From the NCBI GenBank assembly GCA_004214185.1, contig SGZG01000011.1:1-39718 (forward strand): a stretch of 39,718 bases of DNA, read 5' to 3'. Each line of letters starts with the position of its first letter. The stretch's first letter is position 1. The notes beneath the pieces are model-generated. The model saw only the letters and a program-made list of their open reading frames with translations, was not told the DNA's origin and searched no databases. The stretch is from Flavobacteriales bacterium. Its GTDB lineage: Bacteria; Bacteroidota; Bacteroidia; Flavobacteriales; Flavobacteriaceae. Below, piece after piece: positions 1-39,718 of this stretch. The position numbers were made by a program, and so were the translations under genes.

Positions 1-129
1 TTCAGATAAACCTGCATCAGCTAATACTTTAGTAATAGCAGCAGTTAGGGTTGTTTTTCCGTGATCTACGTGTCCGATTGTTCCAATATTTAAGTGGGGT
101 TTCGAACGGTCAAATGTTTCCTTAGCCAT
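1..129 (-). CDS. tuf: Elongation factor Tu, N-terminal part (truncated by window edge)
   Basis: Minus-strand translation [45 protein letters not shown]-Tu N-terminus with [10 protein letters not shown]-loop. Confidence 0.97.
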
Positions 130-163
130 AATATATAATGTTTTATTACTTTTAAAATGCGTG

Positions 164-171
164 CAAATATA
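164..171 (-). promoter_or_regulatory. Putative tuf promoter -7 element (TATATTTG)
   Basis: CAAATATA on + strand = TATATTTG on - strand, matching Bacteroidota consensus TAnnTTTG, about 35 nt upstream of the tuf ATG. Confidence 0.6.
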
Positions 172-255
172 TAAATTTTATCTTAAAAAATTATATTTTT
201 TGATTTTTTTTTCGTAACAAAAAACAAGTAGAATTATTACTATTTATAGTAAATA

Positions 256-1629
256 CTAATTTTGTTTTTTTACAATAAACAGGCCTGAGTTAATATCACT
301 GATTAAAATGTTTTCGCTTTTAAAAAACGGATATGTACTCCAAGCTCCATTAAAATATTCAATATTTTCACCTTTTCGACCATCGTGACCACCTGGATCT
401 AATAATTTAGCTTGACCAACTTTATTGAAAGCTCCTGAATGTTCTTTTTCAAAATAAGTATCAAAAAAACCTATTTCAAAAATATTTTTTTGATTTATGT
501 TTAAAATATCGATAACCCTTAACCCGTTCGTGTAGCTAGCAAGATAAAATTCGGTATTATTAACATATCCGTTATGATCAATTCCCTCAAGATTAGATTT
601 ATATATGTAGTGAAGCTTTGGGTGTTTTAAGTCTTCAACATCAACCACATAGGTTTTAGTATTATCTACTAGATCGCAGTTCTGTCCCTTAGACTCAATA
701 CAACCTATTTGAAGCTCATCAAGTTCATCCCCCAAAAACAAATATTTTTGATCTTTTGTTAGCCAAGCTTGGTGTGTATATTGTTCTGTATTTGTCACTT
801 CTTCGGGATATTCAAATTCAGAAATTAAAACAGGATTGTTCTTATCAGAAACATTAACAAAAACAACTCGATTTTCATTACTTCCAATATAAATTTCCTC
901 ACCAAAAAAATTGATATCAGGACCTTTGTAGTTGACAACTTGAATGTCATGGCTATATCCAAAATCTGGCAATTCAATAACAGCTTCAGGATTTAATGGA
1001 TTTAACAAATCAAGAACGTACAAACCTTTACTTCCTGATCTGTCTTGTTTACAGCTATTTTGATAACATGATCCAGCAATGTAGGCATATCCAGAATCTT
1101 CATTTATTGCGATGTTGTGAGCTTGCCCAAATTCATTGAAGCTAAAATCTGATGAAAAAACAGTTGGAGAATCAACAACTTTCAATTTAGTTAAATCAAA
1201 AATCTGGAGACCATGGTCAATCGCCTCACTAACAACATAGAGATAATTTTTATAAACCTTCATATCTCTCCATGAACTTTCAGTTGTTGCAGTTGGTAAT
1301 TTTCCTAAGTATATGGGTTTCACAGGATCTGAAATATCAATAAAAGCTGTTCCATTAGTTAAACCCATAATAGCATATTCTTTTCCAGTAGAATTGTCTG
1401 TCCATCCCCAGCAATCATTTCCATACTCTGCGTCCATCTCATCGAGGGACACATGACCTATAAGGTCATAATTTAGACATGAGAATTCTAAATCAGTTCC
1501 TGGAATTTTAGCAACTCCATCAATGCACGACGCCAAAGGTGTTTGTAAATCTTTTTCTAATTCAAAACTTTCATACTCACAAGAAATTATTAAAAAGGAA
1601 CAAAAAAGAACAGTGAAGTATTTAAACAT
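256..1629 (-). CDS. Choice-of-anchor B / LVIVD-repeat family lipoprotein
   Basis: Start chosen at MFKYFTVLFCSFLIISC (lipoprotein-like signal peptide); repeats such as NGTAFIDISDPVKPIYLGKLP, GLYVLDLLNPLNPEAV, NRVVFVNVSDKNNPVLI, NGLRVIDI resemble LVIVD repeats. Confidence 0.75.
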   Translation of the reverse strand: MFKYFTVLFCSFLIISCEYESFELEKDLQTPLASCIDGVAKIPGTDLEFSCLNYDLIGHVSLDEMDAEYGNDCWGWTDNSTGKEYAIMGLTNGTAFIDISDPVKPIYLGKLPTATTESSWRDMKVYKNYLYVVSEAIDHGLQIFDLTKLKVVDSPTVFSSDFSFNEFGQAHNIAINEDSGYAYIAGSCYQNSCKQDRSGSKGLYVLDLLNPLNPEAVIELPDFGYSHDIQVVNYKGPDINFFGEEIYIGSNENRVVFVNVSDKNNPVLISEFEYPEEVTNTEQYTHQAWLTKDQKYLFLGDELDELQIGCIESKGQNCDLVDNTKTYVVDVEDLKHPKLHYIYKSNLEGIDHNGYVNNTEFYLASYTNGLRVIDILNINQKNIFEIGFFDTYFEKEHSGAFNKVGQAKLLDPGGHDGRKGENIEYFNGAWSTYPFFKSENILISDINSGLFIVKKQN

Positions 1630-1693
1630 ATTTGTAAAACTAACAATTATTAGTAACAAATTTCGAAAATCTTAATGTGTAAAAAATAGAAAG

Positions 1694-1765
1694 AGCCAAT
1701 GACGAGATTTGAACTCGTGACCTCTTCCTTACCAAGGAAACGCTCTACCCCTGAGCTACACCGGC
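1694..1765 (-). tRNA. tRNA-Thr (anticodon GGT)
   Basis: GCCGGTGTAGCTCAGGGGTAGAGC...TTGGTAA...GAGTTCAAATCTCG...CATTGGCT cloverleaf; CCA not encoded. Confidence 0.95.
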
Positions 1766-1775
1766 AAAAAATTTG

Positions 1776-1848
1776 AGCGGGAGACCGGGTTCGAACCGGC
1801 GACATTCAGCTTGGAAGGCTGACGCTCTACCAACTGAGCTACTCCCGC
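1776..1848 (-). tRNA. tRNA-Gly (anticodon TCC)
   Basis: GCGGGAGTAGCTCAGTTGGTAGAGCGTCAGCCTTCCAAGCTGAATGTCGCCGGTTCGAACCCGGTCTCCCGCT cloverleaf. Confidence 0.96.
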
Positions 1849-1856
1849 TTAAATAG

Positions 1857-1938
1857 TGGGGAGAGCAGGATTCGAACCTGCGAAGTTAAAAACAGCAGAT
1901 TTACAGTCTGCCCTCGTTGGCCGCTTGAGTATCTCCCC
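1857..1938 (-). tRNA. tRNA-Tyr (anticodon GTA)
   Basis: GGGGAGATACTCAAGCGGCC...CAGACTGTAAATCTG...GCAGGTTCGAATCCTGCTCTCCCCA; long variable arm. Confidence 0.96.
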
Positions 1939-1957
1939 GATATTTTAAAGAACAATG

Positions 1958-2031
1958 AGCCGATGGAGGGACTCGAACCCACGACCTGCTGATTACAAAT
2001 CAGCTGCTCTAGCCAGCTGAGCTACATCGGC
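1958..2031 (-). tRNA. tRNA-Thr (anticodon TGT)
   Basis: GCCGATGTAGCTCAGCTGGCTAGAGCAGCTGATTTGTAATCAGCAGGTCGTGGGTTCGAGTCCCTCCATCGGCT. Confidence 0.96.
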
Positions 2032-2050
2032 TTTTCCAATTTATGGATGG

Positions 2051-2058
2051 CAAATGTA
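2051..2058 (-). promoter_or_regulatory. Putative tRNA operon promoter -7 element (TACATTTG)
   Basis: CAAATGTA on + strand, about 20 nt upstream of the first tRNA (Thr-TGT); matches TAnnTTTG. Confidence 0.5.
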
Positions 2059-2117
2059 TTGATTTATTTTTTTTGAATCAAAAGAAAATAGTGAATTTTT
2101 AAAAAAATTTAAATCAA

Positions 2118-2999
2118 CTAATTTTTTCTTTCTCTTGGGTGATTTTTCTTATAATCATTTATAATTTTAGGAAGCTTTATTTTTGTATAGATTTGAGTAG
2201 AAGCTAAACTTGAATGACCCATTATTTCTTTAATACTGTTTATATCGGCACCATTATTTAGCATGTGCGTTGCAAATGAGTGCCTTAAAACATGTGGACT
2301 GGTCTTTACCTTAGAAGAAACTTTTGAAAAATAATTTTTAACAACTCTGTACACTAAAGATGGACCAATTTTTTTACCAGTTTTAGTAATAAATAAAAAA
2401 GGAAAATTAGTTTTGATTTCTTTTCTGTATTTTAAATACTCTTCAATTCTTTTTTTCAGATCAATAATTAACGGAACTAAACGTTCTTTATTTCTTTTTC
2501 CTAAAACTTTAATTAAATTTTGATTTAACTGTAAATCATTTATTTTAATGTTTATTAGTTCTTCTCTTCTTATACCTGTTGAATATAACATGTCCACAAT
2601 CAATAAATTTCTTTTTCCTTCAAAATTATTACTAAAAACATCAATAACTCTTAAAACTTCATCTTCAGAAAAAGGTATTATTATTTTCTTTTGAACTTTT
2701 AATCTTTTATGATTTTGTAAAGGAGAGGATTTAATTTCTTGAATCTTAATTAAAAAATCATAAAATTTACTTAGAGAGGATATTTTCCTATTAATTGTTA
2801 AAGCTGATAATTTTTTTTCTGATAAATTAATTATCCAATCTCTGATTATTGAATAAGGAACTTTTGAAATATTTTTTAAATTATGATTTTCGAAACAAAA
2901 ATTTTTGAAGGTATCAACATCTCTAACATATGCAACAACAGTGTTGTTAGAAAATTTCTTCTCCTTGGATAAATAATCAGAAAAATTAGAAATTAGCAT
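2118..2999 (-). CDS. xerC: Tyrosine recombinase XerC/XerD-like
   Basis: SAM-like N-terminus plus catalytic motifs STGIRREEL, HVLRHSFATHMLNNGADINSIKEIMGHSSLASTQIYTK. Confidence 0.88.
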   Translation of the reverse strand: MLISNFSDYLSKEKKFSNNTVVAYVRDVDTFKNFCFENHNLKNISKVPYSIIRDWIINLSEKKLSALTINRKISSLSKFYDFLIKIQEIKSSPLQNHKRLKVQKKIIIPFSEDEVLRVIDVFSNNFEGKRNLLIVDMLYSTGIRREELINIKINDLQLNQNLIKVLGKRNKERLVPLIIDLKKRIEEYLKYRKEIKTNFPFLFITKTGKKIGPSLVYRVVKNYFSKVSSKVKTSPHVLRHSFATHMLNNGADINSIKEIMGHSSLASTQIYTKIKLPKIINDYKKNHPRERKN

Positions 3000-3037
3000 C
3001 ACTTAACTTATGATTATAAAGTTAAGTAAAATGAAGA

Positions 3038-3232
3038 TTAAATATTTTCGCGATCTCTTAGGCGCTGGATGTATGAAGCTTTTTTAATTTTGTCTCTGTT
3101 AACTACAGAAGGTTTGATAAAAGCTTGTCTTGATCTTAAGCTTTTCATAGCACCTGTTCTGTCAAACTTACGCTTGAATCTCTTAAGTGCTCTGTCTATA
3201 TTTTCTCCTTCTTTTACTGGAATAATTAACAT
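3038..3232 (-). CDS. rpsU: 30S ribosomal protein S21
   Basis: MLIIPVKEGENIDRALKRFKRKFDRTGAMKSLRSRQAFIKPS: Bacteroidota S21. Confidence 0.95.
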   Translation of the reverse strand: MLIIPVKEGENIDRALKRFKRKFDRTGAMKSLRSRQAFIKPSVVNRDKIKKASYIQRLRDRENI

Positions 3233-3253
3233 ATTGTAATTTTAATTGGCAGC

Positions 3254-3261
3254 AAATATAT
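3254..3261 (-). promoter_or_regulatory. Putative rpsU promoter -7 element (TATATTTG)
   Basis: CAAATATA on + strand, about 22 nt upstream of the rpsU start. Confidence 0.5.
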
Positions 3262-3285
3262 AAACATTTTTTATTTGCTTGATAA

Positions 3286-4425
3286 TTATTTTAAAATATT
3301 TCTAGAAATAACAAGTTTTTGAATCTCAGTGGTACCCTCTCCAATAGTACATAGTTTGCAGTCTCTATAATATTTTTCAACAGGGAAGTCTTTTATAAAA
3401 CCATATCCACCATGAATTTGAACTGCTTCGTTTGAAACCTTAACACAAACTTCAGATGAGTACATTTTACACATTGCGCTTAGTTTTGTCATTGGCCTTT
3501 TCATATTCTTTTCGTGACAAGCTTTTCTAATTAATAATTCAGACGCCTCAATTTCTGTAGCCATTTGAGCTAATTTGAAAGAGATTCCTTGAAAAGAACT
3601 TATGGGTTTTCCAAATTGCTGTCTTTCTTTTGAATATTTTAGAGATGCATTAAATGCACCTTTGGCAATTCCTAATGATAGTGCTGCAATTGAAATTCTT
3701 CCACCATCTAAAATTTTCATTGATTGAATAAAACCGTCTCCGACTTCACCAAGTCGATTGGTATCTGGAATAATACAATTATCAAAAATCATCTCTGCTG
3801 TTTCAGAAGCCCTCATTCCTAATTTATTTTCCTTCTTTCCTGCTTTAAAACCTTCAGTTCCTCTTTCAATTACAAAAGCTGTAGCATTTCTCTTCTCACC
3901 CTTATTTCCTGTTCTAAAAACTGCAACTGCAATATCACCAGAAATTCCATGAGTTATAAAGTTTTTAGTTCCATTTAAAACCCAATCATCTCCCTTCTTA
4001 ACTGCAGTTGATGACATACCGCTAGCATCAGAACCCGAATTATTTTCAGTTAATCCCCAGGCACCTAAATGATCTCCAGAAGCTAACTTTGGAATCCATT
4101 TCTTTTTTTGTTTATCGTCACCAAAAAGTAGAATGTGATTAGTACATAAGGAATTGTGAGCGGCTAATGAAAGTCCTATTGAGGGATCCACTTTGGAAAT
4201 CTCTTCAATTATGGTAACATATTCCTGATAACCCAAACCAGAACCTCCCAAATTTTCAGGAACTAGAATTCCCATAAATCCAAAATCACCAGCTCTTTTA
4301 AATAAATTTTTTGGAAAGAATTGTGATTCATCCCATTCCATAACAAAAGGGCTAATATGTTGCAACGCAAAATTCTTGGCAGAATCAGCAATTAAATTAT
4401 TGTTAGTTCCTAAATCGAAATCCAT
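3286..4425 (-). CDS. Acyl-CoA dehydrogenase
   Basis: LTENNSGSDASGM, GGRISIAALSLGIAKGAFNASLKYSKERQQFGKPI, QIHGGYGFIKDFPVEKYYRDCKLCTIGEGTTEIQ. Confidence 0.93.
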   Translation of the reverse strand: MDFDLGTNNNLIADSAKNFALQHISPFVMEWDESQFFPKNLFKRAGDFGFMGILVPENLGGSGLGYQEYVTIIEEISKVDPSIGLSLAAHNSLCTNHILLFGDDKQKKKWIPKLASGDHLGAWGLTENNSGSDASGMSSTAVKKGDDWVLNGTKNFITHGISGDIAVAVFRTGNKGEKRNATAFVIERGTEGFKAGKKENKLGMRASETAEMIFDNCIIPDTNRLGEVGDGFIQSMKILDGGRISIAALSLGIAKGAFNASLKYSKERQQFGKPISSFQGISFKLAQMATEIEASELLIRKACHEKNMKRPMTKLSAMCKMYSSEVCVKVSNEAVQIHGGYGFIKDFPVEKYYRDCKLCTIGEGTTEIQKLVISRNILK

Positions 4426-4498
4426 CTACTATTTAATGCGTTGTAAAGTGCAATATTAATGCCAAAATTAACTAAAAATCAAAGGATATTTAAATAAA

Positions 4499-6025
4499 TT
4501 AACCTTTAATTACTTTTAAGTATTTATTGAGTTGTTCTTTGACAACTGGAAATAAAAAGTATAGCCCAATCATGTTTGGAAAAACCATTGCAAAAATCAT
4601 TGCATCAGAAAATGCCCAAATTGAGTTCATACTTGCTGCAGCACCAATAATTATGAATGAACAAAAAAGTAATTTATAAGTTAAATCAGCAGCTTTACCC
4701 CTACCAAATAAAAACTTCCATGATTGTAATCCATAGTATGACCAAGAAATCATAGTTGAAACAGCAAATAAAACAACTGCAATTGTTAAAAAGACATCAG
4801 AGTAAGGAATATACTGGGAAAAAGCCTCAGATGTTATTCCTGCACCTTCAAAGGGAACTCCGTCAATAAAAACTGTTCCAAGTCCATCACCACCGTATTC
4901 AAAATATCCTCCAAAATTGAATATAATTATAACTAAAGCAGTCATGGTACAAATAACAACTGTATCAATAAACGGTTCAAGTAGGGCAACAAGTCCCTCG
5001 CTTGCTGAATACTTAGTTTTTACAGCAGAGTGAGCAATTGAAGCCGATCCTGCACCAGCTTCGTTTGAAAAAGCAGCCCTTTTAAACCCTACCATTAAAA
5101 CTCCGATAATTCCTCCAACTCCAATGGCTGTTGGGTTAAATGCTTCTGTAATAATTAAAGAGAATGCATCATCAATAAAAGTAAAATTCGTTAGAATTAT
5201 GTAAAGACAAGCAAATAAATAAAGTAAAGCCATAAAAGGCACTACTTTTTCAGTAACTGAAGCAATTCGTTTTATTCCACCAATAATAATAATACCTACT
5301 AAAATTGCCAAAATGATTCCAATTACTGCACCAGCACTCGTGCTTTCAAATCCTAATAGTTGTTTTACAACAATAGTTGCCTGATTTGATTGGGCAGCAT
5401 TACCACCACCGAAAGATCCTCCAATACAACAAATTGCAAAAACAACAGCTGCTATTTTACCTAAAGTTTCAAATCCTCTTTCTTTAAGGCCTTTTGTTAA
5501 ATAATACATTGGACCTCCATAAACTGTACCATCCTTTCCAACGTCTCTATATTGTACACCAAGAGTACACTCAACAAATTTTGTTGACATTCCTAATAGA
5601 CCACAAATAATCATCCAAAAAGTTGCCCCTGGACCACCCAGAGCTATAGCTAGCGCTACTCCTGCTATATTTCCATTCCCAACAGTACCTGATACCGCTG
5701 TAGCTAACGCTTGAAAATGAGAAACTTCACCATCTTCAGAATTATCATTCTTGTCATGATTATCATACTTACCTCGAACTACATTAATTGCAGTTTTAAA
5801 ATACTTAATATTTGGGAATCCAAAATACAGAGTGAAAAACAATGCACTACCAACTAATAATAAAATTACAAATGGATATCCTGCAACCTGAAAAAAAACA
5901 ACGTTGCTAAAAAAATCAGAAACTGGAGCAAAAGCTTCATCAATTCTCTGATCCAATCCTTTTTCTTGAGCAGAAATAATTGTTGAAAATAAAACTAGGG
6001 AAAGACTTAATAGTACTTTTTTCAT
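4499..6025 (-). CDS. Sodium:alanine symporter family protein (AGCS)
   Basis: GTVGNGNIAGVALAIALGGPGATFWM, YGGPMYYLTKGLKERGF, FSNEAGAGSASIAHSA, multiple TM segments. Confidence 0.92.
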   Translation of the reverse strand: MKKVLLSLSLVLFSTIISAQEKGLDQRIDEAFAPVSDFFSNVVFFQVAGYPFVILLLVGSALFFTLYFGFPNIKYFKTAINVVRGKYDNHDKNDNSEDGEVSHFQALATAVSGTVGNGNIAGVALAIALGGPGATFWMIICGLLGMSTKFVECTLGVQYRDVGKDGTVYGGPMYYLTKGLKERGFETLGKIAAVVFAICCIGGSFGGGNAAQSNQATIVVKQLLGFESTSAGAVIGIILAILVGIIIIGGIKRIASVTEKVVPFMALLYLFACLYIILTNFTFIDDAFSLIITEAFNPTAIGVGGIIGVLMVGFKRAAFSNEAGAGSASIAHSAVKTKYSASEGLVALLEPFIDTVVICTMTALVIIIFNFGGYFEYGGDGLGTVFIDGVPFEGAGITSEAFSQYIPYSDVFLTIAVVLFAVSTMISWSYYGLQSWKFLFGRGKAADLTYKLLFCSFIIIGAAASMNSIWAFSDAMIFAMVFPNMIGLYFLFPVVKEQLNKYLKVIKG

Positions 6026-6094
6026 TTGTAGTAAATTAAATTAGTTAGATATACAGCAATATGCGAATAAAATATAGAAATTCAAATCTTTTTT

Positions 6095-6313
6095 TCATAA
6101 ATCAAAAACAGATGATCTTTTTGCAGAAATTAAGTCTTTTATTCTTAACCAAAAAGCTAGAGTTAAATACATAAAAAATCCAAAACCCAAAGCAAAAAAA
6201 CTACTGTAAATAAAAAAAATTCGAACATTTTTCTTTTTCATTCCAAGCCAATCTGCAAGTCTGGAACAAACTGAAAACCCATGTCTTTCAAAAAAATATC
6301 TTAGTCTTAACAT
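6095..6313 (-). CDS. PspC-domain-like small membrane protein
   Basis: MLRLRYFFERHGFSVCSRLADWLGMKKKNVRIFFIYSSFFALGFGFFMYLTLAFWLRIKDLI: PspC-like flavobacterial protein with a hydrophobic segment. Confidence 0.7.
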   Translation of the reverse strand: MLRLRYFFERHGFSVCSRLADWLGMKKKNVRIFFIYSSFFALGFGFFMYLTLAFWLRIKDLISAKRSSVFDL

Positions 6314-6621
6314 TAATTTACTATATCACCATTCCATTCTGAAATTCCACCCAAAAGATTATATACCTTATTAAAACCCATCTGATTCATTATTTTACAT
6401 GCAGCAGAACTTCTAGCCCCAGATTTACAATAAATATAAAATTCTTTATCACTTGAAAAAGATTTTATTTTTTTAATAAAATCTGAGGAATCGTAAATAT
6501 TTAAATTGATGGCATTTTTAATAAATCCCTCAACAAATTCTTCGGGTGTTCTAACATCAATTATAGTATTTGATTCTTTTAGAGACGATTTATTTGACCA
6601 ATCTAATTGATTTAAATCCAT
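6313..6621 (-). CDS. Rhodanese-like domain protein
   Basis: DVRTPEEFVEGFIKNAINLNI ... FYIYCKSGARSSAACKIMNQMGF (active-site Cys loop CKSGARS). Confidence 0.92.
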   Translation of the reverse strand: MDLNQLDWSNKSSLKESNTIIDVRTPEEFVEGFIKNAINLNIYDSSDFIKKIKSFSSDKEFYIYCKSGARSSAACKIMNQMGFNKVYNLLGGISEWNGDIVN

Positions 6622-6656
6622 AGAACATTTTATAGACTTAAAATTATTAATAAATT

Positions 6657-6688
6657 TTTGTAATGTATAATTTTCGTTACTATATTTG
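6657..6688 (+). promoter_or_regulatory. Predicted trp operon promoter: TTTG (6657-6660) - N20 - TATATTTG (6681-6688)
   Basis: Match to Bacteroidota -33/-7 consensus TTTG/TAnnTTTG with a 20-nt spacer. Confidence 0.75.
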
Positions 6689-6693
6689 ACTTA

Positions 6694-6744
6694 ATGAAAA
6701 TAAATTTAAAGACTAACTGGTGGCGTCAACTTAATTACAATTAA
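6694..6744 (+). CDS. Trp leader peptide MKINLKTNWWRQLNYN (attenuation)
   Basis: ATG AAA ATA AAT TTA AAG ACT AAC TGG TGG CGT CAA CTT AAT TAC AAT TAA; tandem Trp codons between promoter and terminator upstream of trpE; too short for the supplied ORF track. Confidence 0.85.
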   Translation: MKINLKTNWWRQLNYN

Positions 6745-6792
6745 GTCGATAACTCTTTTTGTCCAACAATAATAAAAGGCTTGTTTATCGAC
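6745..6792 (+). promoter_or_regulatory. Putative antiterminator pairing GTCGATAA (6745-6752) with TTATCGAC (6785-6792)
   Basis: Perfect 8-bp complementarity; the 3' arm spans the terminator loop and the start of its 3' arm, so the two structures exclude each other. Confidence 0.7.
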
Positions 6793-6803
6793 AAGCCTTT
6801 TTT
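6774..6803 (+). terminator. Intrinsic terminator (attenuator) in the trp leader
   Basis: AAAAGGCTTGT-TTATCG-ACAAGCCTTTTTT hairpin with T-tract, followed within 20 nt by trpE. Confidence 0.88.
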
Positions 6804-6820
6804 AATTAATTTAAATTGAA

Positions 6821-8215
6821 GTGTATAAATTTAAAACTCATAGAAAAAAAATTATTGCTGATTTAATTACCCCTGTAAGCGTATATCAAAAAATCAGAGA
6901 TAATTTTCCAAATTCAATATTACTTGAAAGTAGTGATTATGGAGCTAATGACAATAGTTATGCTTACATATGTTTTAATCCAACCTCTACTTTCAAAGTA
7001 AACAAAAACACAGTAGAAATAACTTACCCTGACAATCATACTGAAACATCACAGATAAATAAATCAAATTCAGTAATAAATCAACTTAACCAGTATAAAG
7101 GAAAATTTCAATTACTTAAGTCAGAATCTAAATTTTTTGAAAATGGTGTTATTGGATACATGAATTATGACTCGGTTCAATATTTTGAGAACATCGAATT
7201 TGATTCAAATAAAAATGAAATTAGTATTCCAGATGTTTTCTATTCATTCTATTCTAATATTATAATCATAAATGTATTTAATAATGAAGCTATTCTTCTT
7301 CACCATAGTTTAGATGAAAAAAACAACCTGGATACTATTGAAAATTGTATTAGATCAAACAAATCTTCAAAATACAATTTTGAAAAATCAGGAAAGATTT
7401 CTTCAAACCTAAATGACCAAGAATACATTGACCTGGTAAAAAAAGGGATAAAACATTGTAAAAGAGGAGATGTTTTTCAAATTGTTCTTTCCAGAAGATT
7501 TAAACAAAGTTTTGAGGGTGATGAATTTAACTTGTATAGGGCTTTAAGATCAATAAACCCCTCTCCTTACCTTTTTTACTTTGATTATGGTGGGTATAAA
7601 ATATTCGGAAGTTCACCTGAAGCCCAATTAGTTGTAAAAAATAATAAAGCGGAAATTCATCCAATTGCTGGTACTTTTTTAAGAACAGGCAATGACTTAA
7701 AAGATTCTATTGAGGCAGAAAAACTTGCTGTTGATCAAAAGGAAAATAGTGAACACATGATGCTTGTCGACCTAGCAAGAAATGATTTAAGCAGAAATGG
7801 AAATAATGTTACTGTTGAAAAAGATCGTGAAATTCAATTTTATTCTCATGTTATTCACTTAGTATCGAAAGTAACTGCAACCAAAAAAAATAACTCATCA
7901 TCTTTTCAAATAGCTGCAGATACTTTTCCCGCCGGAACACTTTCAGGAGCACCAAAACATAAAGCTATGCAGTTAATCTCCAAATATGAAAATTGTAATA
8001 GGTCTTTTTATGGTGGAGCTATTGGTTTTATGGATTTTGAGGATAATTTTAATCATGCTATAATAATTAGGTCTTTTTTAAGTATGAATCACGAACTAGT
8101 TTTTCAAGCTGGTGCGGGTATAGTTTCTAAATCTGATCCAAAAAGTGAACTTCAAGAAATAAATAATAAACTTGGAGCTTTAAACAAAGCTTTAGATCTA
8201 GCAGAAAAAATTTAA
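6821..8215 (+). CDS. trpE: Anthranilate synthase component I
   Basis: GTG start; QIVLSRRFKQSFEGDEFNLYRALRSINPSPYLFY, HPIAGTFLRTG, DLARNDLSRNG, FPAGTLSGAPKHKAMQLI. Confidence 0.95.
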   Translation: MYKFKTHRKKIIADLITPVSVYQKIRDNFPNSILLESSDYGANDNSYAYICFNPTSTFKVNKNTVEITYPDNHTETSQINKSNSVINQLNQYKGKFQLLKSESKFFENGVIGYMNYDSVQYFENIEFDSNKNEISIPDVFYSFYSNIIIINVFNNEAILLHHSLDEKNNLDTIENCIRSNKSSKYNFEKSGKISSNLNDQEYIDLVKKGIKHCKRGDVFQIVLSRRFKQSFEGDEFNLYRALRSINPSPYLFYFDYGGYKIFGSSPEAQLVVKNNKAEIHPIAGTFLRTGNDLKDSIEAEKLAVDQKENSEHMMLVDLARNDLSRNGNNVTVEKDREIQFYSHVIHLVSKVTATKKNNSSSFQIAADTFPAGTLSGAPKHKAMQLISKYENCNRSFYGGAIGFMDFEDNFNHAIIIRSFLSMNHELVFQAGAGIVSKSDPKSELQEINNKLGALNKALDLAEKI

Positions 8216-8217
8216 TT

Positions 8218-8781
8218 ATGAAATTAATTGTTATTGATAATTACGATTCTTTTACCTATAACTTAGTTCATTACTTTGAAGACCTTGGATGTGATGTAAC
8301 TGTAAAAAGAAATGATGAGGTTGAAATGAGCGAAATTGAAAAATTTGAATATTTAGTTTTATCTCCTGGTCCAGGGATTCCTGATGAAGCTGGAGAATTA
8401 AAAAATATAATTTCCAGATTTGGAACGAGTAAAAAAATATTAGGAGTATGCCTAGGTCACCAAGCAATAGCTGAAGTTTATGGAGCTAGACTTAAAAATC
8501 TTTCCGAAGTGTACCACGGGGTTGATAGTGAAATTAACATAACTTTAGATCACTACTTGTTTAAAAATCTGAAAAAACCACTTAATGTTGGAAGATATCA
8601 TTCTTGGGTTGTTGAAGAACCCGTTCCAGATTGTTTGGAAATTTTAGCATATGATGATAAAAATCATATCATGGCTTTGAAACACAAAGAGTTGAATATC
8701 ACTGGAGTTCAATTCCATCCAGAATCAATTCTAACCAATCAAGGTAAAGAAATGTTAAAAAATTGGTTAAAATTTAGCTAA
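8218..8781 (+). CDS. trpG: Anthranilate synthase component II (glutamine amidotransferase)
   Basis: IDNYDSFTYNLVHYFEDLG, LSPGPGIPDEAG, LGVCLGHQAIAE, VQFHPESILT. Confidence 0.95.
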   Translation: MKLIVIDNYDSFTYNLVHYFEDLGCDVTVKRNDEVEMSEIEKFEYLVLSPGPGIPDEAGELKNIISRFGTSKKILGVCLGHQAIAEVYGARLKNLSEVYHGVDSEINITLDHYLFKNLKKPLNVGRYHSWVVEEPVPDCLEILAYDDKNHIMALKHKELNITGVQFHPESILTNQGKEMLKNWLKFS

Positions 8782-9776
8782 TGAAAGATATAATTAAAAA
8801 GCTCATTTCGCATAAAACTTTATCTAAAGATGAAGCAAAAAGTATTTTAATTAATATTTCTAGTGGAAAATTCAACAACAGTTTAATTAGCTCTTTTTTA
8901 ACTGTGTTCATGATGAGAAACATTACCTTGGAAGAACTTCAAGGTTTTAAAGAAGCTCTTCTTGAACTCTGCATTAGTATTGATTTAAGTGATTATAATA
9001 CGATTGATTTGTGTGGGACTGGAGGAGACAATAAAGACACATTTAATATTTCTACTTTATCGGCATTTATAACAGCAGGAGCTGGAGTTAAAGTTACAAA
9101 ACACGGCAATTATGGTGTTTCATCAACTTGCGGATCAAGCAATGTTCTTGAAAATTTAGGAATTAAATTTTCTAACAATAATGAATTTCTTAAAACTTGC
9201 ATTGAAAAATCTGGTATATGTATTTTACATGCCCCACTTTTTCATCCAGCAATGAAACATGTAGCCCCAATTCGAAGAGAATTAGGGTTAAAGACATTTT
9301 TCAATATTCTAGGTCCTCTGGTCAACCCTTCTTTTCCAAAAAATCAAATAGTTGGAGTCTTTAATTTGGAACTTGCAAGATTATATTCTTATCTATTTCA
9401 AAAAACTAAAAAAAATTACTCTATAATTTTTTCACTTGATGGATACGATGAAATCTCGTTAACTGGTTCAACAAAAATTATATCTAGAAAACAAGAAAAC
9501 ATATACTCACCCAAAAACTTGGGTTTTAAGACTTTAACTCAAAAATCAATTTGTGGAGGTAAGACAATTAGAGAATCTGCTAAAATTTTCATGAATGTGT
9601 TGAGCAATAAGGGAACAGTTTCACAAAAAAATGTAGTTATTGCAAATTCTGGTCTTGCAATTTCAACTGCTCTTGAATTACCAATTTTTGAAGGAATTGA
9701 AAGAGCAAAAGAATCATTAATTTCTGGAAAAGCTCTTGAATCATTTTATAATCTAAAAAAACTTAGTGCTTCATGA
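8781..9776 (+). CDS. trpD: Anthranilate phosphoribosyltransferase
   Basis: DLCGTGGDNKDTFNISTLSAFITAGAGVKVTKHGNYGVSSTCGSSNVLE. Confidence 0.95.
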   Translation: MKDIIKKLISHKTLSKDEAKSILINISSGKFNNSLISSFLTVFMMRNITLEELQGFKEALLELCISIDLSDYNTIDLCGTGGDNKDTFNISTLSAFITAGAGVKVTKHGNYGVSSTCGSSNVLENLGIKFSNNNEFLKTCIEKSGICILHAPLFHPAMKHVAPIRRELGLKTFFNILGPLVNPSFPKNQIVGVFNLELARLYSYLFQKTKKNYSIIFSLDGYDEISLTGSTKIISRKQENIYSPKNLGFKTLTQKSICGGKTIRESAKIFMNVLSNKGTVSQKNVVIANSGLAISTALELPIFEGIERAKESLISGKALESFYNLKKLSAS

Positions 9777-10555
9777 CAATTTTAGAAAAAATAATAAATT
9801 CAAAAATAGAGGAAGTTAAGGTTCTTAAAAAACTATATTCAATTGAAGACCTTGAAAAAAGAAGTTTATTCCAAAGAAAAACAGAGTCTTTAAAGACAAG
9901 GCTTGAATTAAGTCGTCATGGAATTATAGCTGAGCACAAGAGAAAATCACCATCTAAGTCTGTAATTAACAATGATATAAAATTAGAAGAAGTTATTTCT
10001 GGTTATGACACTGCAAATGTTAGCGGTATTTCTGTTTTAACTGACAAAAAATATTTTGGAGGAAACACAAACGATTTGTTGATAGCTAGAGAATTAACCA
10101 AAATTCCTATTATTCGAAAAGAATTTATTATTGATGAATTTCAAATTTTAGAAGCTAAAGCTTGTGGAGCTGATGTTATTCTGTTAATTGCTGCTTGTTT
10201 AGATGAAAAACAAATAAAAAATTTAAGTGAATTTGCTAAAAGTTTAAATCTTGAAGTTTTAATTGAAATACACAATAATCAGGAACTTGAAAAATGCTTA
10301 TTAAACTCTGTTGATATTATTGGCGTAAATAATAGAAATCTTAAAACATTTGAAGTCGATATAGAAAACAGTATCAATTTATCTGAAATAATTCCAGAAA
10401 ATTTTGTGAAAATATCGGAAAGTGGAATTTCTTCAGCTAAAGAAATTTCAATTTTAAGAAAACATGGTTTTAAAGGATTTTTAATTGGAGAAACATTTAT
10501 GACGGAGAAAGATCCTGGAAAAGAGGTTTTAAAAATGATTAATGAAATAGGATGA
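9773..10555 (+). CDS. trpC: Indole-3-glycerol phosphate synthase
   Basis: IIAEHKRKSPSKSVIN, IIRKEFIIDEFQILEAKACGADVILLIAACL, GVNNRNLKTFEVD. Confidence 0.95.
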   Translation: MTILEKIINSKIEEVKVLKKLYSIEDLEKRSLFQRKTESLKTRLELSRHGIIAEHKRKSPSKSVINNDIKLEEVISGYDTANVSGISVLTDKKYFGGNTNDLLIARELTKIPIIRKEFIIDEFQILEAKACGADVILLIAACLDEKQIKNLSEFAKSLNLEVLIEIHNNQELEKCLLNSVDIIGVNNRNLKTFEVDIENSINLSEIIPENFVKISESGISSAKEISILRKHGFKGFLIGETFMTEKDPGKEVLKMINEIG

Positions 10556-11160
10556 AATTAAAAGTGTGTGGGATGAAATATCCTCAAAATATTACTGAAA
10601 TAGAAAGTCTTAACCCCGACTTAATGGGTTTCATTTTTTATAAAAAATCTAAAAGATTTTTTAATCAACCTGAAATTAATTTAAATGGTAAAATAAAAAA
10701 GGTTGGAGTTTTTGTAAACGAAAATTTTCAAGAAATTAAAAACAAAATAAAAAAATATAAACTTGATTACGTTCAATTACATGGTGAAGAAACTGTGAGT
10801 TTTTGTAATTCACTAAATCATTTAGTCAAAATCATCAAAGTTTTTAAAATAGATGATAATTTTAACTTTAAAAAAACAGAAGAATTTAAAAACGTATGTG
10901 ATTTTTTCTTGTTCGACACAAAAACAGAATTAAATGGAGGAAGTGGTATTAAATTTAATTGGGATGTACTTCAAAACTACAAATGCAAAAAGAAATTTTT
11001 TTTAAGTGGAGGAATTGATATTTCAGACGTTGAGAAGATAAAAAAAATAGTTAAAAGTTATCCAATTGCAGGAATCGATATCAACAGTAAATTCGAATTA
11101 AATAATTTAGAAAAAGACAAAGACAAAATAAGTCAATTAATTAAAAAATTGCGTTTATGA
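10552..11160 (+). CDS. trpF: Phosphoribosylanthranilate isomerase
   Basis: [39 protein letters not shown]; operon context. Confidence 0.93.
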
Positions 11161-12344
11161 GTAAAACATATAATGTTAATGAAAAAGGTTATTATGGAGA
11201 CTTTGGTGGAGCTTACATCCCTGAAATGATGTATGCCAACATTGAAGAATTGAGAACAAAATATTTAAAAATTTGTTCTGAAGAAAAATTTCAAAAAGAA
11301 TTTAATGATCTTTTAAAACAATATGTAGGAAGGCCTACACCACTATATTTTGCTGAAAGACTGTCTCATACTTACAATACCAAAATTTATTTGAAAAGAG
11401 AAGATTTATGTCACACTGGAGCACATAAAATAAATAATACAATTGGTCAAATATTACTGGCAAAAAGACTTGGAAAAACAAGAATAATTGCGGAAACTGG
11501 TGCAGGTCAACATGGAGTTGCTACAGCTACAGTATGTGCTCTAATGGGTATTAAATGTATAATTTACATGGGTGAAATTGACATAAGTAGACAAGCACCC
11601 AATGTCGCTAGAATGAAAATGTTGGGAGCTGAGGTTAAACCGGCGATTTCAGGAAGTAAGACTTTAAAAGATGCAACAAATGAAGCAATTAGAGATTGGA
11701 TTAATAATCCTATTGATACTCATTATATAATTGGATCAGTTGTAGGTCCCCATCCCTATCCTGATATGGTTGCGAGATTTCAATCAATTATCGGAGTGGA
11801 AGTAATGGATCAATTGAAAAAAACAGAAGGTACTGAAAATCCTGATTATGTTATTGCATGTGTAGGAGGTGGTAGTAATGCCGCTGGTTTATTTTACCCT
11901 TATCTTGATAATGAAAATGTTAAAATTATATGCGTTGAAGCCGCTGGAAAAGGTATTGATACAGGAAAAAGTGCAGCTACTTCAATATTAGGAAAAGAAG
12001 GGATTATTCATGGATCTAAAACGTTGTTAATGCAATCCTTTGATGGACAAATTACTGAACCCTATTCAATTTCAGCAGGACTTGATTACCCTGGAGTGGG
12101 TCCCATGCATGCAAACTTATTTAAGACGAAAAGAGGAGAATTTATATCAATCAATGATAAAGAAGCTATGGAATGGGGGCTTAACCTATCAAGACTTGAA
12201 GGAATAATCCCTGCTATAGAAACTTCTCATGCATTTGCTGTTTTGGATAAGAAAAAATTTAAGAAAGACGATGTTTTAGTTTTTAATTGTTCTGGAAGAG
12301 GCGATAAAGATTTAGACACTTATATAGATTATTTTAAACTTTAA
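11157..12344 (+). CDS. trpB: Tryptophan synthase beta subunit
   Basis: [60 protein letters not shown]. Confidence 0.97.
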
Positions 12345-12345
12345 T

Positions 12346-13110
12346 ATGAATAGAATAAATAAAATTTTAGAGGAAAAAAATAATATTCTATCGATTTATT
12401 TCACAGCAGGATTTCCAGAAATTGAGGATACTGAAAAAATCATTTTAAAATTAAGTGAATGTGATGTTGACATGGTAGAGATTGGTTTACCTTTTAGCGA
12501 TCCCCTTGCTGATGGACCAACAATTCAAGAAAGTTCAACAATTGCGTTAAATAATGGAATGAATACAAAAAAACTATTTATTCAATTAAAAAATATTAGA
12601 AAAAAAACTAATATTCCGCTTATAATCATGGGCTATTTCAACCCTATTTTACAATTTGGAATTGAAAATTTTTGTGAAGAATGTGAATTAGCAGGTATCG
12701 ATGGATTGATAATTCCGGATCTTCCAGTTGATGTTTTTAAAGAAAATTATCAGTCACTTTTCAATAAACATAAGCTTCTTAATATGTTTTTAATATCTCC
12801 TCAAACCAGTGACGAAAGAATTCGGTTTATAGATAAGGTTTCAAATGGATTTATTTACATGGTTAGTAGTTTTAGCATAACAGGTGCTGTTAATTCTTTT
12901 GGAAAAAACCAAATAGATTATTTCAAAAGGATTAATAAAATGAATTTAAAATCTAAACTTTTAATTGGTTTTGGAATCAGCAATAAAGATACGTTTAATG
13001 ATGCTGTAAGTTACAGTAAAGGAGCTATAATTGGATCAGCTTTCATCAAATTTTTAAAAACAAATAAAATTGAAAATATTAAAAATTTCATCGATCAAAT
13101 TAGAGGATAA
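12346..13110 (+). CDS. trpA: Tryptophan synthase alpha subunit
   Basis: YFTAGFPEIEDT, VEIGLPFSDPLADGPTIQESS, GLIIPDLPVD, GFGISNKDTF. Confidence 0.96.
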   Translation: MNRINKILEEKNNILSIYFTAGFPEIEDTEKIILKLSECDVDMVEIGLPFSDPLADGPTIQESSTIALNNGMNTKKLFIQLKNIRKKTNIPLIIMGYFNPILQFGIENFCEECELAGIDGLIIPDLPVDVFKENYQSLFNKHKLLNMFLISPQTSDERIRFIDKVSNGFIYMVSSFSITGAVNSFGKNQIDYFKRINKMNLKSKLLIGFGISNKDTFNDAVSYSKGAIIGSAFIKFLKTNKIENIKNFIDQIRG

Positions 13111-13872
13111 CTATCTTACAAAAACCAATTCATTTGAATTAAGACTTTCTTGTTCATTATAACAATACCCTGCATAATCAAACCCTTTTAAATCGTTTAC
13201 TGAATTTATATCATTGTCAAGAATGTACCTTGTCATTAATCCTCTAGCCTTTTTAGCATAAAATGAAATGATTTTTAATTTCCCATTTTTAAAGTCTTTA
13301 AAGATGGGTGATGTCATTTTAACTTTTAAAGATTTTTTGTCAATAACTGAAGAATATTCGTTGCTTGCTAAATTCACAAAAATTTCATTTTCGGATAGTT
13401 CTTCATTTAAAAAATCTGTTACCTTTTTTTTCCAAAACTCATATAAGTTTTTCGATTCCTCTATTTTTATTTTTGTTCCCATCTCAAGTCGATAAGCCTG
13501 CATAAGATCAAGTGGTTTTAAAATCCCATATAAACCAGAAAGAATTCTTAAAGAAGATTGAGCTTTATTAATTTTAGAATCATCCAATGAAAAAGCATCT
13601 ATTCCATTGTAAACATCTCCATCAAAAGTAAATAAAGAGGGTCTTGAATTGCTGTTTGTAAATGGTGTATTGAACTCAACATTTCTCCTCCAGTTTAATT
13701 CAGCAATTTTGTCTGAAATTTTCATTAATTCTTTTAATTGAGAAGGATTTTTCTTTTTCAAGTTTTCATTAATAATTTTAGAATCATCTAAAAAAACAGG
13801 GAAGGAAAAGTTGCTTGTTGGTAAATCTTTTTCAAAATTTAAAGATTTAGCTGGTGATATTATAATTTTCAT
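13111..13872 (-). CDS. yaaA: Peroxide stress protein YaaA (UPF0246)
   Basis: MKIIISPAKSLNFE, LFTFDGDVYNGIDAFSL, ILSGLYGILKPLDLMQAYRLEMGTK, FYAKKARGLMTRYIL. Confidence 0.93.
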   Translation of the reverse strand: MKIIISPAKSLNFEKDLPTSNFSFPVFLDDSKIINENLKKKNPSQLKELMKISDKIAELNWRRNVEFNTPFTNSNSRPSLFTFDGDVYNGIDAFSLDDSKINKAQSSLRILSGLYGILKPLDLMQAYRLEMGTKIKIEESKNLYEFWKKKVTDFLNEELSENEIFVNLASNEYSSVIDKKSLKVKMTSPIFKDFKNGKLKIISFYAKKARGLMTRYILDNDINSVNDLKGFDYAGYCYNEQESLNSNELVFVR

Positions 13873-13914
13873 AATAACTTATTGAAATTTATAATCAAAT
13901 TTAAAAAATTTGAA

Positions 13915-14925
13915 TTATTTAGAATAATTTCTCCACTTTTCTAAGCATATTTTAAAATCTTCAGGAAGGTCACATTCAAAATTTAATTCTTTTCCTGTAA
14001 TTGGATGTATAAAACCTAAGGATTTAGCATGCAAAGCTTGCCTAGGCATGACCTTAAAGCAATTAGTGACAAACTGCTTGTATTTATTAAAAATAGTTCC
14101 TTTTAAAATTTTATTTCCTCCATATCTCGAATCACTAAAAATAGGATGACCAATATGTTTCATATGAGCTCTAATCTGATGAGTTCTTCCTGTTTCCAAT
14201 TCACATTCAACCAAAGTCAAATAATTAAATCTTTCAATGACTTTGTAGTGAGTTATGGCTTGTTTTCCATATTCATTTTCTTCACTCGGAACACTCATTA
14301 TTAATCTATTTTTTGGATCTCTGGCTAATCTTTCATCAATCGTTCCTGATTCATCATCAATAATGCCCCAAACTAAAGCGATATATTTTCTCTTTGATGA
14401 TTTTAAATAAAATTGTTTCGCTAGTTCAGTCATTGATTTTTCATCTTTCGCAATTACTAGAAGACCACTTGTATCTTTATCGATTCTGTGAACCAAACCA
14501 GGTCTTCCATCTTTGTTTTGTGGCAAATTATCAAAATGATGAATTAAACCATTTAGTAAAGTTCCGCTATAATTTCCGTGTCCAGGATGAACAACCAGTC
14601 CTGCTGGCTTATTAACGACTAATAAATTACTATCCTCATAAACTATTTCTAAATTCATTTTCTCTCCAACTAATAAATTTTCATAAGGGGGATGAGAAAA
14701 CATAACTTTAATGACATCTCCAGGCTTAACTTTATAATTTGATTTAACGGTTTTGTTATTTGAAAAAATTGCACCATTTTTTGCAGCAATTTGAATTTTA
14801 TTTCTAGTTGAGTTTTCTATTCTATTCATCAAAAATTTATCAACTCTTAGAGGTTCTTGACCTTTATCTGCAATAAATTGATAATGTTCAAATAAATCTT
14901 TTTCTAAATTACTATTTAGATCCAT
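13915..14925 (-). CDS. RluA/RluD-family 23S rRNA pseudouridine synthase
   Basis: S4-like N-terminus; VVNKPAGLVVHPGHGNYSGTLLNGL, GRPGLVHRIDKDTSGLLVIAKDE, ETGRTHQIRAHMKHIGHPI. Confidence 0.94.
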   Translation of the reverse strand: MDLNSNLEKDLFEHYQFIADKGQEPLRVDKFLMNRIENSTRNKIQIAAKNGAIFSNNKTVKSNYKVKPGDVIKVMFSHPPYENLLVGEKMNLEIVYEDSNLLVVNKPAGLVVHPGHGNYSGTLLNGLIHHFDNLPQNKDGRPGLVHRIDKDTSGLLVIAKDEKSMTELAKQFYLKSSKRKYIALVWGIIDDESGTIDERLARDPKNRLIMSVPSEENEYGKQAITHYKVIERFNYLTLVECELETGRTHQIRAHMKHIGHPIFSDSRYGGNKILKGTIFNKYKQFVTNCFKVMPRQALHAKSLGFIHPITGKELNFECDLPEDFKICLEKWRNYSK

Positions 14926-15490
14926 CTTCAAATTTTTCGTCAATTATTCCATTTCCTAAAACTAAGTCTATTTTAGATTTTTTGGGAACCATTTCTCCTG
15001 GATTTACCTCACTACCATTAAATAAAATTTGAAGAACCATATCTTTTCCAATATTATTTTCATATAAAATTTCACCAATTTCTAAATCGGAAGCTAAAAG
15101 AGCTGAACTAGCACTTCTTTGAGTAATTTGAATGATATTTGGAATAGATACCTTCCCATAATTACTTGGATTTAATGTTAAATATATTTTGCGATTTTGT
15201 TTTACCTCAGTGTTTGATTTTGGGAGTTGATCAACTACTGAAAATTTTGGATATTTTGGATTGTATAAAGCAGAATCAAGCACAACATAAGAAAGATCAC
15301 TTTCATCTAAGATTTTAATAGCCTGCTCAAAATTTGTTCCGTCCAAGTTCGGAACTTTAATATATTGATTATGATTGGTAGAAATGTTAAGATATACATA
15401 CAATGAAAATAAAATCAAAATTGAAAAAAATATAGCTTTTGTGAGTTGTTTAAGGAGGTATTTACTAAACAAAAACTTAAGAAAATTCAT
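14912..15490 (-). CDS. PASTA domain-containing membrane protein
   Basis: Single N-terminal TM then PNLDGTNFEQAIKILDESDLSYVVLDS...SVVDQLPKSNTEVKQNRKIYLTLN PASTA repeats. Confidence 0.88.
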   Translation of the reverse strand: MNFLKFLFSKYLLKQLTKAIFFSILILFSLYVYLNISTNHNQYIKVPNLDGTNFEQAIKILDESDLSYVVLDSALYNPKYPKFSVVDQLPKSNTEVKQNRKIYLTLNPSNYGKVSIPNIIQITQRSASSALLASDLEIGEILYENNIGKDMVLQILFNGSEVNPGEMVPKKSKIDLVLGNGIIDEKFEDGSK

Positions 15491-15507
15491 TATCAAATAA
15501 TTAAAGT

Positions 15508-15515
15508 CAAATATA
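15508..15515 (-). promoter_or_regulatory. Putative promoter -7 element (TATATTTG) for PASTA-rluD genes
   Basis: CAAATATA on + strand, about 18 nt upstream of the PASTA gene start. Confidence 0.45.
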
Positions 15516-15570
15516 TAAAATAAGCTTGCTATTGTGATTTAAAAAAAAAATAAATGATATTTTTGTTTCA

Positions 15571-16545
15571 ATGTTAAAAAAAGTAGCTGTTTTAATGGGT
15601 GGTTTTTCTTCAGAAAAAAAAATATCACTAAAAAGTGGAGATGTAATTTTTAATAACATTGATAGATCTAAGTACGAACCTTTCAAGGTAATTGTAGAAA
15701 AATACAGATGGCACCATATTGATCAAAACAATCAATTGTTTGAAGTTTGTTTTGATGACTTTTCAATTTTTAAAAATGAAGAGAAAATTGTTTTCGACAT
15801 AGCTTTTATTATTATTCATGGACCACCTGGAGAAGATGGTTTAATTCAATCTTATTTTCAGCTAAAAAATATTCCATACACTGGAAGTGATTCATACACT
15901 TCATCATTAACATTTAACAAAAGAGATTGCATTTCAGTGTTGAGTAAATACGATATTCCAGTTGCAAATTCTATTCATCTTAATTATGGTGAATCTTTTT
16001 CGACTGAAAAAATTATTTCAAAATTAGGTTTACCATGTTTTGTGAAAGCTAATAGATCAGGTAGTAGTTTCGGGGTTTTTAAAGTTAATAAAAAAGAAGA
16101 CCTGGAAAATTTTATCAATAAAGCTTTTAAATTTGATAACGAAATTTTGTTAGAGTCATACTTACAAGGCACTGAAGTATCTGTTGGAGTTATGAATTAT
16201 AAAGATGAGATTAGGGTTTTTGGTATCACAGAACTAATTACTGAAAATGATTTTTTTGACTATGATGCTAAATACAATGGAAATTCTAAGGAAATAACTC
16301 CTGCCAACATTTCATCAGAGCAGAAAGAACTGGTTTCAAAACTTTCAATAAAAATTTATAAAAAGTTGGGAATGAAAGGCTTTACAAGAAGTGAATTTAT
16401 TATAATTAAGGACCAAGCATATTTCTTGGAGATAAATTCAATACCAGGAATGACTAATGAAAGTATTTTTCCTAAACAAGCAAAAATTAATAATATATCA
16501 ATTAAAGATTTATGTAACGAAATGCTTGAACAGGCATTAAATTAA
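15571..16545 (+). CDS. ddl: D-alanine--D-alanine ligase
   Basis: VAVLMGGFSSEKKISLKSG, HGPPGEDGLIQ, PYTGSDSYTSSLTFNKRDC, EINSIPGMTNESIFPKQAK. Confidence 0.95.
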   Translation: MLKKVAVLMGGFSSEKKISLKSGDVIFNNIDRSKYEPFKVIVEKYRWHHIDQNNQLFEVCFDDFSIFKNEEKIVFDIAFIIIHGPPGEDGLIQSYFQLKNIPYTGSDSYTSSLTFNKRDCISVLSKYDIPVANSIHLNYGESFSTEKIISKLGLPCFVKANRSGSSFGVFKVNKKEDLENFINKAFKFDNEILLESYLQGTEVSVGVMNYKDEIRVFGITELITENDFFDYDAKYNGNSKEITPANISSEQKELVSKLSIKIYKKLGMKGFTRSEFIIIKDQAYFLEINSIPGMTNESIFPKQAKINNISIKDLCNEMLEQALN

Positions 16546-16557
16546 TATATTTATGCT

Positions 16558-17013
16558 ATGAGAAAAGCTATTTTTCCAGGTTCATTCGATCCCTTCACTC
16601 TTGGTCATTTGGATATTCTAAAAAGAAGTTTACCTCTTTTTGATGAAATTGTTGTTGGAGTCGGTAATAACATTGAAAAGAAAACTATGTTTTCTGTAGA
16701 TCAAAGAATTTCATTTATTAAAAATTGTTTTCTTAAGGAGCAAAAAATTAAAGTCAAAAGTTATGATGGACTAACAATTGATTTTTGTAAAGAAATTGGA
16801 GCAAATTTTATAGTAAGAGGAATTAGAAATAACGGAGATTTTGAATTTGAAAAAGCAATTGCCAGAACAAATAGAAAACTTTCTAAAATTGAAACAGTTT
16901 TTTTACTTACATCTGCAAAAACATCATTTATTAGCAGTAGTATTGTAAGAGAACTTATTTTAAATAAAGGAGATTTCAATCTACTAGTCCCTGAATCGGT
17001 AAAAATTTCCTAA
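16558..17013 (+). CDS. coaD: Pantetheine-phosphate adenylyltransferase
   Basis: MRKAIFPGSFDPFTLGHLDILKRSLPLFDEIVVGVG, FIVRGIRNNGDFEFEKAIARTNRKL, SSSIVREL. Confidence 0.96.
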   Translation: MRKAIFPGSFDPFTLGHLDILKRSLPLFDEIVVGVGNNIEKKTMFSVDQRISFIKNCFLKEQKIKVKSYDGLTIDFCKEIGANFIVRGIRNNGDFEFEKAIARTNRKLSKIETVFLLTSAKTSFISSSIVRELILNKGDFNLLVPESVKIS

Positions 17014-17588
17014 GTTTCTAATAACAATTTTATATTGGGAAATGTATTTTTAATTTTTTTTACTTTCTTTTTTGTTTTCCAAACGACTTTTGTTATTCCC
17101 TCGCTTGATTCAGGATTAAACTCACCATCGTAATCAGATTTCATATTAAACCAATGTGTTTCTTTTAATCGAAATTCTTTACCTTTTTTAAAAATATGAT
17201 ATGTAATCATTTTAAAATCAATAATTTTCAAACTATCAATTCCTGTTTCCTCCATAACTTCTCTTAAAGCAGTATCTTTGACTGTCTCCCCTTTATCCAT
17301 TTTTCCCTTTGGAAGATCCCACTTGTTTCTTCGATATATAAAAAGAATTTCATCTTTTTTGTTTGTAACAACACCTCCTCCTGCCATTACAATTTTTATT
17401 TTTTTTGTAAAAGTCGAAATTAACTTTTTAGGATTTTTGTGAAAAAGAAAAATCCTTTTTTGTTTTTTAACAAGCTTTATAATTTCCAAAATGGAAATTT
17501 CTTTTAAATCATATATACTTATTTTATCGCCATAAGGAACTTTACTTGTTAAAATTATTTCATCCTGGTTAACAAAAACTTTATACAT
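17010..17588 (-). CDS. NUDIX hydrolase
   Basis: Nudix box GKMDKGETVKDTALREVMEETGI; start chosen at MYKVFVNQDE rather than the ORF-track start that overlaps pyrE. Confidence 0.9.
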   Translation of the reverse strand: MYKVFVNQDEIILTSKVPYGDKISIYDLKEISILEIIKLVKKQKRIFLFHKNPKKLISTFTKKIKIVMAGGGVVTNKKDEILFIYRRNKWDLPKGKMDKGETVKDTALREVMEETGIDSLKIIDFKMITYHIFKKGKEFRLKETHWFNMKSDYDGEFNPESSEGITKVVWKTKKKVKKIKNTFPNIKLLLET

Positions 17589-17596
17589 TTGTTTAT

Positions 17597-18238
17597 ATGG
17601 TTTTAGATAAATATACAGCAAAAAAAACTGCCGAATTACTTCTACAAATTAAAGCAATAAAATTAAGCCCAAAAAAACCCTTTAAATGGGCTAGCGGATG
17701 GAATTCTCCTATTTATTGTGATAATAGGATTATTTTGTCACATCCAAAAATTCGAATATTTGTAAGAGAACAAATGGTTAAGCAAATTGAAAAATTATAT
17801 GGTAAACCAGACATAATAGCTGGTGTTGCAACTGGAGCAATTGGGATTGGTATGCTTGTAGCAGATCTAATGAATCTTCCATTTATATACATAAGACCCA
17901 GCTCAAAAAAACACGGGAGAAAAAATCAAATTGAGGGGCAATTCTCGAGTTCACAAAAAGTAGTTGTTATAGAGGATCTGATAAGTACTGGAAATAGTAG
18001 TTTAATGGCAATAGAAGCATTGAGAAGCGAAGATTTACAATTAAAAGGGATGTTAAGTATTTTTACCTATGGATTTGAAATTTCTTATAAAAATTTTGAA
18101 AAAAGAGATGTTGACTTTCATTCCCTAAGTTCTTATGATTTTTTATTAGAACAAGCTTTGGAAATAAATTACATTAGTAATAATGAATTCAAAATTTTAA
18201 AAGAATGGAAAAAAAATCCAAGTGAATGGAAAATATAA
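17597..18238 (+). CDS. pyrE: Orotate phosphoribosyltransferase
   Basis: AKKTAELLLQIKAIKLSPKKPFKWASGWNSPIYCDNR, VVVIEDLISTGNSSLMAIEAL (PRPP motif). Confidence 0.95.
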   Translation: MVLDKYTAKKTAELLLQIKAIKLSPKKPFKWASGWNSPIYCDNRIILSHPKIRIFVREQMVKQIEKLYGKPDIIAGVATGAIGIGMLVADLMNLPFIYIRPSSKKHGRKNQIEGQFSSSQKVVVIEDLISTGNSSLMAIEALRSEDLQLKGMLSIFTYGFEISYKNFEKRDVDFHSLSSYDFLLEQALEINYISNNEFKILKEWKKNPSEWKI

Positions 18239-18247
18239 ATTACTGTT

Positions 18248-18646
18248 ATGACACTAAAAAGTAATCCCAACGAACTTAATATTTCAGAAAAAAATTTATT
18301 TGATAAGCTTGTAGACATAAATAATTTTCAAAAAATTATGCCAGAAAATATTTCAAAATTTGAAATAATTGACTCAAATACTTTAATTTTTTCATTAAAG
18401 GGAATGCCCGAAATTAAATTGATTTTTGGTGAAAAAAAATCTCCTAGTCTAATAATCCTTAATTCAAGTGAATCAAAAATTAGCTTTTCGCTTTCTGCCC
18501 ACATAAATAAAATTGATGATAATAATTGTTCTTTCTTTTTAGAATTTAATGGTGATTTAAATCCAATGATTCAAATGATGGTAAAAACTCCTCTTCAAAC
18601 ATTTATAAATGATATTTCTAAAAATACAACTAGTCTAATTTCATGA
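18248..18646 (+). CDS. SRPBCC family protein
   Basis: Small START-like polypeptide downstream of pyrE; family call from overall pattern and context. Confidence 0.55.
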   Translation: MTLKSNPNELNISEKNLFDKLVDINNFQKIMPENISKFEIIDSNTLIFSLKGMPEIKLIFGEKKSPSLIILNSSESKISFSLSAHINKIDDNNCSFFLEFNGDLNPMIQMMVKTPLQTFINDISKNTTSLIS

Positions 18647-19446
18647 AAAAATTTGCCCTAGTTACTGGTGCTAGTTCAGGAATTGGATTAGAAATTTGCC
18701 ACTCACTTGCAACTAAAGGATTTAATATTATTTTAACCTCAAGATCTAGAAATAAACTTAAGGCTATTTCTGATGAAATTAGCTCAAATTACGGTGTTAG
18801 TACAGATTATTTTGTTTGCGATTTAGTAGACAATAAGGGTCCAAAAAAAATTTACGAATACTGCGAATCAAAAAAATATATAATTAGTATTTTGGTTAAC
18901 AATGCTGGATATGCTCTTCCTAATGCCTTTGAAAAAAACACTGTTGAGGATGAAGAAAATTGTATCAGAGTTTTAGGAACGTCAGTAGTTTCTTTAACTA
19001 AACTTTTTATTCGTGATATGATAAAAAGAAAAGATGGTAAAATAATGATCGTTTCGTCTGTTGCAGCATTTGCTCCACCAGCTGCAATTCAGGTTATGTA
19101 TGGTCCTGTTAAAACTTTCATGAATAGATTTAGTGAAGCATTAAATATTAATTACAACACTTTGGGAATAACTTCAACTGCTTTGTGTCCAGGTTATACT
19201 GTCACTAATTTTCACACTGCCAGTGGTGTTCAAGATGAAATGGATAGTGTACCTGGTTTTTTAAAAAAATCTGCATCAAGGATTGCAGAAGAGGGAGTCA
19301 AAGGAATGCTTAAAGGGAAAAAAGTAGTTGTACCTACGATTACTTGGAAAATAATAGTGTTATTAATTAAAATAGTTCCCCAGTTTATTTTTGATTTTCT
19401 TTCAGGCGTTTTGGCACCTGGTAGATACGAGAATTTAAAAAATTGA
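18643..19446 (+). CDS. SDR family NAD(P)-dependent oxidoreductase
   Basis: ALVTGASSGIGLEICHSLATKGFNIILTSRSRNKL, LVNNAGYALPNAF, Tyr in VMYGPVKTFM. Confidence 0.92.
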   Translation: MKKFALVTGASSGIGLEICHSLATKGFNIILTSRSRNKLKAISDEISSNYGVSTDYFVCDLVDNKGPKKIYEYCESKKYIISILVNNAGYALPNAFEKNTVEDEENCIRVLGTSVVSLTKLFIRDMIKRKDGKIMIVSSVAAFAPPAAIQVMYGPVKTFMNRFSEALNINYNTLGITSTALCPGYTVTNFHTASGVQDEMDSVPGFLKKSASRIAEEGVKGMLKGKKVVVPTITWKIIVLLIKIVPQFIFDFLSGVLAPGRYENLKN

Positions 19447-19884
19447 TATTCCCCATATTGTTAAAAGGGCCCATATTATATACTTAACTAATTTTCCTAA
19501 AAGCATCCATACAGACACTTTGATTACATTTACTCTAAAAAATCCCAAACTTATTGCAAGTGGGTCACCTATAATTGGAAGGCTACAAAAAAAGGCACAT
19601 ACACTTCCCCATTTATCAATTTTTGTTTTAAAACTCAATATTTTTTCTTTTTTAATTCTAAAATATTTTTCAACAAAACTCCACTTACCTAGAGTACCTA
19701 AAAAATAGCTGCTTAATCCTCCAAGCCAATTCCCAAGTGTTGCTATTATAATACTTAAATTAAAATCATATCCCTTGGCTAAAAGAACACTTAACACTAT
19801 TTCTGAACTAAGGGGAATAATTGTAGCTCCTAAAAAACTTGCTAAAAACAAACCCACAAAACCCCAATCTGCAAAAAACTCCAT
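19435..19884 (-). CDS. YqaA/DedA-like (VTT domain) membrane protein
   Basis: ADWGFVGLFLASFLGATIIPLSSEIVLSVLLAKGYDFNLSIIIATLGNWLGGLSSYFLG, multi-TM. Confidence 0.85.
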   Translation of the reverse strand: MEFFADWGFVGLFLASFLGATIIPLSSEIVLSVLLAKGYDFNLSIIIATLGNWLGGLSSYFLGTLGKWSFVEKYFRIKKEKILSFKTKIDKWGSVCAFFCSLPIIGDPLAISLGFFRVNVIKVSVWMLLGKLVKYIIWALLTIWGISIF

Positions 19885-19886
19885 TA

Positions 19887-20615
19887 TTAATACATCATTT
19901 TAATTTCATCAAAATTGTAAGTCTGAACTCTACCATCTTTTTTTAAAATATTAATACCTCCACTTGATGTGATAGACTTAATTTTTCCAGTAAATCTTGA
20001 TTTATTTTTCTGAAAAATTGAATTAGAATTTAAACCATATAAATTTTGATTATAATGTTCAAGGGTTTTATCGAAACCCAAATTTAAATTAAATAATTTA
20101 TTCAAATAGTTATGTCTTGTTAAGTTTTGGATAAATAAATTGGATATCCCATCTAGATCATAATTTAAATTAGAAATTAATTTTAATGAGGATGCATTTG
20201 TAAGTTCACCAAAATTTTCTTGATTTACATTTAACCCAAAACCAATGATAATATTATCAATTTCACTCCCTTTTACTTTTAATTCTATTAAAATTCCACA
20301 AATTTTTTTATTTCCTGACATAATGTCGTTTGGAAATTTTATTTTGATGTCAGGTATTTGTAAAGCTTTTAACGTATTAAGAATCAATAATGAAAATATC
20401 ACATTAATTTTAAATTGATCTTTAATATCAATATTTTTCGGGTATATTTTAATAGAAAAAGCTAAGTTCTTCCCTGGCTCACTCATCCATTTATTACCAC
20501 GTTGACCTTTTCCTTTGAATTGATTATAAGTATAAGCAACTTGAGTGTTATTGAAAACAGCACTTTTTAAATAATCATTAGTGGATTCAATGGCATCAAG
20601 TTTGATTATATTCAT
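19887..20615 (-). CDS. birA: Biotin--[acetyl-CoA-carboxylase] ligase
   Basis: LDAIESTNDYLK, KGKGQRGNKWMSEPGKNLAFSIKIYP, KFPNDIMSGNKKICGILIE, IGFGLNVNQ. Confidence 0.94.
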   Translation of the reverse strand: MNIIKLDAIESTNDYLKSAVFNNTQVAYTYNQFKGKGQRGNKWMSEPGKNLAFSIKIYPKNIDIKDQFKINVIFSLLILNTLKALQIPDIKIKFPNDIMSGNKKICGILIELKVKGSEIDNIIIGFGLNVNQENFGELTNASSLKLISNLNYDLDGISNLFIQNLTRHNYLNKLFNLNLGFDKTLEHYNQNLYGLNSNSIFQKNKSRFTGKIKSITSSGGINILKKDGRVQTYNFDEIKMMY

Positions 20616-20693
20616 GTATAAATTGAAATTTTTAATAAAACTAAAATAGTAGCATTAATTATCCTAAATTTATAACTTATTATAATTTAAAAT

Positions 20694-21050
20694 TTGAATA
20701 CAGATAATTTAATTTCTAATGTAATTGAAGGTATTGAAAATGTTAAAGGAGAAGAAATTAACATTTTAGATTTGAGAACGATTGAAAATGTTGCTTGTAA
20801 ATATTTCATAATATGTACTGGTAACTCATCAACGCAAGTTAACGCAATTACAAGTTCAATAAGAAAGTGTGTTAGTAAAGAACTTTCTGAAAAGCCTTGG
20901 CATATTGAAGGTTTAGAAAATTGTAAATGGGTTCTAATGGATTATGTTGATGTTGTAGTTCACATTTTCAACAAAGAAACAAGGGAGTTTTATAAACTTG
21001 AAGAGCTTTGGGAAGAAGCTGAAGCCACTACTATTGAAACAAAATATTGA
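20694..21050 (+). CDS. rsfS: Ribosome silencing factor RsfS
   Basis: IEGIENVKGEEINILDLRTIENVACKYFIICTGNSSTQVNAI, KPWHIEGLENCKWVLMDYVDVVVHIF; TTG start. Confidence 0.94.
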   Translation: MNTDNLISNVIEGIENVKGEEINILDLRTIENVACKYFIICTGNSSTQVNAITSSIRKCVSKELSEKPWHIEGLENCKWVLMDYVDVVVHIFNKETREFYKLEELWEEAEATTIETKY

Positions 21051-21051
21051 A

Positions 21052-22983
21052 ATGAAAAATACTAAACAGCCAACAAATAAACCTAAATTTAATTCATATT
21101 GGATTTATGGTCTTATAATTTTGTTTTTTGCCAGCACATACTTTGTAGGAGGAGACAACAATACTTCTGCTTCAAAAAACATCAACATAACAAGTTTTGA
21201 AAGATATCTCAACAAGGGAGAAATTAAGGAGGTCACCGTAATAAATAAAAATATTGCGCAAGTTACTCTTCAACGTGATGCTCTAAATAGTCCTGACCAT
21301 AAAAAAGCTAATTCGGTTAACTTTTTAGGTCAAAAAAATATTAATGGTCCTCATTATGTTTTTGAAATTGGTAATCTTGAATTATTTCAAAACAAATTAG
21401 AACTAGCAGAAAAAAAAGGTGTTCAGTTTAGTTATAATTTTAAAACAATAGAAAATAAATGGTTTGATGTTTTAATTGGATTTCTTCCTCTTTTAATATT
21501 AATTGGTCTTTGGATATTTTTTATGAGAAGAATGTCTGGTGCTGGAGGAGGTGGAGGTTCTCAAATTTTTAGTATTGGAAAATCAAAAGCTAAGCTTTTT
21601 GATCAAAAAAGTGATATAAAAGTAACCTTCAAAGATGTAGCTGGTTTGGAGGGTGCAAAAGAAGAAGTTCAGGAAATTGTTGATTTTTTAAAAAATCCAT
21701 CAAAATATACAAAACTTGGAGGAAAAATACCTAAAGGAGCATTATTAGTTGGGTTACCTGGAACAGGTAAAACGTTGCTTGCAAAAGCAGTAGCTGGTGA
21801 AGCAAAGGTTCCTTTCTTTTCACTTTCAGGATCAGATTTTGTTGAGATGTTTGTTGGAGTTGGTGCATCCAGAGTGAGAGATTTGTTTAAACAAGCTAAA
21901 GAAAAGTCTCCAGCTATAATTTTTATTGACGAGATTGATGCAATCGGTAGAGCTAGAGGTAAAAGTAATATGACAGGTGGAAATGACGAAAGGGAAAATA
22001 CACTTAATCAGCTTCTCACAGAAATGGACGGTTTTGGAACCAATACTAACGTGATTGTTTTAGCCGCCACTAACCGAGCTGATGTTTTAGATAAAGCTTT
22101 AATGAGAGCGGGTAGATTTGATCGTCAAATATATGTTGATCTACCTGATGTTAGGGAGAGAAAAGAAATTTTTGCTGTTCACTTGAAACCTATTAAAACA
22201 ACTAAAAATTTAGATACAGATTTTCTATCTAAACAAACTCCAGGATTTTCTGGTGCAGATATAGCAAATGTTTGTAATGAGGCTGCATTAATTGCAGCTA
22301 GAAAATCCAAAAAGTCTGTTAACAAACAAGATTTTTTGGATGCTGTAGATAGAATAGTTGGAGGTCTTGAAAAGAAAAATAAAATAATTACCGAAAATGA
22401 GAAAAAAACAATTGCATTTCATGAAGCTGGACATGCTACTGTAAGCTGGTTTTTAGAACACGCAGCTCCACTTGTTAAGGTAACAATTGTTCCCCGTGGT
22501 CAATCACTTGGAGCAGCTTGGTATCTTCCAGAAGAAAGACAAATTGTAAAACCAGAACAAATTCTTGATGAGATGTGTGCTGCATTGGGTGGGAGAGCTG
22601 CAGAAAAAGTAATGTTCAACAATATTTCAACTGGTGCTTTAAGTGACTTAGAAAAAGTAACAAAACAAGCTAGATCAATGGTAACAGTGTATGGATTAAA
22701 TGAAAAAATTGGAAATCTTACATACTATGATTCTAGTGGTCAGAACGATTATGGTTTTACTAAACCTTATAGTGATGTTACTGCCCAGATTATTGATAAA
22801 GAAATTTCAAACATTATTGAAACTCAATACCAACGAGCAATTAAACTTCTAAAAAAACATAAATCAAAGTTAATTGAATTAGCAAATTTTCTACTTGAAA
22901 AGGAAGTTATTTTTAAGGAAGACTTAATTAGGATATATGGAGAAAGGCCATTTGATCCAAAAGATTTAGTTAAGAAGAAATAA
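21052..22983 (+). CDS. ftsH: ATP-dependent zinc metalloprotease FtsH
   Basis: Walker [22 protein letters not shown] region, [10 protein letters not shown] zinc motif; ATG at 21052 (MKNTKQPTN) preferred over the 20998 TTG. Confidence 0.97.
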
Positions 22984-23053
22984 TTATTGATAATTATTAA
23001 CATTTTCTATTAGAACAACAAGTTTTTTTATCTTTACTCGTTTAAGATAAGAT

Positions 23054-23665
23054 TTGAAAAAATTCATTAAATCATTTTTTAATAACCCATCTGAAACAGA
23101 AATTGAGGATGATAACAAAGGCAGATATATGCCTAAAAAAATGGATCCTATTGAGCAAAGGTTTTCTTATAGATTTACAGAAAATGGGGGTAAATTTCTA
23201 TACTGCGAAAACAAGGCAGAATGTGATGATTTTTTCACACAAATATTGGAGGAAAATAATTGGAAAAATGTTGAAATACTTTGTTATGATGATTCACTGT
23301 TAGATTTATTTTCCAAAAAATCAGAACTTATTGTTTCCAAAACTAATTTAAATTCTAAATTCTTTTTGACTACATGTGAATTTTTAATTGCAAAAGATGG
23401 TAGTTTACTAATTTGTGCTGAACAAATTAAATCTCATAAGGTAAATGACTTACCCAATAATTTTATAGTATTTGCAAAAATTAGTCAATTTACAGAAACA
23501 TTGAGTATGGGTTTAAATGGAATAAAAAGTAAATACCCTAAAAATCTTCCAACTAATATAACAACTATTAAAAATTTTAATAGCGATAATAAAGAGAATA
23601 CTAATTTTCTAACATATGGAAGCTCAGCAAAAAATCTATATTTACTTCTATTAGAAGACCTTTAA
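23054..23665 (+). CDS. LUD domain (LutC/YkgG-like) protein
   Basis: TTG start; TTCEFLIAKDGSLLICAEQIKSHKVNDLPNNFIVFAKISQ; position between ftsH and cdsA as in other Bacteroidota. Confidence 0.75.
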   Translation: MKKFIKSFFNNPSETEIEDDNKGRYMPKKMDPIEQRFSYRFTENGGKFLYCENKAECDDFFTQILEENNWKNVEILCYDDSLLDLFSKKSELIVSKTNLNSKFFLTTCEFLIAKDGSLLICAEQIKSHKVNDLPNNFIVFAKISQFTETLSMGLNGIKSKYPKNLPTNITTIKNFNSDNKENTNFLTYGSSAKNLYLLLLEDL

Positions 23666-23667
23666 TA

Positions 23668-24507
23668 ATGAAAGAGTTCTACACTAGATCAGTTACTGCT
23701 TTCGCTTATGCTTTAGTGTTACTATTACCATTATTTTATAATGAATATTTATTTTATTTAGTAGGTTTTATTTGTAGTTTAATTTTAGTTTTTGAATTCA
23801 TCAAGCTGATTTCAAACTATGACCACAGATTTTTATCTAGGGATTCTGGAAAGTCAAATTTTATTTTATATATGACTTTTCCACTTTACATTTCGTTGTT
23901 TCTTTTATCAAAAAATCAGATTTTTGAGATATTATTTTTGATCATCATAGTTTCTACAAATATTATTCTTGGATTTTCCCTGATCAAAAACAAATTTTTT
24001 TCGTTTTCAATTTTAAAAAATAGATTCATTGGTCATATTTATCTAGTAGGTTCACTGGTTATATTTTTCACGCTCCCAAATATTTTCGGTGAATACAATC
24101 CGCTAATTGTTTTGTCTTTTCTTTCTCTCATTTGGATTTCAGATTCTGCTGCTTACATTTTTGGGGTGACATTTGGAAAGAGACCTCTTTTTAAGGCAGT
24201 TTCACCAAAAAAAAGTATTGAGGGATTTGTTGGAGGCTTGACCTTTTCAATTTTTTTATCAATTATTTTCTTTTATTATTTAAATTTAAATTTAAACCTT
24301 TCACAATGGCTATTGTTGGGGTCACTAACTGGTATTTTAGGTACTCTTGGAGATTTAGTACAATCACAATTTAAGCGAGAGGCAGGAGTTAAAGATAGTG
24401 GAAATTGGCTTCCTGGCCATGGAGGGCTTTATGATCGAATGGATAGTATTATATTTGCCGCACCAATTATATATTTAACATTAACAATTTTTAAATATGT
24501 TTCATAA
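23668..24507 (+). CDS. cdsA: Phosphatidate cytidylyltransferase
   Basis: WISDSAAYIFGVTFGKRPLFKAVSPKKSIEGFVGG, GDLVQSQFKREAGVKDSGNWLPGHGGLYDRMDSI. Confidence 0.95.
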   Translation: MKEFYTRSVTAFAYALVLLLPLFYNEYLFYLVGFICSLILVFEFIKLISNYDHRFLSRDSGKSNFILYMTFPLYISLFLLSKNQIFEILFLIIIVSTNIILGFSLIKNKFFSFSILKNRFIGHIYLVGSLVIFFTLPNIFGEYNPLIVLSFLSLIWISDSAAYIFGVTFGKRPLFKAVSPKKSIEGFVGGLTFSIFLSIIFFYYLNLNLNLSQWLLLGSLTGILGTLGDLVQSQFKREAGVKDSGNWLPGHGGLYDRMDSIIFAAPIIYLTLTIFKYVS

Positions 24508-25147
24508 AGAAGGACACAATATTATTACAGTTTCGTTTATTGTAATTGCCTTAATAAACCTTGTTTCAAGAAATTTTATAGAGAATTCAACAATTAATTA
24601 TTCTGTAGGAGTGATTTCTATTTTGATTTTAGTTTTAATTCTTCAGTTTTTTAGAAACCCAAAAAGAGTTGCAATTATTGATGATAATTTGATTACATCA
24701 CCAGTTGATGGAAAAGTTGTTGCAATCGAAAAAGTATACGAGAAAGAGTATTTTAAGGATGAAAGAATTCAAATTTCTATTTTTATGTCTCCTGTCAATG
24801 TACACGTAACAAGGTATGCCTTGAGTGGTAAAATTAAATTTAGTAAATATCACCCAGGTAAATATTTAGTTGCATGGCATCCAAAATCATCTGAAAAAAA
24901 CGAAAGAACAACAGTAGTTGTTGAAAATAAAATTTTTGGTCAAGTTCTGTACAGACAAATAGCAGGCTTACTAGCTAGAAGAATTGTTAATTATGCAAAA
25001 GTTGGAGAAAGTGTTAATCAGGGTACTGATGCTGGATTTATAAAGTTTGGATCTAGAGTTGATCTCTTTCTACCCTTGGATGCAAAGATTAAAGTTGAAA
25101 TTAATCAAGTTGTTAGTGGAGCGGAAGATATTATAGCAGAAAAATAG
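24497..25147 (+). CDS. psd: Phosphatidylserine decarboxylase family protein
   Basis: SPVDGKVVAIEKV, IFMSPVNVHVTRYALSGKI, KFGSRVDLFLP (LGST-like cleavage site variant FGSR). Confidence 0.92.
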   Translation: MFHKEGHNIITVSFIVIALINLVSRNFIENSTINYSVGVISILILVLILQFFRNPKRVAIIDDNLITSPVDGKVVAIEKVYEKEYFKDERIQISIFMSPVNVHVTRYALSGKIKFSKYHPGKYLVAWHPKSSEKNERTTVVVENKIFGQVLYRQIAGLLARRIVNYAKVGESVNQGTDAGFIKFGSRVDLFLPLDAKIKVEINQVVSGAEDIIAEK

Positions 25148-27757
25148 CTAGTTATTTAATTTAGATTTTAAAATAGATATTTTGGCAAGAGTATCTTTTT
25201 CTTTATTTAGCTCATTTTCCAAAACATTTTTTGGAGCATTTTCCAGGAATTTTTTATTATTAAGTTTGGATTGGATTGATTTTAAAAATCCAAGATTATA
25301 ATCTAAATCATTTTTAATTTTGGTAAGATCTTCTGACTCATTTTTCAAATTATTATAATGATATTCATGACTACCTACCAAAAAGGAGGATGTGTTCAAC
25401 TCTCTTTTAGAAAAATCATTTGACAAATCAGAATTTGACAGTTTTAATAAAACTGAAATTAGCCGTTTATCAAATACAGCCTTTGAAAATAGAGTCAATT
25501 TTTCTTTATAAGAAATCCCAATATCCTTTCTCAATTTTCTAACTCCACTTACCAAATCCTTAACTTGCTCAAAACTTTTTATAATACCTTTATCTACTTT
25601 TTTAACTTTGGGCCAGTTTGAAATAATTAGAGAATTATCCTTTTCAGATTTAATTTTAGACCAAATTTCTTCAGTAATAAATGGCATAAAAGGATGCATT
25701 ATCGTCAAACATTTTTTGAACAAATAAATTGATTTTTCATAAGTTTCAATGTTCATGGGTTTTTCAAAGCCTGGTTTGACTAGTTCTAAATACCATGAAC
25801 AGAAATCGTCCCAAACGAGTTTATATATACACATCAAAGCATCTGAAATTCTATATTTAATAAAATGGTCTTCAATTTCTTTCAATCTAAGATTGAATTT
25901 ATTTTCAAACCATTCAATTGCAACCTTTGAATGATTATCTTCTTTCACATCTTTAGAAACTTTCCATGAACTAATCAATCTAAAGGAGTTCCAAACTTTA
26001 TTCGTAAAATTCTTGCCCTGCTGACATAAAGACTCATCAAACAATAAATCATTTCCAGCTGGAGCGCTGAGCAATAAACCAACTCGCACACTATCAGCTC
26101 CAAAATCTTCAATTAATTTTAAAGCATCTGGTGAATTTCCTAATTGCTTAGACATTTTTCTTCCCTCTTTATCTCTTACTAACCCTGTAAAATAAACTGA
26201 ACTAAAAGGAATTTTATTTTTAAATTCTAATCCTGATACTATCATTCTAGCTACCCAAAAAAATAAGATGTCTGGACCCGTGACGAGATCATTTGTTGGA
26301 TAGTAATATTTAAAATCATCGTTGTTTGGATTTCTTATACCATCTAATACAGATATTGGCCAAATCCATGAAGAAAACCATGTATCAAGGACATCTTCGT
26401 CTTGAGTCAGATCAGCTAATTTTAAAGAATTATTACAAGTTTTTTTCTTTGCTTTTTCTAAAGCATCCTCTATATTCTCAGCAACAACATAACTAGACTT
26501 ATCATTTTTAATATAGTAAACTGGTATTTGATGTCCCCACCATAACTGTCTTGAAATATTCCAATCTCTAACATTTTCCATCCAATTTCTGTAAGTATTT
26601 TTAAACTTCTTGGGAAAGAGTTTGATTTCATCATTTAAAACCACTTTTAGAGCTGGCTTTGAAATATCATTCATCTTTAAAAACCATTGTTCTGAAAGTC
26701 TAGGCTCAATAATACATTTTGTTCTCTCCGATTTACCCACGCTATTTATATATTTCTCAGTCTTAGCAAGTGCACCAATTTCGTTTAATTCGTCAGAAAT
26801 TTTTGATCTAACTTCAAATCTATCAAAACCTTCATAGTGCAACCCATAATTATTTAAAGTTGCATCATCATTAAAAATATCTACAACTTCTAAATTATGT
26901 TTATCTCCAATAATCTTATCATTTTCACTGTGGGCAGGGGTAACTTTCAAACAACCGGTACCAAAATCAATATCAACATAATCATCGTAAATTATAGGAA
27001 TCTCTTTATTAAGTATTGGTATAATAGCTTTCTTTCCCTTTAGATGTCTAAATCTCTTATCTTTAGAATTAATAGCAATAGCAGTATCTCCAAAAATTGT
27101 TTCTGGCCTCGTGGTGGCTACTGTTAATAATTCGTTAGATCCAGTTATTTTATAATTAATAAAGAATAACTTGCTTTCAACTTCCTCGTGTATAACCTCT
27201 TCATTTGATAAAGTTGTTTTTGCTTCGGGATCCCAATTAACCATCCTGTGTCCTTTGTAAATCAAACTTTTATTATAAAGGTCAATAAAAACTTTAATTA
27301 CAGATTCTGACATATCATTATCCAGTGTAAACTTAGTCCTATCCCAATCACATGAACAACCTAATTTTTTTAATTGCTCTAAAATTAACCCACCATGTTT
27401 GTCAGTCCAATCCCAAGCATGTTTAAGGAATTCATTTCTGTCTATATCATTTTTAGAAATTCCTTGGGATTTTAATTTACTTACAACTTTTGCTTCAGTT
27501 GCAATTGAAGCATGATCAGTTCCAGGTATCCAACATGCATTAAATCCCTGAAGTCTAGCTTTTCTAATTAATATATCCTGGATAGTATTGTTGAGCATGT
27601 GCCCCATGTGTAAAATACCTGTAACGTTAGGCGGGGGTATTACTATTGTAAATGGAGTTTTGTCGTTTGGAGTTGAACGAAAATAATTATTTTTCATCCA
27701 AAAGTTATACCACTTAGATTCAAGAATTTTTGAATCAAAATTTTTTGGAATTGCCAT
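25148..27757 (-). CDS. valS: Valine--tRNA ligase
   Basis: VIPPPNVTGILHMGHMLNNTIQDILIRKARLQGFNACWIPGTDHASIATE; GRKMSKQLGNSPDAL. Confidence 0.97.
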   Translation of the reverse strand: MAIPKNFDSKILESKWYNFWMKNNYFRSTPNDKTPFTIVIPPPNVTGILHMGHMLNNTIQDILIRKARLQGFNACWIPGTDHASIATEAKVVSKLKSQGISKNDIDRNEFLKHAWDWTDKHGGLILEQLKKLGCSCDWDRTKFTLDNDMSESVIKVFIDLYNKSLIYKGHRMVNWDPEAKTTLSNEEVIHEEVESKLFFINYKITGSNELLTVATTRPETIFGDTAIAINSKDKRFRHLKGKKAIIPILNKEIPIIYDDYVDIDFGTGCLKVTPAHSENDKIIGDKHNLEVVDIFNDDATLNNYGLHYEGFDRFEVRSKISDELNEIGALAKTEKYINSVGKSERTKCIIEPRLSEQWFLKMNDISKPALKVVLNDEIKLFPKKFKNTYRNWMENVRDWNISRQLWWGHQIPVYYIKNDKSSYVVAENIEDALEKAKKKTCNNSLKLADLTQDEDVLDTWFSSWIWPISVLDGIRNPNNDDFKYYYPTNDLVTGPDILFFWVARMIVSGLEFKNKIPFSSVYFTGLVRDKEGRKMSKQLGNSPDALKLIEDFGADSVRVGLLLSAPAGNDLLFDESLCQQGKNFTNKVWNSFRLISSWKVSKDVKEDNHSKVAIEWFENKFNLRLKEIEDHFIKYRISDALMCIYKLVWDDFCSWYLELVKPGFEKPMNIETYEKSIYLFKKCLTIMHPFMPFITEEIWSKIKSEKDNSLIISNWPKVKKVDKGIIKSFEQVKDLVSGVRKLRKDIGISYKEKLTLFSKAVFDKRLISVLLKLSNSDLSNDFSKRELNTSSFLVGSHEYHYNNLKNESEDLTKIKNDLDYNLGFLKSIQSKLNNKKFLENAPKNVLENELNKEKDTLAKISILKSKLNN

Positions 27758-27783
27758 TTACTTAGATCATTTTTAATAGTTAA

Positions 27784-27791
27784 CAAAAGTA
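27784..27791 (-). promoter_or_regulatory. Putative valS promoter -7 element (TACTTTTG)
   Basis: CAAAAGTA on + strand, about 27 nt upstream of the valS start; matches TAnnTTTG. Confidence 0.4.
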
Positions 27792-27859
27792 GTTAACTAA
27801 AAATGATTTTAAAAGGTAAGTTGTATTTTTGTAATATATTTAAATTCTAAAAATAAATC

Positions 27860-28279
27860 ATGTTAAATAAAATATTAATTGTTTTTGCTTTAATCTTTTC
27901 TAATAATATTATAAACGGTCAAGAAAAAATTGCCGAAATTCAATTTAATGAAACTGTAATCGACTATGGAATTATTGAAAATGGTGAAGACGGCACTAAA
28001 ATATTTGAATTTAAAAATACAGGCAATGCTCCCCTTATTTTTACTAGAATCTTTTCTTCATGTGGATGCACAATACCTAAAAAACCTGAAAAACCCATCC
28101 TTCCTGGCCAGAGTGGTGAGATTCAAGTTAATTATGATACAAAAAGAACAGGTATCTTTCAAAAGGCTATTACAGTTAAATCTAATGCCAAAACTCCAAA
28201 TGTAATTTTAAGAATTAAAGGAGAAGTATTACCTGAGCCTGAAGAAAGCGAAGAAGATAAAGAACTAATTAACAATTAG
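27860..28279 (+). CDS. DUF1573 domain-containing secreted protein
   Basis: Signal peptide; IDYGIIENGEDGTKIFEFKNTGNAPLIFTRIFSSCGCTIPKKPEKPILPGQSGEIQVNYDT. Confidence 0.92.
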   Translation: MLNKILIVFALIFSNNIINGQEKIAEIQFNETVIDYGIIENGEDGTKIFEFKNTGNAPLIFTRIFSSCGCTIPKKPEKPILPGQSGEIQVNYDTKRTGIFQKAITVKSNAKTPNVILRIKGEVLPEPEESEEDKELINN

Positions 28280-28300
28280 TAGACTATAACTATAAATGCA

Positions 28301-29311
28301 TTGAAAAAATCTATTTCATTAAAGCCATATAATACATTTGGAGTAGATGTGATTGCTAAAAATTTTAGTATTGCATGTAATGAGAATGACATATTTGAAT
28401 TTATCGATATTCATTCAAAAAATAACCCTTTAGTTCTAGGAGGAGGTTCTAATATTTTATTTAAAAAAAATATAGAAAGGCCTATTTTGAAAATTAATAT
28501 CAAAGGAATTAATATTATAGATGAGAAAATTAACCATGTTTTTGTTTCTGTTGGTGCTGGAGAAAATTGGAATGATTTTGTAGAATGGAGTTTGAAAAAT
28601 GATTTTGGAGGAGTTGAAAACTTAACTTTAATTCCAGGAAATGTTGGAAGTGCTCCTATTCAAAATATTGGTGCATATGGAGTTGAACTAGATTCTGTTT
28701 TTGAGAGTTGTAATGCTATTTCAATTAAAGAAAATAAACTTAAAAAATTTAAAAAAAAAGATTGTAAGTTTTCTTACAGGAGTTCAATTTTTAAAAGTAA
28801 CTTAAAAGATAAATATGTTATAACCAATGTAACATTTAAACTTTCAAAAAAAAATCATTCAATTAATGCTGAATATAAATCACTAAAATCTTTAATAGAT
28901 AAAAGGAATATTCAAAAGCCAACCATACAAATCATTTCTAATTTAGTTAAGGAAATAAGAACTAAAAAATTACCCGACCCAAAAATTATTGGAAATTGTG
29001 GAAGTTTTTTTAAAAACCCAATTATGAATAAATTAAATTTTGAAAAAATTTATTCAACAAACAATTCGGTTCCTTTCTATAAAATTTCGAAAAATGAGTA
29101 CAAAATTCCAGCAGCTTGGTTAATAGAAAAGTGTAATATGAAGGGGTTTAAAAGTGGACAAGTAGCTACACATAAAGAACATGCTTTAGTTATTATTAAT
29201 TTAGGAGAAGCAACTGGATTAGAAATATTTAATTTTTCTAAATCTATCAAAAATATAGTTTTAAAAAAATTTAATATCTTGCTTGAAGAGGAAGTTAATA
29301 TAATTGATTAA
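28301..29311 (+). CDS. murB: UDP-N-acetylmuramate dehydrogenase (UDP-N-acetylenolpyruvoylglucosamine reductase)
   Basis: KPYNTFGVDVIAKNF, LVLGGGSNILFKK, LIPGNVGSAPIQNIGAYGVEL, CKFSYRSSIFKS, GNCGSFFKNP. Confidence 0.94.
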   Translation: MKKSISLKPYNTFGVDVIAKNFSIACNENDIFEFIDIHSKNNPLVLGGGSNILFKKNIERPILKINIKGINIIDEKINHVFVSVGAGENWNDFVEWSLKNDFGGVENLTLIPGNVGSAPIQNIGAYGVELDSVFESCNAISIKENKLKKFKKKDCKFSYRSSIFKSNLKDKYVITNVTFKLSKKNHSINAEYKSLKSLIDKRNIQKPTIQIISNLVKEIRTKKLPDPKIIGNCGSFFKNPIMNKLNFEKIYSTNNSVPFYKISKNEYKIPAAWLIEKCNMKGFKSGQVATHKEHALVIINLGEATGLEIFNFSKSIKNIVLKKFNILLEEEVNIID

Positions 29312-29316
29312 AATAT

Positions 29317-29514
29317 ATGTTATTCATAGTTACCTTAATTTTGGTTGGTTTAGCAATTGCAGGCATAGCAATTAAAATAATTGTAAAAAAAGATGGTGAG
29401 TTTGCTGGCACATGTGCAAGTGCAAGTCCATTCCTAAACAAGAACAATGAACCATGTGGAATTTGCGGAAAACTTCCAAGTGAGACTGAATGTAAAAATC
29501 CTGAACTTAACTAA
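29317..29514 (+). CDS. Small membrane or secreted protein with clustered cysteines
   Basis: One TM then CASASPFLNKNNEPCGICGKLPSETEC; sits between murB and a sigma factor gene. Confidence 0.65.
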   Translation: MLFIVTLILVGLAIAGIAIKIIVKKDGEFAGTCASASPFLNKNNEPCGICGKLPSETECKNPELN

Positions 29515-29517
29515 GTT

Positions 29518-30072
29518 TTGTCTGATAAAAATATTATTCAAAATCAAATTGATTTAGCAAAAGATAATAATCAAAACGCTTTCAGTTTTCTTTTAAATAT
29601 GTTTTGGGACGATGTATATAACTTTCAACTAAAAAGAACAAAAAATGAAATTGAAGCTGAGGATATTACAATTGAAAGTTTTGCCAAAGCTTTTAAAAAA
29701 ATAAACACTTACAATAACAAATATGTTTTTAAAACTTGGTTAATAACAATTTCAAAAAATCTTCACATTGATAAATTAAGAAAAGACAGAAATAAGATTG
29801 ATATCAACGAGTTCACAGATAAAATTTCTATAAAAGAAAATTCTCCAAGTCCTGAGGATAAACTAATTAATGAACAAAAACTTAATTCTTTAAAGTTAAA
29901 AATAAATAAACTCAAACCTCATTACAGGGAAGTAATTGAATTAAAATGTTTCAACGAACTTTCTTACAAAGAAATTTCAAAAAAACTTAATCAACCTGTT
30001 AACAATATTAAAGTTAAAGTGCTAAGGGCAAAAAAAATGTTATTTGAATTAATTAAAAAAGAAAATGATTAA
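29518..30072 (+). CDS. ECF-type RNA polymerase sigma-70 family factor
   Basis: Sigma region 2 (EIEAEDITIESFAKAFKKINTYNNKYVFKTWLITISKNLHIDKLRK) and region 4 (LKPHYREVIELKCFNELSYKEISKKLNQPVNNIKVKVLRAKKML); TTG start. Confidence 0.9.
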   Translation: MSDKNIIQNQIDLAKDNNQNAFSFLLNMFWDDVYNFQLKRTKNEIEAEDITIESFAKAFKKINTYNNKYVFKTWLITISKNLHIDKLRKDRNKIDINEFTDKISIKENSPSPEDKLINEQKLNSLKLKINKLKPHYREVIELKCFNELSYKEISKKLNQPVNNIKVKVLRAKKMLFELIKKEND

Positions 30073-31276
30073 TTTTTTGAAGAAACTGGGTCCCGGATTA
30101 CTATTTGCTGGAGCTGCTATTGGAGTTTCACATTTAGTTCAATCAACAAGAGCTGGAGCTGATTTTGGTTTTAGTTTAATTTGGGCTTTAATATTAGCTA
30201 ATTTTATTAAGTATCCTTTTTTCTTATTTGGTCCAAGATACACTTTAGCTACAGGTGAAACCCTACTTCATGGTTATATGAAAATGAATAAGCTGTATTT
30301 AATAACTTATTTTTTACTTTCAATTGTTACCATGTTTACAATTCAAACTGCAGTTACCATTGTAACAGCTGGTTTAGCAATAGAATTATTTGGACTTTCA
30401 TCTAATATCACAATATGGGCAACTACCATTACATTTTCTTGTGTTTTAATTTTGATAATTGGAAGGTATAGATTTTTAGATAACTTAATGAAGTTTGTTA
30501 TTATTCTTCTGACTATAAGTACTGTTATTGCAGTGTTTTTCGCTGGATACAACTATGAAAATCCTGTAAATTTGGATCAAATTATACCAAAAAACCAAGT
30601 TGGTTTAGTATTTTTAGCAGCTTTTATTGGATGGATGCCTGCCCCGTTAGATGTATCGATTTGGCAATCAATTTGGACATTAGAGAAAACAAAAAAAGAA
30701 GAAAAGTTTAAAATTAAGGATGCATTATTTGACTTTAATATTGGATACATAACCACAATTCTTCTTGGAATAAGTTTTCTTTCACTTGGAGCATTTGTAA
30801 TGTATGAAAGTGGTGAAGTTTTTTCAAATTCAGGTGGAGAATTTGCAAAACAACTTATTAAACTCTATACAAGGTCAATTGGAAATGAAGTTTTTTTGAT
30901 AATTGCTATAGCTGCATTTACAACAATGCTTAGTACTACAATAACATGCTTAGATGCATCCCCAAGAGCTATGAAAATAACTTCTGAATTATTAAATTTA
31001 AAGGGATTTAAAAGCTATAATACTTGGATTATAATTCTCTCACTCGGAACACTTTCAATTTTTATATTTTTTATTTCAGAAATGGGTTTATTAGTTAAAA
31101 TTGCAACAATACTTTCTTTTATTACGGCTCCGTTTTATGCCTTCATTAATTTCAAATTGATTAATAGCTCACACACTCCAGAAAAGTTTAAGCCTTCAAA
31201 ATTTATGAATTACTTTAGTGTATTTGGGATAATTTTACTTACTTTTTTTAGTATATGGTATATTACAATTTTGTAA
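30065..31276 (+). CDS. Nramp-family-like divalent metal transporter homologue (non-canonical)
   Basis: GPGLLFAGAAIGVSHLVQSTRAGADFGF and multi-TM architecture of Bacteroidota proteins annotated as Nramp-like. Confidence 0.8.
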   Translation: MINFLKKLGPGLLFAGAAIGVSHLVQSTRAGADFGFSLIWALILANFIKYPFFLFGPRYTLATGETLLHGYMKMNKLYLITYFLLSIVTMFTIQTAVTIVTAGLAIELFGLSSNITIWATTITFSCVLILIIGRYRFLDNLMKFVIILLTISTVIAVFFAGYNYENPVNLDQIIPKNQVGLVFLAAFIGWMPAPLDVSIWQSIWTLEKTKKEEKFKIKDALFDFNIGYITTILLGISFLSLGAFVMYESGEVFSNSGGEFAKQLIKLYTRSIGNEVFLIIAIAAFTTMLSTTITCLDASPRAMKITSELLNLKGFKSYNTWIIILSLGTLSIFIFFISEMGLLVKIATILSFITAPFYAFINFKLINSSHTPEKFKPSKFMNYFSVFGIILLTFFSIWYITIL

Positions 31277-31298
31277 TTAAATTTTTAATATCAGTTTG

Positions 31299-31306
31299 TA
31301 TATTTG
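31299..31306 (+). promoter_or_regulatory. Putative lipA promoter -7 element (TATATTTG)
   Basis: TATATTTG about 23 nt upstream of the lipA TTG start. Confidence 0.45.
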
Positions 31307-31328
31307 CAAAGAATTAATTTATTAAACA

Positions 31329-32201
31329 TTGAGTAATCCTGTTGTAAGCGAGTCTAAGATTTCAAAAAAACCTAAATGGATACGTGTAAAACTACCAACT
31401 GGTAAAAAGTATACTGAGCTTAGATCTCTAGTAGATAAATATAAATTAAACACTATTTGTTCATCTGGAAGTTGCCCTAATATGGGAGAATGTTGGGGGG
31501 AAGGCACAGCAACATTTATGATTTTAGGAAATATTTGTACAAGGTCATGTGGATTTTGTGGAGTAAAAACCGGTAGGCCAGAAAACGTTGACTGGGAAGA
31601 ACCTGAAAAAGTAGCTAATTCAATTAAAATAATGAAGATTAAGCATGCTGTTTTAACTTCAGTAGATAGAGATGATCTCAGAGATATGGGTACCTTGATA
31701 TGGACTGAAACAGTGAAAAGTATTAGAAGAATTAGTCCGGGAACAACATTAGAAACACTAATTCCTGATTTTCAAGGAATAGAAAAACATTTAGATAAAA
31801 TTGTTGATGTAAACCCTGAAGTTGTTTCTCACAATATGGAAACAGTTAAAAGATTGACTCGTGAAGTTAGAATTCAGGCAAAGTATGAAAGAAGCCTACA
31901 TGTTTTAAAATACTTAAAAGATAATGGAATAAATAGAACTAAATCGGGGATAATGCTAGGTCTTGGTGAAAAAGAAAATGAAGTTTTTGAAACACTCGAA
32001 GATTTAAGAAATAACAATGTTGACATTGTTACTCTTGGTCAATATCTTCAACCCTCTAAAAAACATTTACCTGTCAAAGAATTTATTACTCCAGATCAAT
32101 TTGAGGTTTATGAGAAATTCGGAAAAAAATTAGGATTTAGACACGTAGAAAGTGGACCTCTTGTTCGTTCATCATACAAAGCACAAAAACATATTACATA
32201 G
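31329..32201 (+). CDS. lipA: Lipoyl synthase (radical SAM)
   Basis: CSSGSCPNMGECWGEGTATFMILGNICTRSCGFCGVKTGRP; TTG start. Confidence 0.97.
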   Translation: MSNPVVSESKISKKPKWIRVKLPTGKKYTELRSLVDKYKLNTICSSGSCPNMGECWGEGTATFMILGNICTRSCGFCGVKTGRPENVDWEEPEKVANSIKIMKIKHAVLTSVDRDDLRDMGTLIWTETVKSIRRISPGTTLETLIPDFQGIEKHLDKIVDVNPEVVSHNMETVKRLTREVRIQAKYERSLHVLKYLKDNGINRTKSGIMLGLGEKENEVFETLEDLRNNNVDIVTLGQYLQPSKKHLPVKEFITPDQFEVYEKFGKKLGFRHVESGPLVRSSYKAQKHIT

Positions 32202-33204
32202 AAATTTTTTTTCTAAAAAAATTATCAAATTCTAATTCATCCTCAACAAATTTTGTTCTTATTTCAAGAAAAGACCATTGATTTTTCCTTTGAAGAAACT
32301 GAATTTTTTGGAAATCTTTTTCGGTAGTCAACACTAAATTTTTTCCCAGTCCCTCAATTTTATTTATATCTGTTTGAGAGTATTTGTGATGATCTGAAAA
32401 TGAAAAATGTTTATAGTCAATTTCATTTTTTCTAAAAAAATCGATAAAATTTGAACTATTTGCAATTCCAGTTACTAAAAAAACTTTTTTATTTTTTAAC
32501 GAATCGATGCTTTTATTATAATCTCCCTTTAAGTTACTTTCATATGAAACATAAGTAAAAAAGAGTCTCTGATTAGAGTAAATATTTATTTTATTTCTTA
32601 TTTCATTTAATTTCTCCTTGGAAGTTTTTTCAGGTGTTTTACTTACAATTATAATGTCTGCTCTCTTGTACGAATATTTACTTTCTCTCAAAGAACCGAC
32701 TGGAATTATGTGATCATTGTAAAATGGATTTGAAAAAGTCGTTAAAAGAATGTTTAGTTTTAATTTGACTTTTCTATGTTGAAAAGAGTCATCCAACAAA
32801 ACTAAATTGGTTTTTGGATTGTCTGTAATTATTTTTGAAATGGCGTTAACCCTATTTTTATCAACAGCTACCTCAATATTTTTAAATTTTTTAAAAATCT
32901 GAAAAGGTTCATCTCCGATAGAGCTTGGTGTACTAGAGAGGTTTGCTTTTTGAAAACCTTTTGAACTTCTTTTGTAACCTCTACTAATTAAAACAGAATT
33001 ATAATTTTTTGAATATTTATTAATAAGGTATTCTACAAATGGTGTTTTTCCCGTTCCTCCGGAACTAATATTACCTACACCAACAACTGGAACATTAAAT
33101 GAATGTGACTTAAATAATTTTATGTCGTAAAAAAAATTCCTTAAAAATGTGACTATAAAATAAATTATTCCAAACGGGAATAATAAAAATTTAAGTATGT
33201 TCAT
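32194..33204 (-). CDS. lpxK: Tetraacyldisaccharide 4'-kinase
   Basis: VPVVGVGNISSGGTGKTPFVEYLINKY, SRGYKRSSKGF, GDEPFQIFKKFKNIEVAVDKNRV, LLDDSFQHRKVK. Confidence 0.95.
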   Translation of the reverse strand: MNILKFLLFPFGIIYFIVTFLRNFFYDIKLFKSHSFNVPVVGVGNISSGGTGKTPFVEYLINKYSKNYNSVLISRGYKRSSKGFQKANLSSTPSSIGDEPFQIFKKFKNIEVAVDKNRVNAISKIITDNPKTNLVLLDDSFQHRKVKLKLNILLTTFSNPFYNDHIIPVGSLRESKYSYKRADIIIVSKTPEKTSKEKLNEIRNKINIYSNQRLFFTYVSYESNLKGDYNKSIDSLKNKKVFLVTGIANSSNFIDFFRKNEIDYKHFSFSDHHKYSQTDINKIEGLGKNLVLTTEKDFQKIQFLQRKNQWSFLEIRTKFVEDELEFDNFFRKKISM

Positions 33205-33245
33205 ATATCTAAATTAAAAATTTAATTTGATCATTTAATTATTTT

Positions 33246-33253
33246 TAACTTTG
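33246..33253 (+). promoter_or_regulatory. Putative -7 element (TAACTTTG) directly upstream of the nif3-like GTG start
   Basis: TAnnTTTG match; start codon follows after 6 nt; upstream TTTG at 33226-33229 with a 16-nt spacer. Confidence 0.45.
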
Positions 33254-33259
33254 CTTATT

Positions 33260-34042
33260 GTGATTAAATTAAAAGAAATAACGGATATTCTTGAAAATTG
33301 GTCTCCACTTGAATCTGCAGAAGAATTTGATAATGTTGGATTATTAGTAGGAAATGCTGAGGCAATTATTAACAAGGCTATAATTACCATTGATACGACT
33401 GAGGAAGTTATAGAAGAGGCTATTGGTAACAATTGTAACCTAATAATAACTTTCCATCCAATAATTTTTAATGGTATTAAAAAATTTAATAACAAATCAT
33501 ATGTAGATAGAGTTGTTTCTAAGGCAATTAAGCATAATATAAATATATATGCAATTCATACAAATCTAGACAACAATCCAAAAGGAGTAAATTTTAAAAT
33601 TTCCCAAAAACTATCTTTAAAAAATTTAGAATTTTTAATTCCCAAAGAAGGAAAAAATTTAGGTATGGGTATGATTGGAGAGTTAAATGAGGAATTGAGT
33701 GAAATAGTTTTTTTAGATTTTTTAAAATCTAAATTGAAAACAAATTTTATAAAACACTCAAAATTCATTAAAAGAAAGATAAAAAAAGTTGCTGTTCTTG
33801 GAGGATCTGGAAGTTTTGCAATTGAAGATGCTATTTATGCAAAAGTGGATTGTTTTGTAACCTCTGATTTAAAATATCACGATTATTTTAAAGCTGAAAA
33901 TAAATTATTATTGGTAGATGTAGGGCACTATGAAAGTGAACAATATACAAAAGAATTAATTTTAGAATTTCTTAACAAAAAAATTCCTAAGTTTGCGTGC
34001 ATTATATCTAAAACAAATACAAACCCAGTTAATTACTTTTAA
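33260..34042 (+). CDS. Nif3-like dinuclear metal center hexameric protein
   Basis: GTG start MIKLKEITDILENWSPLESAEEFDNVGLLVGN; NLIITFHPIIF, IYAIHTNLDN, FVTSDLKYHDYF; slightly shorter than the ORF-track start. Confidence 0.92.
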   Translation: MIKLKEITDILENWSPLESAEEFDNVGLLVGNAEAIINKAIITIDTTEEVIEEAIGNNCNLIITFHPIIFNGIKKFNNKSYVDRVVSKAIKHNINIYAIHTNLDNNPKGVNFKISQKLSLKNLEFLIPKEGKNLGMGMIGELNEELSEIVFLDFLKSKLKTNFIKHSKFIKRKIKKVAVLGGSGSFAIEDAIYAKVDCFVTSDLKYHDYFKAENKLLLVDVGHYESEQYTKELILEFLNKKIPKFACIISKTNTNPVNYF

Positions 34043-34044
34043 TT

Positions 34045-34824
34045 ATGGCAAAAAAAGCAGAATTTTCAGTTGAAGATAGATTGAGAGCCTTATATGATCT
34101 ACAACTAATTCATTCAAGAATTGATAAAATAAGAAGCGTAAGAGGTGAATTACCCTTAGAAGTTGAGGATTTAGAAGATGAGGTTGCTGGACTAGAGGTT
34201 AGAATATCTAAATTAGAAGAAGATTCAAAAAAATTTACAGACGATATTAAATCTAAAGAGATTGCTACTGAACATGCAAAATCAATGATAAAAAAATATA
34301 ATGAACAACAAAAAAATGTTAGAAATAATAGAGCGTTTGAATCATTAAGCAAAGAGATTGAGTTTCAAGAACTTGAAATAGAACTTTGCGCGAAGCAAAT
34401 AAATGAACTTAAAGCTCAGATTGAATTAAAAAATCAATCTATAGCAGAAAATAATCAAAAATTAGAGGAAAGAAGAGAGCATCTGAAACATAAAAAAGAT
34501 GAACTGGGTGATATACTAAAAGAAACTGAAAAAGAAGAAAATGATTTATTAAAGAAATCTACAGAATTTGAATCTAAAATTGATGAATCCTTACTGATAT
34601 CATATAAAAAAATTAGATCAAGTGTAAGAAATGGACTTGCTGTAGTTGCTGTAGAAAGAGGTGCTTCTGCTGGATCATTTTTTACAATTCCTCCTCAAGT
34701 TCAACTTGATATCGCTTCACGTAAAAAATTCATAACTGACGAGCATAGTGGAAGAATTTTAGTTGACAAAGATCTCGCTGAAGAAGAAAATGAAAAAATG
34801 GCTAAACTTTTTACCAGTATTTAA
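34045..34824 (+). CDS. CT398-like / C4-type zinc ribbon family protein (zinc-ribbon cysteines absent)
   Basis: Long coiled coil then GASAGSFFTIPPQVQLDIASRKKFITDEHSGRILVD, collinear with the PF02591 zinc ribbon. Confidence 0.8.
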   Translation: MAKKAEFSVEDRLRALYDLQLIHSRIDKIRSVRGELPLEVEDLEDEVAGLEVRISKLEEDSKKFTDDIKSKEIATEHAKSMIKKYNEQQKNVRNNRAFESLSKEIEFQELEIELCAKQINELKAQIELKNQSIAENNQKLEERREHLKHKKDELGDILKETEKEENDLLKKSTEFESKIDESLLISYKKIRSSVRNGLAVVAVERGASAGSFFTIPPQVQLDIASRKKFITDEHSGRILVDKDLAEEENEKMAKLFTSI

Positions 34825-34845
34825 TTTTCTAAAAAAAATTTTATA

Positions 34846-34873
34846 AAAGCCGCTTTAAAAGCGGTTTTTTTTT
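34846..34873 (+). terminator. Intrinsic terminator
   Basis: AAAGCCGCTTTAAAAGCGGTTTTTTTTT hairpin plus T-tract after the zinc-ribbon-family gene. Confidence 0.88.
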
Positions 34874-34896
34874 CGATATATCATTAATTTCCTTGT

Positions 34897-35829
34897 ATGA
34901 TTAAAAAAGTAGTTGTTCTTTTATTGAGTCTTATTTTTTTAGTAAGTATTATTTTTTATGGAAATGTATTTGAATTTAAATTAAATGAAATTCAATCTTT
35001 AGTTTTCAAACAATCTTTATTTATCTATGGAATATTAACTATTGTATGTTTTGTTGTTGGTGAAATTTCAAAAAATTACAGTCAAGTTGATAAAGTTTGG
35101 AGTATAGCTCCAATAATTTATGTTTGGTTTTTTACTTATAATTCAGATTTTAATTCAAGAATGGTAATAATGTCAATATTAGTTACTATTTGGGGGATTA
35201 GATTAACTTATAACTTTGCAAGAAAAAGTGGATATAGCATTTACTTTTGGAAAGGTGAAGAAGATTACAGATGGAAAATATTAAAAGAAAGGGTTCCTGT
35301 TTTTAATATAAAAATTATTTGGAGCCTATTCAACCTCTTATTTATATGTACCTATCAAATGGGACTAATATTTCTTTTTACCTTACCTATTCTGGCTGCA
35401 TGGCAAGGTCAAAATTCCCCTATCGGAATTACAGATTTCTTGATTTCAATTGGTATGTTAGTTTTTATTTTGATAGAGGCAATTGCTGATAATCAACAAT
35501 ATAAGTTTCAAACGACTAAATATGAGCTTATAAACAACAATAAAAAACTAACTGGAGATTTTAAAAAAGGCTTTTTAACAAATGGATTATGGAGTATTTC
35601 CAGACATCCTAATTTTGCTTCAGAACAACTAATATGGATAACATTTTATTTGTTTTCAATTACATCAACAGGAATTTATTTTAACTGGTCAATAACAGGC
35701 TGTATTCTTTTAATAATACTTTTCTACAACAGCGCTAACTATACTGAAAGTATCAGTGAAAAAAAATATTCTGATTACAAAAACTATAAACAAAATGTAC
35801 CAATGTTTATAGGTTTTGTGAAAAAATAA
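34897..35829 (+). CDS. DUF1295 / steroid 5-alpha reductase family membrane protein
   Basis: SQVDKVWSIAPIIYVW, WGIRLTYNFARKSGYSIYFWKGEEDYRWKILK, GLWSISRHPNFASEQLIWITFYLFS. Confidence 0.9.
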   Translation: MIKKVVVLLLSLIFLVSIIFYGNVFEFKLNEIQSLVFKQSLFIYGILTIVCFVVGEISKNYSQVDKVWSIAPIIYVWFFTYNSDFNSRMVIMSILVTIWGIRLTYNFARKSGYSIYFWKGEEDYRWKILKERVPVFNIKIIWSLFNLLFICTYQMGLIFLFTLPILAAWQGQNSPIGITDFLISIGMLVFILIEAIADNQQYKFQTTKYELINNNKKLTGDFKKGFLTNGLWSISRHPNFASEQLIWITFYLFSITSTGIYFNWSITGCILLIILFYNSANYTESISEKKYSDYKNYKQNVPMFIGFVKK

Positions 35830-35882
35830 TTTCAAAATTATTTTGGTTTAATTCTTGTTATTAAATAATAATTTTAACAAAA

Positions 35883-37346
35883 TTGAATAAATCTGAGTTA
35901 AATATCGTTTGGCTTAAAAGAGATCTAAGAACATTGGATCATGAGGCGCTTCAAAAAGCAGAGGAAGAAAAAATACCTTTTTTAATAATTTACATATTTG
36001 ACAGTGAATTAATAAATCATCCTGATACTAGCAATAGACATTTAAGATTTATATACAACTCATTATTGGATATTAATTTAAAATTAGATTCATATAATAA
36101 GAGTGTTAATATTTTTTATGGAAAAAGTCATGAAATATTTAATTCACTCATAAAACAATTCAGAATACTAAACGTTTACAGTTACCAAGAATCAGGAACA
36201 AAATTGTCTTGGGAAAGAGATAAAAAAATAAATACAATACTTTCAAAAAATTCAATTAATTGGTTAGAATTTCAGCGCGATGGAATAATAAGAGGACTAA
36301 AAAATAGAAAAAACTGGAATAAAAACTGGCATATCCAAATGCATAAAAAAACAATTGTTAATTCATTTAAAAAACAATCAAAAATTGAATTAAGAAATGA
36401 TTTTGAAATTCCAAAGGACTTTTTAAAAACTTTGAAAAAACAAAATAACAATCGTCAACCAGGTGGTGAAACATATGCACTTAAATATTTAAAATCATTT
36501 TTAAAAAGTAGATTCAAAAATTATATTTTTGATATATCAAAACCTGAAAAAAGCAGAACCTCCTGCAGTAGATTATCTCCATACATATCGTGGGGGAATT
36601 TAAGTATTAGAATGGTTTACCAGTACTTGAATACTGCATCAAGTAACAAAATCAATAAAGAAACAAAGTCAATAAACGCAATGATTTCAAGACTTCACTG
36701 GCATTGTCACTTTATACAAAAATTTGAGGTTGATTGTAGTTATGAAACTGATTTCATAAATAAAGGATTCATAAAATTAAAAAGGATCAAAAACAAAAAA
36801 TATATCACAGCTTGGGAGAACGGGTTAACTGGATTTCCACTTATAGATGCGAGTATAAGAGCTGTAAAGAAAACTGGTTGGATAAACTTTAGAATGAGAG
36901 CAATGTTAGTATCATTTTTTGTTCACAATTTAAATCAGGATTGGAGAGATGGTGTATATTTTTTAGCAAGACAATTTTTGGATTATGAACCTGGAATTCA
37001 TTATCCTCAATTTCAAATGCAAGCAGGAACAACAGGCGTCAACTTGATTAGAATTTACAATCCAATCAAAAATTCAATAGAACACGATCCAAATGGAGTT
37101 TTTATAAAAAAATGGATTCCTGAACTAAATAATATTCCAATAGAATTCATTCATGAACCCTGGAAAATTAGCGAAATGGAATCAAAGTTTTACAACTTCA
37201 ATCCAGGTAATGATTATCCTAGACCAATAGTGGATTTAAAAAAAAGTTCAATGTTAGCAAAAGAAAAAATTTGGAAACATTTAAAAGATCCAAAAGTTAT
37301 TAGTGAAAAGAAAAAAATAATTCGAAGACACGTTAACCAGAGCTAA
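35883..37346 (+). CDS. Cryptochrome/DNA photolyase family protein
   Basis: ELNIVWLKRDLRTLDHEAL N-terminus; RTSCSRLSPYISWGNLS, LTGFPLIDASIRAVKKTGWINFRMRAMLVSFFVHNL, RIYNPIKNSIEHDPNGVFIKKWIPEL; TTG start. Confidence 0.9.
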   Translation: MNKSELNIVWLKRDLRTLDHEALQKAEEEKIPFLIIYIFDSELINHPDTSNRHLRFIYNSLLDINLKLDSYNKSVNIFYGKSHEIFNSLIKQFRILNVYSYQESGTKLSWERDKKINTILSKNSINWLEFQRDGIIRGLKNRKNWNKNWHIQMHKKTIVNSFKKQSKIELRNDFEIPKDFLKTLKKQNNNRQPGGETYALKYLKSFLKSRFKNYIFDISKPEKSRTSCSRLSPYISWGNLSIRMVYQYLNTASSNKINKETKSINAMISRLHWHCHFIQKFEVDCSYETDFINKGFIKLKRIKNKKYITAWENGLTGFPLIDASIRAVKKTGWINFRMRAMLVSFFVHNLNQDWRDGVYFLARQFLDYEPGIHYPQFQMQAGTTGVNLIRIYNPIKNSIEHDPNGVFIKKWIPELNNIPIEFIHEPWKISEMESKFYNFNPGNDYPRPIVDLKKSSMLAKEKIWKHLKDPKVISEKKKIIRRHVNQS

Positions 37347-37377
37347 ATTATAAAATTATTAAAAAATTAATGTAACC

Positions 37378-37409
37378 TTTGCTTCTCATAAAAAAAAGTG
37401 TTACGTTTG
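37378..37409 (+). promoter_or_regulatory. Predicted promoter TTTG (37378-37381) - N20 - TACGTTTG (37402-37409) for DUF6249-HTH genes
   Basis: Match to the Bacteroidota consensus; flanked by TGTAAC (37371-37376) and GTTACA (37411-37416). Confidence 0.65.
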
Positions 37410-37433
37410 CGTTACATTAAAAAAATAAATAAC

Positions 37434-37835
37434 ATGCAATATCAAGCCGAATTATTAATTCCTATTTTAGGAATACTTTCTGGAATTATTATCCCTGTAG
37501 CCGTATTTATATGGTTGTATTTTGATGCAAAAGGTAAACGAGAAACTGTTTTAGAAATTTCTAAAAATTTAAATCACCCATCAAAAGTTGAAGAATTACT
37601 AAGAATTTTTGAGGAAAGAAAAAAAGAACCCATAGATTATAGAAGAAATGGTGTAATTACACTGTTTACTGGTGTTGGACTTTTTATTTTTGGAATCTTT
37701 TTTCTAGGTCAAATAATGAAAGCAGTTGGTGCTTTAGTTTCATTAGTTGGTTTAGGAACAATTATAGCAGGTTACCTATATCCAAATACTGGAAAAGAAC
37801 TTAGTGACGCTGTTGATGAATTTGAAAAAAAGTAA
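37434..37835 (+). CDS. DUF6249-like small membrane protein
   Basis: ATG at 37434: MQYQAELLIPILGILSGIIIPVAVFIWLYFDAKGKRETVLEISKNL..., three hydrophobic segments; the ORF-track start at 37398 lies inside the promoter. Confidence 0.7.
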   Translation: MQYQAELLIPILGILSGIIIPVAVFIWLYFDAKGKRETVLEISKNLNHPSKVEELLRIFEERKKEPIDYRRNGVITLFTGVGLFIFGIFFLGQIMKAVGALVSLVGLGTIIAGYLYPNTGKELSDAVDEFEKK

Positions 37836-37837
37836 TA

Positions 37838-38050
37838 ATGGGTAAAAACCATAAAAAACTTTTAAATAATCTGGAAGATATCAGAAAATCTGCTGGCTTA
37901 ACTCAGCAAGAATTATCTATTAAAGCAGAGGTTTCTAGAAAAAGTATTAACGCTATTGAAAACGGGATTTACGTGCCTTCGACAGTTCTAGCTTTAAAAA
38001 TTGCAAAAACCCTGAATTGTAAAATTGAAGAATTATTTCAATTACCTTAA
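37838..38050 (+). CDS. Xre-family HTH transcriptional regulator
   Basis: LEDIRKSAGLTQQELSIKAEVSRKSINAIENGIYVPSTVLALKIAKTLNCKIEELFQLP. Confidence 0.9.
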   Translation: MGKNHKKLLNNLEDIRKSAGLTQQELSIKAEVSRKSINAIENGIYVPSTVLALKIAKTLNCKIEELFQLP

Positions 38051-38070
38051 AATTAAGTAAGTGTTTAATT

Positions 38071-38100
38071 AAAAACCCCACCAAATTTGGTGGGGTTTTT
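38071..38100. terminator. Bidirectional intrinsic terminator
   Basis: AAAAACCCCACCAAATTTGGTGGGGTTTTT perfect inverted repeat with A/T tracts between HTH gene and tRNA-Val. Confidence 0.93.
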
Positions 38101-38107
38101 AATTCTG

Positions 38108-38182
38108 TGGGCGCTAAGGGATTCGAACCCCTGACCCCTTGGGTGTAAACCAAGTGCTCTGAACCAACTGAGCTAAGCGCCC
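38108..38182 (-). tRNA. tRNA-Val (anticodon TAC)
   Basis: GGGCGCTTAGCTCAGTTGGTTCAGAGCACTTGGTTTACACCAAGGGGTCAGGGGTTCGAATCCCTTAGCGCCCA. Confidence 0.95.
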
Positions 38183-38193
38183 TAAAACGATGG

Positions 38194-38201
38194 CAAATAT
38201 A
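38194..38201 (-). promoter_or_regulatory. Putative tRNA-Val promoter -7 element (TATATTTG)
   Basis: CAAATATA on + strand, 12 nt upstream of the tRNA 5' end. Confidence 0.55.
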
Positions 38202-38211
38202 ATATAAATAT

Positions 38212-38790
38212 TTAATCAAAGGCTAAATCATTTTGAATATCTTTTTCTACTATTTTAAGATATTTTTCTCTCTTTTTTTGGGATACAAAAGGTACGGACC
38301 AAAATTGTCTTGTTTTGGTGAATAAAGAAAATCTCCACCCGAAAACAAAAGTATACACACCCATTACCAACCTTAATTTTATAGAATTAAGATATAAGGT
38401 CAATACTGGGATTGCCGGAGCACCATGAGTTACATAAGTTCGTACCTTTTTATCTTTCAAAAAAGGCTTTGGATAAGCATACAATTTTGTAATATTTACA
38501 AACTCATAAGCAAATCCTGGCTCAAATACTTCATCAAAAAATATTTCCATTCTAGGAGTTAATCTAAACCACCAAACAGGAGAAATAAAGTAAATTCTTT
38601 CTGACCAAGTAACTAAATCTTGGTATTTTTTAATTAATTTTTTTCTGGGCCTTGTAAAACTATCCCTGTATAAATCAATAACTTCTATTTCTTCATTATT
38701 TTTAGATAAGTTATTTTTGACAGTCTTAAAAATACCATTGTAACAAAATGATTCAGTATTTGGATGACCTATAATAATTAAGTTTTTCAT
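38212..38790 (-). CDS. NAD(P)H-dependent flavodoxin-fold oxidoreductase (YwrO/KefF/MdaB-like)
   Basis: LIIIGHPNTESFCYNGIF, ERIYFISPVWWFRLTPRMEIFFDEVFEPGFAYEF. Confidence 0.88.
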   Translation of the reverse strand: MKNLIIIGHPNTESFCYNGIFKTVKNNLSKNNEEIEVIDLYRDSFTRPRKKLIKKYQDLVTWSERIYFISPVWWFRLTPRMEIFFDEVFEPGFAYEFVNITKLYAYPKPFLKDKKVRTYVTHGAPAIPVLTLYLNSIKLRLVMGVYTFVFGWRFSLFTKTRQFWSVPFVSQKKREKYLKIVEKDIQNDLAFD

Positions 38791-38839
38791 AATAGATCTA
38801 TAGATTCAAAACTAATGCCATAAATTTAAATTGATTAAA

Positions 38840-39718
38840 ATGTTGAGAATAGCCCATGATATTATTTACAGACATCCATTAGAAAAAAATCATAGATTTC
38901 CAATGGAAAAGTATGATTTAATTCCTTTCCAATTAATTAAAGAAAAGACCTGTAATTCTAATAATTTTTTTATTCCAAAAAATTTAAATGATCAAGATGT
39001 TTTAAATACTCATGATAAAAATTATTACGAAAAGTTATCATCACTTTCTTTAACCAAAAAAGAAGTAAGGCCAATTGGATTTCCTATGAGTAAAGAACTG
39101 GTGCTTAGAGAAAAAAAAATAGCTCAAGGGACAATAGAATGTTCCAATTTTTCTCTTATTCATGGAATTTCTATGAACATTGCAGGGGGAACTCATCATG
39201 CTTTTTATGACAGAGGTGAAGGATTTTGTATGCTTAATGATCAAGCCATTGCTGCAAATTATTTGATAAATAATGGTTTAGCAAAAAAAATTTTGATTAT
39301 TGATTTAGATGTGCATCAAGGAAATGGGACAGCCTCGATTTTTAAAGACAACCCAAATGTTTTTACCCTATCATTTCACGGGCATAAAAATTATCCTTTT
39401 AAAAAAGAAAAAAGTGATTTGGATTTTGGATTTAATGATTTTACAAACGATGATTTTTATTTAAAACAATTAAAAGAAATCATTCCAAAAGTAATTGATA
39501 ATTTTCAACCTGATTTTATTTTTTACTTGGCAGGAGTTGATGTTTTAGAAAATGACAAACTTGGCAGATTATCTCTATCAATTAAAGGATGTTGTGAAAG
39601 AGATAGGTTTATTTTAAATAATTGTAAAAAAAATAATATTCCAGTTCAAGTGAGTATGGGTGGTGGTTATTCGTTTAATATTGAAGAAATAATTGAGGCT
39701 CATTCAAACACGTTCAGA
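38840..39718 (+). CDS. Histone deacetylase family (acetoin utilization-like) protein, truncated by window edge
   Basis: Translated by eye: MLRIAHDIIYRHPLEKNHRFPMEKYDLIP...NIAGGTHHAFYDRGEGFCMLNDQAIAANYLI...ILIIDLDVHQGNGTASIF...FYLAGVDVLENDKLGRLSLS; frame open to 39718. Confidence 0.93.
   Translation, partial: MLRIAHDIIYRHPLEKNHRFPMEKYDLIPFQLIKEKTCNSNNFFIPKNLNDQDVLNTHDKNYYEKLSSLSLTKKEVRPIGFPMSKELVLREKKIAQGTIECSNFSLIHGISMNIAGGTHHAFYDRGEGFCMLNDQAIAANYLINNGLAKKILIIDLDVHQGNGTASIFKDNPNVFTLSFHGHKNYPFKKEKSDLDFGFNDFTNDDFYLKQLKEIIPKVIDNFQPDFIFYLAGVDVLENDKLGRLSLSIKGCCERDRFILNNCKKNNIPVQVSMGGGYSFNIEEIIEAHSNTFR

Follow-up and report, generated by a model that had tools for sequence, protein, structure and literature searches.

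A short open reading frame with two adjacent Trp codons lies between a Bacteroidetes-type promoter and trpE in 39,718 nt of contig sequence from a Flavobacteriales bacterium; this whole stretch of DNA was analyzed and is hereafter called the window. The locus raises the question of whether the leader is a ribosome-mediated attenuator of the tryptophan operon and, if so, which RNA strand would oppose its terminator. Gene calls downstream of the leader are, in order, trpE, G, D, C, F, B, and A, and this trpEGDCFBA operon begins about 17 nt past the T-run of the terminator. The elements discussed below are as follows.

6657..6660 (+): TTTG, -33-type element of the Bacteroidetes primary sigma factor, read in the sequence; TTG at the same spacing in 133/145 relatives
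6681..6688 (+): TATATTTG, -7 element (TAnnTTTG), read in the sequence; perfect TAnnTTTG in nearly all relatives
6694..6744 (+): leader peptide ORF, MKINLKTNWWRQLNYN*, probably leaderless; read in the sequence, with an equivalent ORF in 17/17 same-genus leaders
6718..6723 (+): tandem Trp codons TGG TGG (control codons), read in the sequence; WW or WWW in every evaluable relative
6725..6750 (+): 1:2 hairpin, 6725-6727 with 6748-6750 and 6729-6735 with 6740-6746, from the minimum-energy (MFE) fold
6745..6752 (+): antiterminator 5′ strand, GTCGATAA; co-varies with the terminator loop
6755..6762 (+): antiterminator inner strand, pairing with 6772-6779 and holding the terminator 5′ arm, as predicted by the stalled-state fold
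6774..6803 (+): intrinsic terminator, stem 6774-6785 / 6790-6801, loop 6786-6789 (TATC), T-run 6798-6803; sequence and folds
6785..6792 (+): antiterminator 3′ strand, TTATCGAC, made of the terminator loop and the first three bases of the 3′ arm; sequence and co-variation
6821..8215 (+): trpE, GTG start, first gene of trpEGDCFBA; from the ORF list, best family match anthranilate synthase component I

The trpE start codon in the genus is apparently GTG or TTG (GTG TAT AAA or TTG TAT AAA) and not ATG (6821-6823 in the window; loci L036-L049). Elsewhere in the window (1693-3002), four clustered tRNA genes (Thr, Gly, Tyr, Thr) adjoin a tyrosine recombinase gene with phage-integrase domains.

The leader belongs to the Bacteroid-trp RNA family

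A scan against all Rfam families matched RF01692, Bacteroid-trp, at 6674..6785 (+), with 57.0 bits against a gathering score of 49 and over the full model (1-131). The element before trpE is a member of this catalogued family and a known phenomenon. It is not new, because the family was listed in 2010, among 104 candidate RNAs (PMC2864571), and was noted upstream of the trp operon of Flavobacterium psychrophilum (F. psychrophilum) in 2019, when E. coli-like control was proposed (PMC6414381). A 2021 transcriptome of F. psychrophilum gave strong indications that amino-acid operons are preceded by leader-peptide attenuators (PMC9723704). As far as we found, the Bacteroid-trp mechanism had hitherto been proposed by analogy only, and the supplement of the 2010 report possibly draws an antiterminator.

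RF01692 was found in 143 of 201 sampled genomes of the same family (Flavobacteriaceae) and in 27/395 genomes sampled from the class. Within the window's genus, the model at its curated threshold detects 3/22 genomes. A TrpE-based search of the genus recovered 17 trpE genes of trp operons together with the sequence upstream, and all 17 leaders contain a leader ORF with tandem Trp codons, a terminator, and an antiterminator pairing. The Rfam model misses most members of the genus, as the comparison of 3/22 genomes detected with 17/17 recovered trpE leaders makes clear. Altogether, 147 upstream regions were collected, in 144 of which both leader ORF and terminator could be delimited. The family-level sequences were mostly gathered with RF01692 and are biased toward typical leaders, whereas the genus sample, obtained via TrpE, does not carry that bias.

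Promoter and leader peptide

The earlier note had placed a consensus promoter upstream of the leader ORF, and this was borne out by TTTG at 6657-6660 and TATATTTG at 6681-6688, which are separated by a 20-nt spacer and correspond to the Bacteroidetes consensus TTTG / TAnnTTTG (PMC7366714). We also considered a sigma-70 promoter and rejected it: matches near the site occur at chance level, and the relevant type is the Bacteroidetes one.

In F. psychrophilum, the -7 box lies at -12 to -5 (PMC9723704), and in F. johnsoniae 4-5 nt separate the box from the transcription start (PMC6847099). From these spacings, we predict transcription to start at 6693 or 6694, which coincides with the leader AUG at 6694. 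The distance from the -7 box to the leader ATG is 4-8 nt throughout the genus (exactly 4 nt in 12/17 members); across the family, it falls into two groups of about 4-5 nt or about 14-21 nt. Since transcription is predicted to start at the leader AUG, the leader peptide in the window's genus is probably read from a leaderless mRNA. Leaderless mRNAs make up only 5.5% in F. psychrophilum (PMC9723704), and the trpL of Sinorhizobium meliloti is a known precedent for a leaderless leader (PMC7298713).

The leader ORF comprises 16 codons, from the ATG at 6694 to the TAA stop at 6742-6744, and carries TGG TGG at 6718-6723, just as the earlier note had read it. That note proposed conservation of the two Trp codons as a check; they are conserved in 17/17 same-genus leaders, which were located via trpE and not via the RNA model.

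Hairpin and terminator

A pairing of ACTTAAT (6729-6735) with ATTAAGT (6740-6746) had been described as a 1:2-type hairpin overlapping the leader stop. The pairing is present, and its extent had been drawn too short, since in the fold it reaches 6725-6727 with 6748-6750. The RF01692 consensus hairpin can be aligned to the window end to end, with several pairs non-standard, and the local fold favors the shorter 1:2 hairpin. In the window, unless a ribosome is stalled, this hairpin sequesters five bases of the antiterminator strand, and in the ribosome-free fold at least 3 nt of that strand are paired upstream in 143/144 relatives.

The terminator proposed at 6774-6803 is likewise present, with a stem longer than had been given: it has 12 pairs, the first of which is U-G. 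All but 3 of the 147 upstream regions contain a homologous terminator, and one of those three is cut by a contig end. Between 6500 and 7000, one terminator-like site was found against 0.0 expected; the scan lists this site on the minus strand, since on the plus strand the AAAA:TTTT pairs at the foot of the stem run into its T-run. The leader fold has z = -3.6 relative to 200 dinucleotide shuffles.

The terminator loop co-varies with a strand near the leader stop

The perfect 8-bp candidate antiterminator suggested between 6745-6752 and 6785-6792 is present (shuffle p = 0.005), and both of its strands co-vary in relatives. As it shares bases with the terminator, the two pairings are mutually exclusive, as had been claimed.

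We searched the region between the Trp codons and the terminator in all 144 sequences. Of these, 138/144 have an unbroken Watson-Crick helix of 5 bp or more that joins the terminator loop, with the upper part of the 3′ arm, to a strand near the leader stop; with G-U pairs allowed, a helix of at least 5 bp occurs in 144/144. Four genus members (G204, G219, G215, and G208) need G-U wobbles to pair. Toward the terminator 5′ arm, the complementarity of the searched region is far shorter, mostly 3-4 bp. One of these four genomes, G219, also has a second, more distant trpE (locus L055, contig C77; 60% identity to that of the window) with its own family-type attenuator, TCGTGAT / ATCACGA; this gene may represent contamination or a second operon.

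Most often, (G)TCGTGA(A) pairs with (T)TCACGA(C), and divergent versions keep pairing: TCGCGA/TCGCGA in the genus, GTCGAAA/TTTCGAC in G217, TGTCGCAAT/ATTGCGACA in G043, and GTCGCAA/TTGCGAC among further relatives. The window and its sister genome G214 carry GTCGATAA/TTATCGAC. On the TrpE tree, the double changes are nested, with G216 having TCGTGA/TCACGA within relatives that have TCGCGA/TCGCGA, and with the window clade having its own pair.

Because MAFFT shifted the antiterminator strand of the window clade by ~4 columns relative to the rest, we used a helix-anchored comparison and permutation controls in place of column counts. When loops were permuted among sequences, the observed complementarity was reached in 0/2000 trials, with z = 11.3 for all 144 sequences, 3.7 within the genus, and 6.4 with one sequence per distinct helix. 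The co-variation check that the earlier note had proposed for these strands was thus favorable: they change together. Comparison with about 140 relatives therefore supports a candidate antiterminator that would capture the loop and upper 3′ arm of the terminator. RF01692 lacks this helix because the model ends before the terminator loop.

In other families of the class, a loop pairing was seen by eye, often with one G-U. Separately, in four loci of one other family (L180, L181, L183, and L184), the strand that follows the Trp codons seems to pair with the 5′ arm of the terminator (GGCAGCC / GGTTGCC) and not with the loop; this classical-looking arrangement suggests that the antiterminator mode may have switched in evolution. 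We make no claim of selection on the inner helix 6755-6762/6772-6779, since a terminator arm left unpaired would be expected to find some partner in any case.

Geometry and folding

Counted from the first base of the last TGG, the antiterminator strand starts at a distance of 19-25 nt in 144/144 sequences, and its distance to the leader stop varies from -10 to +11 nt in the same set. With standard ribosome footprint sizes, taken from general knowledge, the strand lies just past a Trp-stalled ribosome and within or beside the footprint of a ribosome at the stop in 144/144. These positions agree with the geometry put forward in the earlier note, in which the strand would be covered by a ribosome at the stop and left free by stalling at the Trp codons.

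We folded the RNA with and without a masked ribosome. With the ribosome on WW, the antiterminator has the lowest energy until the RNA has emerged as far as 6797; with the ribosome at the stop, the terminator alone forms; without a ribosome, the 1:2 hairpin and the terminator form. In the full-length RNA, the terminator is the more stable structure (-16.2 vs -11.9 kcal/mol for the antiterminator), so the model needs kinetic control, with the choice made during RNA synthesis.

Proposed mechanism and alternatives

We conclude that the Bacteroid-trp leader is very probably a classical ribosome-mediated transcription attenuator with a loop-capturing antiterminator; its ribosome stalling, termination, and tryptophan response are what we infer from these elements. 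RNA polymerase would start at ~6693-6694, and a ribosome would load on the AUG at, or one base off, the 5′ end. When charged tRNA-Trp is ample, the ribosome would reach the stop at 6742-6744 and cover 6745-6752, allowing the terminator at 6774-6801 to form and transcription to end at ~6803. When tRNA-Trp is scarce, the ribosome would stall on TGG TGG, open the 1:2 hairpin, and free 6745-6752, which could then capture the terminator loop and upper 3′ arm (6785-6792) as they emerge, while the inner helix holds the 5′ arm. The terminator hairpin would then fail to nucleate, and polymerase would continue into trpE. Without a ribosome, the 1:2 hairpin would form, and the terminator would win.

The leader could instead hold a plain constitutive terminator that trims trpE transcription, or a small-RNA gene that yields a short RNA, with the mini-ORF incidental. 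A strong intrinsic terminator is indeed present, and in S. meliloti both the attenuated trpL RNA and the peptide it encodes have trans-acting roles (PMC7298713). However, neither tandem Trp codons at a fixed 19-25 nt from the antiterminator strand (144/144) nor a co-varying alternative pairing would be expected from such an element, and we consider this reading very unlikely. Slightly less probable still is that the loop complementarity reflects a pseudoknot or a stabilizer of the terminator and not its opponent. A hairpin loop complementary to an upstream strand is a pseudoknot signature too, and our tests show complementarity, not effect. Yet the 3′ strand uses the first three bases of the terminator 3′ arm, the next base already being stem, and on geometric reasoning there would be no linker to cross a helix of 6-8 bp and the 4-nt loop would be too small. 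Moreover, it is precisely when termination is called for that a ribosome at the stop would hide the strand.

T-box, TRAP-type, or riboswitch leaders control trp genes in Firmicutes, and a leader of this kind would sense a ligand or tRNA and not the ribosome. We rejected the T-box, TRAP, and riboswitch readings for want of a family match: among cis-regulatory Rfam families, RF01692 alone reaches its gathering score here, and for the T-box we found no match at gathering score in the window, nor at E up to 10 in 6600-6850. The conserved part is instead a translated mini-ORF whose Trp codons stand in varied peptide contexts among relatives. Sensing of a ligand or tRNA is accordingly a practically negligible alternative to ribosome-mediated attenuation.

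Comparison with known leaders

By covariance-model (CM) score, the window belongs to the same family as RF01692 (Weinberg et al. 2010, PMC2864571); it shares the site upstream of trpE and the tandem-Trp leader ORF, and it has the same GGCUUGU terminator 5′ arm. In carrying WW, it departs from most family members, which have WWW, and several hairpin pairs of the model are not standard in the window. The model itself stops in the terminator 5′ arm, and neither the loop antiterminator nor the leaderless control peptide is in it.

Like the enteric attenuator trpL of E. coli, the window has tandem Trp codons, a 1:2 hairpin, an antiterminator, and a terminator, in the same order and with the same logic. 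In contrast to E. coli, its main antiterminator helix would be built on the terminator loop and upper 3′ arm and not chiefly on the 5′ arm, and it has no Shine-Dalgarno sequence, with its AUG at the predicted 5′ end. The trpL of S. meliloti (PMC7298713) resembles the window in having a leader ORF at the transcript 5′ end and ribosome-dependent trp attenuation, but belongs to another phylum, is unrelated in RNA sequence, and is followed only by trpE(G).

Beyond this locus, we lean toward the view that trp attenuation across Flavobacteriaceae and other Bacteroidia works by capture of the loop with the upper 3′ arm, the 5′ arm not being the main target, together with a leaderless control peptide in the window's genus. 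The element itself is ordinary in kind; what the analysis usefully adds is that the loop antiterminator co-varies and that the control peptide is probably translated from a leaderless mRNA. The comparison adds evidence for the missing piece of Bacteroid-trp, its antiterminator, and opens Trp attenuation in Bacteroidetes, which lack Shine-Dalgarno signals, to a direct test by two-strand compensatory mutation.
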